Shown here in pieces: positions 1 to 64,000 of a stretch of 64,000 bases of DNA. Below the pieces are notes generated by a model that did not search any database, had not been told where the DNA came from, and saw nothing but the letters and a program-made list of their open reading frames with translations. The first letter of the stretch is position 1, and each line of letters begins with the position of its first letter. The stretch comes from Chromatiales bacterium (GTDB lineage Bacteria > Pseudomonadota > Gammaproteobacteria > Steroidobacterales > GCA-2729495): assembly GCA_002688175.1 (NCBI GenBank), contig NZCC01000061.1, positions 1 through 64,000 on the forward strand, written 5' to 3'. The position numbers and the translations under genes were made by a program.

Positions 1-19
1 GTATTTTGTGTCCGGGTAC

Positions 20-61
20 CCTTCCGAAACCTTAAAGCCGCTCCTGCGGCGTTTCGGAAGG
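20..61. repeat. REP-like hairpin, core shared with 22720-22801
   Basis: A palindrome with an 11-bp outer stem (20-30 with 51-61), an unpaired CTTAAA bulge and an inner GCCGC/GCGGC stem with a 4-nt loop. The same core recurs at 22746-22775. Two outer stem positions differ between the copies and the pairing partners change with them, which argues for a selected structure. No T-tract follows, so it is not a classical terminator. It lies just beyond the 3' end of thyA. Confidence 0.7.
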
Positions 62-129
62 ATATATGACGGAAAAGGCCGCCTGGGAAATAGCTAAAAT
101 CGCGAAACAGCCAGAATCACCCCCCAACC

Positions 130-924
130 CTAAACAGCAACAGCAGCCTTAATATGCGGATGCGACTCATAACCAACAATATCAAAGTCTTCACACCGAT
201 AATCAAACAAATCCGCCGGCCGGCGCTGTAACGCAAGTCGTGGCAACGGCAACGGCTCACGTTCGAGCTGCTGCCGGGTCTGATCAAGGTGATTCAGGTA
301 CAAATGACAATCGCCGCCCGTCCAGATGAAATCACCGACTTTAAGGTCAGTCTGTTGCGCCACCATATGCGTCAACAGCGCATACGAGGCGATATTGAAC
401 GGCACACCGAGAAAAATATCCGCACTGCGCTGATAAAGCTGGCATGACAGATAGCCATCAGCCACATGGAATTGAAACAGGCAATGACACGGCGCCAGCG
501 CCATCTTATTAAGTTCTGCAACATTCCAGGCACTCACAATAATCCGGCGCGAATCCGGATCACGTTGCAGCGTCTCGACGACCTGACTGATCTGATCGAC
601 GGCCTCACCATTCGGGGTGGGCCACGAACGCCACTGTGCGCCGTATACAGGGCCGAGATCACCATCCGGACCGGCCCATTCATCCCAGATGGTAACGTCA
701 TTATCATTCAGATAAGCGACATTGGTGTCACCATTCAGAAACCACAATAATTCATGAATGATCGAACGGGTATGAATTTTCTTTGTAGTAACCAGCGGGA
801 ACCCGTCACGCAGATCGAAGCGCATCTGATGACCAAACACACTCAGCGTACCGGTCCCGGTTCGATCATCCTTTCGCGCACCGTCATCCAGCACCCGCTG
901 CATCAGCTGTAAATATTGCTGCAA
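130..924 (-). CDS. thyA: Thymidylate synthase
   Basis: Makes dTMP from dUMP using methylenetetrahydrofolate, in the cytoplasm. At 264 residues it has the length of the E. coli enzyme and aligns from the first residues ([14 protein letters not shown]). The catalytic cysteine is Cys146 in APCHCLFQF. The RTGTGT loop near residue 21 and the [19 protein letters not shown] region are intact. The start is TTG at 924, preceded by AGGGA at short spacing; no upstream ATG fits the family start. It lies 41 bp downstream of lgt on the same strand, the arrangement known from enterobacteria, so the two are probably cotranscribed. Function is near certain. Confidence 0.97.
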
Positions 925-965
925 GCTTCCCTACTCCCCCAATACACCCAGAACCAACAACCCAC

Positions 966-1808
966 TCAAGCCCCTGGCTGACGACGATAGGCCAGCCACA
1001 ATAATAGTATGCCACCGACAATCAGCGGCAGGGTTAAAACGTGCCCCATTGTGACCCAGCCAAAGGCCAGGTAATCAATATGGGAATCGGGCAACCGCAC
1101 CATTTCTACGGCAAACCGCGACAATCCGTAACCCAGCAGGAATACGCCGGTCACCGATTTTACTGGCCGTGGCCGCGAAGAGAAAATCCAGATTACGGCA
1201 AATAACAGGAAACCTTCGAGCAGGGCCTCGTATAACGGTGACGGATGGAGCGGCGGCGTCCACAGCGTACCGCGCGGCAGACTCAATTGTTCAAAGCACA
1301 GGTCAAAGAAGCGTTGATTCGTACAATCAACCTGCATGGCCCACGGCACGGAACCGGGACGACCCCATAACTCGCCGTTGATAAAATTGCCGATACGCCC
1401 GGCAGCCAGGCCGAGGCATGCCATCGGCGCGATAAAATCATTAAGCTGCCACCACGTGCAGCCAAGTCTGCGGGCAAACAACCAGGCTGCTGCCGCAACA
1501 CCGAGAAACCCCCCGTGAAATGACATGCCGCCCTGCCAGATCCTGAGCAGGCTCAGTGGATCATCAACAACCTGTCCGAAGTTGTAGAACAGCATGTAAC
1601 CAAGCCGGCCACCAATAATGACGCCAATGGCAGTATAAAACAGCAGGTCGTCAACCGTTTCGACCGGCACTATTGCACCCGGCTGGCTGGCACGTCGACG
1701 CATCAGGAACCAGGCTGCCGCAAATCCGATCAGATACATCAGGCCATACCAACGTATCGCGACAGGGCCCAGCTGTAACGCGATTGGGTCAAAACCGGAG
1801 TATTGCAA
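966..1808 (-). CDS. lgt: Prolipoprotein diacylglyceryl transferase
   Basis: Inner-membrane enzyme that moves diacylglycerol from phosphatidylglycerol to the lipobox cysteine of prolipoproteins. The 280-residue protein shows about seven hydrophobic segments and the Lgt signature GRIGNFINGELWGR at about 137-150. The family motifs IRWYGLMY (18-25) and MSFHGG (95-100) are present. The start appears to be TTG at 1808, giving the usual short N-terminus before the DPIALQLGP segment. Lipoproteins that would need it occur in this window (17521, 62768). It is the first gene of the lgt-thyA pair. Identity is secure; the start codon is less so. Confidence 0.96.
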   Translation of the reverse strand: MQYSGFDPIALQLGPVAIRWYGLMYLIGFAAAWFLMRRRASQPGAIVPVETVDDLLFYTAIGVIIGGRLGYMLFYNFGQVVDDPLSLLRIWQGGMSFHGGFLGVAAAAWLFARRLGCTWWQLNDFIAPMACLGLAAGRIGNFINGELWGRPGSVPWAMQVDCTNQRFFDLCFEQLSLPRGTLWTPPLHPSPLYEALLEGFLLFAVIWIFSSRPRPVKSVTGVFLLGYGLSRFAVEMVRLPDSHIDYLAFGWVTMGHVLTLPLIVGGILLLWLAYRRQPGA

Positions 1809-1917
1809 GATCTTTATTCTCTAAGGTGTAATAAATGTTAAGCGGCCGAACAAGATAGAGAATATCCTGTCTGGCCTGACTCCGGGAAGTTTTTTACCTG
1901 ATTGGATATCACTGCGG

Positions 1918-3979
1918 ATGAACTCACTAAAAAATGAAACGAGCCCGTATCTGCTCCAGCATGCGGACAATCCGGTCAACTGGTATCCCTGGGGTGAGCA
2001 GGCACTTGAGCTTGCGCGCCAACAGAACAAGCCGATCCTGCTGTCGATCGGTTATTCAGCTTGCCACTGGTGCCATGTCATGGCACACGAATCATTTGCG
2101 GACGAACCAACGGCAGATTTGATGAATCAACTTTTCATCAACATCAAGATAGACCGTGAAGAACGCCCCGACATCGACAAGATCTATCAATCAGCACACC
2201 AGTTGATTCAGCGCCGACCCGGCGGCTGGCCGCTGACTGTATTTCTGAGTCCGCTCGATCAACGCCCTTAATTTTACCGGCACCTATTTCCCAAACCAGT
2301 CCCGTGACGGAATGCCGGCATTTACTGATCTGCTGCACAAGGCAAGTGAGCATTTTCATGCCAACGGAGATGCCGTCAGTGAATACGGCCAGATCCTCAT
2401 CAATGCACTTGCACAAGTTGACACACCTCAACCGGCCGCAGAAGACCCGCTATCCGGTCGCTCACTGACCGCAGCACGAGAAACGCTCGGCCAGATGTTC
2501 GATGGTGAAAACGGTGGTTTCAACAGCGCGCCAAAATTTCCGAATCCGACGAATCTGGACCGACTGATGCGACACTGGCGCAATTCGACCCAAGCCAGCC
2601 AGGGCAGCGAATCGGACCAGCAGGCCATGTTCATCTGCGCACTCACGCTGATCCGGATGGCCGAAGGCGGCATCTTTGACCAGGTTGGCGGCGGCTTCTA
2701 CCGATACTCTGTCGATGCCGAATGGACCATCCCGCACTTTGAAAAGATGCTGTACGACAATGCCGAACTGCTGGCGCTGTACGCCTGCTTCTGGCAAATC
2801 AGCGGTGACGACACTTATCGCCGCATTGCGCTCGATACCGCCGAGTGGGCATTACGCGAAATGCGCGCACCGAACGGTGCCTTCTACTCTGCTCTCGACG
2901 CTGACTCGGACGGCACTGAAGGCCAGTTCTACGTCTGGACCCCGGACGAGATTCGGATGATTCTGACGGATGACGAATACTCGACTTTTGCCCCCCGCTA
3001 CGGACTCGATAAACCGGCTAATTTTGAGGGCAGCTGGCACTTACGAATCAGCGCAACGCTTGAGTCAATCGCGACCCGGGTTGGCCAAACTCCTGCAGCC
3101 GTGCAGCGGCTCATCGATGCAGCAAGAAACAAATTACTCACCGCCCGTGAAGCCCGCGCACGTCCCGACTGTGACGACAAAATCCTGGCCAGCTGGAATG
3201 CGCTGATGATTCGCGGCTGCGCAATCGCCGCACGCGCATTACAGGAAGAACAGCTCGCCGTGGTAGCCGCCGAAGCACTCGACTTTATTCGCCACCATAT
3301 GGTTATCGATGGTCACTTACACGCAACCTACCGGGATGGCCAGGCAAAATTTAACGCGTATCTGGACGATTACGCATTCCTGCTCAACGCAACAATTGAA
3401 TTGTTACAGTCACGCTGGGACAGCGAACACCTGGAATTTGCGATCTGGCTGGCCGACCAGCTGCTGGCTGAATTCACCGACACTGAACACGGTGGATTCT
3501 TTTTCACCGCCAGCGGCCACGAACAGTTGATCCATCGCAGCAAGACCATGGCTGATGAAGCCGTACCATCGGGCAACGGAATCGCCGCACTCGCCCTCAA
3601 TCGTCTCGGTCATCTGCTCGGCGAAACGAAATACCTGGAAGCCGCACTCGCAACAGTAAGCGCAACCGGCAGTGCACTCGATGAATTCCCGCATGCTCAT
3701 GCGTCCCTGATCACCGCACTCGATGAGATCCTGGAACCGGCTGAGATCATCGTGCTGCGTGGCGATCAGGAAGAAATCTCCAGGTGGGCACTGGCCATCG
3801 GCGCGATCTACACACCTAAACGCCTCATTTTTACAATCCCGGACACGGCTACAAACCTTCCCGCCGCGTTGTCCGTTCGCGTCCCCGCCGGCCAGCCGGT
3901 CGCTTACATCTGCCGCGGCACGACTTGCAGTCAACCATTGACATCACTAGAAGCGATCGCCGCTGAACTTAGCAAATAA
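1918..3979 (+). pseudogene. DUF255 thioredoxin-like protein (YyaL/SPATA20 family), frameshifted
   Basis: Two adjacent frames together encode one full-length member of the DUF255 family, a thioredoxin-like domain followed by a six-hairpin glycosidase-like domain. The first frame (1918-2271, 117 aa) has the family start [18 protein letters not shown] and the CHWC redox motif, and stops right after FLSPLDQRP. The second frame resumes with NFTGTYFP from about 2270 (first ATG at 2312, 555 aa) and carries the rest, including PHFEKMLYDNAELL and the VPSGNG segment. The break is a one-base shift around 2264-2272, where homologues read straight through FLTPDG..FFGGTYFP. The downstream frame is otherwise intact, so this is either a recent mutation or a sequence error. 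The cellular role of the family is poorly defined. Confidence 0.85.
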
Positions 3980-3990
3980 CACCCACACCA

Positions 3991-4008
3991 ATTGCCCGTC
4001 AGGGCAAT
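3991..4008. repeat. Short perfect hairpin after the DUF255 gene
   Basis: ATTGCCC-GTCA-GGGCAAT, a 7-bp perfect stem with a tetraloop, beginning 11 bp after the stop codon. There is no T-run behind it, so it is a weak terminator candidate at best. It sits next to the REP-like copy at 4017-4035 and may belong to the same compound repeat. Confidence 0.5.
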
Positions 4009-4016
4009 AGCTGGAG

Positions 4017-4035
4017 TCGTGGCTGAAACCACTCC
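4017..4035 (-). repeat. REP-like element (GGAGYGGYTTYAGCC family)
   Basis: On the minus strand it reads GGAGTGGTTTCAGCCACGA, matching the shape of REP sequences in Pseudomonas and relatives. Further copies lie at 7637-7655, 7677-7695 and 39048-39066. The GTGG/CCAC inner stem is preserved. It lies between the DUF255 gene and the FAD oxidase. Confidence 0.6.
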
Positions 4036-4132
4036 TGCAGTTGCCACGGCTCGGACGATCAATCGGTCTACGGTTTACATTGCTCAACAGACCAGCCCAC
4101 AATGAATCATTCGTTTGTCACCCTGGATTGCA

Positions 4133-5590
4133 ATGAATAATCACCCTTCACTGCGCACCAACAGACGCAAACTACTGACCGCCCTCGGCACAATCCCGCT
4201 CGCATTCGGCGCCAGCCGTTACCTGCGTGCCGCTGAGCGCCAGGACGTCATTATTCTGGGTGCAGGCCTGTCCGGCCTCTACAGTGCCATGCTGCTCGAA
4301 GAGCAGGGCTTTAATGTAACTCTACTCGAGGCCTCCGACCATGTGGGTGGCCGGGTGCAGACGCGCACACTTGACGGTGTCCGGCATGAACTCGGCGCCA
4401 GCGATATCGGCGTCATGTATGCGCGGGTGCTGGACATGATGAACCGACTGAACCTCAAGCGGGTACCCAGCGCCCTCAAAATCAAACCATACAGTTACCA
4501 CGTTAACGACCAGCTATTGAACGAAACTGAATGGGCATCAGCCGATGCCAACCAGACGGCCGGTGATGAACGGGAGATCGCGCCATCAAGACTGCAATCT
4601 CACCTGCTCGGCCTCCATAACCCGCTGGAGAATCTTGACGACTGGCTGCTGCCGCAGCATTACGGTCTGGATATACCGATCGCGCAATATCTCACCAGCC
4701 AGGGTGTCTCTGACGAGGCGATCCGCCTGTTCGGACACTCGTATAACGGTACCGGCATGAACCGCACATCAGCACTGTCATTATTCCGTGATACGACACG
4801 GACAAATTTCGGCATCAAAGCCTTTATGCAGATGAAAGCAGCCGGGCAACAGGTTGCACCGCTGAGCCAGGTGGCCGGCGGCAATCAGCGCCTGCCCGAA
4901 GCGATGGCTGCCAGCCTCAAGACCGAGATTCGCTTTAGCCAGGCAGCGGCTGCAATATTTCATGATACCAGGGGTGTCGAAGTCACCTGCAATGATGGCA
5001 GCCGGTACCGTGGCGACTTCCTGGTGTCCGCGATCCCGTTGACTGCATTACGCCGGATCGAAATTACGCCGACGCTGTCGGCCGACAAAGCGGCGATCGT
5101 GCACCAGATGGAATATTACGCGGTGAGCAAATTCTACCTGCGACCGAAGACAAAGTTCTGGGAGACGGACGGTTACGATGCAAGCATGTGGACGGACGGA
5201 CCTGTCGAAAGAGTGTTCGCCGGCACCGACGAGAATGACGAGGTCCACTCGTTGCTCGTCTGGATCACCGGTCAGGGCAGTCGCCGGATCGACCAGATGG
5301 GGCGTGAGGCGGCTACCCGCTTTGTCCTCGATACACTGGCCCGTATCAGGCCGGCTTCGCGGGGCCAGCTGGAGGTTCTGGGCTACCACTCCTGGGGCAA
5401 AACCCCGTACCTCAACGGCTGCGGCCACAGCTATTCCGCCGGGCAAATCGAGCGCTATGCGGCCAACCTGCCGGCCCCTGAGGGACGGATTCATTTTGCC
5501 GGGGAGCATACCCGGCGGCGCGAGTTCGGCATGGAGGCGGCCATGGCATCTGCCGAACGGGTACTCAGCGAGATTCTGCAAGTCACCTGA
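4133..5590 (+). CDS. Tat-exported FAD-dependent amine oxidase family protein
   Basis: A flavin monoamine-oxidase family oxidoreductase of about 485 residues. The N-terminus carries a twin-arginine-like signal (NRRKLLTALG followed by a hydrophobic stretch), so folded export to the periplasm is inferred. After it comes the dinucleotide fold GAGLSGLYSAMLLEEQG and the family GGR motif (VGGRVQTR). The C-terminal FAD-binding segment is IHFAGEHTRRREFGMEAAMASAERV. ATG 4133 is preferred over TTG 4115 because it puts the arginine pair at a normal distance from the start. The natural substrate cannot be read from the sequence; amine or amino-acid oxidation is the family expectation. It stands alone, about 145 bp before the amidohydrolase gene. 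Confidence 0.85.
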   Translation: MNNHPSLRTNRRKLLTALGTIPLAFGASRYLRAAERQDVIILGAGLSGLYSAMLLEEQGFNVTLLEASDHVGGRVQTRTLDGVRHELGASDIGVMYARVLDMMNRLNLKRVPSALKIKPYSYHVNDQLLNETEWASADANQTAGDEREIAPSRLQSHLLGLHNPLENLDDWLLPQHYGLDIPIAQYLTSQGVSDEAIRLFGHSYNGTGMNRTSALSLFRDTTRTNFGIKAFMQMKAAGQQVAPLSQVAGGNQRLPEAMAASLKTEIRFSQAAAAIFHDTRGVEVTCNDGSRYRGDFLVSAIPLTALRRIEITPTLSADKAAIVHQMEYYAVSKFYLRPKTKFWETDGYDASMWTDGPVERVFAGTDENDEVHSLLVWITGQGSRRIDQMGREAATRFVLDTLARIRPASRGQLEVLGYHSWGKTPYLNGCGHSYSAGQIERYAANLPAPEGRIHFAGEHTRRREFGMEAAMASAERVLSEILQVT

Positions 5591-5683
5591 GCGATCAACC
5601 CTGCTCAGGATTAATATTTCTTATTGATTACCAAAGAACAATTAAATTGACAAAACTATAATTTGGGCACAATCTGGTGTGGT

Positions 5684-5707
5684 CGGGTGTTATAGCCATC
5701 ACACCCG
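5684..5707. promoter_or_regulatory. Inverted repeat in amidohydrolase leader, possible operator
   Basis: CGGGTGT and ACACCCG are perfect 7-bp half-sites separated by 10 bp, 30 bp before the ATG at 5738. Upstream are a TTGACA (5647) and a TATAAT (5657), which overlap each other and so cannot be the -35 and -10 of one promoter. The repeat could bind a dimeric regulator or fold in the leader. No regulator is adjacent upstream; the nearest is the LysR gene at 9690. Confidence 0.4.
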
Positions 5708-5737
5708 TAAATCACACGTTGACAGGAGACCCCCTAC

Positions 5738-7177
5738 ATGTGGATACGCAAGAACCATAAGGACCGCCTGAGCGGCACTCACCTCCCCCTGCCGACCCAA
5801 GTCGTGTCAAACGAGGAGTTTGAGCCGATGCCACAGACCGTGGATCAAAAAACGGTCGAGAACCTGATCCTCGAGATGGCTGACGAATACGGCCGCAAAC
5901 TCGGTCTGTCGCGACGAGCATTTTTGCAAACCACCGGCGGCATGGCTGCCGCATTCCTGGCCATGAATCGCGTGTTCGGTGAGTCGTTCAAAGTCTCGGA
6001 GGCAGAGATCCTGGAACCCGAGGCATTTACTGAAAGATGGCCAAAGGACCAGTTCATCTTCGATATCCAGACCCATCATGTCAAAGACAGCATTGCAGGA
6101 CCGGCCATGTTCCGGAAAATGACCGGCAAGCTCGGTCTGAATCCGGAACTCGCGGGAATCAAGCCACCCCCCGACATCCTGCATCGAGCCAACTATTTCA
6201 AGGAAATTTTCTTTGATAGCGACACGGTCATGGCGATGATCACCGGCGCTGTCATCGGCGAGAAAAAGCACCACGCCCTGCCCGCTGAAGAAATGGTCAA
6301 GACCCGCAACCTGATCAATGAGGCCGCCGGTTCACAGCGCATGCTGAGTCACGGACTCGGTGATCCGACACTCGACAACGCGCTTGAAGACTGCGAGTAC
6401 CAGGTCAAGGAACTCGGCATCGACGCGATGAAGTTCTACTCCGGTAATCCAACCGGGCCATGGCGTCTCGACGATGAGAAAGTTGCTTATCCCTATTTTG
6501 AAAAATGCCAGGAACTGGGCATCAAGAACCTGAGCTTCCACAAGGGTCTGCCGATGCCCGGCAAGGTACCGGCCGGTAAACCCAAGGGCTATTACTGGAT
6601 GCCGGATGATATTCCGCAGGTGGCGAAAGATTTCCCGAACCTGAACTTCATCATTTATCACTCGGCAATGGAAGCCATGGTCTCGACGCTGCCCCCGGGC
6701 AAGACCGGCATTGGCGATGACGGCTATATTCCGTGGACGACGGACCTGGTTAAATCGATCAAGGATGACCCGTCGCTGACCAACGTCTATGCAGAGCTGG
6801 GTACCGTATTTGCATTCTCGGTTATCACCCATCCGGAGATCTGCGGTCACCTGCTGGGCCAGTTGTTCGACGGCTTCGGCACCGAGCGGATCCTGTGGGG
6901 TACGGATTGCATCTGGTGGGGTTCACCGCAATGGCTGATCGAATCATTCCGGCGTTTCCAGATCCCGGAACACCTCCGTGACCGGTTCGGCTATGCTGAA
7001 ATCAGCGCTGCACAGCGCAACCTTATTTTCGGCAAGAATTCTGCCGATCTGTACGGCATCGATATTGATGCCGTACGCAAAGCCGTCCCCGGCGACAAGC
7101 TGACACAGATGAAAACCGCTTACCAGGAAGCCGGACCGCAACCAAGCAACACAACTTACGGCTGGGTACTGGCATAG
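5738..7177 (+). CDS. Tat-exported amidohydrolase (amidohydrolase-2 family)
   Basis: A 479-residue metal-dependent hydrolase of the TIM-barrel amidohydrolase-2 class. AGGAG nine bases upstream supports ATG 5738. The N-terminal region of about 50 residues is followed by a twin-arginine motif (LSRRAFLQTTGG) and a hydrophobic stretch, so periplasmic export is likely. Barrel landmarks are DIQTHHV near the start of the domain, IIYHSAME in the middle, and the metal-site aspartate in ILWGTDCIWWGSPQW near residue 390. DIQTHHV stands where a DxHxH-type motif is usual, so metal binding may be atypical. It is followed after 12 bp by a cytochrome c and then a PQQ dehydrogenase, suggesting that it processes a periplasmic substrate or product. 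The reaction is unknown. Confidence 0.8.
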   Translation: MWIRKNHKDRLSGTHLPLPTQVVSNEEFEPMPQTVDQKTVENLILEMADEYGRKLGLSRRAFLQTTGGMAAAFLAMNRVFGESFKVSEAEILEPEAFTERWPKDQFIFDIQTHHVKDSIAGPAMFRKMTGKLGLNPELAGIKPPPDILHRANYFKEIFFDSDTVMAMITGAVIGEKKHHALPAEEMVKTRNLINEAAGSQRMLSHGLGDPTLDNALEDCEYQVKELGIDAMKFYSGNPTGPWRLDDEKVAYPYFEKCQELGIKNLSFHKGLPMPGKVPAGKPKGYYWMPDDIPQVAKDFPNLNFIIYHSAMEAMVSTLPPGKTGIGDDGYIPWTTDLVKSIKDDPSLTNVYAELGTVFAFSVITHPEICGHLLGQLFDGFGTERILWGTDCIWWGSPQWLIESFRRFQIPEHLRDRFGYAEISAAQRNLIFGKNSADLYGIDIDAVRKAVPGDKLTQMKTAYQEAGPQPSNTTYGWVLA

Positions 7178-7189
7178 GAATCAATCGAC

Positions 7190-7594
7190 ATGACATCAAT
7201 AAAGCTTTTAAGCATCACTGCTCTGCTTTGCATCAGCGGGCTTGCAGTACAGGCTGCTGACAAACCGGCGCTCGAAACCAATAACTGCGCCGCGACCGGC
7301 AATCTGCGCGGCGATGCACAGGCGGGTCAGGATGTGCACCTTGAGCATTGCGCCGAATGCCATGGCTATGACGGTAAGGCCGAAGTTATTGTCATGCATA
7401 TGGACGAACCGCCGCATGACCAGACCGATGTCGAGTACATGAAGAAACTGAATGACCAGTTTCTGTACCTGGCAATCTGCAAAGGCGGTGAGGCGATCGG
7501 AAAATCGCTGGTGATGCCCGGCTGGGGTGACCTGTTAACGGACCAGGAAATCCGTGACCTGGTTGCCTGGATCAGAACTTTTTCCGAGACCTAG
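7190..7594 (+). CDS. Periplasmic cytochrome c
   Basis: A 134-residue monohaem cytochrome c with a cleavable signal peptide (hydrophobic core ISGLAVQAA). The haem site is CAECH at about residues 55-59. The likely axial methionine lies in VMPGWG near residue 107, followed by a C-terminal helix typical of class I cytochromes (DLVAWIRTF). It lies between a periplasmic amidohydrolase and a PQQ dehydrogenase with 12- and 16-bp gaps, so it is almost certainly cotranscribed and is the inferred electron acceptor of the quinoprotein. Confidence 0.9.
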   Translation: MTSIKLLSITALLCISGLAVQAADKPALETNNCAATGNLRGDAQAGQDVHLEHCAECHGYDGKAEVIVMHMDEPPHDQTDVEYMKKLNDQFLYLAICKGGEAIGKSLVMPGWGDLLTDQEIRDLVAWIRTFSET

Positions 7595-7610
7595 GACCAG
7601 CAGGGGAAAC

Positions 7611-9680
7611 ATGGATCGCGACAGCCCTGAATTATGGCAGTGGCCTCAGCCACGGTTACCTGCCGTGGTGCGCCCATCACGGCTAAAGCCGCTCCGACAA
7701 AAAGATTTCAGACCATCGCGTCTAACTCTGATTCTGCTGCTGATTCTGACCGCCACAATCGCCCAATCAGAAGACTGGGCGTATTACGGATTCGATCAGG
7801 GCGGCACACGGTTCTCCCCTTTGCAGCAGATCGACCGGAGCAATATCGCAAACCTCGAAGTTGCATGGACACACCGTTACGGCGATCTGCCCAAATATGC
7901 AGACCGAAGCCAGTTCGCCGGTTATCACACCACACCGATCCTGTTACCCAAAGCCGCTGGCAGATCACTCATCTTATGTACCCCGTTCAGTCGCGTTATC
8001 GCCCTTGACCCCGCGACCGGTAAAGAACGCTGGAGTTATGCGCCGAAACTCAACCTGCCCAAAATTCCGAGCCGGCTCAAATGTCTGGGCGTTGCTTACT
8101 GGCAGGATCCGCAAGCGACTCAGGGCCAGTCCTGCGCGCATCGAATCATCTTCGGCACCCACGACCGGCGCATTATCGCTGTCGATGCAACCTCCGGCAC
8201 GCTGTGTCCCGCCTTCGGTGATGCCGGGCAGGTTGATGTCAATCCTTTGATTGCTGCGGCAACTCCCGCACATCCGGACCCGGCCGGAACAACGTTTTCT
8301 GCCCCCCCTGTCATCGTTAACGGCGTTGTTGTGATCGGCAACATCAACAACATGAAAAACCAGTTTGCGAATGCCCCGAGCGGTGCAATTCGTGCATTCG
8401 ATGCCCGCAGCGGTAAATTCCTGTGGAGCTTCGATCCGGTACCACGCAATGCAGACGATCCGCAGGCTAACAACTGGACGCAACGCGCCCTGGCCACGAC
8501 GGGCGGCGGGAATGCGTGGACCGTACTGTCGGCGGATGAGGAACGTGACCTGGTATTTATTCCAACCTCGAGCGCCTCGCCCAATTTTTTCGGTGGTACA
8601 CGACCGGGTGATAATCGATACGCAAATTCGGTCGTAGCGCTGCGTGCCGCAACCGGGGAAGTCGCATGGCATTTCCAGCACATCCATCACGATGTCTGGG
8701 ACTGGGATACACCAGCGGCCCCGATACTCGTCGATATCACTCGCGACGGCCAAACCATTCCAGCCGTCGTGCAATTAACCAAACAGGGCTTCGTGTTTGT
8801 CCTGCATCGCGACACAGGTGCACCCCTGTTTGAGGTTATCGAACGCCCGGTACCTACGGACGGCGTACCCGGTGAAGTCCTGTCACCAACCCAGCCATTC
8901 CCGGTCAAGCCCCCACCGTTGATGAAAACCGGCATCGAGCCCGAGGATGCCTGGGGCCTGACCTTCTGGGATCGCGGTAAATGCCGCGAACAAATCGAGG
9001 CTGCGCGTCACGGCGACATCTTCACACCACCGAGCACCAAAGGCTGGATCATGTATCCAAGCACTGCCGGCGGGCCGAACTGGGGCGGAGGCGCCTTCGA
9101 CCCGGGACGCAATCTTGTGGTGACCAATGTGTCAAAAGTCGGACTCTGGCTACGCTTATTGCCGCAAACAGAAATTGATCCGACGGCTCCCTTCGATGCT
9201 TCGGCCGGCGCCCCGATGGGCCCACCAGCACCAATCCGGGGCACGGACTATGCGCTGGAACAAAGAATTTTTTTAAGTCCGATTTATAACCCGTGCACTC
9301 CACCGCCATGGTCAAGCCTTGTTGCTGTCGATGTTGCCGAAGGCACCATTGCCTGGGACGTACCCCTCGGTACAATTGAAAAACTGTCGCCGGTACCGAT
9401 TCCGTTGAAATGGGGATCGCCGAATGCCGGCGGTCCGATCATCACCGCCGGCGGTCTGGTCTTTATCGGCGCGACCGCCGATCACAAATTTCGGGCTTTC
9501 GATATCGATACCGGAGATGAAATCTGGATCACCGAAACCCCGAGCGCATCGCACTCAACGCCCATGACCTATACAGCAGATGGCCGGCAATTTGTGGTCA
9601 TTGCATCCGGCGGCCATATGTTCATCAACCCGGGCACCATTGATGACTGGCTCATAGCCTACGCACTGCCGATTAATTAG
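7611..9680 (+). CDS. PQQ-dependent dehydrogenase (GDH/quinate dehydrogenase-like)
   Basis: A quinoprotein of about 689 residues with an eight-bladed propeller. It starts at the family segment DWAYYGFDQGGTRFSPL and includes GTHDRRIIAVDATSG, QHIHHDVWDWDTPAAP and the C-terminal GGHMF repeat. It resembles the glucose/quinate/shikimate group but has one N-terminal hydrophobic segment (TLILLLILTATIAQ) instead of a multi-pass anchor, so it is periplasmic or singly anchored. ATG 7611 has AGGGG at good spacing; the longer frame to 7554 would overlap the cytochrome gene. The first 35 or so codons are made of REP-like DNA (7637-7695), so the N-terminus before the signal is probably not ancestral. The electron partner is presumably the cytochrome just upstream. 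The substrate is unknown. Confidence 0.85.
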   Translation: MDRDSPELWQWPQPRLPAVVRPSRLKPLRQKDFRPSRLTLILLLILTATIAQSEDWAYYGFDQGGTRFSPLQQIDRSNIANLEVAWTHRYGDLPKYADRSQFAGYHTTPILLPKAAGRSLILCTPFSRVIALDPATGKERWSYAPKLNLPKIPSRLKCLGVAYWQDPQATQGQSCAHRIIFGTHDRRIIAVDATSGTLCPAFGDAGQVDVNPLIAAATPAHPDPAGTTFSAPPVIVNGVVVIGNINNMKNQFANAPSGAIRAFDARSGKFLWSFDPVPRNADDPQANNWTQRALATTGGGNAWTVLSADEERDLVFIPTSSASPNFFGGTRPGDNRYANSVVALRAATGEVAWHFQHIHHDVWDWDTPAAPILVDITRDGQTIPAVVQLTKQGFVFVLHRDTGAPLFEVIERPVPTDGVPGEVLSPTQPFPVKPPPLMKTGIEPEDAWGLTFWDRGKCREQIEAARHGDIFTPPSTKGWIMYPSTAGGPNWGGGAFDPGRNLVVTNVSKVGLWLRLLPQTEIDPTAPFDASAGAPMGPPAPIRGTDYALEQRIFLSPIYNPCTPPPWSSLVAVDVAEGTIAWDVPLGTIEKLSPVPIPLKWGSPNAGGPIITAGGLVFIGATADHKFRAFDIDTGDEIWITETPSASHSTPMTYTADGRQFVVIASGGHMFINPGTIDDWLIAYALPIN
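7637..7655 (+). repeat. REP-like copy inside dehydrogenase 5' end
   Basis: Reads GCAGTGGCCTCAGCCACGG and contains a perfect GTGGC-CTCA-GCCAC hairpin. It pairs in opposite orientation with the copy at 7677-7695, a BIME-like arrangement. It is translated as codons of the inferred N-terminal extension. Confidence 0.5.
7677..7695 (-). repeat. REP-like copy inside dehydrogenase 5' end
   Basis: On the minus strand it reads GGAGCGGCTTTAGCCGTGA, the best match in the window to the REP consensus of Pseudomonas-type genomes. It lies within the first 30 codons of the PQQ dehydrogenase frame. Confidence 0.65.
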
Positions 9681-9689
9681 GTCGGCAGC

Positions 9690-10598
9690 GTGGACCTGCG
9701 GCAACTGAAATATTTCCGTACCATTGTCGACCAGGGCAGCTTTCGCAAGGCTGCTGATGTACTGCACATTTCGCCACCGGCCCTGAGTCTGTCGATAAAA
9801 GGTCTCGAAGACGAACTCGGCCTCTGTCTGCTCGACCGCAAGCCAGGACATATTCTGCCGACATCCTTTGGTCATTCGCTATATAACAGTGCGATCAACA
9901 TCCAGAATAATGTGCAATCAGCGCTTGACGAACTCAATGAGATACGCGGCATCGGCAGTGGAAGCCTTGCGATCGGCATCCTGCCGTACGGCATCCCGGC
10001 GACAATGGGACGGCTGATCGGAAACTTTAATGAACGCTATCCGAACCTCGAGATCCGCATAGGCCTGGGTTCATCGGACTACCTGCGCAACCGGCTGGCT
10101 AATGCAGAGCTGGATTTCATGGTCAGCGAAATTGATGACTCATTATCGGACCATGCTTTCGAGCAGGAACCGTTATTTACACTGCGCTACGGACTGGTCG
10201 CTGGCCATAAACATCCTCTTGCCGGCAAGCGCAACCTTTCGCTTAAGCGAGTACTCGAATACCGCATTGCTTATGCCCGCACCTGGAGAAACGTACTGAA
10301 AAACTGGAACGTGACCTTCCAGAACGAGGGACTGCAGCCACCTCGTCCCTCGATCGGTGAAGCAACGGATTTCTTTTTTATCAACATGATTTCGAACTGC
10401 AACGCTGTGGCGGTACTGCCTATGATCGGCACGTTCATGGATGCGATAGATAACGGCCAGCTCAGTGAATTGCACGTACCGAAGGTAAATTGGTCAAGCA
10501 CGGTTGCGCTGGTCTACCGGGCCGGAGAAACTCTTTCACCCAATGCCCGGCTACTACGCGATGAAACAAGGACAGCTTTGTCGGAATTGACACTCTGA
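9690..10598 (+). CDS. LysR-family transcriptional regulator
   Basis: A 302-residue LysR-type regulator. The winged helix-turn-helix covers about residues 1-60 (DLRQLKYFRTIVDQGSF, ADVLHISPPALSLSIKGLE), followed by a periplasmic-binding-protein-like effector domain. The start is GTG 9690, nine bases after the dehydrogenase stop, and it begins exactly at the family consensus DLRQLKYF. Being last in the amidohydrolase-cytochrome-PQQ cluster on the same strand, it is the likely local regulator, although most LysR genes are divergent from their target. The effector is unknown. Confidence 0.9.
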   Translation: MDLRQLKYFRTIVDQGSFRKAADVLHISPPALSLSIKGLEDELGLCLLDRKPGHILPTSFGHSLYNSAINIQNNVQSALDELNEIRGIGSGSLAIGILPYGIPATMGRLIGNFNERYPNLEIRIGLGSSDYLRNRLANAELDFMVSEIDDSLSDHAFEQEPLFTLRYGLVAGHKHPLAGKRNLSLKRVLEYRIAYARTWRNVLKNWNVTFQNEGLQPPRPSIGEATDFFFINMISNCNAVAVLPMIGTFMDAIDNGQLSELHVPKVNWSSTVALVYRAGETLSPNARLLRDETRTALSELTL

Positions 10599-10847
10599 TT
10601 CAGCGAAATAATAGCAAAATAGCCGGATTTTGGCCCACGATGACCATACAGTGATCGCGAGAATCTGCGAAAGTTTGGAAAAAGTCCCGGGCTTACCGTT
10701 AATATAGGCACTCGAAGAATGTGGAGTTGCCTGCTACAGCAATAGTGCGCAATGAAACCAAAACGTGGCGGATCTTTATTTTCAAAATGTGTCCGCAACT
10801 TAAAATTGTCTAATTGATATGTATGTGCTCCGGGGAGTCAAGTTGAT

Positions 10848-11183
10848 ATGAAGAAAATATTTAGCCTGTTGATCTTTACAATTACTGTGATGGGTTCGGG
10901 TAGTGTCATGGCTGATGACGGCCATTGCAATTACACTCAGGAAAACATGTTTGCCGGACCTTTCAAGGTCTGCCAGATGCCTGCTGATGCTGCGGCATGT
11001 GAAGATCTTGGCAACACAGACGATAACGCTGATGCCGTAGCCGGTGACGGTGAATGCTCTACCGAGGGTGCGGTCGGCACTTGTGACATGGGCGATACCA
11101 AACTCGTGTATTACGAAGGAGATCCCGGCGGTCTCGAGATTGGCTGTGGATTCCAGAGCGGCGAATGGGTTAATGCTGAATAA
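10848..11183 (+). CDS. Small secreted acidic Cys-containing protein
   Basis: A 111-residue protein with a clear signal peptide (MKKIFSLLIFTITVMGSGSV, cleavage after MAD or nearby). The mature part is acidic and has six cysteines (CNYTQ, VCQMP, ACEDLG, ECSTEG, TCDMGD, GCGF), consistent with disulfides in the periplasm or outside the cell. GGGGAG lies ten bases before the ATG and a strong terminator follows, so it is a monocistronic gene. I recognise no domain. The 249-bp upstream gap has no evident gene and presumably holds its promoter. Confidence 0.7.
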   Translation: MKKIFSLLIFTITVMGSGSVMADDGHCNYTQENMFAGPFKVCQMPADAAACEDLGNTDDNADAVAGDGECSTEGAVGTCDMGDTKLVYYEGDPGGLEIGCGFQSGEWVNAE

Positions 11184-11210
11184 GCACTGACCTGAAGCTA
11201 CATAAAAATG

Positions 11211-11233
11211 GCAGGCGCAAGCCTGCTTTTTTT
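11211..11233 (+). terminator. Rho-independent terminator
   Basis: GCAGGC-GCAA-GCCTGC, a 6-bp perfect stem with a tetraloop, followed directly by a run of seven T. It terminates the small secreted-protein gene ending at 11183. Confidence 0.9.
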
Positions 11234-11274
11234 ATGGCGTCCTGAATGGGGTCAGGATATCTGTTTCAACACGT

Positions 11275-12531
11275 TCAGCTAAAAATAGTCTTTAACACGA
11301 AATAGAACACGATCGACAGAATGGCGCCCGCAGGGATCGTAATAAGCCATGACATGAATATTCGCCTGACGACATTCAAATCGATAGCAGATATTCCACG
11401 CGCCATGCCGACACCCAGGACAGCACCAACAAGCGTATGCGTTGTTGAGACAGGTATTCCGGTACCGGAAGCGATGACAATTGTTGTTGCAGCAGCAAGC
11501 TCAGCCGCAAAACCGCGACTTGGCGTCAGGTGGGTAATCTTCTTGCCAACGGTAGCGATTACATGCCGGCCGAATGTCGCTAAACCAATGACAATTCCCA
11601 TACCACCGAGCAACAAAACCCAGATCGAAACCGGCGCACTCTGAGTCACCACGTCTTCTCGAGCGATACTTATGACGGCCGCAACGGGACCGATTGCATT
11701 AGCCACATCATTCGAGCCATGAGCAAATGCCATGCCGCAGGCAGTCACTACCATCAGGACTGCAAACACCCGCTCAACGGTAAAGTAATGGAATTTTTTC
11801 TCGGCCTTACGGTTTGGCTGAATGCGTTGAATAAAGAATTTACCAATAACTGCGACGACAATTCCGCAGCCTATCGCCATCATGTATGTCTCGAATATTG
11901 ATAAATCTGAGCCAATATAAACGTGCTTAAGACCCTTGAGCATCGTCACGAGCGCAATCATAAAAACGGCAAGAAAGATGTAAAACGGCACGAAGCGCTT
12001 GGCTCTGACGAGCGGATCCGGGCGCGACAGAATCAACCATTGAACCGAATTGAACAACAGGAAAGACAGGATTCCGGCAATCAATGGTGAAGCCACCCAA
12101 CTGGCGACGATGGCAGCAACCTTTCCCCACTGTACAGAATCCATACCGATTCCGACCATTGCGAAACCGATAATTGCACCGACAATCGAATGTGTCGTCG
12201 AAACGGGCCAGCCACGCATTGAAGCAATCAACAACCAGACACCGGCTGCCAGTAAAGCAGCGAGCATACCGAACATCAGGAGTTCAGGCGTATCAGTCAG
12301 TGATGATGCGTCGATGATGCCTTTGCGTATTGTTTTGGTAACCTCACCACCGGCCAGTACCGCACCCGAAAACTCGAATATTGCGGCAATTAACAGCGCC
12401 TGCTTGACCGTAATGGCTCGCGAACCGATCGATGTCGCCATGGCATTCGCGACATCGTTCGCACCAATGCCCCAGGCCATAAACAGGCCAAAAATCGCAG
12501 CAAGCGCGATATATATCAGCGCATCTTCCAT
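11275..12531 (-). CDS. pit: Inorganic phosphate transporter, Pit family
   Basis: A low-affinity metal-phosphate symporter of the inner membrane, about 418 residues from ATG 12531. Both halves carry the PiT signature (GANDVANAMATSIGSRA near the N-terminus, HGSNDVANAIGPVAA in the second half), and VSTTH occurs twice. About ten membrane segments are visible. The open frame extends further upstream to 12606, but that part overlaps the preceding gene and lacks family similarity; MEDALIYIALA is the natural start. It lies 10 bp after the DUF47 gene, the usual pairing of a PhoU-like protein with Pit. Confidence 0.94.
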   Translation of the reverse strand: MEDALIYIALAAIFGLFMAWGIGANDVANAMATSIGSRAITVKQALLIAAIFEFSGAVLAGGEVTKTIRKGIIDASSLTDTPELLMFGMLAALLAAGVWLLIASMRGWPVSTTHSIVGAIIGFAMVGIGMDSVQWGKVAAIVASWVASPLIAGILSFLLFNSVQWLILSRPDPLVRAKRFVPFYIFLAVFMIALVTMLKGLKHVYIGSDLSIFETYMMAIGCGIVVAVIGKFFIQRIQPNRKAEKKFHYFTVERVFAVLMVVTACGMAFAHGSNDVANAIGPVAAVISIAREDVVTQSAPVSIWVLLLGGMGIVIGLATFGRHVIATVGKKITHLTPSRGFAAELAAATTIVIASGTGIPVSTTHTLVGAVLGVGMARGISAIDLNVVRRIFMSWLITIPAGAILSIVFYFVLKTIFS

Positions 12532-12541
12532 TAACCAGACC

Positions 12542-13261
12542 TCAGTGAGAAAGTAACAGCTCGAGTCGCCGACCGATGCGCTCGGCCATGTCGCCGATTT
12601 CTCCAATCAGCTCAATTACCCGGTACAAAAAAATGACATCGATGGGGGGCAAATCTTTTTCCAGTTTAAAAAGTTCTTCACGCACTTTTGCCTGCATTTC
12701 ATCAGTCTCATTTTCGATCACATCGAGTTCACCAACGAGCTTTTCTACAAAAGCCGCTTCTGCGCCACGAAAACCCGTCGTATATAGCTCATCCAATTCA
12801 CGGACACTCTTGCACGCTTTTTTTGCGGCATCGCAGTTACGCTGCACAAACTCGATGAAACTGGTGCATAGCTTTTCCGGAATAATCATCTTGCGGCCCA
12901 CTACGAGACCAGAGATATCACGAACCGTATTTGCAATCTGATCTTGGGCCCACAACAGATTAAGCAAATCTTCCCGGGGAACGGGCATAAACATGCTTTT
13001 CGGTAACTGACCACGAATCTGTTTTTTTAACTCATCAGCCTCCTGCTCGAGCAGAACAATCCGGTCACGCAACTCGCTAACCTCATCCCATTTTTGCTCA
13101 ATAGTTTTTTCAAAAAAAGGCAGCAGCTCTTTTGCAGTCTTAAAACAAACCTCCATGTGGTCTTGCATCGGTGCTACAGGAGAATCACCAAATATTTTCG
13201 TAATGTAATTAGTCAATGAACTATCCCCCGTGGATATGTCCTGTACAGACAGGTCGTGCAT
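12542..13261 (-). CDS. DUF47/TIGR00153 PhoU-like protein (YkaA family)
   Basis: A PhoU-like helical protein found beside Pit transporters and thought to modulate phosphate uptake. Starting at ATG 13261 gives 239 residues, close to the usual 220-230. The family start TKIFGDSPVAPMQDHM, the long acidic helices (EQEADELKKQIRGQLPK) and the MPVPREDLL segment are present. The longer frame to 13393 adds 44 residues of low-complexity sequence and is not supported. No strong ribosome-binding site is visible at either start. It forms a two-gene operon with the Pit permease. Confidence 0.9.
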   Translation of the reverse strand: MHDLSVQDISTGDSSLTNYITKIFGDSPVAPMQDHMEVCFKTAKELLPFFEKTIEQKWDEVSELRDRIVLLEQEADELKKQIRGQLPKSMFMPVPREDLLNLLWAQDQIANTVRDISGLVVGRKMIIPEKLCTSFIEFVQRNCDAAKKACKSVRELDELYTTGFRGAEAAFVEKLVGELDVIENETDEMQAKVREELFKLEKDLPPIDVIFLYRVIELIGEIGDMAERIGRRLELLLSH

Positions 13262-13373
13262 TATTGCAGGTTGATTTTTTCGTATGGTACAGGAATGCCT
13301 AAATAGTAGGCCACCAATTCTGACTGCCAGACCGCTCGAACCAACCGCCATACATCGCGACAATATTGACGGC

Positions 13374-13405
13374 TCAAATAAAAGGCGGCCCATAAGGACC
13401 GCCTT
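13374..13405 (-). terminator. Rho-independent terminator of the Rieske oxygenase gene
   Basis: AAGGCGG (13382-13388) pairs with CCGCCTT (13399-13405). Read on the minus strand the hairpin is followed by TTTTATTT. It begins 30 bp after the oxygenase stop codon and separates that gene from the DUF47-pit operon on the same strand. Confidence 0.85.
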
Positions 13406-13434
13406 CTTTACGCTTTGTCGATAAAGTTCCTGTG

Positions 13435-14640
13435 CTAGGCTGCATCCTCGATTTTCTTGCGCTCGGTGCGGTTCTTGACACGCGGAATCTCATCCAGCAC
13501 CCAGTTCCCAGAGGTTCGCCGACCCGGGCACGGGATGGCATACGCCGCACCGACACCGTTAGTACGGTTAAACTCATCCATATCGATGCGCCAGCCCATG
13601 TCGTCGAACTTCTCGAGCCAGTCCCGATAGGCCACGATCGCCTTGTCGGCCGGCATCAACACTTCCTTGGTCGGGCTCAACGGAGTCCGGGTCGGGTTGA
13701 GGTCGGTCAGAATGACGATGTCCTGCCCGGCAATAACTGCGTTACGCGCATGGATAGCCTGGTTGTTCTTCGGATCGAGAATAAAATTACGCATATTCAG
13801 GAAGAAGATCTTGGTCCGATGCTCGTCCACAGGTTGCTCGAAGAAATACTGCCGGAACATCTTGTCTTCCGTAAGATTGATATACGTCGGCATAATGTTC
13901 GGACCATAAGTCCCGCCACCGGCGAATATCTTGCTACGCTGGGTCTTCGCATCACCCCATGGCGTATCCCCATCAGGCGCTGTTTCATCGCCCTTCTGTG
14001 GCAGCGGCGGTGAATCGAACTCATGCATAAACCAGAAACCCCAGCCCTGGTTGTGATCCTCCGTCTCGTACTCGCTGGTTTTGTATGTATCGCGGTTCAC
14101 ACCCTGATGACCATGGGTCGGGTGGACAAACTCATTATGCGCCGGATCCAGGCCGTTCTCGATAGAACGCTCATAGTAATACGGCACATCCAGCACCAGG
14201 ATGTCATTGGCTGTCCAGCCTTCCTGCCCATACTCCTCGACCTCGAGCAGCGGTGAGCGTGATTCTTCAGGCTCGTCACCCAGGAAAGCAAACACGATGC
14301 CGTATTTCTCCTGAACCGGGTATGAATCAACCTTGGCACGCGGCGGTGTTTTTGTGCCATAACCAATTGACGGGATATTCTTGCACTCGCCGTCACCACC
14401 AAATTCCCAACCGTGGTATGGACAGACAACGCAGCCATCGACAATGCGTGGCGCGCTACCCATGGACCATGGACCGCCCAGCGAAGCGCCACGGTGTGTA
14501 CATGTGTCGCTCAGAACGCGTGCCTCACCATTCTCATCGCGGAATGCAACAAGATTGACACCAAGCACCATGGCCTTTTCAGGCATGTCATGGCCCAACT
14601 CATCACTTTTAATAATCGGATACCAAAAATTGATATACAT
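13435..14640 (-). CDS. Rieske [2Fe-2S] aromatic ring-hydroxylating oxygenase subunit
   Basis: A 401-residue terminal oxygenase component. The Rieske cluster ligands are Cys47 and His49 (CTHRGASLGG) with Cys73 and His76 (CPYHGWEF). The mononuclear-iron facial triad lies in the later ENGLDPAHNEFVHPTHG segment near 155-171. GGGAGA is nine bases before the ATG. No ferredoxin, reductase or beta subunit is adjacent, so it resembles solitary Rieske non-haem oxygenases that recruit reductases from elsewhere. The substrate is unknown. Three inverted repeats lie in its leader (14656-14741), and a FixLJ-like oxygen-sensing pair is divergent upstream, which could link its expression to oxygen. Confidence 0.9.
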   Translation of the reverse strand: MYINFWYPIIKSDELGHDMPEKAMVLGVNLVAFRDENGEARVLSDTCTHRGASLGGPWSMGSAPRIVDGCVVCPYHGWEFGGDGECKNIPSIGYGTKTPPRAKVDSYPVQEKYGIVFAFLGDEPEESRSPLLEVEEYGQEGWTANDILVLDVPYYYERSIENGLDPAHNEFVHPTHGHQGVNRDTYKTSEYETEDHNQGWGFWFMHEFDSPPLPQKGDETAPDGDTPWGDAKTQRSKIFAGGGTYGPNIMPTYINLTEDKMFRQYFFEQPVDEHRTKIFFLNMRNFILDPKNNQAIHARNAVIAGQDIVILTDLNPTRTPLSPTKEVLMPADKAIVAYRDWLEKFDDMGWRIDMDEFNRTNGVGAAYAIPCPGRRTSGNWVLDEIPRVKNRTERKKIEDAA

Positions 14641-14655
14641 GCTTTTTTATCTCCC

Positions 14656-14700
14656 ATGACCCGCTAGAGGGTCATTTATGTCAACAGGTTGTTTACCTGT
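14656..14700. promoter_or_regulatory. Two inverted repeats upstream of the Rieske gene
   Basis: ATGACCC-6 nt-GGGTCAT (14656-14675) and ACAGGT-5 nt-ACCTGT (14684-14700) are both perfect. They are spaced closely and lie 16-60 bp upstream of the oxygenase ATG, where a dimeric repressor or activator would sit. The binding protein is unknown. Confidence 0.45.
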
Positions 14701-14712
14701 ACGCCTGCCAAT

Positions 14713-14741
14713 GTGTATTCGGGCTTAAATCCCGACTACAC
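14713..14741. repeat. REP-like hairpin, CGGG..CCCG type
   Basis: GTGTA-TT-CGGG-CTTAAAT-CCCG-AC-TACAC forms a hairpin with one 2-nt internal mismatch. It is a different type from the GGAGYGG family, with a TTTA-like loop common in REP sequences. Confidence 0.45.
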
Positions 14742-15053
14742 AACTCGTCCTTATACCGGATTAGGCAAAATACTAGCTACGCCGCCACTACTGCCCAATT
14801 CGTACTTCTACTTACCGCATAAGCGTAAAACCGAATTCACTGGCCAGGAACTTTTACGCCCGCCGGTTGCCAAACCACCGCCCTGAACTGTGCAAGGCCT
14901 TGATTCATAAAGAACTGGAAACCACTACAAGCACTGCACCTCACACCAGCTTGCCGCAGAGCGGCGCTGACCCACCGTCCGTAGCCAATTTCTTGCTGCA
15001 CTCACTTCGTTTCACTTACACTGATTACCTATACAGCTTTTGGTATCCGCTTA
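14742..15053. other. Intergenic, no gene seen
   Basis: About 310 bp between the divergent Rieske and PAS-kinase genes. Short open frames here have no recognisable features. It should contain the promoter for the kinase-regulator pair, but no convincing -35/-10 pair stands out. Confidence 0.5.
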
Positions 15054-16196
15054 GTGGTCACCTCTCCCGAGCAACAACAGTCCCCAAAATTTGACTTGCC
15101 CGCTCAGGTAGCGTTCATGGATGCGCTCATCGAAGCGATTGTCATTACGGATGAAACGGGAGTAATCGAGCGCTGCAACAAAGCAGCCGTCGATATGTTC
15201 GGCTTCTCACAGGAGGAAGCCGTTGGCCAGAATATTTCGATCCTGATGCCACCCTCTGACAGTGCCAACCATGCTGCCTACGTAGAGCGCTATCGCCGGA
15301 CGCGTGAAGCACGGATCATAGGTATCGGTCGCGAACTCAATGCCCGGCGCAAGGACGGCATGATTTTCCCGATTCACCTGGCACTCAGTGAAATAACCTA
15401 CCGTGGAACCGTGCGCTACATAGGCCTGATGCGCGATCTGACGGATCACAAGAAAGCTGAAGAACGCACACTGCGCCTGCATACCGACATGATCACAGCA
15501 AGCCGCCTGACGACGATGGGCGAGATGGCCGCAGCGATGGCACATGAAATCAACCAACCGCTGGCTGCGATTGCGAACTATGCCTCTGCCAGCGAACGAA
15601 TACTGGCCCGTGGACTAGGCAATATCGAAGATATCAAGGCAGCTCTTCATCATATCAAGACCCAATCGCACCGGGCCGGTGATATCATCCGCAGGCTACG
15701 CAGTTTCGTCACACCCGGAAGCGTTGATCTTGAACCGACAGATATCAAGGCGATCATCGATGCAATCAAACCTTTGGCGGAGGTTGATGCACATGCCAAC
15801 AATATTGCAATCCATTTCGATGTCTCAACCAATCTGCCAAAGATTGTCGCCGACCAGCTGCAGATCCAGCAGGTTCTGCTGAATCTATTGCGTAATGGAA
15901 TCGATGCGATGCAGGACTGCGATCCCGAACATCGGCGCCTGGAACTGCATTGCTATATTGCTACACCCCATACGATTCGCATCGATGTCATCGACTGCGG
16001 CCATGGCATCACTGAGGAGGCTGGAAAGAACCTGTTTCTTCCATTTTTCACGACCAAAACCAGCGGCATGGGCATGGGCCTCGCAATCAGCCATACTATT
16101 GTAAAATCTCATAGTGGAGGACTGAGTTTCTCCAATAACCTGAGCGGCGGTGCAACATTCTCCGTAACGCTACCTACCAAGATGGCCAACAAATGA
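15054..16196 (+). CDS. FixL-like PAS sensor histidine kinase
   Basis: A 380-residue cytoplasmic sensor kinase with one PAS domain (about 20-132), an H-box (AAAMAHEINQPLAAIANYA, His164) and a HATPase domain ending with GMGMGLAISHTIVKSHSG. The PAS domain follows the FixL haem pocket. His73 in NHAAYVERYRRT corresponds to the proximal haem ligand, and Arg93 in IIGIGRE to the distal arginine of rhizobial FixL. Oxygen sensing is therefore plausible but inferred. GTG 15054 is the likely start. The stop overlaps the FixJ-like gene by 4 bp (ATGA), showing translational coupling. No membrane segments are present. Confidence 0.88.
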   Translation: MVTSPEQQQSPKFDLPAQVAFMDALIEAIVITDETGVIERCNKAAVDMFGFSQEEAVGQNISILMPPSDSANHAAYVERYRRTREARIIGIGRELNARRKDGMIFPIHLALSEITYRGTVRYIGLMRDLTDHKKAEERTLRLHTDMITASRLTTMGEMAAAMAHEINQPLAAIANYASASERILARGLGNIEDIKAALHHIKTQSHRAGDIIRRLRSFVTPGSVDLEPTDIKAIIDAIKPLAEVDAHANNIAIHFDVSTNLPKIVADQLQIQQVLLNLLRNGIDAMQDCDPEHRRLELHCYIATPHTIRIDVIDCGHGITEEAGKNLFLPFFTTKTSGMGMGLAISHTIVKSHSGGLSFSNNLSGGATFSVTLPTKMANK

Positions 16197-16804
16197 CAGA
16201 TCAGAATGAAATAGTATTTATTGTTGATGACGATGTTGCGGTCAGAGATTCTCTGGGCTTTTTACTCAAGAGCGTCGATATCGAATCACAGATCTTTACC
16301 TCCGGAGATGAATTTCTGGCTGCTTACCAACCGGAATGGGAAGGCTGCATACTGCTTGATATTCGCATGCCGGGCATCAGCGGCATGGAAGTACAACGAA
16401 GACTCACCGAGGAAGACTGCAGTCTGCCGATTATTTTTATCACCGGTCACGGTGATATCTCAATGGCCGTCGAAGCAATGCATCTCGGGGCCCATGACTT
16501 CGTACAAAAACCGTTCCACGATCAGGATCTGCTGGACAAAATCCAGACCGCACTGGCCCTGCGCAGGGAAACTCAGGACGAGGTCGAACAGAAAAGAATT
16601 ATTCAACAAAACTACAGTACTCTGACGCCTCGCGAGACCGAGGTCATGTCAGCTGTAGCAAAGGGACACGCTAACAAGGTCATCGCAATGGATCTGGATC
16701 TGAGCCAGCGCACAGTGGAAATCCATCGCGCCCGCGTCATGGAAAAGATGCAAGTTCGATCACTGGCCGATCTCGTCAAACTTGCGGTACGGCTTGAAGA
16801 GTAG
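16193..16804 (+). CDS. FixJ-like response regulator (REC-LuxR HTH)
   Basis: A 203-residue response regulator. The receiver domain has the acidic pocket VDDD (12-14), phospho-acceptor Asp56 in ILLDIRMPG, Thr in FITGHG and Lys in FVQKPF. The C-terminal LuxR-type helix-turn-helix reads LTPRETEVMSAVAKGHANKV. All residues needed for phosphorylation are present, in contrast to the solitary receiver at 16826. It overlaps the kinase gene by 4 bp and is its obvious partner. Targets are unknown; the nearby Rieske oxygenase and the solitary receiver are candidates. Confidence 0.93.
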   Translation: MTDQNEIVFIVDDDVAVRDSLGFLLKSVDIESQIFTSGDEFLAAYQPEWEGCILLDIRMPGISGMEVQRRLTEEDCSLPIIFITGHGDISMAVEAMHLGAHDFVQKPFHDQDLLDKIQTALALRRETQDEVEQKRIIQQNYSTLTPRETEVMSAVAKGHANKVIAMDLDLSQRTVEIHRARVMEKMQVRSLADLVKLAVRLEE

Positions 16805-16825
16805 CCGGGTGGCAAACCAGGCTTG

Positions 16826-17245
16826 CTAGGTGCTGCGTGCCACCTGGTACATTTCTTTTGCCTCCCGCAGTGCAATTTTGATTCTTTTGATCAATTCTCG
16901 CTCGATTACAGGTTTGACGAGATAATCTGATACTTTATTGTGCAACGCAGTCACGGCATGACCGACATCAGGGTCACCGGTCAGGATCATCAATGATAAG
17001 TGACTGTTTCTGTCACGAAGTAAGGATAACAGTTCAAGACCATCCGCACCGGGCAGTGTCATCTCCGATATGACACAGCCAAGCCGGTCTGAGTATTGTT
17101 CGGTGTCCAGAAATATTTCGGCACTAGGGTAACTTACAGCATCATACCCGGTCCGCTTGAGTAACATCTCCAGCTTTGATCGCTGCCCCTCGTCAGGATC
17201 AATGATATAAATTATTGGTCTGATTTTTTTTTCGTTATCGGTCAC
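16826..17245 (-). CDS. Solitary receiver-domain protein with Asp-to-Glu phosphosite
   Basis: A 139-residue stand-alone receiver domain convergent with the FixJ-like gene. Alignment by eye with that regulator puts Glu61 (VISEMTLPG) where Asp56 (LLDIRMPG) should be, and the acidic pair is interrupted (IDPDE instead of VDDDV). The switch Thr89 (MILTGD) and Lys111 (YLVKPV) are kept. It therefore probably cannot be phosphorylated normally and may act as a constitutive, phosphomimetic receiver. Location next to a FixLJ-type pair recalls the receiver-like FixT inhibitor of rhizobia, but that is analogy only. Confidence 0.85.
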   Translation of the reverse strand: MTDNEKKIRPIIYIIDPDEGQRSKLEMLLKRTGYDAVSYPSAEIFLDTEQYSDRLGCVISEMTLPGADGLELLSLLRDRNSHLSLMILTGDPDVGHAVTALHNKVSDYLVKPVIERELIKRIKIALREAKEMYQVARST

Positions 17246-17520
17246 CGGAATCGTTCCATATCACAATTGACCCGGCCCGACTTTGCCGGTCGAACTTGCG
17301 ATGCTATAAACCTTAGACACTACCCAGTCTAGAACCGTATCTGTTTGAAACCATACGGGATACTACTTAAAAAAGCGTAAAATCCGCAGTCTCAGGCATC
17401 AGACTGAAGGACTCTCGCATCAGAACCCTGCAACTCGCCGACCCTCCCTTGTCAACTATTGAATTACACCCATTTGATTTAAGATAGGTTGCAATCATTT
17501 TTTTCGGAACACATTGCCTG

Positions 17521-19569
17521 ATGACACGAACACTTTTTATATGTATTGCTATGACAATACTTTTCACCGGCTGCGGACAACCATTACCCATCACCCCGGC
17601 CGATACCCCTGCACCTGCCCGACAACTCGGCTTTGATCCAGCTGATCTCGACACAACAACCAGACCTCAGGATGATTTCTATGCCTATGTAAACAGTCTC
17701 TGGATTCAGTCGACCAGGATTCCGCCGGAGTGGACAAAATATGGCACGATGCAGATTGTTTACGAGAAAACCGAACAGCAATTAAAGACAATCATCCAGA
17801 CTGCGGCAACCAATACAGATGTCGCAGATAGCGATTCGAAAAAAACTGGTGACTTGTATAACAGTTTCATGAATACGGTACGAACTGAAGAACTCGGTCT
17901 GTCACCACTCATACCCGAACTGGAACGTATCAACGCTCTGCGCAATTACGAAGAGTTGATTCACTATTTCGGCCAAGCGCTCGCAATCGGAATCACGGTA
18001 CCGATCGACTTCTATATAGACGCCGATGCGGCGCAGCCGGATAAGACGCTGGCCTATATCTGGCAAGGCGGTCTCGGCCTGCCCGACCGCGAGTACTACC
18101 TGTCGGAATCGCCACAACTAGTCGAGATACGCAGTCAATACCATACCCATATTGACAAGATGTTCAGCCTGGCGGGCTGGGCAAATGCCGCTGATGCTGA
18201 AACCATCATCAGCATTGAGAAACAACTTGCCGAACAGCATTGGAGCCGCGTGCAGAACCGTGATCGTGAGAAAATATACAGCAGCAAGTACACGGTCACT
18301 GCCGCAAATACACTAAGCCCGGGATTTGACTGGACTATTTTTCTGAACTCCTGCGAGTTTGGCATCCCAGAACAATTTATCATCGCCCAAACGGACTACT
18401 TTGCAGCACTAGGACAGATCATCCGTTCAATTCCCGTTGCAGACTGGCGCACTTATCTGCGATTCAACGTACTGCGCGCATATGCGCCGTATCTGAACGA
18501 AGCGATAGTTACCGAAGATTTCAATTTTAGCCGCCGTATCCTGCGCGGTCAGGAACAGATTCGACCACGCTGGAAGCGTGGCATCCGACTGGTTAATGCT
18601 TCACTGGGCGAAGCAATCGGCAAGATTTATATTGAGCAATATTTTCCAGCAGATTCCAAACAACGCATTGATATGATGATTGAGAATCTACGGGTGGCCT
18701 TCCAACAGTCGATCGATTCACTCGAATGGATGACTGATCAAACGAAACAAGCTGCTCAGGAAAAACTGGCACTTTTCACGACCAAAATTGGTTACCCGGA
18801 AAAATGGCAGGACTACACGACACTCAAAATTGATGCCACGGATCTTATCGGTAATGTTCGTCGTGCGTATGAATTCTCACACCGAGAAGCCATCGCAAAA
18901 CTTGCCAAACCGGTGGATCGAAGTGAGTGGGGCATGACGCCCCAGACCGTCAATGCATATTATCGCCCGACTCTGAATGAAATCGTATTCCCGGCTGCAA
19001 TCCTGCAACCGCCATTCTTTGACGTCTCAGCTGACGATGCATTCAATTATGGTGCTATCGGTTCTGTCATCGGTCACGAATTCAGCCACGGCTTCGACGA
19101 TCAGGGCAGAAAATTTGATGGTCGGGGCCGGCTCGCTGACTGGTGGACCGAAGATGATGCAAGTGAATATGAAATCCGCAGCGCTGGCCTGGTTAAACAA
19201 TACGATGCCTTCCTGCCGATTCCCGATCAGGCTGTCAATGGCAAGCTGACACTTGGTGAAAATATTGCTGATCTTGCCGGACTGATCATAGCTTATCGCG
19301 CCTGGCAAATTCTCATTGATGATATGAAACCACAGGTAATCAACGGCTTCAGCGGCGATGAAAGATTTTTCATTGGATACGCGCAGACCTGGCGAACCAA
19401 AATTCGTGAAGAATCGCTGCGTGAAATGCTGCTCAGTGACCCACACTCACCACCGAACTACCGGGTTATCGGCGTACTGCAAAATATGCAGGAATTCTAC
19501 ACAGCCTTTGGCATAACCTCCGGAGATGGAATGTACCTCCCGGATGAACAACGTGTGCATATCTGGTAG
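17521..19569 (+). CDS. M13-family zinc metallopeptidase lipoprotein
   Basis: A 682-residue neprilysin/PepO-like oligopeptidase. The N-terminus has a lipoprotein signal ending FTGC with Cys18 as the acylated residue, so the protein is probably anchored at the envelope. The zinc site is HEFSH (His519, His523) with the third ligand in ENIADLAG (Glu580). The substrate-binding motif NAYY and the NEIVFPA motif precede the zinc site, as is standard for M13. Length matches the family. An SDR gene follows after 16 bp, so the two may share a transcript. Confidence 0.94.
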   Translation: MTRTLFICIAMTILFTGCGQPLPITPADTPAPARQLGFDPADLDTTTRPQDDFYAYVNSLWIQSTRIPPEWTKYGTMQIVYEKTEQQLKTIIQTAATNTDVADSDSKKTGDLYNSFMNTVRTEELGLSPLIPELERINALRNYEELIHYFGQALAIGITVPIDFYIDADAAQPDKTLAYIWQGGLGLPDREYYLSESPQLVEIRSQYHTHIDKMFSLAGWANAADAETIISIEKQLAEQHWSRVQNRDREKIYSSKYTVTAANTLSPGFDWTIFLNSCEFGIPEQFIIAQTDYFAALGQIIRSIPVADWRTYLRFNVLRAYAPYLNEAIVTEDFNFSRRILRGQEQIRPRWKRGIRLVNASLGEAIGKIYIEQYFPADSKQRIDMMIENLRVAFQQSIDSLEWMTDQTKQAAQEKLALFTTKIGYPEKWQDYTTLKIDATDLIGNVRRAYEFSHREAIAKLAKPVDRSEWGMTPQTVNAYYRPTLNEIVFPAAILQPPFFDVSADDAFNYGAIGSVIGHEFSHGFDDQGRKFDGRGRLADWWTEDDASEYEIRSAGLVKQYDAFLPIPDQAVNGKLTLGENIADLAGLIIAYRAWQILIDDMKPQVINGFSGDERFFIGYAQTWRTKIREESLREMLLSDPHSPPNYRVIGVLQNMQEFYTAFGITSGDGMYLPDEQRVHIW

Positions 19570-19585
19570 CTAACCGGAGAATCTA

Positions 19586-20482
19586 ATGGCCAATCCTTCG
19601 ATGACCGGCAAGATTTGCATCATCACCGGTGCAGCAAGCGGGATGGGCCGCATCGCAGCTCGTGAGCTGGCCAAAATGGGTGCAACGATCATCATGAATG
19701 ATCGGGAGCTTGATGAAGGTCGCGAGGCATGTGCAGATATCATCAGAATATCCGGTAATGACAAGGTCAGGTTTATCGGCTGTGACATGGGTGAATTTAA
19801 CCAGGTACGTTCGTTTGCCGAACATATTTTGCAGCATTATCCTGCCGTACATGTCCTGATCAACAATGCCGGGCTGACCGACCCGGAACTGAAATTCAAC
19901 AATGACGGCCATGAACAACATATGGCAATCATGCATCTTGGGCACTACCTGTTGATCCAACTGCTGCTTGATTGCATGCTGAAGAGCGCACCGGCACGCA
20001 TCATTCAGATCTCATCAGAAGCGCACAAAGCCGGCTCCGGCATCGATTTTGATGACATGGTCTGCAATAAAATCTGGAAAGGCAGACGCTACGCTAACTT
20101 TGGTGCATTTCAGGCCTATCACCGGGCAAAGCTGGCCATGATCTTCGCCACCTACGAACTCGCCGATCTGTTGAAAGGTACCGACATCACCATTAATGCG
20201 GTCTCACCCGGATTTTTTGTCGGCACAAATGTATTCCGACATATGCGCGGCATTATGAAACTCGGCGTCAAACTTGTCAGACCGTTACTTGCTGATCCCG
20301 AACGTTCGGCTCAAACCTACATATATCTTGCCACCTCACCAGAGGTTGAAGGTATTACCGGTAAATACTGGGAATATTGCAAAGAAAAAGATACGTCACC
20401 AATGTCCCATGACAAATTGCTGCAAGAAAAATTGATTTACTTTAGTAAAAATGCACTCAAGCTTAATCAGACACCCCTCTAA
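19586..20482 (+). CDS. Short-chain dehydrogenase/reductase, retinol-dehydrogenase-like
   Basis: A 298-residue classical SDR. The cofactor motif is TGAASGMG near residue 12, NNAG lies near residue 95, and the catalytic YHRAK has Tyr near 175. The region after NNAG (HLGHYLLIQLLLDCML) and overall length resemble the RDH11-14/WW-domain oxidoreductase group. NADP or NAD preference and substrate are not evident. It lies 16 bp after the M13 peptidase gene, probably cotranscribed without a clear metabolic link. Confidence 0.9.
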   Translation: MANPSMTGKICIITGAASGMGRIAARELAKMGATIIMNDRELDEGREACADIIRISGNDKVRFIGCDMGEFNQVRSFAEHILQHYPAVHVLINNAGLTDPELKFNNDGHEQHMAIMHLGHYLLIQLLLDCMLKSAPARIIQISSEAHKAGSGIDFDDMVCNKIWKGRRYANFGAFQAYHRAKLAMIFATYELADLLKGTDITINAVSPGFFVGTNVFRHMRGIMKLGVKLVRPLLADPERSAQTYIYLATSPEVEGITGKYWEYCKEKDTSPMSHDKLLQEKLIYFSKNALKLNQTPL

Positions 20483-20556
20483 GTCAGGTAATAGCGGTTA
20501 AAGTCAATCCTGTTGTAACGTACAGATAATAGAACTGCGGCAAGTTCACTTTATTG

Positions 20557-22638
20557 TTACTGGTCTTTTCTCTTTTTTAGCAACCTGTCAAATAAACTCT
20601 TCACTTTCTCGGCTGCTTTCTCGGTTGCCTTATCAGTGGCAGCCTCGACCGCCTTGTCTTTTGACTGCTCCCGATCCTTTTTAACCTGCTCGAAGACGAC
20701 CAGGCGTTGCCGACAGCGTTCCGGCCCGGTTTCTGCCGCAACCTCCAACTGTTCAACCTCACTTTTGGTTGCCAATGCGGCACCATAGCCAAAAGCCCTG
20801 TCAGCTAATGCCTTGGCATCAACTTTACCCGTTGGTGCTGCCAACGTTCCGCGAACCTTGAAAGGCGGTAAAATGCTCGCTGCACTGCGGGTAGCGGACA
20901 AACGATCAAAATCAAGCCGCAGAGATTCATCACGCAAGTTGACCTGACCACTGCCAAACAGTGATACACCACGCGTATCAACAACAAGACTGGACGGCAC
21001 AGCGATACCATCCCTGATGCCAACTTCAGTTATTGCACAATGCAGGTCAATCGGCTCCGATGCACCGGATTTATTCATAATGGACCTGATATCCGTGAAT
21101 GCACTTTGTATCAATCGATTATTTATCCTGGCAGTCCCCAGCTCAACTTTCAGCGAGCCATTCAATGACGCCATAATCTCACGCACTGATATTCCTCTAC
21201 CGGTTACATTAATGTTCAGGTCAAGTTGACCTCCCGTCAGCATCGTGACGTCATCATCATTGAACAGGCTGCCAGCTTCAGGGTGGTGAATATCCAGCAT
21301 CGATACCACCTCAGCTTTATCGCCAACTAATTTGAGTTTACCCGAGCCATTGACTGTTGCGCCCATGACTTTAAAGTTGAGCGGCTTGACTGATATCGTC
21401 TTCGGCGCAACATCAAGCTCAATATTCAGATTGGTTAACGTTGTCTCAGGATCCAGTATCAACTCACCAAAAGTGATCTTCACACTGCCAGTGATCGTAT
21501 CCAGCGTCGCCATGGCCTCTAACGGTAACGGATCATCTGGAAACAATCTCTCATTCGGGTCACTCGTTTGCTCCCCCGTCACACTTGCTTCGTCCACAGA
21601 AGACTCAACTGATTCATCCCCGGGTAATAACTGTGTCAAATCAATCTGTGGTGAATTAAGACTTGCTTCCAGTTGCATTAACTCCCCGGCAATATTGATT
21701 TTCAGATCACCATCAATTTGCATTCCGCCACCACTGAGAGACAGGTTTGTAACCTGTATCTCCTCAGCCGTCCCGGTGATGTCAGCAGCTATCCCGTAGG
21801 CGCCAAGGTCAGGAATCTCCGTACCGGCCAGCCCTGACCAGGCTGCCAGCGAGTCGCCTGCCAAACTTACCGCAACGTCAATACCCTGCTGGGAGATTGC
21901 ATCCTGAATATTGCCGGTGACCCTGGCCCTTGCATCGAGAATATCTACCGTCAAATCCAGTCCAAGTGGCCCTCCGGACAGGAGGCCCGCGATACCAATA
22001 ATTTCACCCGCCAACCTGACGGGTTCATCGCCAAATGAGGCTTTCAGGTCGATGACAAGGGGCGCCTGGGCCGACTCCATTTGCGCGCCCAGTTCAGCAA
22101 TACGAAAGCGCTGAACTGTGCCGCTCTCACCATCTTTGTACACGATGGCAGCATCCCGAATTACAATTTTCTTCAAGACTGCTGTAGTCAAAAAAGTATC
22201 ACCATCGGAGACCGGCTCGGGATCAATAGCGGCATCGCCCGCCATCTCAAACTCCCAGTTACCCTTGCCGTGCTGATCAGTTTCCAGCATGAGATCCAGG
22301 CCGACAATCTCCAGCCGGCTTAGTTCTATCTGGCCAAAAACAAGCGGCAATAGCTTCAGATGAGCTTCAACATGCTCGACCAGCAACATTTCATCACGGC
22401 TTGCCCAACCCGCATTCTGTACTGAAACAGCATTAACACTGATGCCCGGTGACAGACCAATATTGATATTCAATGCCCCGTTGAGATGAAGCTCCCTGCC
22501 AATCGCATCCCTGACGACATCCGCGATGGGCTCTTCATATTCACTCAAATCGATTGAATTCAGCGTCATGATCGCAGCGGCAAATCCGCCGGCAAGCACG
22601 ACAACCAGAATAACAATGCCGATCAACAGTTGCTTCAC
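20557..22638 (-). CDS. AsmA-family envelope protein
   Basis: A protein of about 693 residues with one N-terminal membrane segment (KQLLIGIVILVVVLAGGF) followed by a long periplasmic beta-rich region typical of AsmA/TamB-like proteins. These proteins are implicated in phospholipid transport or outer-membrane homeostasis. The family motif GRELHLNGALNINIGLSPGI is recognisable near residues 45-65. The C-terminal 90 residues are rich in Lys and Glu and probably cytoplasm-like or coiled. GTG 22638 is preferred because GAGGTGG lies nine bases upstream; the longer frame to 22695 lacks this. It is monocistronic and convergent with the SDR gene. Confidence 0.88.
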   Translation of the reverse strand: MKQLLIGIVILVVVLAGGFAAAIMTLNSIDLSEYEEPIADVVRDAIGRELHLNGALNINIGLSPGISVNAVSVQNAGWASRDEMLLVEHVEAHLKLLPLVFGQIELSRLEIVGLDLMLETDQHGKGNWEFEMAGDAAIDPEPVSDGDTFLTTAVLKKIVIRDAAIVYKDGESGTVQRFRIAELGAQMESAQAPLVIDLKASFGDEPVRLAGEIIGIAGLLSGGPLGLDLTVDILDARARVTGNIQDAISQQGIDVAVSLAGDSLAAWSGLAGTEIPDLGAYGIAADITGTAEEIQVTNLSLSGGGMQIDGDLKINIAGELMQLEASLNSPQIDLTQLLPGDESVESSVDEASVTGEQTSDPNERLFPDDPLPLEAMATLDTITGSVKITFGELILDPETTLTNLNIELDVAPKTISVKPLNFKVMGATVNGSGKLKLVGDKAEVVSMLDIHHPEAGSLFNDDDVTMLTGGQLDLNINVTGRGISVREIMASLNGSLKVELGTARINNRLIQSAFTDIRSIMNKSGASEPIDLHCAITEVGIRDGIAVPSSLVVDTRGVSLFGSGQVNLRDESLRLDFDRLSATRSAASILPPFKVRGTLAAPTGKVDAKALADRAFGYGAALATKSEVEQLEVAAETGPERCRQRLVVFEQVKKDREQSKDKAVEAATDKATEKAAEKVKSLFDRLLKKRKDQ

Positions 22639-22719
22639 AATAAAATCCACCTCTATATATAAGACCAACCGCCCACACCAATATAGCGGATGCATGACAT
22701 ACGAACCACGAGATTGTCT

Positions 22720-22801
22720 GAATTATTCTGTCGGTTGCCCCCTCTGAAACCTTAAAGCCGCTCGTGCGGCGTTTCAGAGGGGTCAACCGACAGAATAATT
22801 C
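22720..22801. repeat. Long near-perfect palindrome with REP-like core
   Basis: An 82-bp hairpin. Outer arms of 18 bp (22720-22737 with 22784-22801) are perfect. After one mismatch, a 12-bp stem (22739-22750 with 22771-22782) leads to a CTTAAA bulge and a GCCGC-TCGT-GCGGC apex. The apex and bulge are identical in layout to 20-61. No T-run follows. It lies between the divergent AsmA and alpha/beta-hydrolase genes, next to runs of nine C and eight A. Confidence 0.85.
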
Positions 22802-22986
22802 AACCAGGGAAAGACCACCCCCCCCCAAAAAAAAGGTGTTGATCCTGCAGTAAAGAATAAAAACACCTCGTCAGAATCGAGCAGGAAAATTCAAGATAAC
22901 CATACCTTGATCACCCCCCCCCTTACACAAAATAACGACAGGATTTCTCCGCTAGAATAAAGCCTCTTTTCAATCGGAACCCATAC

Positions 22987-23931
22987 ATGCACATCCTGAA
23001 ACGAATCCTGACCGGCTTTTGCATAGTCCTCCTGGCCGCCTATATCAGCCTGATCGCATATGCCTACTGGCCAACCGGAATAGAAGAAGTGCCAGCCCGC
23101 ACCCTGGCCGGCCCGAACGATCGCTTTATCGCTGTCAATGGCCTCGAATTGCGCTATCAGACCTTCGGCGAAGCCGTGCCGGGAAAGCCAAGCCTGGTCC
23201 TGATTCACGGGTTTGCAAACTCACTGCAGTCATTCCGCAAGCTGGCGCCGCTTTTACAGAAGCACTTTCATGTCGTCACGTTAGACCTGCCCGGATTTGG
23301 CTTGTCGGCGAAACCGGTCGATTACACTTATACAAATGCAAACCAGGGCCGTACTATCGGTTCATTTATCCGCAAGCTTGGTCTTGAGAAAGTCGTCATT
23401 GGCGGCCACTCTCTGGGCGGTGCAATTGCCGTACACATCGCCGTAAAAGAACCCGGCATCACCGGCCTTTTGCTGATCAACCCGGGCATCATCAACACCG
23501 GCGTACCGGCTATCACACAATACCTCCCGTTTCCGTTTCAACGGCTGTCCGCCAAGCAATTCGGCGATCGCGCATTTCGAGAACAATTCCTCAAGTTGTC
23601 TTTCATCCGTCCGGAGGTTGTCACTGACGAGGTCATGGACAACCTGATGCTCGCAACCCGCAGTGAAGGCTTTCTCAGCGGATCAACAGCTATGATGGGC
23701 TTTTATGAAGAGGCGACTGAATACGAATTACTAAAGGACCTTAGCGTGCCAACATTGATCCTGTGGGGCGCTCGAGACCGGAATAAAACACCTGAAGAAC
23801 TCGCCCAGTTGCGCGCCGGAATACGGGACCATAGAGTGGTTGAGGTGGCCGAATCAGGTCACTACGTACACGAAGAAGGCGCCATCGAATCAGCCGATGG
23901 GCTAATCAGAAACTACGATCTGTGGCAGTAG
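22987..23931 (+). CDS. Membrane-anchored alpha/beta hydrolase
   Basis: A 314-residue alpha/beta-hydrolase with one N-terminal hydrophobic segment (residues about 8-28), so it is anchored to the inner membrane or exported. The oxyanion segment is LIHGFANSLQSF, the nucleophile elbow GHSLGG, the acid LWGARD and the base ESGHYVHEE, a complete Ser-Asp-His triad. Substrate class (ester, lactone, C-C bond) cannot be decided. It is convergent with the MFS gene downstream. Confidence 0.87.
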   Translation: MHILKRILTGFCIVLLAAYISLIAYAYWPTGIEEVPARTLAGPNDRFIAVNGLELRYQTFGEAVPGKPSLVLIHGFANSLQSFRKLAPLLQKHFHVVTLDLPGFGLSAKPVDYTYTNANQGRTIGSFIRKLGLEKVVIGGHSLGGAIAVHIAVKEPGITGLLLINPGIINTGVPAITQYLPFPFQRLSAKQFGDRAFREQFLKLSFIRPEVVTDEVMDNLMLATRSEGFLSGSTAMMGFYEEATEYELLKDLSVPTLILWGARDRNKTPEELAQLRAGIRDHRVVEVAESGHYVHEEGAIESADGLIRNYDLWQ

Positions 23932-23975
23932 CAGGCAAGCATTTTTTCAGCTATTAAACCTGCCGATCATGAGCG

Positions 23976-25193
23976 TCAACTCTGTTCTTTGACGGCAACT
24001 TCAACCGGGTCGGGTATGTTAATAACCCAGAAGATAATACCGACCAGTATCGACAATACAGCACCGCCGATCATCGGTACATTAGGCGAGAACTTATAGA
24101 CGATACCACCGAGTGCCGGCCCGAAAACCATACCAAAGGCGGGAGCTGAAGCCAGCCAACCGGCAACGGCACCCTGCTCATGAGCCCCTACCGCCAGGCT
24201 GGCCGCGGCATTCAGACCAGGCGCTGCAAGCGCAAAGGAAAAACCCATCCCGGCAAAACAGAAGTACAAAGCGATAAGACTGCTCGAGTTTGCGAACAAC
24301 AGCAGTACAGCCGCAAAAATAAAAAATGCTGTGCGCAGCAGAAATCTTGGCGTTAGTTTCCAAATCTGCATAATACTGATCTGCACAATAAGCATAACGA
24401 TCGCCATGCTGAGCAGCGCAATACTTGCAACCTCGATAACATCGGCACGCACCGTCACGCTGAACCGATCCTCAATATAAAATGCCGTGATGACCTGTAC
24501 CGCAGTAAAGACCATAAATATTACAAACCAGCCGAGCAGATAAGGAAAAATACGCCTGTCGAATGCACTGACCTTTGCCTTGTTATTCAGATCTACATGC
24601 CTGGCAGGCTCGGTCAACTTGATACCGCTGAGTACCGCCGCAATCAGAGCCAGGACGGATGCCGCATACATCGGTACAACCGGGCCGAGTTTGGCCAACA
24701 GGCCGCCGAGTGCCGGACCAATGATCGTTCCGATACCGCCTGAAGCAGCAACAAGTGCCATACCAGCTGCACGATTCTTCGCCTCTGTCGTATCGGCAAT
24801 ATAAGCCGTTGCCGCCGGTGAAATTGCCGAAGCCAGCATGCCGTAGACGAGTCGCGAGGCGAGCAATAGAAAAAATAATGGCGTCGCTGCCAGCAGCGCC
24901 CACAAACCTACCTGTATACCGAAAGCAAGTAGCGAATAACCGGCCGCATAACCGATCAGACCGAGAATAAAGATCCGCTTGCGGCCCTTTGTTTCACTCG
25001 CTCGCCCCCAAAATGGAGAAAAAATTACGACAGCGATATTTGATGATGAAATCAGGATGCCGAACTGGGCCTCTGTCAATCCTATATCTCGGGCCAGCGG
25101 GCCAAAGACAACATATAAAAGTGACTGGCCGATGCCATACGTTACGAGACCGAATAATAAAATTGCTTTATCTCTGGACATGAAACGAATCAC
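23976..25193 (-). CDS. Major facilitator superfamily transporter
   Basis: A 405-residue polytopic membrane protein with about twelve hydrophobic segments. The motif-A-like loop GRASETKGRKRIF lies between segments 2 and 3, and GGIGTIIGPALGGLLAKLGP is typical of drug:H+ antiporter-like segment 5. It resembles multidrug or tetracycline-type exporters, but the substrate is not predictable. The start could also be the internal ATG at 25181; neither has a clear ribosome-binding site. It is monocistronic and downstream of aceA on the same strand. Confidence 0.85.
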   Translation of the reverse strand: MIRFMSRDKAILLFGLVTYGIGQSLLYVVFGPLARDIGLTEAQFGILISSSNIAVVIFSPFWGRASETKGRKRIFILGLIGYAAGYSLLAFGIQVGLWALLAATPLFFLLLASRLVYGMLASAISPAATAYIADTTEAKNRAAGMALVAASGGIGTIIGPALGGLLAKLGPVVPMYAASVLALIAAVLSGIKLTEPARHVDLNNKAKVSAFDRRIFPYLLGWFVIFMVFTAVQVITAFYIEDRFSVTVRADVIEVASIALLSMAIVMLIVQISIMQIWKLTPRFLLRTAFFIFAAVLLLFANSSSLIALYFCFAGMGFSFALAAPGLNAAASLAVGAHEQGAVAGWLASAPAFGMVFGPALGGIVYKFSPNVPMIGGAVLSILVGIIFWVINIPDPVEVAVKEQS

Positions 25194-25535
25194 TGTAATA
25201 GATGTATAAACGACGGTTCATTCGCGTCGACAAATGAAATCAACAATCCGGGGGGATCAGATGAACCGCAGCACTTGCTGATCGGCCGTATAAGGAGCAG
25301 GGATAATATGAGCCGGAACCATTAATTGCAACGCGAGTGACGTTCCGATAGTCAGAATGAACAATATTCCTGGCATTCGACACCTTATCACCGCAAAGAA
25401 GAACCTCCACCCACTGCTGTGCCACAGGCCTGTTTTCAGGCCATGTCAGAAATCAACAACCAGAAGGTCGGCATGATGCGCAAGGGATGCCTCGCGTAAA
25501 TTCTTGAGCAGGCCCGGAGCCCACCGGCAACAGTG
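25194..25535. other. Intergenic between aceA and the MFS gene, no gene seen
   Basis: About 340 bp. The short open frames here lack family features or good starts. No convincing hairpin with a T-tract was found downstream of aceA. It should contain the MFS promoter. Confidence 0.5.
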
Positions 25536-26831
25536 TCAAGAAGCGATGGCCTTGTTCTTAAACTGGTCAGCCTCGGTGCTACCAGACATTGCCGTAGTTG
25601 TTGCATCACGTGAAATGACGGTTTGCACGGCATCAAAATAACTCGTACCGACAAATGCCTGATGCTTCGCTGCACGGAATCCATGCTCTTCACTGTCAAA
25701 CTCACGTTCCTGCATCTGGGAATAAGCAAACATTCCATCTGCTTCATAAGCACGCGCCAACTCAAACATACTGAGATTCAGTGCATGCCAGCCAGCCAGC
25801 GTGATGAACTGATACTTGTAGCCCATAGCACCGAGCTCCTCACGGAACTTGCGCAGCGTCTTCTCATCAAGATTAGCCTGCCAGTTAAATGACGGTGAAC
25901 AGTTGTAACAGAGCAATTTACCGGGGAATTGGCCATGAATTGCGTCGGCGAATCGCTTTGCCTCGTCCAGATTCGGCTTTGCTGTTTCACACCACAATAG
26001 ATCAGCATAAGGCGCATACGACAAACCACGATCAATCGCCTGGTCTATTCCGGCATTGACGTAATGAAATCCATCCGCCGACTGCTCTCCGGTCAGAAAC
26101 CTCGCATCGCGTTCATCATATGCCGCCTGCAATAAAGTTGCCGCATTTGCGTCGGTACGCGCGATAACAACGGTAGACACACCCATGACGTCTGCGGCCA
26201 GTCTCGCCGAGATTAGTTTATTTATTGCTTCCTGCGTCGGGACCAGTACTTTACCGCCCATGTGCCCACACTTCTTCGCTGACGATAGTTGATCTTCAAA
26301 ATGTACAGCTGCGGCACCCGCCTGAATCATGTGCTTGGTCAGTTCAAAGGCATTCAGATTGCCACCGAAACCAGCTTCGGCATCAGCAATAATGGGTGCC
26401 ATCCAGTCAATCGAATCATCGCCCTGCAGATGGTGAATCTGATCAGTTCTTAATAGTGCATTATTGATGCGCTCGACCATCTTCGGCACCGAATCAACCG
26501 GATACAGGCTCTGGTCAGGGTACATCTCGCCTGCTGAGTTGCCATCGCCGGCCACTTGCCAACCCGAACAGTAGATAGCCTTGAGTCCAACCTGCACTTC
26601 CTGGATCGCCTGATTGCCGGTAACTGCACCCAGTGCAGAAACCACTCCATCCTCATGTAACAGACGCCACAATTTCTCCGCCCCCAGTCGGGCCAGACTG
26701 TATTCGATATGTACCGAACCACGAAGATTGGCAACATCTTCCGCCTCGTAGGTTCGTTCGATACCACTCCAGCGCGAGTCATTTTTCCATTCTTGTTTTA
26801 TTCTTTCTATGTCCAGTTTACTGCTCATCAT
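25536..26831 (-). CDS. aceA: Isocitrate lyase
   Basis: Cleaves isocitrate to glyoxylate and succinate, the first step of the glyoxylate shunt. The 431-residue protein has the catalytic signature KKCGHMGGK with Cys188. [17 protein letters not shown] and the metal-site region ADAEAGFGG are also intact. GAGGA precedes tandem ATG codons. It lies 7 bp after aceB in the same direction, so the two form an aceBA operon. The divergent XRE regulator beyond aceB is the likely controller. Confidence 0.97.
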
Positions 26832-26838
26832 TAATTCC

Positions 26839-28446
26839 TCACGCTAGTGCTTCATAAGCCGGTAGTGTTAAAAAGTCATCAAATTCCTGTTTTCTTATCA
26901 TGCCGCCAAACAGCTCTGCTGCATCGTTGAAACTTTGCGCATCGAATCTGTCCGAACCAAGCTGATCTTCAATATTCTTCAGTTCTTCATCCAGCAATCG
27001 ATCAAAATGGGTCGCCACATCCAGCCCCTCGATCGTCTTGGCGTTGTGCTGAATCCATTGCCAAATCTGACTGCGGCAAATTTCCGCAGTGGCCGCATCT
27101 TCCATCAGGTTATAAAGCGGCACGCAACCCTGCCCACGCATCCAGGCCTCAACATATTGAACACCGACACGAATATTTTCGCGTAAGCCGGCCTCGGTAA
27201 TCGCCCCGCCAGGGACCTGCAGTAGATCGTCAGCGGTGATCTCAACATCATCACGACTGATATCAAGCTGGTTGGGGCCATTCATGACGGAGTCAAAGGC
27301 GGTAGTTGCAATCGTGGCCAATCCCGGGTGTGCGATCCACGTACCGTCGTGACCGGCATTCGCCTCGCGCTCCTTGTCTTCACGCACCTTGCCCATCGCC
27401 GCAGCATTAGCTTGATCATCATTCTTGATTGGTATCTGTGCCGCCATGCCGCCCATCGCATGCGCACCACGCCGATGACATGTCTTTATTAACAGTTGCA
27501 CGTATGACTTGAGGAAATGCCGGTCCATCGTGACGGAACCGCGATCCGGCAGGACAAAATCGGGGCATTGGCGAAATTTCTTAATGAAGCTGAAAATGTA
27601 ATCCCAACGACCGCAGTTCAGACCAGCTGAATGCTGTCGCAGTTCATATAAAATCTCGTCCATCTCAAAAGCTGCCAGAATCGTCTCAATTAATACCGTC
27701 GCCTTGATCGTACCGATCGGGATACCGAGGGACTCCTGAGCAGCAACGAATACATCGTTCCAGAGTCTCGCTTCGAGGTGGCTTTCAAGTTTCGGCAGGT
27801 AGAAATACGGGCCGCTACCACGCGCTCTGAGTTCGTCATGATTGTTTGCCAGGTATAGTGCAAAATCGAACAAGGATGCCGACACGCGCTCGCCATCGAT
27901 CAGACAGTGCTTCTCGTCGAGATGCCAGCCCCGCGGTCGGACCATCAGGGTCGCCGTTTCATCATTCAGGCGATAAACCTTGCCATTCACAGGATTCTCG
28001 AAACTGATGGTGCGATTTACGGCATCACGCAAGTTGACCTGCCCGAGCACGACATTCGCCCAGGTCGGCGAACACGAATCCTCTAAATCAGCCATGAATG
28101 CTTTAGCCGGTGAGTTCAGTGCATTGATAACCATTTTGCGATCGACTGGCCCGGTAATTTCGACTCGTCGATCCACGAGGTCGTGCGGTATTTCGGCAAT
28201 GCGCCAATCACTTTCCCGGACCTCTGTTGTCGCCGGCAAGAATCCGGGCCTGGCACCTTTATCCAGCTCACTCTGACGGGTCACTCGTGCCGCAAGCAGT
28301 TCCAGCCGGCGAGGGTTAAATCGACGATGCAGCTCCGCTACCACCGCCAGGGCATCCGGGGTCAGTATTTCTTCAGCAGGTGGCGGTATTTCACAGGTGA
28401 ATTCTATGGAGGGCTGTTGCTCAGCCACTCTTATTTTTCTTTGCAT
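26839..28446 (-). CDS. aceB: Malate synthase A
   Basis: Condenses glyoxylate with acetyl-CoA to malate, completing the shunt. The roughly 535-residue length fits isoform A. Family landmarks are the segment around [14 protein letters not shown], the [13 protein letters not shown] region and the loop [12 protein letters not shown]. Either GTG 28449 or ATG 28446 starts it; the ATG is chosen. It is the promoter-proximal gene of the aceBA pair and shares a 115-bp intergenic region with the divergent regulator. Confidence 0.97.
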
Positions 28447-28517
28447 CACAAGAGTTTACCCAGAATTGACAGGATGGTTGTTGACGGCGTTCACAGAAGC
28501 ATATAATCAATTACTGC

Positions 28518-28559
28518 AAAATTTCACAATGAAAATTTCACAATGTAAATTTCACACAT
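28518..28559. promoter_or_regulatory. Three tandem 14-bp repeats, probable operator
   Basis: Two identical units AAAATTTCACAATG and a third diverged unit TAAATTTCACACAT lie head to tail and end 4 bp before the ATG of the XRE regulator. They occupy the place of its ribosome-binding site and lie within the aceB-regulator intergenic region. Autoregulation and control of aceBA by the regulator are the natural reading, but binding is inferred. Confidence 0.65.
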
Positions 28560-28563
28560 ACTT

Positions 28564-30132
28564 ATGTCTAATCTGATTCGTAAAAGCCATTTCCTGGGCG
28601 CAAAATTCCGCAACTTGCGCAAACGTAATGGACTGACATTGCAAGATGTCACCTCACGCTGTATCCAGATCAATGCCGATGTCGCACCATCGGTGTCGTA
28701 CCTGAGCATGATTGAGACCGGCAAAAGAACTCCCTCTGAAGATGTCCTCGACCTGCTCGCAACCGTATTTCAAAAGAGCCCACGCTGGTTTCTCGATGAA
28801 AATGCTGATCTGAAAGCATTGTGCACCGAGTCACGACGGGGCGGGCAGTCGCGAATACCTCTTGAACCCGGATTCCTGTTTTCACGCAACCTGCTCGAGG
28901 CAGCTATTCCGGAACTTTTGTCACAGACCGGCACGAGCGGTCGGCAATTTGCTCACCTGATGATCAGATCTTTGCAAGAATCGCTGCAAAATGAATTTCC
29001 GGATCTGGAACGCTCTGCCGAGGATATTGGCGGCCGCCGCTTTCCACTGACCGTACGCGACCTGCTTGACCTGACCAGGCAACATGGATTGAAAATCAGC
29101 TGGTTCGAACACGACTCGATACAGGCCAATGAAAATGATCGAAAATTCACCACCATGGTGCGCTCATTCTTTGAATCACCAGCAAGGATCTACATCAACC
29201 GTCGCCTGGAAAATGATCCTGCCCGCCTGAAATATGAACTGGCCTCACACCTCGGCCACAAAATCCTGCATGACGGTGACGGACTTCGCTCGGTCCATGC
29301 TACTGGTGGCCAGCTGGGCGGTTCACCCGAAACCGGTGCACATGTTACTAATGAGATGCAATCAACAGATGTACTGTGTGCGTGGCGTGATTTTGAGTGC
29401 GGTTTCTTCGCTGAAGCTTTGTTATGCCCAAAACAACCATTCCGGCGTTTTCTAATGCGCGAACATCATCGTATTGAAGCACGCCACAAGATCGAACTGA
29501 CTCCCGCCGTCATGATGCGCAGGATGACCGCTGCATCCACCTACCGTCACTGGCACTACTTTGATGCCTACCCACCGGGTCATCTGCGTTCCGTCTACCG
29601 AGGCAATGGTATTCCACTGCCGTGGGGCAACATGACGATGGCCTCCGACCCTTGCCCGCGCTGGGCTGTTTTTTTCATGCTCAATCAACCACAGGCACGC
29701 AAACCAAGTTCCCAGATTTCCGTATTGCAGGATGAAGATCGTTCGCTTCTTTACTGTTGCCATTCATTTCGGACCAGGGACTCGGCCGGCAATACTCATG
29801 TTCTGTCGGTTGGCATCGATCTGGCTCCAGCCCTCGAATCACAGGGCTTTGATAGCATCGATCTCATTGGAGATATTGCCGAGCGTTGCCGGCAAAGCGG
29901 CGGGCAGGCACTGCCCACTGCAACGGCACAGCGCGCCATCCGAAGTACTGGCCGGGTACTGAATATCGACTGGGTAACAGATGCCATCGAGAAACCGGCC
30001 AGCATCATCTGTCCACGCAGCGCCGCATGCCCGCGATCAAAACGCTGCGCAGATCTGTCCTCGGCACCCAGAGTAGCCGAGATCGGCAAGATTCGTGACA
30101 AAATCATGAACGACTGTAAAGCGCAGGAGTAA
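28564..30132 (+). CDS. XRE-family regulator with ImmA/IrrE-like and DUF2083 domains (RamB/ScfR-like)
   Basis: A 522-residue regulator. The Cro/C1 helix-turn-helix covers about residues 8-70 (LRKRNGLTLQDVTSRC, YLSMIETGKRTPSEDVLDLL). A middle ImmA/IrrE-like region follows (ASHLGHKILHDGD), without a clear HExxH zinc motif. The C-terminal part is Cys-rich (CPRSAACPRSKRC). Relatives such as RamB and short-chain fatty-acyl regulators control acetate and propionate genes, including aceA and aceB. Divergent placement against aceBA supports that role here. Tandem repeats take the usual ribosome-binding position, so translation may be weak or start differently. Confidence 0.88.
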   Translation: MSNLIRKSHFLGAKFRNLRKRNGLTLQDVTSRCIQINADVAPSVSYLSMIETGKRTPSEDVLDLLATVFQKSPRWFLDENADLKALCTESRRGGQSRIPLEPGFLFSRNLLEAAIPELLSQTGTSGRQFAHLMIRSLQESLQNEFPDLERSAEDIGGRRFPLTVRDLLDLTRQHGLKISWFEHDSIQANENDRKFTTMVRSFFESPARIYINRRLENDPARLKYELASHLGHKILHDGDGLRSVHATGGQLGGSPETGAHVTNEMQSTDVLCAWRDFECGFFAEALLCPKQPFRRFLMREHHRIEARHKIELTPAVMMRRMTAASTYRHWHYFDAYPPGHLRSVYRGNGIPLPWGNMTMASDPCPRWAVFFMLNQPQARKPSSQISVLQDEDRSLLYCCHSFRTRDSAGNTHVLSVGIDLAPALESQGFDSIDLIGDIAERCRQSGGQALPTATAQRAIRSTGRVLNIDWVTDAIEKPASIICPRSAACPRSKRCADLSSAPRVAEIGKIRDKIMNDCKAQE

Positions 30133-30137
30133 GAGAG

Positions 30138-31175
30138 CTACCCGTACAATTCAGATGCGCCACGGAGTTGTTCACTCACCATCTTGCGCAGGCTGGCTGG
30201 CGCCAGCACTTCAACATCGGCGCCGTACTTTAATATATCCATAACGAGCTCACGTGGATCACTATATGGCACCGTCAACAAGTATGCGCCGTCGAGCTCA
30301 AAATGCCCTTCCTGTGAAGAATGCCAGGTTTCTCGCGATACCCATCGAGTCCTGACCGGAGAAAACCGCAACACCGCTGACTGAGTTTTCTTGCCGGAGA
30401 AAATACCGAATCCAGCGCCGAGGGTCTCGTCAAGTGTTTTATCGGTAATCTCCCGAGCGCGCTTGGGCAACACCGTCGCATCGTTGATGACATCAACAGA
30501 AAATGTGCGTAGCCCCTTGCGTAAATGGCACCACGCATCGAGGTACCAGTTGTCGCGATAATATACGAGGCGCTGCGGGGATATCTCTCGCTCCAGGTCC
30601 TCATCGCGCGAACGTCGATAATGACGCATACCAAGGCGGCTACGCGATAACAAGGCCGATGAAATAGCCTGAAATGTAGCACCTTCTCCGGGTCTGACAC
30701 CGATCTGTAAAATTCTGATCCGCCGATTGACTTCACTAGCCGAAAAATCACCACTTTCGAGCGTCTTACGAATCAGTTGCCTGAGTGGTCGAAGCTGGGG
30801 GCCGAGTAATCCCGGCTGCAGCTTCTCGAGCAGATGCTCCATCGTTAGCAGGGCATGAATTTCCTCAGAACTGAACCACAGACCCGGAAGCTGAAACAAG
30901 TGTGCAGTCGCCGCATTGCTGTCAAGTTGATAACCGCCGAGCTCCCGGTTCCAGACAATCGGCATCTGCATCCGATCGCGCAAGTATTCCAGGTCCCTCT
31001 TAAAGGTTGCCCGAGATACCTCGAGTGCCTCGATGAATGCATCACGTGGCACACTTCTACGCTGCGTCAGCAAACGCTGAATCTTGTAAAACCTTTCTGT
31101 TCGGTCCACTCTTCTTGACTCGACGTAATGATCACCCGGCTCAGGAAAAACGCTTGCCAGCCAGTTTGCCTCCAT
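30138..31175 (-). CDS. WYL-domain transcriptional regulator (YafY type)
   Basis: A 345-residue regulator. An N-terminal helix-turn-helix of the HTH_11 kind (about 25-85: FYKIQRLLTQRRSVPRDAFI, VSRATFKRDLEYL) is followed by the WYL domain with its signature as YYRDNWYLDAWCHLR, and a C-terminal WCX-like extension. WYL domains bind nucleic acid or small ligands. It is convergent with the XRE regulator, with 5 bp between the stops. No target is apparent. Confidence 0.9.
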   Translation of the reverse strand: MEANWLASVFPEPGDHYVESRRVDRTERFYKIQRLLTQRRSVPRDAFIEALEVSRATFKRDLEYLRDRMQMPIVWNRELGGYQLDSNAATAHLFQLPGLWFSSEEIHALLTMEHLLEKLQPGLLGPQLRPLRQLIRKTLESGDFSASEVNRRIRILQIGVRPGEGATFQAISSALLSRSRLGMRHYRRSRDEDLEREISPQRLVYYRDNWYLDAWCHLRKGLRTFSVDVINDATVLPKRAREITDKTLDETLGAGFGIFSGKKTQSAVLRFSPVRTRWVSRETWHSSQEGHFELDGAYLLTVPYSDPRELVMDILKYGADVEVLAPASLRKMVSEQLRGASELYG

Positions 31176-31322
31176 TTAACCAACAAGCAATTTACAGACA
31201 ACAAGAACCTGCAGGCCGGCAAATCGCTAGCAACACAATATTAGTTTTCCCTCACCCTGAATATAGCATCGACACCGCCATAACGGCTATTATCATCTGC
31301 AATCTGAGAAGGTGATTTATTC

Positions 31323-31910
31323 ATGCATTGGTACAACAATCTGGTTATTAAAACATCGCAGTCGCCATGGCTGTTTATCAACACATTTATCTTTGCCTTT
31401 GGTTCGCTGGCATTCGTATTCATGAACATTAATACGTCGTTTGAGGCAATAGTCGGTGCACAGATATTCGACTTGCAGAATAACCTGACCGTCGACCAGA
31501 TATTTACGCAGCTTGCTAATTATGATGATTCAGCCAGAGCCCTATACCACGCTTTCCTGTTCATAGATTTCTATTTCCCATTTTTTGCCGGCCTGGTAAT
31601 GGCCGCAGCCGGTGCATTTGCATGGCGTCACTTATTACCAAAGTATTATGAAATAATCTGCTCAAGGAATTTGTTTATAGTATTTCTGATCCCAACATTA
31701 TTTGATTGGGGTGAAAATATATTCGCACTGACGGTTGTCAATGCCTGGCCCAATGAGCTCGGCTGGGCAGCAGACGGTCTTATACTCTGCAAACAAGGCA
31801 AGCTGGCCAGCATAATATGCTTTCAGGCTGTGGTCTTTCTGTCACTCATACTTGCGCTTGTCAAATGGCTCGGCATCAGGACAGGCCTGATAAATAACAC
31901 TGATCAATAA
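31323..31910 (+). CDS. Small integral membrane protein, unknown function
   Basis: A 195-residue protein with about four hydrophobic segments (residues about 15-38, 78-98, 115-135, 155-180). A soluble loop of about 40 residues lies between the first two. I recognise no family motif. AGAAGG lies within ten bases of the ATG. The upstream gap of about 150 bp probably contains its promoter. Confidence 0.65.
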   Translation: MHWYNNLVIKTSQSPWLFINTFIFAFGSLAFVFMNINTSFEAIVGAQIFDLQNNLTVDQIFTQLANYDDSARALYHAFLFIDFYFPFFAGLVMAAAGAFAWRHLLPKYYEIICSRNLFIVFLIPTLFDWGENIFALTVVNAWPNELGWAADGLILCKQGKLASIICFQAVVFLSLILALVKWLGIRTGLINNTDQ

Positions 31911-31974
31911 CATATTCAGCCATGCCCGATAAAATCATAATCGCCGAAAGTCACAACGAGTAGAACTGGAAAAG

Positions 31975-32142
31975 ATGGATCGCGTGACAGCAGCAGTTGA
32001 AACGCCAGGCAGTTCTAATATTGACGGTGTTGCCATCTGTTTCGATGGAGATGAACTGCCGCCACTGTTTATGGATCAAACCGTTACAATTACGCTACGT
32101 GTACCGATGTCATCACAGAAATACTCGGTTGTTGAAATTTAA
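31975..32142 (+). CDS. Short 55-residue open frame, possibly the N-terminal piece of a PilZ protein
   Basis: ATG 31975 opens a 55-residue frame that reads like real protein (VAICFDGDELPPLFMDQTVT, ITLRVPMSSQKYSVVEI). It ends immediately before a strong hairpin. The PilZ-like gene at 32253 follows on the same strand in another frame. The arrangement suggests either a small accessory protein or the front of a once longer PilZ-family gene interrupted by the hairpin. No recognised domain by itself. Confidence 0.4.
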   Translation: MDRVTAAVETPGSSNIDGVAICFDGDELPPLFMDQTVTITLRVPMSSQKYSVVEI

Positions 32143-32144
32143 GC

Positions 32145-32172
32145 CGGGGTCAGAATTTTATCTGCGACCCCG
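32145..32172. repeat. GGGGTC..GACCCC hairpin
   Basis: CGGGGTC pairs perfectly with GACCCCG; the stem continues as AGA/TCT with a 2-nt bulge and an A/T loop. Such GGGGTCAGA-type palindromes are common dispersed repeats in gammaproteobacteria. It begins 3 bp after the stop of the 55-residue frame. Confidence 0.6.
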
Positions 32173-32252
32173 AAACCTGTATCTCCCGTTGCGGACTCTC
32201 CTTTACCAGTAAGGTCCACCGTAACAGCATACTGTTTAGCACTTTTCCACGA

Positions 32253-32618
32253 TTGCGAATCAACACAGTGCGACACGCATTGAACCAGACCACAATTACA
32301 CTGAAGATCCCTGATGACCTTCAGGTCGAGGGTATAATCAAGAATATTTCTGAAATTGGCATTGGCCTGGTAGTTAGCAGTGATCTCTACGATAAAGACT
32401 TGGGTCTCGACTCAATTGGCGTGAGTTTTTCCCTACCGGACGCTGATGACGAGGTCGACCTGTCGGGAACCATTCGCCATAAGAAACTGGATATCGATAC
32501 AACCTGGGTTGGTATCGAAATTGGCCAGGATGAAAAAGAGAAAGATCTTCGCGCAGACCAGGAACAGAAAAATATCCTAGATTACATTATGCAGCGCCAA
32601 CGAGAGTTATTAAAATAA
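32253..32618 (+). CDS. PilZ-domain-like protein
   Basis: About 121 residues from TTG 32253, or 116 from GTG 32268. The fold pattern GIIKNISEIGIGLVV, followed by VSFSLPD, a second strand LSGTIRHKK, and WVGIEIG, matches a PilZ beta-barrel. The basic RxxxR start that contacts cyclic di-GMP is weak (TVRHALNQ), so ligand binding is uncertain. The C-terminal helix (YIMQRQRELLK) is characteristic of YcgR-like PilZ proteins. The upstream hairpin and 55-residue frame may be remnants of its original N-terminus. Confidence 0.6.
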   Translation: MRINTVRHALNQTTITLKIPDDLQVEGIIKNISEIGIGLVVSSDLYDKDLGLDSIGVSFSLPDADDEVDLSGTIRHKKLDIDTTWVGIEIGQDEKEKDLRADQEQKNILDYIMQRQRELLK

Positions 32619-32702
32619 TAGGTTTAATCCGGGCATTACAGTTAGCTGTGAAAGTGCAGACTTGACCATTCAGACAGTGTCAAATTAGATTTTAACTGAC
32701 AG

Positions 32703-33167
32703 TTAGTAGTTATTATAATAGGCCGCTGTTTCTGCCCACGCAGTATTGCGACGCCGGTCAACATCACCAGCCAGACGCCGATCATTTTGGCCAACTCGCT
32801 GATTTAGATCGCTGAACCTACCCCTCAACCCTACCCGCCGGTCTTCATCCTCACGTCGATCATCATGGTATTGGTAACGGCAACCACATTTATTGAGATC
32901 ACAGCCAGGTAACGGTAATTCAGGTTTTTCTGTAGCGAGGTAACGAAACCCCTGTTGCTCCGAGACAGCCTTACAGGCCGTGAGGACCGGATGAATTGTC
33001 ACACCCTGATAAGGATCTGTTTTCGGTAAACTCTTTTTACATTGATTAAAATCAGTCGCTTCAGAACCATGTGCCGAAATGTCTATCGTGCGGCACAACC
33101 GCATGACGACCCATGAAGACACCAGGCTTATGACAGCCCCGACCACAACCCACATTATTGTTGCCAT
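32703..33167 (-). CDS. Membrane-anchored Cys/Arg-rich hypothetical protein
   Basis: A 154-residue protein with one N-terminal hydrophobic segment (TIMWVVVGAVISLVSSWVVM). A middle region has a cysteine cluster (GCDLNKCGCRYQYHDDRR) running into a strongly Arg/Asp-charged stretch. The Cys-x4-Cys-x-Cys pattern could bind metal. I have the impression of similar short hypothetical proteins in other beta- and gammaproteobacteria but cannot name a family. It is convergent with the PilZ-like gene. Confidence 0.6.
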   Translation of the reverse strand: MATIMWVVVGAVISLVSSWVVMRLCRTIDISAHGSEATDFNQCKKSLPKTDPYQGVTIHPVLTACKAVSEQQGFRYLATEKPELPLPGCDLNKCGCRYQYHDDRREDEDRRVGLRGRFSDLNQRVGQNDRRLAGDVDRRRNTAWAETAAYYNNY

Positions 33168-33292
33168 GATAAACTCGCGTCATTGTTATTTTATGAAGCA
33201 CTTGCTGCGCTCAGAACAGCTATTTATAACTGAAAATATTTTTGATATCGGTGAACCGCATCTCATGTCAGATAACAAATGCTCAAGACAGG

Positions 33293-33308
33293 CCGCTCCG
33301 AAGAGCGG
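33293..33308. terminator. Short hairpin downstream of the propeller operon
   Basis: CCGCTC-CGAA-GAGCGG is a perfect 6-bp stem with a stable tetraloop, 23 bp beyond the last stop codon of the minus-strand five-gene run. A clear T-tract is missing, so it may be a weak terminator or 3' mRNA stabiliser. Confidence 0.4.
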
Positions 33309-33331
33309 TACAGGCATGTTTCGTTAACTTC

Positions 33332-34288
33332 TCAGCCGGAAAATTCGGCGATACCGGCCAGACACCGCTTCGGGGCTGACATACCGGTGTCTATGTTGCC
33401 GACAATCTCCCCGGTTTCAATATTTACCTTAACGACAGTTCCCTCCCAAATGCTGCTGACGAAGCAGTGCACTCCGTCAGCACAAATCTCAATATCAGTC
33501 CAGCCATAGGTATCCAGCGGATAGGCTTTAAGCACCTGCCCCTGCTCATCGAGTAATTCCATGAAATCACCGCGAGTCACAAGCAAGCGGCCATCCGGTA
33601 AATATTTGACCGCGATAACCCAGACACGGTCGAACGGATCATCACCCGGGTACTTTACGAGATCCGGCATCTGTCGATCATTGATGACATCGTAGCGCAT
33701 CAATCGTTTACCGGTTTCCGTCGCGTAGGTCACAAACTGCCCGTTCGGGTGCAACGATGAATGCGTCACGCCTTTGAAATGAGTAAATTCCGGAGCCGTT
33801 TCACACTCAAATATATTCTTGAGATTCCAGTCGACATCGTACTTATAGATGAAACCAAAACCAAGCACGCCCTCGCCCGGTATGACCGGAAACTTTATTG
33901 TTGTACGGGCTGCCATACCTTCCGTAGGTTTTGATTTAGCCTTCATATGTTCACCGAGATATGCATTGCCATCGGCATCGAAACTTGCACTCCGATAACA
34001 CCGCGGTAAAAACTTGTCCGCTAACGGTAACTGGGCACCGGTTTTCGAATCAACGTGAATGACACATAAGTCATTGAAAGCCCAGAGCAAACCATTTTCA
34101 TCAAACTCAAGCCCGCCGACAAGATGTTTACCTCCGTCGGTCCATAGCTCACCCTTGAGATTCAGATTCCTGTCGTACTGGACGATCCTGCCGGCACCCG
34201 CATGATCATCATCCGGATCATTCAGCTCGGTTAGCCCAAGAAAAATATCGCCCGGTACAAAGGGCTGCATTGTCGATGTTCGTGTCAT
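33332..34288 (-). CDS. Beta-propeller (SMP-30/lactonase-like) protein
   Basis: A 318-residue protein built of repeated strand segments (GGLEFDENGLLWAFND, SASFDADGNAYLGEH, HSSLHPNGQFVTYATETG, VKYLPDGRLLVTRGD, DIEICADGVHCFVS), as in NHL or SMP-30/gluconolactonase propellers. No signal peptide is seen, so it is probably cytoplasmic. Catalytic metal ligands cannot be assigned with confidence. It is the last gene of a five-gene same-strand run (gaps of 21-34 bp) behind the CbiX-like gene, so a shared role is likely. Confidence 0.65.
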   Translation of the reverse strand: MTRTSTMQPFVPGDIFLGLTELNDPDDDHAGAGRIVQYDRNLNLKGELWTDGGKHLVGGLEFDENGLLWAFNDLCVIHVDSKTGAQLPLADKFLPRCYRSASFDADGNAYLGEHMKAKSKPTEGMAARTTIKFPVIPGEGVLGFGFIYKYDVDWNLKNIFECETAPEFTHFKGVTHSSLHPNGQFVTYATETGKRLMRYDVINDRQMPDLVKYPGDDPFDRVWVIAVKYLPDGRLLVTRGDFMELLDEQGQVLKAYPLDTYGWTDIEICADGVHCFVSSIWEGTVVKVNIETGEIVGNIDTGMSAPKRCLAGIAEFSG

Positions 34289-34322
34289 GACTTTCTTATC
34301 CGGCTAATTGTTAAAACACCAA

Positions 34323-35408
34323 TTATAATGAAGCAATTGTTCTATCTATGACTGACTCTATCCACAGAACATATTTTGGATGTTCAGACATGCCCTTGTC
34401 GGCAAATGTATAGTTCAACCCCCGCAAATCGGTACGAATATGCGTCTGCACGCCATGACTCGCTGCCGCGATTGCAATGACAATGACATCCTGACCTTTA
34501 TCATCAGCTTTCTTCATCCACCGCCGGATGCGTTTGACATTTGCCTTGCGAATCGGCGCGAGCGCATCATCCTGAAGATTCGCTATCTTGACGTCAGCAA
34601 ACTCGTTCTTTGCCTTTAGTCGTTCAACATGCGCACCAAGAATTTCGAGATCCGGAACATTGTCTTCATTATCTTCAGGGCCGTGGCCAATGATCATAAT
34701 CATTTCATTGGCCGGGTTCTTGCTGACCTCCTTGATATGGTCATAGAGGATATCCGTGATCAGCTGATTGTCACCAAAATGATCCGTCATATGGAATGTC
34801 GCATCGGACGTTATTATCGGTACCTCGAGATAGGTTGCTTCTTCACCCATATCAAAAATATATTTCCACTGCCGGGTCAGCGTGTTGTACGGCGTTGTCG
34901 TGCCATTCGGCACGACAACGATCTGCTTCGCACCGCGCTCGGTAAGATCATCGACCGCCGACTGGAGTTGTGAAGACTTCATCATCGCCATGCCAAAACC
35001 AACCGCCGTCGGTTTATCGGAAGAAATCGGTTTCAGTGCTTCGATCAACATCCGGTCACTATTTTCACCGACACCATGTGACAGAATCAGGATCCCGATA
35101 TCACCCCGCATGGAGAGATCACTCGCATACCATTCATAATTAGGGCCCATCGCCGACATGTTCATGTTCAGCTCGCGATCGGTAAGACCTCTATAGACGG
35201 CTATTCTGGCGCGTAAATCATTAAGCGTCTCAGCATCCATATCATGCTTGACCTGATAGCTTTCCAGACGCTTACCATCCGCATCCATCTCCGGCACTGC
35301 TGCATGATCATGCTGATGCTGATGGTCCTGCGCTAAAGCCGGCAGGTTACCGGCCAGCATTATCACGACCAAAATGATAAGCGTAGATCTGAACTCCTGA
35401 TGAATCAT
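34323..35408 (-). CDS. Secreted His-rich CbiX/sirohydrochlorin-chelatase-like protein
   Basis: About 361 residues. A signal peptide (TLIILVVIMLAGNLPALAQ) is followed by the metal-binding-like stretch DHQHQHDHAA. The mature part holds two chelatase-like halves. The first has ILILSHGVGENSD and GAKQIVVVPNGTT; the second has IMIIGHGPEDNEDN and IAAASHGVQTH. This recalls two-domain class II chelatases, but those are cytoplasmic, so export is unusual. AAGGGGAAGGA just before ATG 35408 fixes the start; the longer frame to 35516 overlaps the TetR gene. It sits in a run with an ABC exporter pair and a TetR. A role in binding metals or tetrapyrroles is an inference. Confidence 0.65.
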   Translation of the reverse strand: MIHQEFRSTLIILVVIMLAGNLPALAQDHQHQHDHAAVPEMDADGKRLESYQVKHDMDAETLNDLRARIAVYRGLTDRELNMNMSAMGPNYEWYASDLSMRGDIGILILSHGVGENSDRMLIEALKPISSDKPTAVGFGMAMMKSSQLQSAVDDLTERGAKQIVVVPNGTTTPYNTLTRQWKYIFDMGEEATYLEVPIITSDATFHMTDHFGDNQLITDILYDHIKEVSKNPANEMIMIIGHGPEDNEDNVPDLEILGAHVERLKAKNEFADVKIANLQDDALAPIRKANVKRIRRWMKKADDKGQDVIVIAIAAASHGVQTHIRTDLRGLNYTFADKGMSEHPKYVLWIESVIDRTIASL

Positions 35409-35436
35409 GTTCCTTCCCCTTGCCAATACCGGTTCA

Positions 35437-36027
35437 TTATTTAGCTGACAAAATACTGCTGACAGAATGTCGTAACTCACTGATATGGGCATCACTAAGT
35501 TCCGTCTCCATCGCAATACAGGCTGCTGACCGCACCATGCTCGAAATCATGGCCGTGATAAGTCTCGCATCGCGTCCCGAACCTTCGATAACCTCTTCCA
35601 CGGCAACCCGTAACACCCGTGTGGGAGGCTCATGCAGTGCAGAAATCTCCTTTCTTAACTCGTAAGCATCCGGCGGAATCTCTCCAAGCATCCCCATCAT
35701 TGCATCGCATGGTCCGGCAGCAATCTCCACCTGCAATTCGATCCAGGCATTGATGCGCTTAATCGGATCTGTAATCTCTTTTTCAATTTCATCAAGCTGC
35801 TCGAAAAAGGGTGCCATTTCACGCTGCACGACTGCAACAAGGATGTGATCCTTGCTTGAGTAATAACGGTACAGAGAATTGCGGGCGAGCCCCATTGACC
35901 TTGCAATATCGGCGATATCGGTAGCCCGATAACCACTGGAGGTAAAAAGATCGCGTGCTGCATTCAGGATTCGTTTTTCCTGGTTGCGGATATGTGCTTC
36001 TATATTAGCGGCAGCAATTCTTGGCAC
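35437..36027 (-). CDS. TetR-family transcriptional regulator
   Basis: A 196-residue TetR regulator. The N-terminal helix-turn-helix (RILNAARDLFTSSGYRATDI, ARSMGLARNSLYRYYSSKDH) covers about residues 18-65, followed by a helical ligand domain. It is 21 bp downstream of the ABC ATPase gene and 28 bp upstream of the CbiX-like gene, all on the minus strand, so it is part of the run and probably autoregulates it. The ligand is unknown. Confidence 0.9.
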   Translation of the reverse strand: MPRIAAANIEAHIRNQEKRILNAARDLFTSSGYRATDIADIARSMGLARNSLYRYYSSKDHILVAVVQREMAPFFEQLDEIEKEITDPIKRINAWIELQVEIAAGPCDAMMGMLGEIPPDAYELRKEISALHEPPTRVLRVAVEEVIEGSGRDARLITAMISSMVRSAACIAMETELSDAHISELRHSVSSILSAK

Positions 36028-36048
36028 TGGTCAAACGCCTCTGCTTTA

Positions 36049-36726
36049 TCAAGTCCTTTCGCCGAGTTGACCGTCACTGATGTCGACGACCCGATCGGCA
36101 GTTTCCAGTATCCCCTGATCATGCGTTACCATCAGAGTCGCTACGTTGTGGTCATGACACTCGCGAACCAGTAACTCGACAATTTGCCTGCCGCGTTGCT
36201 GATCCAGCATCGAGGTTGGTTCATCGACGAGCAACAGGCTTGGATTCATCATGAATGCACGGGCAATACCGACACGCTGACGCTCACCGCCGGACAGTTC
36301 ACTGGGTCGGCGATCAAGGCGATGCGACATACCTACCTCATCGAGAAGACTCATTGCCCGTTCCCGATCAGCCTTACCAGGTCGCTTACCTCGCATATGC
36401 ACAAGTAACAGCAATTGATCTATCGAGGTTAACGACGACAGCAAATTGGATTGCTGGAATACGAAGCCGACCTGCTGTTGGCGGATCCGTGTCAGAGCCG
36501 ACCTCGACACACCGGTAATCTCCGTCTCACCAATCCAGATTCGACCACTCGATGGCGTCTGCAATCCTCCACAAACAGCCAGCAGACTCGACTTGCCGGC
36601 CCCCGATGGTCCCAGCACTGCCATCAACTGTCCGTGTTGCAGGTCCATGCTGACATGGTCCAGCGCCCTAACCTGCTCATTACCGTCACCAAAAATCAGT
36701 GACACATTTTCGACTTTCAGACTCAT
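36049..36726 (-). CDS. ABC transporter ATP-binding protein, LolD/MacB type
   Basis: A 225-residue ATPase with Walker A GPSGAGKSS, signature LSGGERQRVGIARAF, Walker B LLLVDEPT and H-loop MVTHD. The size and sequence match the LolD/MacB/FtsE group that works with FtsX-like permeases rather than solute importers. Its permease gene precedes it by 28 bp. The pair would be a mechanotransmission-type ABC complex acting on envelope components. Confidence 0.94.
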   Translation of the reverse strand: MSLKVENVSLIFGDGNEQVRALDHVSMDLQHGQLMAVLGPSGAGKSSLLAVCGGLQTPSSGRIWIGETEITGVSRSALTRIRQQQVGFVFQQSNLLSSLTSIDQLLLLVHMRGKRPGKADRERAMSLLDEVGMSHRLDRRPSELSGGERQRVGIARAFMMNPSLLLVDEPTSMLDQQRGRQIVELLVRECHDHNVATLMVTHDQGILETADRVVDISDGQLGERT

Positions 36727-36754
36727 TTATTTATCCTGCAATAAATATCCGCAG

Positions 36755-37897
36755 CTATTGATCACGACCAAGCGCAATAATTGGATCAACTTTTGATACT
36801 CGTCGTATTGACATCGCTGCACCGATAAAACCCGCCATCAGCAACATGATGATCGAAGTTATGATGGTCTGACTCTCGAGCATAAACGGTAACTCTGTAT
36901 CCTTAACCTGCTCGTTGAACCACAAGGTACCGAGCAAACCAATCAGGGTACCAGCAACTATTACCGTCAACGCTTGTCCGAGCGCATCTTTAAGAACGTA
37001 GGTGTTTGATGCGCCGAGTGCTTTGACCAATCCGATCTCTTTCGTACGCTGGATGGTCCAGATCGAAAAGAAGGCGCCTATGACAACAGCCGAAATCACA
37101 AACAGCAGAGACTGAATCATTTGCACGGATTGAACTTCTGACTCGTAACCAATCGATGCAGCATAAAAGCCAAGGCGGTCCAGGGTGGTCGTTTCAAGCT
37201 CTTCGTCCAACGCAGCTGTATCGACACCCTCTTCGAGCTGGAGCACGATGATGCTAACGAAATCAAAAATGATATCCGGCAGTTTTTCGCCCGGCGGTGG
37301 CCCACCCGGCGGCCCGTAAGTAGCTTCCTGCCATTTTGCCAGCGGCGCATAAACAATCGGTAAGTGACCGATAGCACGGTGTTCATCCGTAACGCCGACA
37401 ACGCGCAATTCGGTTAGCACACGATCGAGTATGATCAGGTCACCGATATCGACACCCTTTTCGAGCATCCCCCGGGAGATAATGACGCCGTTCTCAACCT
37501 CACCGCCAAAGTTGTCGCCACGACTCAGCAGCGGAGCAATAATCGAATTTTCAACGAGGCCCCACAGCGCGAGTTCGAGCGGCTTGCCATCCTCGGTACG
37601 CGCATTAAAAACCGTATGGCCAAGCGGCTCCATCGCCTTGACGCCATCCTGTTCAGCCCAGCCCTCCCACATATACCGCTCGATCATGGTGTTGCGGTAA
37701 CCCGGATGGTCCGTACCCTCGAATGCAATGTGCGTGGCAGGCAATGCCATCAAGGCCGAAATATTGGCCTTGACGAGACCGGCCGACAGACCGCTGAGCG
37801 TAATGACCAGGAAGGCCACAAGTGCTACAACGCTACCCATTAAAAGAAAACGGCCTTTGGCGAATTTCAGATCACGGGTCGCTATAAACATCATCAT
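36755..37897 (-). CDS. FtsX-family ABC transporter permease (DevC/MacB-like)
   Basis: About 380 residues with four membrane segments: one near residues 15-40, then a periplasmic domain of about 220 residues, then three near the C-terminus (LLFVISAVVIGAFFSIWTIQ, ALTVIVAGTLIGLLGTLW, ITSIIMLLMAGFIGAAMSI). The KEIGLVKALGAS segment between TM2 and TM3 is typical of FtsX/MacB/DevC permeases. The start is taken at the ATG cluster at 37897, where the family sequence begins; the frame is open to 38038. It is the first gene of the five-gene minus-strand run. No HlyD-type partner is adjacent. Confidence 0.88.
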   Translation of the reverse strand: MMMFIATRDLKFAKGRFLLMGSVVALVAFLVITLSGLSAGLVKANISALMALPATHIAFEGTDHPGYRNTMIERYMWEGWAEQDGVKAMEPLGHTVFNARTEDGKPLELALWGLVENSIIAPLLSRGDNFGGEVENGVIISRGMLEKGVDIGDLIILDRVLTELRVVGVTDEHRAIGHLPIVYAPLAKWQEATYGPPGGPPPGEKLPDIIFDFVSIIVLQLEEGVDTAALDEELETTTLDRLGFYAASIGYESEVQSVQMIQSLLFVISAVVIGAFFSIWTIQRTKEIGLVKALGASNTYVLKDALGQALTVIVAGTLIGLLGTLWFNEQVKDTELPFMLESQTIITSIIMLLMAGFIGAAMSIRRVSKVDPIIALGRDQ

Positions 37898-38067
37898 TCT
37901 CTTGTCGACTACCTGTCGGCATCCTGCCGCCTTAACGGATACGCCGTCAACATCACTCATAAATATACCGGAACAAGACCACCAGTCGGATGCCTCCCGG
38001 CCACACCGACGTTGATTGTGCTGCTTCCGCTTGGGCAAAATAGCTGCACTCCAAGTGAGAACATATA

Positions 38068-39048
38068 ATGAAATTAATACGCACTCTCAGCTACACATTC
38101 ACGATCATTGCCGTTGCGGCCATGATCGGTACCGGTTTTGCTCTGTGGGCTTATCGTGATATTCCAGCTACCAGCCTGGAAGCCAGGTACATGACCCGTG
38201 CATCGCGATTCATCAACATCGATGGGGTCAGGATTCATTATCGTGATGAAGGCACAGGGCCAGCTGTACTGCTACTGCACGCCAACTTCAGTAATCTGAT
38301 CGGCTGGGATCCGTGGGTCGAGGCATTGCAGGACAGTTACCGTGTCGTTCGCATGGACTTCACAAGCCACGGACTGACCGGTCCTGATCCAACCGGCAAC
38401 TACAGTCAGGAACGCACGCTCGAATTAACCGAAAAGTTTATCGGCGCAATGGATCTCGGCAAATTCTCGATCGCCGGTACCTCTATGGGAGGCACGATGG
38501 CGATCCACTTCGCACAGAAACACCCGGAACGAATCGACAACCTGATCCTGCTGAGCCCGGGATCACTCGAAGGCAAAGAAAGAACTGAAAGTGGACGCGA
38601 CCAGGTTCCCGATGCGGCTTACCTGCTCAAATACATCATGCCGCGTGCACTCCCCAAGTTCATGCTGGAATCCGGCTTTGGAGATAAGAATAAGCTGACC
38701 GATGAACTCATCGACCGCTGGTACGATATGTGGAGGCGCGAGGGCCAGCGTGAAGCCCAGCTAGATCGACTGAAACAATATAAGGCCGGTGATATCGAGG
38801 ACCTCATCCGCGCGTTGCAGCCGCGTACGCTATTGCTATGGGGTGAAGCAAATACAACAGCCGACTTCTCCCAATCCGGTAAATTTCGTGAGCTACTAGA
38901 GAATGTTGCCTCGCTGACATTTATCTCATACCCGGGAGTCGGCCACATGGCCGTGCAGGAGGCCGGACAGGAAACCGGTCGCGACGTACGACTATTTCTC
39001 GATCAGGGCCGGCAAGCTGCTCAACCAGCCGGCGCGCCCCCGCTGTAG
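38068..39048 (+). CDS. Alpha/beta hydrolase with N-terminal membrane segment
   Basis: A 326-residue hydrolase with one N-terminal hydrophobic segment (YTFTIIAVAAMIGTGFALWA). The nucleophile elbow is GTSMGG and the base His lies in PGVGHMAVQE. At the acid position the usual WGExD reads WGEANTT, with Asn where Asp is expected; an Asp a few residues later (TADFSQ) could substitute. The stop codon is provided by the first bases of a REP-like element. It is divergent from the FtsX permease and convergent with the TetR gene at 39151. Confidence 0.82.
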   Translation: MKLIRTLSYTFTIIAVAAMIGTGFALWAYRDIPATSLEARYMTRASRFINIDGVRIHYRDEGTGPAVLLLHANFSNLIGWDPWVEALQDSYRVVRMDFTSHGLTGPDPTGNYSQERTLELTEKFIGAMDLGKFSIAGTSMGGTMAIHFAQKHPERIDNLILLSPGSLEGKERTESGRDQVPDAAYLLKYIMPRALPKFMLESGFGDKNKLTDELIDRWYDMWRREGQREAQLDRLKQYKAGDIEDLIRALQPRTLLLWGEANTTADFSQSGKFRELLENVASLTFISYPGVGHMAVQEAGQETGRDVRLFLDQGRQAAQPAGAPPL

Positions 39049-39066
39049 GAATGGCTTTAGCCCGGA
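39048..39066 (+). repeat. REP-like element overlapping hydrolase stop codon
   Basis: GGAATGGCTTTAGCCCGGA, preceded by TGTA as in Pseudomonas-type REP sequences. It starts at the last base of the TAG stop and runs into a stable hairpin at 39061-39082. Confidence 0.6.
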
Positions 39067-39113
39067 TTTGGACGAATCCGGGTTGGCTTACGGCAATAAC
39101 CGTCAGTTTTTTT
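39061..39113 (+). terminator. Hairpin region with T-run, possible terminator
   Basis: A perfect 8-bp stem CCCGGATT-6 nt-AATCCGGG, then a weak ACGG/CCGT stem ending just before seven consecutive T. The strong stem is about 25 bp from the T-run, so termination is possible but not textbook. Confidence 0.45.
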
Positions 39114-39150
39114 ACTCATTGGTTACAGGGAAAATAGCCTGACCGGCACT

Positions 39151-39789
39151 CTAACTAATGACAACAGCATCTACTATCGCTTCAATCTCTGTCATCATTC
39201 CATCCCAGCCCTGTTTCTTTTCAAGGTTTGTACCCATGTACCATGGTGCCTTCACGGCACGGATGGCCAGAAAACTTGCTGCGCCCATCAGAATCCGCAT
39301 CAGGTCACTGTGTTTACGGATCACCGGGTGATTTTCAAAAATTTCCCGATGTTCCTGACCCAGTTGTTTTCGAATTTCGTTCAGTGCGGCAGAAATCGGC
39401 GTTGGATTCATGAACTGCTCAGCAAGAATCTCCACCCGTAGCGGATCTTCACGCAAGGCGTTTGCATGGTGCAGGATCATCCGCTTGAGTAACGCGGGTG
39501 TTTCCTGTTGTGACAGGTCGGCGGGTACATCGTGAAATTCAGACAGATCCGGCCAAATATTGTTTTTCTCGCCCCAGGCAGCAATGAGTCCGGGCAAACC
39601 ACCAAAGTATCGGTAGAGCAGAGCCTTACCGATACCAGCCTCCTTGATAACCTCGTTCACACCGACATTGCGCAACCCGCCGCGCTGCACCACGCTGCCG
39701 AATGCATCAATCAGCAGGGCCTCGGTCGCTTCTCGCTTAAGCCGGCCCTTACCTTTGGTGCTGTTTTTTGTTGTTGCCTCTTCCCGCAT
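39151..39789 (-). CDS. TetR-family transcriptional regulator
   Basis: A 212-residue TetR regulator. A basic N-terminal tail (TKNSTKGKGRLKREAT) precedes the helix-turn-helix (DAFGSVVQRGGLRNVGVNEV, EAGIGKALLYRYFGGLPGL). It is divergent from the ABC exporter operon that begins at 39955, with a palindromic TetR-like operator over that operon's promoter, so it is the inferred repressor of the exporter and the dehalogenase-like gene. Confidence 0.9.
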   Translation of the reverse strand: MREEATTKNSTKGKGRLKREATEALLIDAFGSVVQRGGLRNVGVNEVIKEAGIGKALLYRYFGGLPGLIAAWGEKNNIWPDLSEFHDVPADLSQQETPALLKRMILHHANALREDPLRVEILAEQFMNPTPISAALNEIRKQLGQEHREIFENHPVIRKHSDLMRILMGAASFLAIRAVKAPWYMGTNLEKKQGWDGMMTEIEAIVDAVVIS

Positions 39790-39813
39790 CGGAGTAACCT
39801 ATATCGAAAGTTG

Positions 39814-39860
39814 TTGACCTTCGTCAGACCCCTAGTATATATTTTGTGACCAGTCGGTCA
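39814..39860 (+). promoter_or_regulatory. Sigma-70-like promoter with TetR-type operator
   Basis: TTGACC (39814-39819) and TATATA (39836-39841) are 16 bp apart. Directly downstream is the palindrome TGACC-AGTC-GGTCA (39847-39860), covering the expected transcription start. This is a typical repressor arrangement. It faces the ABC exporter operon and lies 25 bp upstream of the divergent TetR gene. Confidence 0.6.
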
Positions 39861-39954
39861 ATTTTTATCGTTCCATAATAACAGCATCAACCGGCTATCT
39901 ACCAAATTTAAATGTCAGGCTCAGGCCTGAGCTTATCAATCAGGAGTAATAACA

Positions 39955-40677
39955 GTGCTAGAAGCCATCAACCTGAAAAAGACCTTTGGCGATTATGACG
40001 CCCTGAAAGGTCTGGATCTGAAGGTCAATCCCGGCGACATTTATTGCCTGCTGGGCGCAAATGGAGCCGGCAAAACGACCACCATCAACCTGTTCCTCAA
40101 CTTCATCCACCCGACAGCGGGCAAGGCCGAAGTCTGCGGCATCGATGTCACCGAACAGCCGCTCGAGACCAAAAAACTACTCGCTTATATCCCTGAGCAA
40201 GTCATGCTTTATGGCAACCTGACTGCCTTGGAAAACCTGCGCTATTTTGCACAACTTGGTGGCCACGACTACACCGAGACCGAGTACAAGTCATTTCTCG
40301 ATCGTTGCGGACTACAGAGCGGAGCCTACATCCAGCGTGTGCATCAATTCTCAAAAGGTATGCGCCAGAAAGTTGGCGTCGCAATTGCACTGGCCAAGCA
40401 GGCAAAAGCCCTGTTGCTTGACGAACCAACATCAGGTCTCGATCCGAAAGCCAGCAATGAATTTTCGGCACTGCTGATTCAACTAAAAGGTGATGATGCG
40501 TCGATTCTGATGGCAACTCACGACCTTTTCAGGGCCAAAGAAACCGGTACCCGCATCGGTATCATGCGCGAAGGCCGAATGATGCAGGAACTGGGTACTG
40601 ATGACGTGTCTCATGCCGATATCGAACGAATTTATCTCGAGCATATGCATGGCGATTCCAGTAAATACGCTGCCTGA
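39955..40677 (+). CDS. ABC transporter ATP-binding protein (ABC-2 exporter)
   Basis: A 240-residue ATPase with Walker A GANGAGKTT, a Q-loop region, signature FSKGMRQKVGVAIAL, Walker B ALLLDEPTSGLD and H-loop MATHD. The pattern is that of ABC-2 exporters (CcmA/NatA/NosF-like). GTG 39955 is preceded by CAGGAG at eight bases. It is first in an operon with two ABC-2 permeases and a dehalogenase-like protein, under a TetR-type operator. Confidence 0.93.
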   Translation: MLEAINLKKTFGDYDALKGLDLKVNPGDIYCLLGANGAGKTTTINLFLNFIHPTAGKAEVCGIDVTEQPLETKKLLAYIPEQVMLYGNLTALENLRYFAQLGGHDYTETEYKSFLDRCGLQSGAYIQRVHQFSKGMRQKVGVAIALAKQAKALLLDEPTSGLDPKASNEFSALLIQLKGDDASILMATHDLFRAKETGTRIGIMREGRMMQELGTDDVSHADIERIYLEHMHGDSSKYAA

Positions 40678-40731
40678 TCACTGCAGTTAAAGACACCTAT
40701 ACCTGGCCAGGGCCAAGAAGAGGAAATTAAC

Positions 40732-42174
40732 ATGATTATTTCGATTGCACGCAAGGAGTTTGCCGAGATCGTGCGTGATGGTCGCTTCAAGTGGACCGCT
40801 ACGATCATGGTGCTGCTGTTGCTCACTGCCATGATGGCGGGCTATCAGAAATACACCACTGCCGTGCGCATTCAACATGCTGCCCAGACAGGTACGAATC
40901 AGCAATGGCTGGATCAGGGCGACAAGAACCCGCACTCTGCCGCACACTACGGCAACTATGCGTTCAAACCTGCCGGGCCACTCTCGTACTTTGACAACGG
41001 CATCAGTAACTACACCGGTACAGCGGTTTTCATGGAGGCTCACAAGCAGAATTTTGCAATCGGCCGACCGGCATCGGACCAAAGTGCGATAGCCCGCTTC
41101 GGCGATCTGTCCGGGGCCAATATCCTGCAGTTATTGCTGCCTTTGCTGATTATTTTTCTCGGCTTCACATCCTTTTCGGGCGAACGTGAAAGCGGCACAC
41201 TCAGACAAGTCCTGAGTATGGGCGTCACCAACCGACAGCTTTTGTGGGGCAAGGCACTCGGTGTCGGCAGCGCGGTCCTGATCGTTGTCCTGCCGTGTAT
41301 CCTGGTCGGGGCACTTGCACTATCGATGGCCCAGTCAGTCGATCATGCTGAAGGCATGGCCACAAGGCTGGCGACACTGTCGATCGCCTACCTGATGTAC
41401 GCAGGGATCTTTCTGTTCCTGACACTCGCAGTGTCGGCACTGACCAGGCATGCAAGAACGACTCTCATGGTACTGGTGGGTTTCTGGGCTTTCACGGGCT
41501 TCCTGATGCCAAAGGCCGCCAGCGAGATCTCAAAATTCACCGAACCAACTCCGGCCTTCGGTAAATGGATGGCCGACATGCGTGCACACCAGTTGCGCGG
41601 CTTCGACGGCGTACCGCCGTTTGCAAAGTTTGCCCGCTACACGAAAGAACTATTCAAGGAGTATGGCGTTACCAGTGTCGGCGAACTGCCGATGTACTTC
41701 GTCGCCGTGCGACTACAAAAGCTTGAAGAATATGACTACCCGGTATTCGACCAGCACTACGGCATGATTCGAGAAGCTTACACCTCACAACGAAAGGTGC
41801 AGGACCAGTTGGGAATTTTAGCTCCAACACTACCACTGCGTTCAATATCGATGGCGATATCCGGAACGGATCTGATCCAGCACGTTAAGTTCATGACGGA
41901 TGCAGAAACTTACCGGCGAAATATGGTCGTCAAGATGAACGACTATCTGTCAAAGGCATCCGTACATCTAAATACTACATATAGCTCCAGTAATTACATG
42001 CGCGCCGATGAAGAAGTCTTTGCCATTGTGCCACCGTTCGAGTTCGAACCACCCAACCTGAATACAATGCTGGCTGAGCACCGCAGTAACTTTATTTTGC
42101 TGTTTCTCTGGCTTGCCGCCGCGATCGGTCTGGCTATATTTGCCGCCAACCGAATCAGCCTGGAGAGAAACTGA
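40732..42174 (+). CDS. ABC-2 permease with large extracytoplasmic domain (DUF3526-type)
   Basis: A 480-residue membrane protein. The first membrane segment (ATIMVLLLLTAMMAGY) is followed by a long exported loop with the family pattern HSAAHYGNYAFKPAGPL and FMEAHKQN. Then come about four membrane segments (LLLPLLIIFLGFTSF onwards), a second soluble region, and a final C-terminal segment (FILLFLWLAAAIGLAIF). This layout matches the DUF3526-containing ABC-2 permeases. The stop overlaps the next start by one base (TGATG), showing tight coupling with the second permease. Confidence 0.85.
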   Translation: MIISIARKEFAEIVRDGRFKWTATIMVLLLLTAMMAGYQKYTTAVRIQHAAQTGTNQQWLDQGDKNPHSAAHYGNYAFKPAGPLSYFDNGISNYTGTAVFMEAHKQNFAIGRPASDQSAIARFGDLSGANILQLLLPLLIIFLGFTSFSGERESGTLRQVLSMGVTNRQLLWGKALGVGSAVLIVVLPCILVGALALSMAQSVDHAEGMATRLATLSIAYLMYAGIFLFLTLAVSALTRHARTTLMVLVGFWAFTGFLMPKAASEISKFTEPTPAFGKWMADMRAHQLRGFDGVPPFAKFARYTKELFKEYGVTSVGELPMYFVAVRLQKLEEYDYPVFDQHYGMIREAYTSQRKVQDQLGILAPTLPLRSISMAISGTDLIQHVKFMTDAETYRRNMVVKMNDYLSKASVHLNTTYSSSNYMRADEEVFAIVPPFEFEPPNLNTMLAEHRSNFILLFLWLAAAIGLAIFAANRISLERN

Positions 42175-43652
42175 TGCTAAAACTGATTATTTCCCATGAA
42201 ACCAGGCAGATCATGCGCACCGGTGCGCTGTGGTCCATTCTGATCCTGCTGATTGGTGCCATCATATTCGCCTCCTGGTCCGGCGGGCGCTCGATAGAGC
42301 GTCAGGTCGAAGGCGCCGAAGCCGCCGTAACCTTCGAGAATGGCCTGCGCGATCACATGCGCAAGGACACCGAGAAGTATGCAGCTCAGGTCGAGGCCGA
42401 AGGTGGTGAATATAAATTTGCCACCGTGCGCCATGCTCCAGGCTCAGGCCCCCCGCAAGGTACCAACGCCGGTGCAGTCGGCGCTGAAACATCCAAATAC
42501 GTCACGCTACCTCCGACCGGACTCGCAGCATTGTCGGTTGGTCAGAGTGATATCCAGCTTAACTACCTGCCAATTTCACTGGCGACAACGCTGGACGTCA
42601 CCAAGAACCTGGAACTCGAGAATCCGGTCAATCTGGCCACGGGGAGCTTCGACATCGCATTCGTCGTGATCTTTCTGCTGCCGATCTTCATCCTTGCAAT
42701 GAGCTATGACCTGCTGTCGAGCGAAAAGGAGCGTGGCACACTGGCTATGATCCTCGCGCACCCAATTTCGGTCCGGGAACTAATGGCCTCCAAGATTATC
42801 TCGCGAGCAGCTGTGATGCTGGCTGTGGTTCTCGGCTTTGGCCTTATTGCACTCATCACCGTCGGCACCGGACTCGGCACTGCGGATACGTGGATGCGCT
42901 TCGCTCTGTGGATCCTCGCCACCCTGCTGTATCTGGCGTTCTGGTTCGCGCTGGCGGTACTTGTCAATGTCTATGGCAAGAACTCAGCATCGAACGGTAC
43001 CGTGCTGGCTGGAATCTGGTTGATTCTTGTAGTCATCACGCCGCAATTGGTCAGTATGCTGGCCACGACAATCTATCCGACACCATCGCGCATGGAACTC
43101 ACCATTGCTGCTCGCGAAGCCCAGACTGAAGCAGAGAAGAACTTCATGTCAAAACTGGATGAGTACTATTATGACCATCTGGAATTTGTCCCGGAAGGTG
43201 ATGAGAAGGCAATGGACTTCCTGACCCTGGCTCAAGCCAACAACAACTCAATTGAAAAGGCAGTCCGCCCGCTCTACGATAATTTTCAGAATCAGCTCAA
43301 CAAGCAGGAGGCACTCGTGCAGCGCTTTCAGTACCTGTCACCTGCTATCATGATGCAGCTGGCTCTGAATGAAGTTTCAGGAACCAGCGCTGATCGTTAT
43401 GAATATTTCCTGAGTCAGGTTTATGTTTTCCATGAAGAATGGAAAGAGTACTTCAGCACAAAATTCCTGCAACGCTACCCACTGAAACCAGCTGATTATG
43501 GTAGTTTCCCCGAGTTTCATTATCAGGAACAGCCGTTTGGGCTCGTCATTGCGAGACTTGTTCCATCATTACTCGGCATGCTGATTCTGTTTCTCGGCGT
43601 TATGCTTGTACCATTCCTGGCGTTACGAAACTACCAGGTCGCATCTCGCTAG
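42174..43652 (+). CDS. ABC-2 permease, second subunit (DUF3526-type)
   Basis: A 492-residue paralogue of the preceding permease with the same topology: TM1 near residues 15-35, an exported loop to about 155, a cluster of segments beginning IAFVVIFLLPIFILAMSY, a second soluble region, and a C-terminal segment (LLGMLILFLGVMLVPFLAL). Two non-identical permeases plus one ATPase suggest a heterodimeric exporter. The stop is 16 bp before the dehalogenase-like gene. Substrate unknown. Confidence 0.85.
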   Translation: MLKLIISHETRQIMRTGALWSILILLIGAIIFASWSGGRSIERQVEGAEAAVTFENGLRDHMRKDTEKYAAQVEAEGGEYKFATVRHAPGSGPPQGTNAGAVGAETSKYVTLPPTGLAALSVGQSDIQLNYLPISLATTLDVTKNLELENPVNLATGSFDIAFVVIFLLPIFILAMSYDLLSSEKERGTLAMILAHPISVRELMASKIISRAAVMLAVVLGFGLIALITVGTGLGTADTWMRFALWILATLLYLAFWFALAVLVNVYGKNSASNGTVLAGIWLILVVITPQLVSMLATTIYPTPSRMELTIAAREAQTEAEKNFMSKLDEYYYDHLEFVPEGDEKAMDFLTLAQANNNSIEKAVRPLYDNFQNQLNKQEALVQRFQYLSPAIMMQLALNEVSGTSADRYEYFLSQVYVFHEEWKEYFSTKFLQRYPLKPADYGSFPEFHYQEQPFGLVIARLVPSLLGMLILFLGVMLVPFLALRNYQVASR

Positions 43653-43668
43653 AGCGACCCGCCGCTCA

Positions 43669-44574
43669 GTGACTAAAATTATTCGTACCCCGGACAGTTG
43701 CTTCGAAAAACTGCCTGAATACTCATTTGATCCGCACTATATGGACCTGCCTGATCCCGATTTCGGCAGCCTGCGTATGCATTACGTCGATGAGGGACCA
43801 GAGGACGGAAAGATTATTCTGCTCATGCATGGGCAGGGTTGCTGGAGCTATATTTTCCGGCACATGATTCCCTTAGTCACGGCCGCAGGATACCGGGTCA
43901 TCGCACCTGACTTCATCGGCTTCGGTCGCTCCGATAAATTACCGACTACCGATGACTACACATTTGAGAAACATGTCGGCTGGCTCACCGCCTTTTTCCG
44001 AGCTATGGAATTTGAAGATATAACCGCTTACCTGTTTGACTGGGGCGGATTTTTCGGCCTGCGTATCGCTGCTGAAGCGCCACATTTTTTTTCACGAATA
44101 GCACTTAGCAATACACAACTGCCGATTGGTGATGCCCCCGGGCGGGAATGGTTTATTAACTGGCGAGCCGAACAGTTTGCACTACCAAAGTTTCCACAGG
44201 GAGAGATGGTCAACGACGGAGCTCACAACAAACTGAGCCCGGAAACAATCGCCGCCTTTGATGCACCATATATTGACGAAAGTTATAAGACCGGACCGCG
44301 TCGTTTCCCGATGATTCTGCCTATTTCTACGGACATGGACTCGGTTCCTGAAAATCATGCAGCATGGGAAACTCTGGCCAATTGGAAAAAACCGGTGCTG
44401 ACGCTGTTCAGCGCCAATTTCAAAGGCACCGCGATGGGTCCCGAGAAACTAATTAACCATATACCCGGCGCTAGCGGACAAGCCCACGACTTATTAAATG
44501 ACGCAGGCTTTTATATCGTCGAAGATAAACCAAACGAACTGGCACAAAGCCTGTTGAAATTTGCCGGCAGTTAA
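43669..44574 (+). CDS. Haloalkane-dehalogenase-like alpha/beta hydrolase lacking the catalytic His
   Basis: A 301-residue homologue of the DhlA-type (HLD-I) haloalkane dehalogenases, aligning from the first residues (IIRTPDSCFEKLPEYSF). It keeps the nucleophile Asp124 with the neighbouring Trp125 (LFDWGGFFGLR) and the oxyanion region HGQGCWSYIFR. The position of the catalytic base reads NDAGFYIVED, with Phe281 where dehalogenases have His. The usual acid position reads SANFKG without Asp. It should therefore not complete hydrolysis by the normal route; it may bind, trap or sense a ligand. GTG 43669 lies 16 bp after the second permease, and the family start supports it over the upstream ATG. 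It is the last gene of the exporter operon. Confidence 0.85.
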   Translation: MTKIIRTPDSCFEKLPEYSFDPHYMDLPDPDFGSLRMHYVDEGPEDGKIILLMHGQGCWSYIFRHMIPLVTAAGYRVIAPDFIGFGRSDKLPTTDDYTFEKHVGWLTAFFRAMEFEDITAYLFDWGGFFGLRIAAEAPHFFSRIALSNTQLPIGDAPGREWFINWRAEQFALPKFPQGEMVNDGAHNKLSPETIAAFDAPYIDESYKTGPRRFPMILPISTDMDSVPENHAAWETLANWKKPVLTLFSANFKGTAMGPEKLINHIPGASGQAHDLLNDAGFYIVEDKPNELAQSLLKFAGS

Positions 44575-44662
44575 AGCCAGAGTTAAATCAACTTCAGGGG
44601 GGGCGCGCTTTTCACAGCTGGAGCCAGTCCTGCGGATGGCGGGAAGTGGAGTCACCCCCTCG

Positions 44663-44932
44663 CTAGATACCCAGCCTGCCCAATGCATCAATAACTTCGC
44701 CCAGAGCCATCGCCAGCTTCGGGTGTTCGGATTCGAAACGCAGCGCCGCATTCTTCAGTTGCCCGGCAGTTGTTTCGTGCTCAATCTCTACTGAAGCGGT
44801 GTCGCCCGCCAGCTTCTCGACATCCTGTGCAAGTGCCTGCAGCAAGGCTCGTGACTCTGCATCTATGGAATCAGCCGACGCGAGCTCCCGATGCAGGTTC
44901 TCGATGATATTTTTCAAGTGTTTCTTTTCCAT
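44663..44932 (-). CDS. DUF4404-like small helical protein
   Basis: About 89 residues from ATG 44932. The sequence is almost entirely amphipathic helix (KHLKNIIENLHRELASADSI, VEKLAGDTASVEIEHETTAG, FESEHPKLAMALGEVIDALG), matching the DUF4404 family by overall pattern. The frame is open to 44980, but MEKKHLKNI is the natural start. Function is unknown. The upstream region contains a GC-rich hairpin (44938-44951). Confidence 0.7.
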   Translation of the reverse strand: MEKKHLKNIIENLHRELASADSIDAESRALLQALAQDVEKLAGDTASVEIEHETTAGQLKNAALRFESEHPKLAMALGEVIDALGRLGI

Positions 44933-45108
44933 GACGAGCCGGCCCTCCGGCCTTTTGTAGCCATTCCTGCAAGTCTGCACCTAAGCCATGATGGGGTCAA
45001 TTTCGGTATTCACGCATTCAATAACTCCTTGATGGGCGATGTAATAACCATGGTCAGAAAAGTCTTCATCGCGACACTGGTTAGGCGAGGATACCAAGGG
45101 GCAAAACA

Positions 45109-45543
45109 GTGATTTCTGTGAAAGAAATGATGTCAATCAACGTTCAGACCCTGAGTCCAGGAGACAGTCTGGAAGATGCGAAACAGTTAATGAATGTTAG
45201 CGGTATTCATCATATTCCGATCATTGATGAAGCAGCAAAAATTGTTGGCCTTGTCTCGCACCGTGATGTACTCGGAGCCTCTGAATCCATCCTTAGTGAG
45301 AACCGCACCATGCAAAATGCTGGCAATATTTTAATTGAGAGCTTCATGACGCGCGACATCACAACTGTTGATGGCAGAGCAAACCTGAGAGAGGCTGCTT
45401 TGTTCCTGCAAAGGCACAAATACGGCTGCCTACCTGTTGTAACCGACGGACAGCTCAAAGGCATTGTCACCGACAGTGATTTTGTAGCCATTGCAATTGA
45501 TCTTCTTGAACAAGCCGAAGCGTCGGAGCCGGAAGAACTTTGA
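45109..45543 (+). CDS. Tandem CBS-domain protein
   Basis: A 144-residue protein made of two CBS domains: VKEMMSINVQTLSPGDSLED to about residue 60, and FMTRDITTVDGRANLREAA to the end. CBS pairs bind adenosine nucleotides and regulate partners. Both domains have the typical HHIPIID and YGCLPVV strands. GTG 45109 is preceded by AAGGGG. It is followed 45 bp later by the degenerate HD-GYP gene, so regulation of or with that protein is possible. Confidence 0.9.
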   Translation: MISVKEMMSINVQTLSPGDSLEDAKQLMNVSGIHHIPIIDEAAKIVGLVSHRDVLGASESILSENRTMQNAGNILIESFMTRDITTVDGRANLREAALFLQRHKYGCLPVVTDGQLKGIVTDSDFVAIAIDLLEQAEASEPEEL

Positions 45544-45588
45544 CCTGACGGCACCGATCGGCAGGCAACATCGGTCTATAACGACTTT

Positions 45589-46674
45589 ATGACAGATCAT
45601 GGCTACCTTATGACAAAACCCACCCCAGTGTTTGCGCAACCGACCCAACTTAAAGCGCTGCAGCATTATTGTGATTACGTGTACGTCGACCCGCAGCGTA
45701 GCGACCAAAATATTCATTTGCGTCTTACCCAGGGACAACCACTCAGCCGGGCGCTGACGCAGCCCCAATTAAACGGCGCACCGCATGCACTGAGTAAATT
45801 GCGTGAAGTGTTGCGCAATATGAGTACCCTCGTTAACCATACAATCCGCGAAGCACGCCAAAATGGGCAGATTGAACTCAAACCGATCTATTCGGAACTG
45901 GACACATTTCTCGACAGCACACTTGAAAATACCGACGGTATGCAATGGTTGATTGCAACGGAGCCGGTGAAGGGATTCCTGAGCCGGCGGGCGCTCGGCA
46001 CATCGATGCTGTGCATTGTGTTTGGCAGGCAACTCGGTCTGGAGCGGCACGAACTACTGCAGTTGGCTCTCGGTGGCTTATTACTGGATATTGGAAAAGT
46101 CAGTGTACCCATAACCATTCTCGCTAAACCAGAGCGGCTTAACGCAGAAGAAAAATGGTTCACAACCCGTCACGTACAGCAAAGCCTGGCCATGATGCAT
46201 TTTAACGGCGAGAATCTTGATCGAGTTGTTCCGATGATTGCAGCCCATCATGAACGTCTGGATGGCAGCGGTTACCCGAACCAGATCACCGGCACCAACA
46301 TTCCGCTTTATGCCCGTATTGCCGGGATCGTTGACACGTTCGATGCGCTGACGCTGAACCGACGCTATGCCCCGGCACGTTCCGGCTACTCTGCCTTACG
46401 TTTTTTAAGTGCCCTGCGGCAGACAAAATTTGATGCGGCACTAGTCGATGAATTCATTCTTAGCCTCGGTATCTACCCTATCGGCACGCGGGTGCAACTT
46501 GATGACGGCTCAACAGGCCTCGTACTCGGCCAGAACAGTGGCCAACCTCGACAACCAAATGTTCTGCTGACCCATGACACAGCCGGCCAGCCAGTCAAAA
46601 CAATCCGGATCGTAACGATCGGATTGACCACACCGATAACCCAGACATTCCCGACAGCGGGCCAGAAAGAATAA
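45589..46674 (+). CDS. HD-GYP domain protein with degenerate HD motif
   Basis: A 361-residue DUF3391/HD-GYP protein. The N-terminal DUF3391-like region includes LQHYCDYVYVDPQRS. In the HD-GYP domain, LLLDIGK (residues 164-170) replaces the usual LLHDIGK, so the metal-binding His of the HD pair is Leu166. The first His of the domain (around 134) also appears to be missing. His195, His220-His221, GSGYP (226-230) and Asp249 remain. Hydrolysis of cyclic di-GMP is therefore doubtful; a binding or signalling role is possible. The family C-terminal segment PIGTRVQLDDGSTGLVLGQN is present. Confidence 0.85.
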   Translation: MTDHGYLMTKPTPVFAQPTQLKALQHYCDYVYVDPQRSDQNIHLRLTQGQPLSRALTQPQLNGAPHALSKLREVLRNMSTLVNHTIREARQNGQIELKPIYSELDTFLDSTLENTDGMQWLIATEPVKGFLSRRALGTSMLCIVFGRQLGLERHELLQLALGGLLLDIGKVSVPITILAKPERLNAEEKWFTTRHVQQSLAMMHFNGENLDRVVPMIAAHHERLDGSGYPNQITGTNIPLYARIAGIVDTFDALTLNRRYAPARSGYSALRFLSALRQTKFDAALVDEFILSLGIYPIGTRVQLDDGSTGLVLGQNSGQPRQPNVLLTHDTAGQPVKTIRIVTIGLTTPITQTFPTAGQKE

Positions 46675-46841
46675 CCACGGACCCGGCTCAATTTCCCTGA
46701 CCACAGACAAACCAGCGGGTCAGCATTATGGCGCCGCAGTGCAGCTCTGAGTCCCCGATGCCGGGTCTGTGAAGCAGCGCATAGCCCCTGACCCTATTTA
46801 GCACTAGATTATTAATCTTTATTGTCTGCCTTGTCTGGATT

Positions 46842-47804
46842 ATGTTAACTGCTGTCATTGCATTAATATCTTTTGCCGTCGCTTTTGTTGGCGGCTGCGT
46901 AATGACCAAGGCCTATTTTTTAACCAAAGGCGCACCTGATTTAGTCCATCGCAACAAGGTCCATGCGCTACTCCAGGCCCAGCGGGTTCGCTACCGCAAG
47001 CGCCTGGTTGCACTGAATAATGTCATACGTCGCCACGAAGATACCCGCGATCAGATCCGTGAAAAGCTCACAAATATTGAGAACAAACATGCGGAACGAG
47101 GTGAATCACTACATAGGGTAAAAGCTAAGCTCCATCAGGAACAAGAGCAAACCCAGAATCTGCAACAGCAATTAACCAAGCTCGAGCACTGCAGCACCAA
47201 TGTACAGGCTGACGAGACGAGCACCTCCGCTCTGGAAAATGAACTTGGGATGCTACGCATAGAAAAAGATGATCTGGCGGCACGAGTCAGACGATCTGAA
47301 GAGGAACAAGCCCAAATTGTTGCCACAGCTGAATCCAGCGAAACCGTAGATGAAATAGCAAGGATGCGTGCCGATATGGGCGAACTACGCGAGACTCTTG
47401 CAACACGTAACCGACGTGTTCACGACCTTGAACTCCAGTTACAGGAAAGCGCCAAACAGGCAAGAGAACTTCAAGCCAAGCTGGACAATTGGAAACAACG
47501 TGTGACACCACTGACCCGTAAACTCATGCAGCAGAAAAAAGTGATCCAGAGTTTCTGCCTTGACAACGATACAGAACATCAGGGCGATGATTTAAAGGCA
47601 ATTCGTGGCATCGGCCCGGCACTCGAGCGCCGGCTACAACAGCAAGGCATACAGCACTACCGGCAACTAGCCGAAATGACGTCAGACGAACTTGCCGACA
47701 TAGCAAAAAAGCTGGACATCGCACCAAATCTTGTTGAGCGCGACGCCTGGAGCGAGCAGGCCCAGGACCTGATGGAAAAAGCTGAACTCAGCGAGACTGT
47801 CTGA
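46842..47804 (+). CDS. Membrane-anchored coiled-coil protein with C-terminal helix-hairpin-helix
   Basis: A 320-residue protein. One N-terminal hydrophobic segment (VIALISFAVAFVGGCV) is followed by about 190 residues of coiled coil rich in Glu, Gln and Arg. It ends with a helix-hairpin-helix-like domain (LKAIRGIGPALERRLQQQGI, YRQLAEMTSDELADIAKKL). Such C-terminal domains resemble those of ribosomal L21-associated and DUF4332-type proteins and may bind nucleic acid or protein. Function unknown. Confidence 0.7.
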   Translation: MLTAVIALISFAVAFVGGCVMTKAYFLTKGAPDLVHRNKVHALLQAQRVRYRKRLVALNNVIRRHEDTRDQIREKLTNIENKHAERGESLHRVKAKLHQEQEQTQNLQQQLTKLEHCSTNVQADETSTSALENELGMLRIEKDDLAARVRRSEEEQAQIVATAESSETVDEIARMRADMGELRETLATRNRRVHDLELQLQESAKQARELQAKLDNWKQRVTPLTRKLMQQKKVIQSFCLDNDTEHQGDDLKAIRGIGPALERRLQQQGIQHYRQLAEMTSDELADIAKKLDIAPNLVERDAWSEQAQDLMEKAELSETV

Positions 47805-47897
47805 ACACTACCTCCCCGTTCACTGGGACCACCCTGTCGGTTCCGGTATCATCCGCTGTGATCTGCTTCACTAACAAATTATATTCAGGATCCCAGC

Positions 47898-48902
47898 ATG
47901 GCAAATTATTCTGTCCCAGACAGTGCACCGGTCAGTGTCGTCGTGATCGGCGTTGAAAATATCGAATCATCGCTAGAGTTTTACGCTGCTACACTTGGTC
48001 TCGAGGTCATCGAAAGACTTACCTGGGAAGGCCCAGAATTTGAGCGACACTGGGACCTGCCGACTGGCTCCTCCGCCAAATGCATTTTCCTGGGCCATGG
48101 TGCCGACCCGGTTGGGCGAATTCAGATCATGGAATTCAACGCATCCGACAGAAAACTTGTCCGGCCACAGAAAATAAGGTGTGCCACCGGACTCTTCAAC
48201 CTGAATGTTTACACCAAAGATATTGTTAGCGATTGCGAGATGCTCAAATCGCAGGGATTCAACTTCTGGAGTGAACCGGCACTGAACGATTTCGGCCCAG
48301 CCGTTGGTGAGATCAGCGAGGTTGCATTTGACGGACCGGATGGCATCGTCATCAATATGATTCAACTCATCACCGAGGACCCGAATACCTTGAGCGGCAA
48401 GTTACTCGCATTCCTGGATGATTACGGCTGTACAAGCACTGGATTCACAGCTGTTGCGACAACTTCGCATGGTGTACGGGACATGGATAGAGCGCTCGAA
48501 TTTTATTATGGACCACTTAAAATGGCGCTGTTCATGGAAACAACTCTTAAGAGCGCCGATAACAACATAGCCATCGGCCTGCCGGCAGATGCCGAAACCC
48601 GCAGTGTATTTATCCAAGGCGGCCATGAATACGGCAAGATTGCATTGTCAAGCCCGATAAATTATGAAATCCCCAACCTCATACCCGATGCTGTACCACC
48701 GAATATTGGCTATCTCGCCCAATCATTTCAGGTTAATGACCTGAACCTGGTCGCCAACGAATGTATCAATATCGACGTCGATATTATCTCCGGACCGGAA
48801 GAGATTACTTTGCCGGGTCGCGGGTTGTGCCGGGCAATGGTGGTTCGAAACCCGGGGTCCGGGGCGTTGCAGGAGATCTTCCAGCAGATCCGGGAAATCT
48901 GA
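47898..48902 (+). CDS. Two-domain VOC (glyoxalase/dioxygenase superfamily) protein
   Basis: A 334-residue protein with two vicinal-oxygen-chelate domains: residues about 10-155 (VSVVVIGVENIESSLEFYAA, IQIMEFNAS, GPDGIVINMIQL) and about 175-330 (VATTSHGVRDMDRALEFYYG). Metal ligands are not all obvious, so enzymatic activity is uncertain. Its last 98 bp overlap, tail to tail, the 3' end of the ParA-like gene on the other strand. Confidence 0.82.
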   Translation: MANYSVPDSAPVSVVVIGVENIESSLEFYAATLGLEVIERLTWEGPEFERHWDLPTGSSAKCIFLGHGADPVGRIQIMEFNASDRKLVRPQKIRCATGLFNLNVYTKDIVSDCEMLKSQGFNFWSEPALNDFGPAVGEISEVAFDGPDGIVINMIQLITEDPNTLSGKLLAFLDDYGCTSTGFTAVATTSHGVRDMDRALEFYYGPLKMALFMETTLKSADNNIAIGLPADAETRSVFIQGGHEYGKIALSSPINYEIPNLIPDAVPPNIGYLAQSFQVNDLNLVANECINIDVDIISGPEEITLPGRGLCRAMVVRNPGSGALQEIFQQIREI

Positions 48903-49695
48903 CGGTATCGGTATATTTTGGCCTGACGGCTGACTTATCAGTCTGCTCCGGCGTTGCGGGGCCGGCTGGCAAGTCTTTTTTCGGCTTCAGCAAGTCGCGC
49001 GGCGTCAACTCAGTTTCAAGCTGATCCTCCAGCCAATTGGTGACCGACTTCCAGCTGTCAAGATCTTTGGATACCCGGGAAGGCTGCATCTCGTGAATGC
49101 TGAGCCCCTGCTCAGCAGCAAATACATAGTTCTGGCTGTCGCGCAATTCACCTACTACAGATATGGATAGCCGCTCCAGAAATCGTTTGAGTTTTCGATA
49201 ACTGAGCGTATTCTCTCGAACCCGGTTCGCAACAACGCCCAGCCGACCCATACGACGACTGACTTTCGCGACAACCAGCAAGTCGGACACAAACCGGGCC
49301 GCGGCGTAAATATCAATATCTGAAGGTAATGCCGGTACCAGGATCGCATGGGCGCCACGCGTAAACTCGGCCAGGTCCGGTGCCTGCAATGCGGCCGGAG
49401 TATCGATGACGAGATATTTGATATGGAGCGGTACCCGCATCTGGAAACTGCGGGTCATTGTCGTGTCATGCTCGCAGGCAGAGATACCATAGACCTCTGG
49501 TCGTTTGTCAGAACGATTCTGCATCCAGCGTAATGCAGAACCCTGTGGATCGAAGTCCATTAACGCGACCGGATGGCCGGATGCTGACAGGAATCCAGCT
49601 ATATTTGATGCGACGGTAGATTTTCCTGAACCGCCCTTGGGATTGATAACAACAATCCGTTTCAGATCAGGGCGACTGGGTGCTTTCAACAACAT
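48805..49695 (-). CDS. Orphan ParA/MinD-like P-loop ATPase
   Basis: A 296-residue deviant-Walker ATPase with NPKGGSGKST near residues 18-27, MDFDPQGSALRWM as switch I region, and VIDTPAALQAPDL as switch II. No ParB or parS is adjacent, so it belongs to the orphan positioning ATPases (McdA/ParC/MipZ-like) rather than chromosome partitioning. The C-terminal 60 residues are Pro/Arg-rich and low in complexity; they lie largely in the stretch overlapping the VOC gene, suggesting a secondarily extended tail. The cargo is unknown. Confidence 0.85.
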   Translation of the reverse strand: MLLKAPSRPDLKRIVVINPKGGSGKSTVASNIAGFLSASGHPVALMDFDPQGSALRWMQNRSDKRPEVYGISACEHDTTMTRSFQMRVPLHIKYLVIDTPAALQAPDLAEFTRGAHAILVPALPSDIDIYAAARFVSDLLVVAKVSRRMGRLGVVANRVRENTLSYRKLKRFLERLSISVVGELRDSQNYVFAAEQGLSIHEMQPSRVSKDLDSWKSVTNWLEDQLETELTPRDLLKPKKDLPAGPATPEQTDKSAVRPKYTDTVRFPGSAGRSPATPRTPGFEPPLPGTTRDPAK

Positions 49696-49798
49696 GGATA
49701 CTTTTTATAACCTTGTTGCCGCACACGAGCAAGCATTTTACATAAATCTGGCTAACTGAAGTGATCCACAAAACATAATCAGCCTTCGGTTACACATA

Positions 49799-51433
49799 TT
49801 ACTGCAGGGAATTTTGCCGCCGAATCAATGCACGTTCCTCAAGATAATCCAGAGTGTCCTTATACAATCCCTGTCGTGGCTTGAAAGTGACACCAAACTC
49901 CATGACCTGATCCGAGGCTGGCTCGTAACGAGGCCAATCAGGCAAGCCCGGGCCATTGGGATCGCCGGTCTTGGCAAAATTCAGCCAATAGGACTGTACA
50001 GTTTGGCCCCAGGCCAGGTCTTCATCGGTTACCGCCTTGCCCGCCATTTGTCTTGGCCGCTGCCATTCCGGGTGTTCACGAACATGTCCGAAGATAAACG
50101 GTACTTCTATGCCATGGCCAGCACCCGGAACCTCCCCGCGTAGATTTGTTTGTACGTAGGTGACATGGTACAGCCAGGCTGGAGATCGGACATTGGCCAT
50201 TTGCTTGCCGAGATAACGCGTCGAGGTCAGAAACAGACCCTCGGCAAACCATCGCTGTGACAGGCCGATGCGGGTCCACTGGTCATCAAATGGCGCCAGG
50301 TCCTCAGCCGACAACCCCGTTATCAATTCACCGCCGAGAAACCATTTGCCGATCAGCGGAATACCGTCAATCTGATTCCATTCCCAGTTGTTTGCGCCAC
50401 CAATATACGGAACATCATGCTGTTCACCGCGCTCGAATACGCGTGCCACATGGTCGACGACGACGCGACCGTCAACGACCGGACCAAATGCCACCTGCTT
50501 ATTGGTCTGATAATCAACAATAGGCTCCCACGACAAGGCACGTAACGTCTCAAGTAACTCTTCATCCGAATCAGCTTTGAGCGCAAAATGCTCGACAAAA
50601 TCGATACCCATATCTTCACGCGATTGCGCCACCGGGCCAGGCGGTCCGCGCTTGAATGCATGCTGGGTCCTGTCTATTAAGATCGCACTGCCCTGGGCTA
50701 TAGCCTTGTGAAACAGCCCTTTCGACTGCGGCGTTATCATCAGGAAATTAACCGATACACCACCGGCAGAGTGCCCAAAAATTGTGACATCATCCGGATT
50801 TCCACCAAATGCACTGATATTTCTCTGGACCCACTCGAGTGCAGCAATCTGATCGAATACTCCGTAATTAACAAGCGGTTCCGACGACTGTATCCGGGAC
50901 ATAGCAGGATGAGCGAAACGACCGAGATACCCGATCCTGTAATTAAATGTCACCAATACAACACCCTGACTCGCAAGCAGGCGTCCATCGAAAAGAGGAA
51001 CCGAACCAGAACCGTATTGCATATTACCGCCATGAATATAGAACATGACTGGCAGAGGCTCATCGCTATGCTTAACCGGTGTCCAGATATTTACCGTCAG
51101 GCAGTCTTCATTCTTACCTACCGCAGTAAAATGCGTATCGACCCATTCTGGATAAATCCCAACCCGCTGAGGACAGGCATGACCGAAACGTGAACTGTCT
51201 CGTACACCACTCCACGGCACAGCCTGCTGCGGCGGTCGCCAACGCAGCGCACCGACCGGAGGTTGCGCATAGGGAATACCACGAAAAATCCTGACATTAT
51301 CTTCAATGACTCCCTGCAATTTACCGGAGTCAATCTGCACGATAGTATCTGAGTTCTGAGCGTGCACCTGCAAACAACACGCCAGCATCATAATCACAAA
51401 GAAACGACCGTGGACCGGAATAGTTATGTTCAT
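49799..51433 (-). CDS. Secreted type-B carboxylesterase
   Basis: A 544-residue carboxylesterase family member with a signal peptide (FFVIMMLACCLQVHAQ). Typical segments are RIFRGIPYAQPPVGALRW, EDCLTVNIWTP and the elbow VTIFGHSAGGVSVN with the nucleophile Ser. The C-terminal His is probably in VPGAGHGIEVPF. It would hydrolyse esters in the periplasm or outside. The gene is monocistronic. Confidence 0.92.
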   Translation of the reverse strand: MNITIPVHGRFFVIMMLACCLQVHAQNSDTIVQIDSGKLQGVIEDNVRIFRGIPYAQPPVGALRWRPPQQAVPWSGVRDSSRFGHACPQRVGIYPEWVDTHFTAVGKNEDCLTVNIWTPVKHSDEPLPVMFYIHGGNMQYGSGSVPLFDGRLLASQGVVLVTFNYRIGYLGRFAHPAMSRIQSSEPLVNYGVFDQIAALEWVQRNISAFGGNPDDVTIFGHSAGGVSVNFLMITPQSKGLFHKAIAQGSAILIDRTQHAFKRGPPGPVAQSREDMGIDFVEHFALKADSDEELLETLRALSWEPIVDYQTNKQVAFGPVVDGRVVVDHVARVFERGEQHDVPYIGGANNWEWNQIDGIPLIGKWFLGGELITGLSAEDLAPFDDQWTRIGLSQRWFAEGLFLTSTRYLGKQMANVRSPAWLYHVTYVQTNLRGEVPGAGHGIEVPFIFGHVREHPEWQRPRQMAGKAVTDEDLAWGQTVQSYWLNFAKTGDPNGPGLPDWPRYEPASDQVMEFGVTFKPRQGLYKDTLDYLEERALIRRQNSLQ

Positions 51434-51568
51434 ATGTTCAGGATATCAGTGTGCAGCAGGAACAGCCAAATACTGCCTGATACGCCATTTTCGTAGCAAA
51501 CTACATGAATGATTCCACCGCTGCCAAGGTTTTCGGTCTAAAAACGAATTCTGGCAGCAACTGGACAA

Positions 51569-51597
51569 AAAAACCGGGGATAACCCCGGTTTTTAAA
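51569..51597 (-). terminator. Rho-independent terminator, bidirectional
   Basis: AAACCGGGG-ATAA-CCCCGGTTT is a perfect 9-bp stem with a tetraloop, with A-run on one side and T-run on the other. Read on the minus strand it ends the 140-residue secreted-protein gene stopping at 51643, and it insulates the esterase promoter. Confidence 0.9.
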
Positions 51598-51642
51598 ATT
51601 CATCGCCTCACCATATCTCAGCAGTGACAGTATTGCGGCAGC

Positions 51643-52065
51643 TCAGGCTGTATTTTCTCCAAGCGTTCCATTTTCAATACGGCTCTCAGGAATAAATACA
51701 TCAAGGACATCACCCGGGGATAGTTCATCCATGTGGAATCTGGTCCTTCCACTATCGGACAATACATGAAAATCCATGGGCGCAAAAAAAGTGCCCTTGA
51801 CATAACTACCATCGCGTAATTTCATCTGCACTGTAACTTGACCGCTCTTTTGAGCGCGAACTAACTTGACCTCAAAGTGTGCATAATTTTTTCCATCGCG
51901 TATTACGACTTCCTGACATGCCTGATCAATACCTGCAAAACTTGCAAGAATATTTGGCTTCCAGTTAATGTCGGCACATGTTTTTTCGTCGGCAAAAACT
52001 GACTGTGACAATGCAAGACTGGATACGAATAGCGCAACCAACATTGAAATATATTTACTGTTCAT
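51643..52065 (-). CDS. Secreted hypothetical protein
   Basis: A 140-residue protein with a signal peptide (MLVALFVSSLALSQSVFA). The mature part has two cysteines in the first third (TCADIN, ACQEVV), then a beta-rich region (VTVQMKLRDGSYVKGTFFAP, LSPGDVLDVFIPES). I recognise no domain. AGGAGG just before the ATG and the terminator downstream support a real monocistronic gene. Confidence 0.65.
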   Translation of the reverse strand: MNSKYISMLVALFVSSLALSQSVFADEKTCADINWKPNILASFAGIDQACQEVVIRDGKNYAHFEVKLVRAQKSGQVTVQMKLRDGSYVKGTFFAPMDFHVLSDSGRTRFHMDELSPGDVLDVFIPESRIENGTLGENTA

Positions 52066-52547
52066 AACGCCTCCTATTAATCGGTATCAAAGCATGAACC
52101 GTCTATCAATAATTACAATACTCATGATAAATGACTGCACAATACGGAATTACCGTAAGCTTTATAAAAAAACCGCAAGACTTAATCATGTATAGAAGAT
52201 GCATGCACTAATATTTTTTTATTACTTAAACATGCATCTAAAATATACGAACGAAGAGATGTTCTTCTGAAAAGAATGTCACAAATATTTTCAGCACAGC
52301 TTGTTGCACAACAAATCAAAATTCTTCTGTCGCTTACGGCCAAACTTTGTGCCCGTTAACATAATCTGAATTCAAGCCCTGATTTTTTAACAGCGGATAT
52401 TCACCATGAATTCCAACTGGCCACTGCACTGCAATATGGTTAATTGGCGTCATTACTGGGGTTATAGGCTGTATAATATTAGTTGCTCATAAAGATTACT
52501 CAGAATAATATATAAGCGTCTGCAGAGTCCTCGAACACAGACGAAAC
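52066..52547. other. AT-rich intergenic region, no gene seen
   Basis: About 480 bp, clearly more AT-rich than its flanks. The only short frames (for example a 28-codon ATG frame at 52408) have no supporting features. It presumably contains the divergent promoters of the two hypothetical genes on either side. Confidence 0.5.
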
Positions 52548-52967
52548 TTGATCTTCTTTATGAGTAAATTCGGATGCGTCATGAGCGGCAATACACCTGA
52601 CGATATTCAACTTCAACAAGAATCCAAAAGTATGCATTCAGGTCGCGATATACGCGCGTATGTTTATGATCAACATATTGCGGCACGCAAACAACGTGGC
52701 TTGCCGCCTGTCACTGACATTAAGAAGGTTAGGATGGAAAAAAGCATTGACTGGGATGGGATAACCGAACGCAGGAGACAGGATGCCGATTCTGTGGCCG
52801 AACGTACAGCATGGGATCTAATCATCGATGATCCGACCCTGACGGTTCGCCAAATGCACCCATTTATACACTTAACACTCTCGCTACTTCGGTCCTGGGA
52901 ATTTTTTGCCGTGCTTGCTGTCATCTTTGCAATTACCACAATCTTCTGGATGATAGTCCCGAAGTAA
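52548..52967 (+). CDS. C-tail-anchored hypothetical protein
   Basis: A 139-residue protein, hydrophilic for the first 110 residues (SGRDIRAYVYDQHIAARKQR, TERRRQDADSVAERTAWDLI) and ending in a single membrane segment (FFAVLAVIFAITTIFWMIV). The N-terminal part is predicted to be cytoplasmic. The start could also be ATG 52560 or 52581. No family is recognised. A terminator follows at 53098. Confidence 0.55.
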   Translation: MIFFMSKFGCVMSGNTPDDIQLQQESKSMHSGRDIRAYVYDQHIAARKQRGLPPVTDIKKVRMEKSIDWDGITERRRQDADSVAERTAWDLIIDDPTLTVRQMHPFIHLTLSLLRSWEFFAVLAVIFAITTIFWMIVPK

Positions 52968-53097
52968 CTACCCAGTTCTTTGGCTGTTAAATCGGTTTTC
53001 CGAGAACCGAATCGCGACAATTACGTATTACATTCTCAACAAACTTGAAGCAATCTATATGCACTGGCTAAAACCCAGTCACATGTCCTCCAATATT

Positions 53098-53125
53098 TGG
53101 CCTCGCTTTGCGGGGCCTTTGTTTT
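53098..53125 (+). terminator. Rho-independent terminator
   Basis: GGCCTCGC-TTT-GCGGGGCC, an 8-bp stem with one G-T pair, followed by TTTGTTTTT. It lies 130 bp after the C-tail-anchored gene and 27 bp before the convergent oxidoreductase stop. Confidence 0.75.
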
Positions 53126-53151
53126 TCTGGCCGGATAACTGCTTACACTAA

Positions 53152-54747
53152 TCAACCAAGATCTTGCAGAATAATTTTCGCCGCATTGCGCCCGCATGCC
53201 CCCATGACGCCGCCACCCGGGTGAGTGCCAGCACCGCATAGATACAACCCTGGCAGGGGCATCCGGTACCCGCTCGCCGCAGGCGTCGGGCGCATGAACC
53301 ACAGACGATCTGGCGTCATGGCCCCGTGAAAGATGTTGCCACCGGTAATACCAAAAATGCGTTCAAGATCAGGTGGCGCAAGAATCTCACGGTGTAGTAC
53401 GTAACTGCTAAAACAAGGTGCAACTTCATCAACAAGCGCAAAAACATGGTCAGCAAAGTTCTCACGCTCCTTGCTCCAGTAGGCATCACCCATTTCATTA
53501 GGCATAGGCACATGTTGCACAAACAATGAGACCAGGTGCTTGCCAGGCGGCGTAATGCTGTCGTCAATAGTCGAGGGAATCGTCATTTCTATCATGGGTC
53601 GTTGCGGAAACTGACCGGCCTGCGCGTTGATAAATGACTCCTCCAGAGCCGACATAGACGTTGCTCCAATATGTATTGTGCCCTGTAGCTCCTTGTGGGC
53701 TCCAGGCCTTGATTTAAACTCCGGTAACTTATCTAAGGCGACATTGATCTTCATCACCGGACTACGATAATCCAGATTTTCTGTCTGCTCTCGCACATCA
53801 TCCGGCAATAGCTCATCACCCAACAGGTCAAGCAACGTAGTTTGCGGATCTGCGCTGGACACGACGGTGCGCGCCGAAAACTCGGTACCATCTTCAAGAA
53901 CGACGCCAGTGGCCCGCCCGGCTGCAGTGCGAATCTTTGCGACACTTGCTGAGCACCTGATTTCAGCCCCGTGCCCTTGCGCAGCTGTCGCGATTGCAGC
54001 AGACACACTCCCCATGCCGCCACGTGCATAAGCCCAGGTTCCACGGATACCATTTGTTTCGCCCATAACATGATGAAGCAACACGTAGCCGGTACCCGGT
54101 GTCGATGGAGCTGCCCATGCTCCTATGATTGCATCAGTCGCCAGCGTCGAGCGCAACGGTTCACTTTCAAACCACGCATTTATCATCGGCGCTGCTGCAC
54201 CGGTCATCATCGCGACACCTTTGGGCAGGTCTGTACCCAACCGCCACACACGTCTGAATAGTTTCAGCAAGGCTCCCAATTCACTCAAACGCGGCCGATC
54301 AACGTTCAGCGGTGGGACATCGAGTAAGGGCTCTACAGTCTGAGCAATACGTTCAAGAAAATTCTCGTAGTCAGGATAGCGCCGTGCATCTTTCTCCGAG
54401 AAGTAGCGAATTTCATTACAAGTCGCAACGCGATCAGGGGAGAGTACCAACCCACGATTGTCAGCCTGCGGAGTAAAAGAAGATGGATTTCTGGGCAGCA
54501 ACCTAAGACCATGCTCAGCGAGACACAGCTCTTTGACCACTAACGGCCGTAATAAACCAGCAACATATGAGGCACGAGACACGTGAAAGCCCGGCCACAG
54601 CTCTTCCGTCACTGCACACCCACCGATAATTCCACGACGCTCGAGAACCAGAACCCTTAGACCCGCTCGGGCCAGATACGCAGCTGTCGTCAGGCCATTG
54701 TGACCGGCACCGATGATGATGACATCATGGCTTGTTGCGGCATTCAT
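53152..54747 (-). CDS. Phytoene-desaturase-like FAD oxidoreductase (PYROXD2 type)
   Basis: A 531-residue flavoprotein. The N-terminal dinucleotide fold is IIGAGHNGLTTAAYLARAG, followed by GGCAVTEELWPGF. Middle segments (ARGGMGSVSAAIATAAQGHG) and the C-terminal GLYLCGAGTHPGGGVMGACG match the NAD(P)/FAD family that includes human PYROXD2 and phytoene desaturases. No carotenoid genes are adjacent, so a general oxidoreductase annotation is safer. Monocistronic. Confidence 0.9.
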   Translation of the reverse strand: MNAATSHDVIIIGAGHNGLTTAAYLARAGLRVLVLERRGIIGGCAVTEELWPGFHVSRASYVAGLLRPLVVKELCLAEHGLRLLPRNPSSFTPQADNRGLVLSPDRVATCNEIRYFSEKDARRYPDYENFLERIAQTVEPLLDVPPLNVDRPRLSELGALLKLFRRVWRLGTDLPKGVAMMTGAAAPMINAWFESEPLRSTLATDAIIGAWAAPSTPGTGYVLLHHVMGETNGIRGTWAYARGGMGSVSAAIATAAQGHGAEIRCSASVAKIRTAAGRATGVVLEDGTEFSARTVVSSADPQTTLLDLLGDELLPDDVREQTENLDYRSPVMKINVALDKLPEFKSRPGAHKELQGTIHIGATSMSALEESFINAQAGQFPQRPMIEMTIPSTIDDSITPPGKHLVSLFVQHVPMPNEMGDAYWSKERENFADHVFALVDEVAPCFSSYVLHREILAPPDLERIFGITGGNIFHGAMTPDRLWFMRPTPAASGYRMPLPGLYLCGAGTHPGGGVMGACGRNAAKIILQDLG

Positions 54748-54996
54748 CCAGCAACTATACAGGCACGCTAAAGGCCTACGTAGCTATTTGCCGTTTAACT
54801 TTATGAAAAATACCCCCTTTCTTTTACCAGAGCATCTGTTATAGTCCGCTCCGTCCTGGCGCACTTCGGTCTGCGCCATTCACTTCAGGCGCAATTCCGC
54901 GACCCTGAAGCCAATCAAGAAGATTCACCCTTGACCGACCCATGCCGGATGAAGATCCGTTGCGTTTGGGCGGGGCAATCTCGGAGTATTTACTAC

Positions 54997-56283
54997 ATGT
55001 TATTTTCCAAACTCGGCCTGTCGGCCGAATTGCTGCGTGCTGTTCAGGAACAAGGCTACGAAGAAGCCACCCCAGTCCAACAGCAAGCAATACCGCTCGT
55101 GCTGGAAGGGCGGGATATCCTGGCCGGTGCACAAACCGGTACCGGCAAAACCGCCGGATTCACATTGCCGTTGCTACAGCGTCTGCAAATGACTGCTGCC
55201 GACGGACGCAAACGACGCGTCCGGGCCTTAATCCTGACACCAACGCGTGAACTGGCAGCACAGGTTTCTGAAAGCGTTCGTACATACGGGCGGCACTTGC
55301 CGTACAGAACTGTAGTTATTTATGGCGGCGTCAGTATCAACCCGCAAATTACCAAGTTGCATAAAGGTGTCGATATCGTCGTCGCCACGCCAGGGCGCCT
55401 GCTCGACCACCTGCAACAAGGCACCATCAATCTCGGTGCCGTCGAGATGCTGGTACTCGATGAAGCCGATCGCATGCTCGATATGGGATTCATTCGTGAC
55501 ATCCGCAAGCTACTGAAAGCACTACCGACGCATCGCCAGAACCTGTTGTTCTCGGCAACCTTTTCAAAGGAAATCAAGAAACTTGCCAATGACCTGCTGA
55601 ACTCGCCGATTGAAGTTCAGGTAGCGCGTCGCAATACGACGGTAGAACTCGTCACACAAATAGTGCACCCGGTTGACCGGGGCCGCAAACGTGAGCTTTT
55701 ATCACATCGTATCGGTGCGGAGAACTGGCAACAGGTACTGGTTTTCACCCGCACCAAGCACGGCGCCAACCGTCTAGCGGAACAGCTTTCAAACGACGGG
55801 CTCAAAGCCACAGCGATTCACGGCAACAAGTCACAGGGTGCGCGGACACGAGCGCTGGCAGACTTTAAGTCAGGGGCCGCCAGGGTCCTGGTCGCAACCG
55901 ATGTCGCAGCACGCGGCCTCGATATCGATCGACTACCGCATGTCGTTAACTACGAATTGCCCAACGTACCGGAAGACTACGTGCATCGTATCGGACGCAC
56001 CGCCCGCGCCGGGCAGGAAGGCCATGCCGTATCACTGGTATGTGTTGATGAACTTAAGCTGCTGGAGAGCATTGAACGTCTGCTGGAAGGCAAAATTGAA
56101 CAGCAGATCATCCCCGGCTACGAGCCGGATCCACGCATCAAGGCTGAACCGATCAAGCACGGACGTTCAAATCGACCAACTCGTAACACCGGTGCCCGCA
56201 AGAAAGGACATAGTGGTGCTCCACAAAGCCGTGGCGGACAGCGAAAACGCTCATCGGGTCGTCGTCAGCGCCGCACGGGATAA
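54997..56283 (+). CDS. rhlE: DEAD-box ATP-dependent RNA helicase, RhlE type
   Basis: About 428 residues from ATG 54997, with GGAG eleven bases upstream. All helicase motifs are present: Q motif [32 protein letters not shown] in [27 protein letters not shown] and [10 protein letters not shown]. The tail after about residue 385 is Arg/Lys-rich ([18 protein letters not shown]), as in RhlE proteins. A role in ribosome assembly or RNA turnover is expected. The frame is open upstream to 54931 but the family starts at [10 protein letters not shown]. Confidence 0.95.
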
Positions 56284-56355
56284 ATCACTTGAGACAGCAT
56301 CCAGCCACATTCCGCATTGCGTGGATCGTGGCCGGAAGTTGTCCTGTGCCTGAGG

Positions 56356-58413
56356 TCATTCTTCGCTGGGACGAAACTCAGCGCAGAGTTGTTTCTGCAC
56401 ATCAGGTGGCACCATGCCATAGTGATCGAACGACATCGTAAATGCGCCTTCGCCTCCGGTCAGTGACTTGAGCGTCGTCTGATAATCGCCCAGCTCAGCA
56501 ACCGGTACGTTTGCCTGAATCCGGACCCGGTTGCCCGACAGTGTGTCATTGCCGTTAATCCGCGCACGCACACCGGACAAGTGCCCGGTAATATCGCCGA
56601 CGTGATTCGCCGGCGTCGTAACCTCAACATGTGCGATTGGTTCAAGAATAATTGGCTTGGCTTTCTCAATAGCATCCGCAAACGCCTTCTTACCGGCAGC
56701 AACGAAAGCAACCTCTTTCGAATCGACCGAGTGGTGCTTGCCGTCATAGACGATAACGCGCAGATCCTGAATCGGGTAACCCGCTATTGCACCCTGGTTC
56801 AATACCTGCCGAATTCCCTTTTCGACGGCCGGAATGAACTGGTGGGGTATCGCTCCACCGACAACCTTATTAACGAACTCGAATCCGGCATCGCGATTGA
56901 GCGGCTCAATACGCAGATACACCTCACCGAACTGCCCCGCTCCACCGGTCTGCTTCTTGTGCCGAGAATGTCCCTCAGCCTTTCTGGTCACTGTCTCTCG
57001 ATAGCTTATCTTCGGTGAATGCGTCAACACCTCGATATCAAATTCATCCTTCATCCGCTCTAATACAAGCCGTAAATGGAGTTCGCCCAGTCCCCTGAGA
57101 ACTGTCTCGTTGGCCTGCGCATTAAACTCTAGCAACAGGCTCGGGTCTTCCGCAATCAGCTTATGCAACGCATCGGAAAGCTTCTTCTCATCACCTCTGC
57201 GGGCCAATTCCAGCGCAACACCATACATCGGCGATGGCAACCCGATAGACTTCAGATGAAATTGATCCTCATCATGACTACTGTGCAGAACCGCATCAAA
57301 ATGCAGATCATCAATTTTTGATACAGCACAAATATCGCCAGGTACGGCACTCGATATTTCAATCGTTTCCTTACCCTGCAATCTATACAAATGGGAAACT
57401 TTAAATGACTTGCGACGCTCACCGATAAATACCTGGTCACCAGCCTTAACCGTCCCCTGGTGAACACGAAAAATTCCCATGCGGCCAATATATGGATCGA
57501 CATTAATCTTGAACAGGTGACCAATGAAATGGTCTTGAGGACTACCGGTAGCCTTGAATACTTTAGCCTCTTCACCCTCACCCCTGAGGAATTCCGGTGG
57601 ATTTGCCTCGAGTGGACTCGGCATCAACTTCGAAAATATATTCAACAACTGATTCAACCCGGAACCGGTTTCAGCTGAAACGAAGCAAACCGGAATCAAG
57701 TGGCCACGGCGCAACGCTTTCTCGAATGGATCATGCAGTTGCTCAGGAGTGATATCCTGACCCTGCTCAAGATAGATCTCCATCAATTCATCGTCAAGCT
57801 CGACAACCTGATCGATCATCTCGGTATGGGCAGCATCGACAAATGAAAAATCCGGTGTTTCATCAGACAGATCAAAAAAACAGTCGGCGACCGTACTGGC
57901 ACCGTTGGCCGGCAGATTAAGCGGCAAGCATTCACTGCCGAATGCCTCCCGAACCTGCTTTAGAGTTGCTTCCGGATCGGCGCCATCAGCATCGATCTGG
58001 CTAATGATAATCATCCGGCACAAATGCTGGCTGCCGGCAAATTTCATGAGTCGTTGCGCCACCATTTCGACACCGGCCTCTGCATTGATAACGACGGCTG
58101 CGGTCTCAACACCGGCTAACACGCTCATCGAGCGGCCGGAAAAATCCGGGTACCCCGGTGTATCGAGAATATTGACAAAAATATCGCCATAGTCGAAATG
58201 ACAGACGGCGGTATCGAGTGAATGCTGGTGCTGCTTTTCCTGTTTGAGGAAATCTGAAACGGTAGAGCCTCTGTCAATCCTGCCAGCTGATTTGATTGCG
58301 CCTGCCCTGGCGAGTAAAGCTTCAAGCAAAGTTGTTTTTCCGGAACCAGAATGCCCTACCAGTGCAATATTACGGACATGTGCCGTGTCGTGAAGTGTTT
58401 TCTTGGTGGCCAC
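56356..58413 (-). CDS. EF-G-like translational GTPase with divergent G4 motif
   Basis: About 685 residues, belonging to the elongation-factor-G-like family. G1 is GHSGSGKTT (20-28) and G3 is DTPGY (84-88). The G4 motif expected as NKxD reads SQID (138-141), so guanine specificity may be altered. The domain IV signature HKKQTGGAGQFGEVYLRIEP and C-terminal TGHLSGVRARI are well kept. GTG 58413 with GGGGG upstream is the probable start. Its exact job is unknown; it is not the housekeeping EF-G, which normally lies in the str operon. Convergent with rhlE. Confidence 0.9.
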   Translation of the reverse strand: MATKKTLHDTAHVRNIALVGHSGSGKTTLLEALLARAGAIKSAGRIDRGSTVSDFLKQEKQHQHSLDTAVCHFDYGDIFVNILDTPGYPDFSGRSMSVLAGVETAAVVINAEAGVEMVAQRLMKFAGSQHLCRMIIISQIDADGADPEATLKQVREAFGSECLPLNLPANGASTVADCFFDLSDETPDFSFVDAAHTEMIDQVVELDDELMEIYLEQGQDITPEQLHDPFEKALRRGHLIPVCFVSAETGSGLNQLLNIFSKLMPSPLEANPPEFLRGEGEEAKVFKATGSPQDHFIGHLFKINVDPYIGRMGIFRVHQGTVKAGDQVFIGERRKSFKVSHLYRLQGKETIEISSAVPGDICAVSKIDDLHFDAVLHSSHDEDQFHLKSIGLPSPMYGVALELARRGDEKKLSDALHKLIAEDPSLLLEFNAQANETVLRGLGELHLRLVLERMKDEFDIEVLTHSPKISYRETVTRKAEGHSRHKKQTGGAGQFGEVYLRIEPLNRDAGFEFVNKVVGGAIPHQFIPAVEKGIRQVLNQGAIAGYPIQDLRVIVYDGKHHSVDSKEVAFVAAGKKAFADAIEKAKPIILEPIAHVEVTTPANHVGDITGHLSGVRARINGNDTLSGNRVRIQANVPVAELGDYQTTLKSLTGGEGAFTMSFDHYGMVPPDVQKQLCAEFRPSEE

Positions 58414-58567
58414 AGATACCCCCTGTATTATTCTTCTGGGAAACAGGCTCAATTGCTGAACACCTGTAGGCTCTAAATATAGCAGAGCGTAACGAAAACC
58501 GTGGTGTGGATTACCGAAACACGTATAAGGGCCACAACTGGCATGGAATAAGGCTTTAAACCGCCCC

Positions 58568-58605
58568 GAGGTACCTGAACGGGGCCTGTTCAGGCTGGAT
58601 ACCTC
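58568..58605. promoter_or_regulatory. Long hairpin in the ggt leader
   Basis: GAGGTA-CCTGAAC (58568-58580) pairs with GTTCAGG (58588-58594) and, after a 5-nt bulge, TACCTC (58600-58605), around a GGGGCCT loop. It ends 36 bp before the ATG of the gamma-glutamyltransferase gene. It could be a leader structure or a dispersed repeat; no T-tract follows. Confidence 0.5.
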
Positions 58606-58641
58606 GTTGCGGAACCCGCGAAACGATGGGATATTCGATAC

Positions 58642-60351
58642 ATGCTGACTATGCGACTCACAGGCTTGGCCTTGTTGTTACCCATGCTAGCTGGGGTGCC
58701 CGCGGCTAACGGTGTCGAGCGGGGCACTGACAAAGACTTCGCCACCCGCTCGGAAGTGATCGCCACACATGGCATGGCCGCCACGAGCCAACCGCTGGCT
58801 ACTCAAATTGCGCTTGATATCCTCAAACGCGGCGGCAGTGCCGTCGATGCTGCGATTGCCGCGAATGCTGCGCTGGGACTGATGGAGCCAACCGGGAGTG
58901 GCATCGGCGGCAATCTGTTTGCCATCGTCTGGGAAGAGAAATCCCGTCGATTATGGGGCCTGAATGCCAGTGGCCGATCACCGCAATCTCTAACCTTTCA
59001 ATATTTTCTCGACCGGAAAATGCAACGCATTCCAGGCTATGGGGTCCTGCCCGTATCGGTCCCCGGGGCAGTAGATGGCTGGTTCGAATTGCATGATCGG
59101 TTTGGCCGCCTGCCGATGAGCGAAATTCTGCAGCCTGCCATAGACTATGCCCGCGATGGTTTCCCTGTCTCGGCACTCATCGCCCGGGGTTGGGCACGCA
59201 ACGCGCGGGCACTGAAAGACTATGCCGGGTTCGCTGCGACATTCATGCCCGGTGGCAAGACACCGTCCAAAGGAGATATTTTCAAGAACCCCAGGCTTGC
59301 CAACACTTATAGTCGTATCGCAGCTAGGGGTAGAGATGTTTTCTATCGTGGCTCGATTGCCCGCGAGATAGCCGACCATATGGAGCAACACGGCGGGTTT
59401 TTATCTGCAGTTGACCTGACCCAACACCGCTCCGAATGGGTAGAGCCGATCGGTACCAATTACCGGGGCTATACCCTGTGGGAGCTGCCCCCCAACGGCC
59501 AGGGAATTGCAGCATTACAGATACTGAATATCCTCGAACCTTATCCTTTACATGAGATGGGTTTTGGCAGCGTCGACCATGTCCATACTTTCGTCGAAGC
59601 AAAGAAACTGGCCTATGAAGACCGCGCAAGGTTCTATGCCGACCCCGATTTCAGTGATATTCCGGTCACTGCATTGACTTCAAAAAAATATGCGGACCAG
59701 CGCAGAAAATTACTGAGCCCAAAAAAGGCGGCTGCTTCCTATCCGGCCGGCAACCCGGCACTGGAAACCGGTGACACAATTTACCTGACTGTTGCAGATG
59801 CAGAGGGCAACATGGTGTCACTGATCCAGAGCAATTATCGCGGGATGGGATCAGGCGTTACCCCCGGTGAGCTGGGGTTTGTATTGCAGGATCGTGGCGA
59901 ATTGTTCAGCCTCGAGCCAGGACACCCCAATGTCTATGCGCCCGGCAAACGGCCCTTCCATACTATTATTCCGGCCTTCGTCACGCTTGACGGGTACCGC
60001 TACCTGAGCTTTGGTGTCATGGGCGGATCCATGCAGCCCCAGGGCCATGTCCAGATCCTGATGAACCTGATCGACTTTGGCATGAACCTGCAGGAAGCCG
60101 GTGATGCCCCCCGTATTCATCATGCCGGCTCCAGCCAGCCTACCGGGGAACTAATGCGGGACGGCGGCAAAATTTTCCTCGAACCCGGCTACCCACAGGA
60201 AACCTGGCGTGAACTTGAGGCCCGCGGACACCAGCTGGGTAAACGACCAGGAATATTTGGCGGCTACCAGGCTGTGATGTGGGATGACGAACGTAAGGTT
60301 TATCTTGGCGCATCCGAGTCACGCAAAGACGGTCATGCAGCCGGTTACTAG
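58642..60351 (+). CDS. ggt: Gamma-glutamyltransferase
   Basis: A 569-residue N-terminal nucleophile hydrolase with a signal peptide (GLALLLPMLAGVPAANG), so periplasmic. It cleaves gamma-glutamyl bonds of glutathione and related peptides after autoproteolysis. The expected nucleophile is Thr379 in ETGDTIYLTVADAEGN. Substrate-site segments SGIGGNLFAIVW, EPTGSG and MGSGVTPGELGF are present. Length and domain order are typical of the family. The next gene, marC-like, follows after 21 bp. Confidence 0.93.
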   Translation: MLTMRLTGLALLLPMLAGVPAANGVERGTDKDFATRSEVIATHGMAATSQPLATQIALDILKRGGSAVDAAIAANAALGLMEPTGSGIGGNLFAIVWEEKSRRLWGLNASGRSPQSLTFQYFLDRKMQRIPGYGVLPVSVPGAVDGWFELHDRFGRLPMSEILQPAIDYARDGFPVSALIARGWARNARALKDYAGFAATFMPGGKTPSKGDIFKNPRLANTYSRIAARGRDVFYRGSIAREIADHMEQHGGFLSAVDLTQHRSEWVEPIGTNYRGYTLWELPPNGQGIAALQILNILEPYPLHEMGFGSVDHVHTFVEAKKLAYEDRARFYADPDFSDIPVTALTSKKYADQRRKLLSPKKAAASYPAGNPALETGDTIYLTVADAEGNMVSLIQSNYRGMGSGVTPGELGFVLQDRGELFSLEPGHPNVYAPGKRPFHTIIPAFVTLDGYRYLSFGVMGGSMQPQGHVQILMNLIDFGMNLQEAGDAPRIHHAGSSQPTGELMRDGGKIFLEPGYPQETWRELEARGHQLGKRPGIFGGYQAVMWDDERKVYLGASESRKDGHAAGY

Positions 60352-60372
60352 TAAATTCACCTGGGGCCATCA

Positions 60373-60978
60373 ATGAACTGGCCGGATATTGCCCCCGCTG
60401 CCGCAACATTATTTTTTATCATGGACCCACTCGGCAACATGCCGGTATTCAACGCGATACTCGAACATTTCGACCGCCGGGAACGTTCTCTGATCGTCGC
60501 ACGCGAAATGATTTTTGCGCTGATCATCCTGATGACCTTCCTGTTTGCGGGGACCGCAATTCTGGACTTCATGCGCCTCAGCGGATCATCGCTAAGTATT
60601 GCCGGTGGTGTACTGCTTTTCATTATTGCGCTGCGTATGATTTTTCCACAGCCGGTCAGCGACCAGAATGATATCGTTGAGGATCCGTTCATCGTGCCAC
60701 TCGCAATGCCGATGATCGCCGGGCCGTCAACTATTGCGATCCTGTTGTTGCTCAGTTCCAGTCAGCCGGAGCATATCGTGGACTGGAGCATAGCTCTGCT
60801 TATTTCCTGGGCCGGAACAGCGGCAATTCTGACTGCATCACCGTTCCTGATGCGTTTTCTTGGTAACCGTGGCTCACGAGCGATGGGGCGGTTAATGGGC
60901 ATGTTACTCATCCTGCTAGCCACTCAGATGCTGCTGAATGGCGTCTCGGAATTCGTCCATTCACTCCAGACCGGTTAA
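60373..60978 (+). CDS. MarC/YhgN-family integral membrane protein
   Basis: A 201-residue protein with six hydrophobic segments and the family motif FFIMDPLGNMPVFNAIL near the start. GGVLLFIIALRMIFP and IAGPSTIAILLLLSSS are typical. The family is NAAT/MarC; function is not established. It lies 21 bp after ggt and is probably cotranscribed. Confidence 0.92.
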   Translation: MNWPDIAPAAATLFFIMDPLGNMPVFNAILEHFDRRERSLIVAREMIFALIILMTFLFAGTAILDFMRLSGSSLSIAGGVLLFIIALRMIFPQPVSDQNDIVEDPFIVPLAMPMIAGPSTIAILLLLSSSQPEHIVDWSIALLISWAGTAAILTASPFLMRFLGNRGSRAMGRLMGMLLILLATQMLLNGVSEFVHSLQTG

Positions 60979-61018
60979 CGGAACCCGGCAGCGTGAATCC
61001 CACTTAAGCGTTAACAAA

Positions 61019-61499
61019 TCAAGCTTCTACTGTAGCCGTCAAGGTACGTGAGACGCCACTGGCATCGACAGTTTCCAGTTCAACCGGACGCCGCCAAACA
61101 CTCTGCACATAGTTGAGAACTTTCTCGGTACGGCGCAGATCCAGCCCCCGTCCATCGGTTTTGTGGTCATGTACGAGATGCAGTTTACCGTCTACATCAA
61201 TCCGATCTGCATTAACGATCGGAGCGCCAAAATTATATATTGCGCTCCCAGCCTTCCAGTTCCGGCGCATAGTTCGCGATGAACCACAGCAAGTCATGTT
61301 CCGGACTTGGTGGAATTTTTGCTGCAATCCGCGCAGGCTCCAGTTCGGCTACTGCCGCATCTTCACCTGGTAGAGAATGGAAACGACCTCTGAATGAACT
61401 ATCCTGTTGTGTCATCGGTTTGCGGTACTTCGGATACAAGTCTCGATGAACACCTTTGAAAGCATCGATATGCGCCTCGAGGGCCAATGCCGCATCTAC
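61019..61499 (-). pseudogene. SpoVR-family remnant with internal deletion, truncated 5' end
   Basis: Two minus-strand frames carry pieces of a SpoVR/YcgB protein. The 5' piece includes FHSLPGEDAAVAELEP and EHDLLWFIANYAPELEGWER. Near 61235 it jumps directly to the C-terminal domain (YNFGAPIVNADRIDVDGKLH, LNYVQSVWRRPVELETVDAS) in another frame. SpoVR proteins are about 450-510 residues, so most of the middle is deleted. The 5' end stops at about 61499, where IS3 sequence begins on the other strand. Confidence 0.75.
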
Positions 61500-61622
61500 A
61501 AAACGCGAGATTTAGCCCGCGCCGATGTGTTCGATTACATCGAGGTGTTTTACAATCGAAACCGCCGACACAGCCATCTTGGCGGTGTCAGCCCCGAGGC
61601 ATTTGAACGTGCCTCATTATGA
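61491..61622 (+). mobile_element. IS3-family transposase C-terminal remnant
   Basis: The plus strand encodes RIYKTRDLARADVFDYIEVF, NRNRRHSHLGGVSPEAFERA and stop, the C-terminal end of an IS3-type OrfB integrase. Upstream sequence belongs to the SpoVR remnant instead, so only the right end of the element is left. Just beyond the stop, GGGGTGTCATCAATACC (from about 61630) resembles an IS3 terminal repeat, so the element edge is probably near 61658. Confidence 0.8.
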
Positions 61623-61816
61623 GGCTCCGGGGTGTCATCAATACCGTGGGAAGTCCAAACTTGCTTATAGCGGCCATTTCGCTGTCTTGCGCCAATCTGT
61701 CGTGGGTTGGCCCAAAGTGGCCGTTTAAGAAGGTTCTCGGAATCTGTGGCCACCACTCATTTGAGTGGGATACCATCGACCAAATTATCACTGTGAGCCG
61801 TTATGGAGGTTCCTGA

Positions 61817-62680
61817 ATGCCCACAAAGATGGAGAATTTTGGATTTTGGCTAAGCCAGACTTTTGCAAGCACGAAGGCTAAGCAACCATCATGGCCGTAC
61901 GTGCCGGGCACATACTTCGTTTCTGATCCTGAGGCGCCAGTCGCAGTATGTACTTTGGGCAGTGTCGATCTGGCTCCGCTGGTGGCCGCACAACCGCCTG
62001 AGGGCCTGTGTATTACCGGAAAGGTTGAAACGGAAAATATCGGTATCGAAAAAATTATTAAGAATGTTATTTCTAATCCGGCAATCCGCTTTCTGTTATG
62101 CGTCGGCAATGAACCGCCCAAGCACCTTACTGGCGCGACTATGGCTGCACTTCTCAAGAACGGTATTGATGAGGACAAGCGTATTTCAGGATCACCCGGT
62201 ATGCGTCCGATGCTTCCGAATACTTCAATTGAGGAGGTTGAAGCATTCCGCTCACAAGTCGAGCCGGTGGTTATGATTGGTTGCACGGATGTTGATGAGA
62301 TTCACGCCAAGGTCCGCGAATTGGCTGCAAGAGCTCCAGAGTCGGCAGCAGTTGAGTTTAAACCTCCAAGCACCCTTGAAGAAGATGAAGCAGTTGAGCG
62401 TGTCGCCGCGACCGCTGAAGATCCACTGCATATCAAGCTGGATAAGGCGGGGTACTTTGTCGTCAATATCGAGAACGGAGTTATTCTTGTTGAACACTAT
62501 TCTTACAAGGAAAAACTGTTAAGAATCATAGAAGGACAAGATGCACGCAGTATCTATCTGACGATTGTCCGCAACGGCTGGGTGTCCAAGCTTGATCATG
62601 CGGCTTATGTCGGTAAGGAGTTAAGCAAAGCGGAACTGAGCATTCACCACGGGTTCAAGTACCTTCAGGATGGCGGTTAG
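61817..62680 (+). CDS. Bacterial MtrA-like corrinoid protein fused to DUF4346-type domain
   Basis: A 287-residue protein whose first 165 residues match subunit A of archaeal tetrahydromethanopterin S-methyltransferase: WPYVPGTYFVSDPEAPVAVC, ETENIGIEKIIKNVISNP, IRFLLCVGNEPPKHLTGATM, and DVDEIHAKVRELA. His103 aligns with the corrinoid-ligand His84 of Methanothermobacter MtrA. The C-terminal membrane anchor of archaeal MtrA is absent; instead there is a DUF4346-like domain (GYFVVNIENGVILVEHY, YLTIVRNGWVSKLDHAAYVG). GGAGG is seven bases before the ATG. No MtrH or other methyltransferase is adjacent. It lies between IS remnants, so transfer is possible. A corrinoid methyl-carrier role is inferred. 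Confidence 0.8.
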   Translation: MPTKMENFGFWLSQTFASTKAKQPSWPYVPGTYFVSDPEAPVAVCTLGSVDLAPLVAAQPPEGLCITGKVETENIGIEKIIKNVISNPAIRFLLCVGNEPPKHLTGATMAALLKNGIDEDKRISGSPGMRPMLPNTSIEEVEAFRSQVEPVVMIGCTDVDEIHAKVRELAARAPESAAVEFKPPSTLEEDEAVERVAATAEDPLHIKLDKAGYFVVNIENGVILVEHYSYKEKLLRIIEGQDARSIYLTIVRNGWVSKLDHAAYVGKELSKAELSIHHGFKYLQDGG

Positions 62681-62767
62681 TTTTCTCGCTCTGGTGTGCG
62701 GATGAATCTTCACCTAAAGAATTATGTTGCCTTAACGATATTTGGCCAAATTGGAGGACGTTAGCAG

Positions 62768-63274
62768 ATGAATTGCTACGGGAAATATATTTGCATCCTG
62801 TTGGTAGCGCTGGTGACAAATGGTTGCGCGGAGAAGGGTACAGTCAGTGATAGTGGCGACGATATGTATGTTGTAAGCGATGGAATGCTTGTAATAGATG
62901 CCAATGAAGCTGCAAACAATGGCGTTCAAATACTCGATCGCGCCGGGCATCTCATGGATGGCATTGTTACACTTCGTTCTGGGCTATCAATATCCAATGA
63001 CAGCGGGGAAATCATTGTGATCAAGGCATCATCGGACGCCTTGACCGTTCTTGATGCAAACAAGGATAGTCGGCTCGACGATAGCGATCCAATGTGGAAT
63101 AACATGCACTTGGCTGTGGATTACAACGGGGATGGCACCATCGGGCAGGGGGAATATGCGCTGATCGGCAATTGCGGTGTTGATGGGCTCGAATTAGACC
63201 TGAAAACAGGACAAGCATGGTCACATCATTCCGACGGTCGTACCGAGATTGTTAAGTTACCGGGTGCCAGCTAA
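62768..63274 (+). CDS. Putative lipoprotein with EF-hand-like motifs
   Basis: A 168-residue protein with a lipoprotein signal (YICILLVALVTNGCAE, lipidated Cys near residue 20). The mature part has two calcium-loop-like segments, DANKDSRLDDSD and DYNGDGTIGQGE, resembling EF-hand or dockerin-type loops. GGAGG lies about ten bases upstream. It follows the MtrA-like gene by 87 bp. Function unknown. Confidence 0.7.
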   Translation: MNCYGKYICILLVALVTNGCAEKGTVSDSGDDMYVVSDGMLVIDANEAANNGVQILDRAGHLMDGIVTLRSGLSISNDSGEIIVIKASSDALTVLDANKDSRLDDSDPMWNNMHLAVDYNGDGTIGQGEYALIGNCGVDGLELDLKTGQAWSHHSDGRTEIVKLPGAS

Positions 63275-63421
63275 TCTCAGCCCGCTGAATGTCGCCTTCT
63301 GGCCGGAAGGCGACATCTATCTGCGGATGAACAACGCAGTTCGAATATCTGTTCCCCACTGGCGACCTCAACCGGTGGATGCAACACCTAAACTCTACGT
63401 ATAGAGAGGAGGATGTTGCAG

Positions 63422-63523
63422 ATGAAGCAGAGACCCAGGATTTACTACAGCGCAGAGCAGAAGAACCTGATGTGGGATCGCTGGCAGGCAGGATCGCACA
63501 GCAGTCATGTGGGTGAAAAGTGA
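63422..63523 (+). mobile_element. IS30-family transposase N-terminal remnant
   Basis: ATG 63422, preceded by GAGGAGG, opens MKQRPRIYYSAEQKNLMWDR, the conserved start of IS30-type transposases, and then degenerates to a stop after 33 residues. The rest of the transposase is missing. The sequence just upstream (63372-63390, CCGGTGGATGCAACACC) resembles an IS30 left end. The remaining 63275-63635 interval shows nothing else. Confidence 0.65.
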
Positions 63524-63635
63524 TCTGACGCTGTCTGTATGGTCACAATTAAGCCCGGTCCAACCCCTGTTCCCGCCGACCCAAGACTCCTCCTCCAGCA
63601 ACGGATGACAATCAAGGCTAAACTCGCCTGCAATT

Positions 63636-64000
63636 ATGACTAACTTTTTACTCTATATTATTGCAGTACTGATCTGGGGATCGACCTGGCTGGCCATCGA
63701 ATTCCAGCTCGGTGACATCGCCCTGGAAGTGTCACTTGCATACCGCTTCCTGCTAGCAGCTGCGGTTGCATTCATCTGGTGTGCGCTCACCGGCCGGTCG
63801 CTGCGCTTTGACTGGCAGGCACATCGCTATTTCCTGCTGATGGGTATTTTCCTGTTCGGACTGAACTACGTGGCCGCCTATGCCGCACAGATCTACATCA
63901 CGTCCGCCCTGAATGCGATCGGTTTCTCTGCCATGGTGTGGATGAACATTATCAACACTCGCATTTTCCTCGGTACCCGCATAGACAGGAGCACTTACCT
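63636..64000 (+). CDS. EamA/DMT-family transporter, cut by the window edge
   Basis: ATG 63636 opens a frame running off the end (at least 121 residues). It begins FLLYIIAVLIWGSTWLAIEF, the standard EamA start, with more segments in FLLAAAVAFIWCAL, YFLLMGIFLFGLNYVAAY and SALNAIGFSAMVW. It is a drug/metabolite-type exporter of unknown substrate; only the first half of the protein can be seen. Confidence 0.88.
   Translation, partial: MTNFLLYIIAVLIWGSTWLAIEFQLGDIALEVSLAYRFLLAAAVAFIWCALTGRSLRFDWQAHRYFLLMGIFLFGLNYVAAYAAQIYITSALNAIGFSAMVWMNIINTRIFLGTRIDRSTY

Follow-up and report, generated by a model that had tools for sequence, protein, structure and literature searches.

The locus and its product

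The stretch of DNA analyzed here, in the following referred to as the window, spans 64,000 nucleotides and encodes a homolog of the haloalkane dehalogenases of the HLD-I type, which we call the F-type protein (Table 1). Its gene starts 16 bp behind the second of two ABC-2 permease genes, so close that co-transcription of permease and dehalogenase homolog in this genome is plausible. The permease genes, an ATPase gene and a divergently oriented regulator gene make up an ABC exporter locus, with a serine hydrolase gene on its far side.

Table 1. Genes and active-site codons of the F-type locus (window coordinates)
Feature	Position	Strand	Remarks
Membrane-anchored alpha/beta hydrolase, Ser nucleophile motif (abH38)	38068..39048	+	most persistent neighbor in relatives
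TetR-type regulator	39151..39789	-	divergent from exporter genes
ABC transporter ATPase	39955..40677	+	optional neighbor
ABC-2 permease with DUF3526, first subunit	40732..42174	+	optional neighbor
ABC-2 permease with DUF3526, second subunit	42174..43652	+	optional neighbor
Dehalogenase homolog (F-type), group A	43669..44574	+	301 aa plus stop; GTG start; HLD-I fold
Gln56 (CAG)	43834..43836	+	Glu in 112/116 canonical relatives
Asp124-Trp125, nucleophile and first halide Trp	44038..44043	+	invariant
Trp161, new invariant F-type Trp	44149..44151	+	Ala/Gly in most canonical relatives
Trp165, second halide Trp equivalent (DhlA Trp175)	44161..44163	+	invariant
Phe251 (TTC) at catalytic-acid position	44419..44421	+	Asp in 117/117 canonical relatives
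Phe281 (TTT) at catalytic-His position	44509..44511	+	alignment, clade comparison

Both its sequence and its predicted structure place the window protein within the HLD-I family. It matches the NCBIfam profile for haloalkane dehalogenases (PRK00870/NF002043) with 352.8 bits, against a cut-off of 265, and its closest solved structures by sequence are the HLD-I enzymes DmrA (4mj3), DpcA (6f9o), DccA (5esr) and DppA (2xt0), with 44% identity to each of the first two. An AlphaFold model with a mean pLDDT of 95.3 and a pTM of 0.94 predicts the alpha/beta-hydrolase core with the HLD-I cap, and compares with 4mj3 at a TM score of 0.94. A second copy, which likewise has Phe at the His position, is found on another contig of the same genome (C23, 57963-58853); it is 44% identical to the window protein and bears an N-terminal membrane anchor.

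Active-site residues

Haloalkane dehalogenases rely on a catalytic pentad, which comprises a nucleophilic Asp, a His base, an Asp/Glu acid and two halide-stabilizing residues (PMC10503415). In the window protein, as judged by alignment to DmrA, DpcA, DccA and DppA, the nucleophile and both halide Trp are present, and the base and the acid are absent: Phe281 (motif NDAGFYIVED) occupies the position of the catalytic His, and Phe251 that of the Asp in the SDxDP motif, the catalytic acid behind strand 7. The initial annotation of this DNA had described a DhlA-type Asp124-Trp125 pair, a Phe in place of the catalytic His and an acid position lacking Asp, and translation, which gives LFDWGG as the motif of the pair, and alignment agree with it on all three counts. 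Beyond these features, we find two further changes, namely Gln in place of Glu56, which converts the motif HGEP to HGQG, and Phe in place of Gln123.

The same pattern emerges from a comparison of 34 Phe-type with 117 canonical sequences. All 34 of the former have Phe281, so that none keeps the Asp/His pair, and all 117 of the latter have both His and Asp. The sharpest switches from the canonical to the F-type state are E56 to Q, P57 to G/A, Q123 to F/L, L128 to Y/F, I129 to F, A161 to W, I180 to M, A210 to P, D251 to F/L/I/M, H281 to F and Q284 to I/V, while D124, W125 and W165 are common to both types. The surroundings of Asp124 are more apolar in the F-type proteins, and the oxyanion loop is altered as well. 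Since 50 of the 298 positions are invariant throughout the F-type clade, the persistence of a single residue carries only moderate weight as evidence. We further observe that the oxyanion motif HGQG is reduced to Gln-Gly in several members of group A (see below), in the forms ATQG/STQG, TPTQG and YPSQG (L036, L037, L043-L048).

Distribution and evolution of the F-type clade

The 34 members of the clade come from 24 genomes, all of one gammaproteobacterial family of uncultured bacteria. In a tree of 148 of the compared sequences, the Phe type forms one side of a single branch with an SH-aLRT support of 100, which argues for a single origin. The narrow distribution recurs at every scale that we searched. 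Among 147 relatives, homologs were found in 52 genomes, and those of the window's own family all have Phe281, while those of other families of the order all have His and Asp. Of the 80 loci that turned up in 84,980 scanned species genomes, just seven carry the Phe type, all from the window's family. Likewise, a search with a profile of the clade, covering 396, 369 and 398 genomes at the levels of order, class and phylum, respectively, returned Phe-type matches in the window's family alone; these score about 430 bits or more, except for one truncated copy at 222 bits, whereas the remaining matches score about 360 bits or less and were canonical where inspected. A search of viral contigs returned no relatives, and searches of the open-access literature for dehalogenase pseudoenzymes or incomplete pentads brought up no published account of this clade.

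Within the clade, three paralog groups can be told apart, two of which are present in the window genome. Group A comprises the window type, group B the anchored proteins, usually with the motifs WSYS..GFFLIED, and group C, which splits off earliest in the tree, has WCYI..FDWGS or similar. Asp/Glu at position 251 survives only in the four members of group C, which suggests that the His was lost before the acid.

As two catalytic residues are lost, one might think of a decaying pseudogene or of an assembly error. Such an explanation is hardly conceivable, given the conserved Phe281, the intact reading frames and the low dN/dS, which amounts to 0.04-0.14 in seven of the eight F-type pairs that are measurable within moderate dS. 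A single-base error at the Phe codon, an objection raised together with the initial annotation, is excluded because the change from His (CAT/CAC) to TTT takes two base changes; moreover, both TTT and TTC are in use among the clade members (disregarding row L060 where it seems out of frame). Judging by these codons and by the constraint on the gene, the Phe281 state is neither error nor decay.

Genomic context

The initial annotation saw the dehalogenase homolog as part of a unit with the DUF3526-type exporter and the TetR regulator, and asked whether the Phe and this operon context are conserved together. The first half of this expectation is borne out by the clade, the second is not, as most copies of the gene occur without the exporter. 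Among 40 genomes of the family, some of which are incomplete, so that absences are approximate, the exporter is found in 13, a group A gene in 18 and both in 4, a co-occurrence at chance level (Fisher p 0.31). Only the window genome, G003 and G001 have exporter and regulator in a cluster with a group A gene, which in G001 is split over two contigs, and this linkage is confined to one genus (g1). In G033, exporter and group A gene lie on different contigs, and the other 14 genomes with a group A gene have no exporter beside it. Conversely, G013 and G036 carry the exporter and the regulator in the same cluster without any such dehalogenase homolog. The proposed unit is thus not supported as a general feature, and the exporter belongs to the cluster as an option rather than as an obligatory functional partner.

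The tight arrangement in the window is a local rearrangement, since in G003 a ferrochelatase-like gene and two cytochrome genes lie between the exporter and the group A gene, and the window has lost all three. More typical companions are a serine hydrolase, a diheme cytochrome c and a cytochrome c', with which the gene is clustered in varying combinations at 13 of the 18 group A loci, including the window; DUF4404, CBS and HD-GYP genes are often found there, too. The neighbors of groups B and C are different, with short-chain dehydrogenases, SnoaL-like proteins and an AMP-binding ligase.

Several further observations concern these neighborhoods. The family shares a variable cluster (window 38068-44574; L033, L036, L217, L225) of serine hydrolase, cytochrome c' and diheme cytochrome c, to which the TetR/ABC exporter, the ferrochelatase-like membrane protein, a Crp/Fnr regulator and the F-type homolog are optional additions. 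The ferrochelatase-like protein is membrane-anchored and has a weak ferrochelatase similarity (Pfam E 1e-4, below the cut-off); in L033 (12197-13690, minus strand), its gene lies between the exporter and cytochrome genes. At each of the four group C loci (L056, L058, L064, L070), the homolog adjoins a gene whose product weakly resembles AMP-binding ligases. Finally, small ParA-like ATPase genes occur near the group A gene (window 48805-49695, minus strand) and next to the group B paralog of the window genome (L052:8091-8939).

Possible functions of the F-type proteins

We consider it somewhat more probable than the alternatives taken together that the F-type proteins represent a repurposed, non-hydrolytic dehalogenase fold, which serves in ligand binding or in other Asp124-dependent chemistry. 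According to this proposal, a clade of former HLD-I dehalogenases has shed the hydrolytic half of its active site, i.e. the canonical residues His281, Asp251, Glu56, Gln123 and Gln284, and retained the front half with Asp124, Trp125 and Trp165. The classical two-step conversion of haloalkanes would then not take place in such proteins. Instead, a hydrophobic or electron-poor ligand would most likely bind beside Asp124 in an aromatic pocket lined by Trp125, Trp161, Trp165 and Phe281, where it would either be held non-covalently or be used in a non-hydrolytic reaction that depends on Asp124. Two considerations speak against this proposal: covalent chemistry would equally account for the strictly kept Asp124, and a backbone or distant group may substitute in the activation of water.

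Covalent chemistry is at the heart of the initial annotation, which envisaged a natural trap, sensor or carrier. In this scenario, an alkyl halide or another electrophile would alkylate Asp124, and the ester would persist for want of a His-activated water, which would turn the protein into a self-labeling trap, sensor, carrier or sink. In haloalkane dehalogenases, removal of the His blocks the hydrolysis of the ester, but not necessarily the first step, and the F-type sequences combine precisely a retained nucleophile and invariant halide Trp residues with the loss of base and acid. The precedent invoked for it is sound: DhaA H272F, the first design of HaloTag, traps the covalent ester at Asp106 (PMC13376172). 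Nevertheless, we regard the scenario as improbable. A whole protein would be spent per reaction, which is costly, the 301 residues include no sensing or DNA-binding domain, the gene is conserved without the exporter and regulator that the unit was meant to include, and the altered oxyanion loop, with P57 replaced by G/A and the HG lost in several members, could weaken even the first step. Binding without hydrolysis, or some other reaction dependent on Asp124, is in our view likelier than a suicide trap. The opposite scenario, in which the proteins are still active hydrolases and a different residue, or the environment of Asp124 and Gln56, activates the water, appears just as doubtful. It might draw on the invariant His273 and His38 and on the Asp/Glu at position 251 of group C, and some so-called pseudoenzymes have migrated catalytic residues (PMC10211241). 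However, His273 and His38 also occur in most canonical enzymes and are thus no gained substitutes; a check for an acid that has moved to the site after strand 6 found none, this position being Asn or Thr; and no clade-specific acid or base is obvious from the residue comparison.

A less remote alternative, although we still deem it unlikely, is a different kind of catalysis, in which Asp124 would act as nucleophile or base without water activation, as in an elimination, isomerization, transfer or decarboxylation. The invariance of Asp124 and of the aromatic pocket is in line with this idea, as are neighbors such as hydrolases, short-chain dehydrogenases and cytochromes; these neighbors differ among groups A, B and C, however, and indicate no substrate. 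OleB, the precedent for this idea, presumably keeps its His, which speaks against it as a model for proteins that have lost theirs. Dehalogenase-like folds are nevertheless known to serve other chemistry, with OleB as an example (PMC10503415). Compared with these alternatives, the repurposed non-hydrolytic fold remains our preferred explanation.

Implications and comparison with known systems

Databases label the F-type proteins as haloalkane dehalogenases, as they score above the NCBIfam cut-off, although two of the five catalytic residues are gone. Because two of the five defining residues fail, we find this name unfit for them, and F-type genes in metagenomes should not be taken as evidence of dehalogenation. 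At the same time, the clade offers a single switch, well supported by the tree, by which a thoroughly studied active site kept its nucleophilic half while its hydrolytic half was replaced, together with three paralog groups to compare, one of them still with the acid. This makes it directly testable whether evolution can turn a dehalogenase into a binder, into a covalent trap or into an enzyme of another kind. Should the trap scenario be true after all, these proteins would be a natural counterpart of HaloTag, serving to sense, carry or soak up a specific electrophile covalently.

The closest known systems are the HLD-I enzymes DmrA, DpcA, DccA and DhlA, with which the window protein shares the fold, the nucleophilic Asp and both halide Trp. 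It differs from them by Phe in place of the His, a hydrophobic residue in place of the acidic Asp, Gln56, Phe123 and the new Trp161. The HaloTag prototype DhaA H272F resembles the F-type proteins in that it has Phe at the His position and keeps the nucleophile, but it is an engineered HLD-II enzyme, whereas the F-type proteins are natural, belong to HLD-I and have lost the acid as well. Lastly, the beta-lactone decarboxylase OleB (HLD-III-like) likewise resembles dehalogenases but has a different function (PMC10503415); unlike the F-type proteins, it belongs to another subfamily and catalyzes a reaction whose substrate is known.
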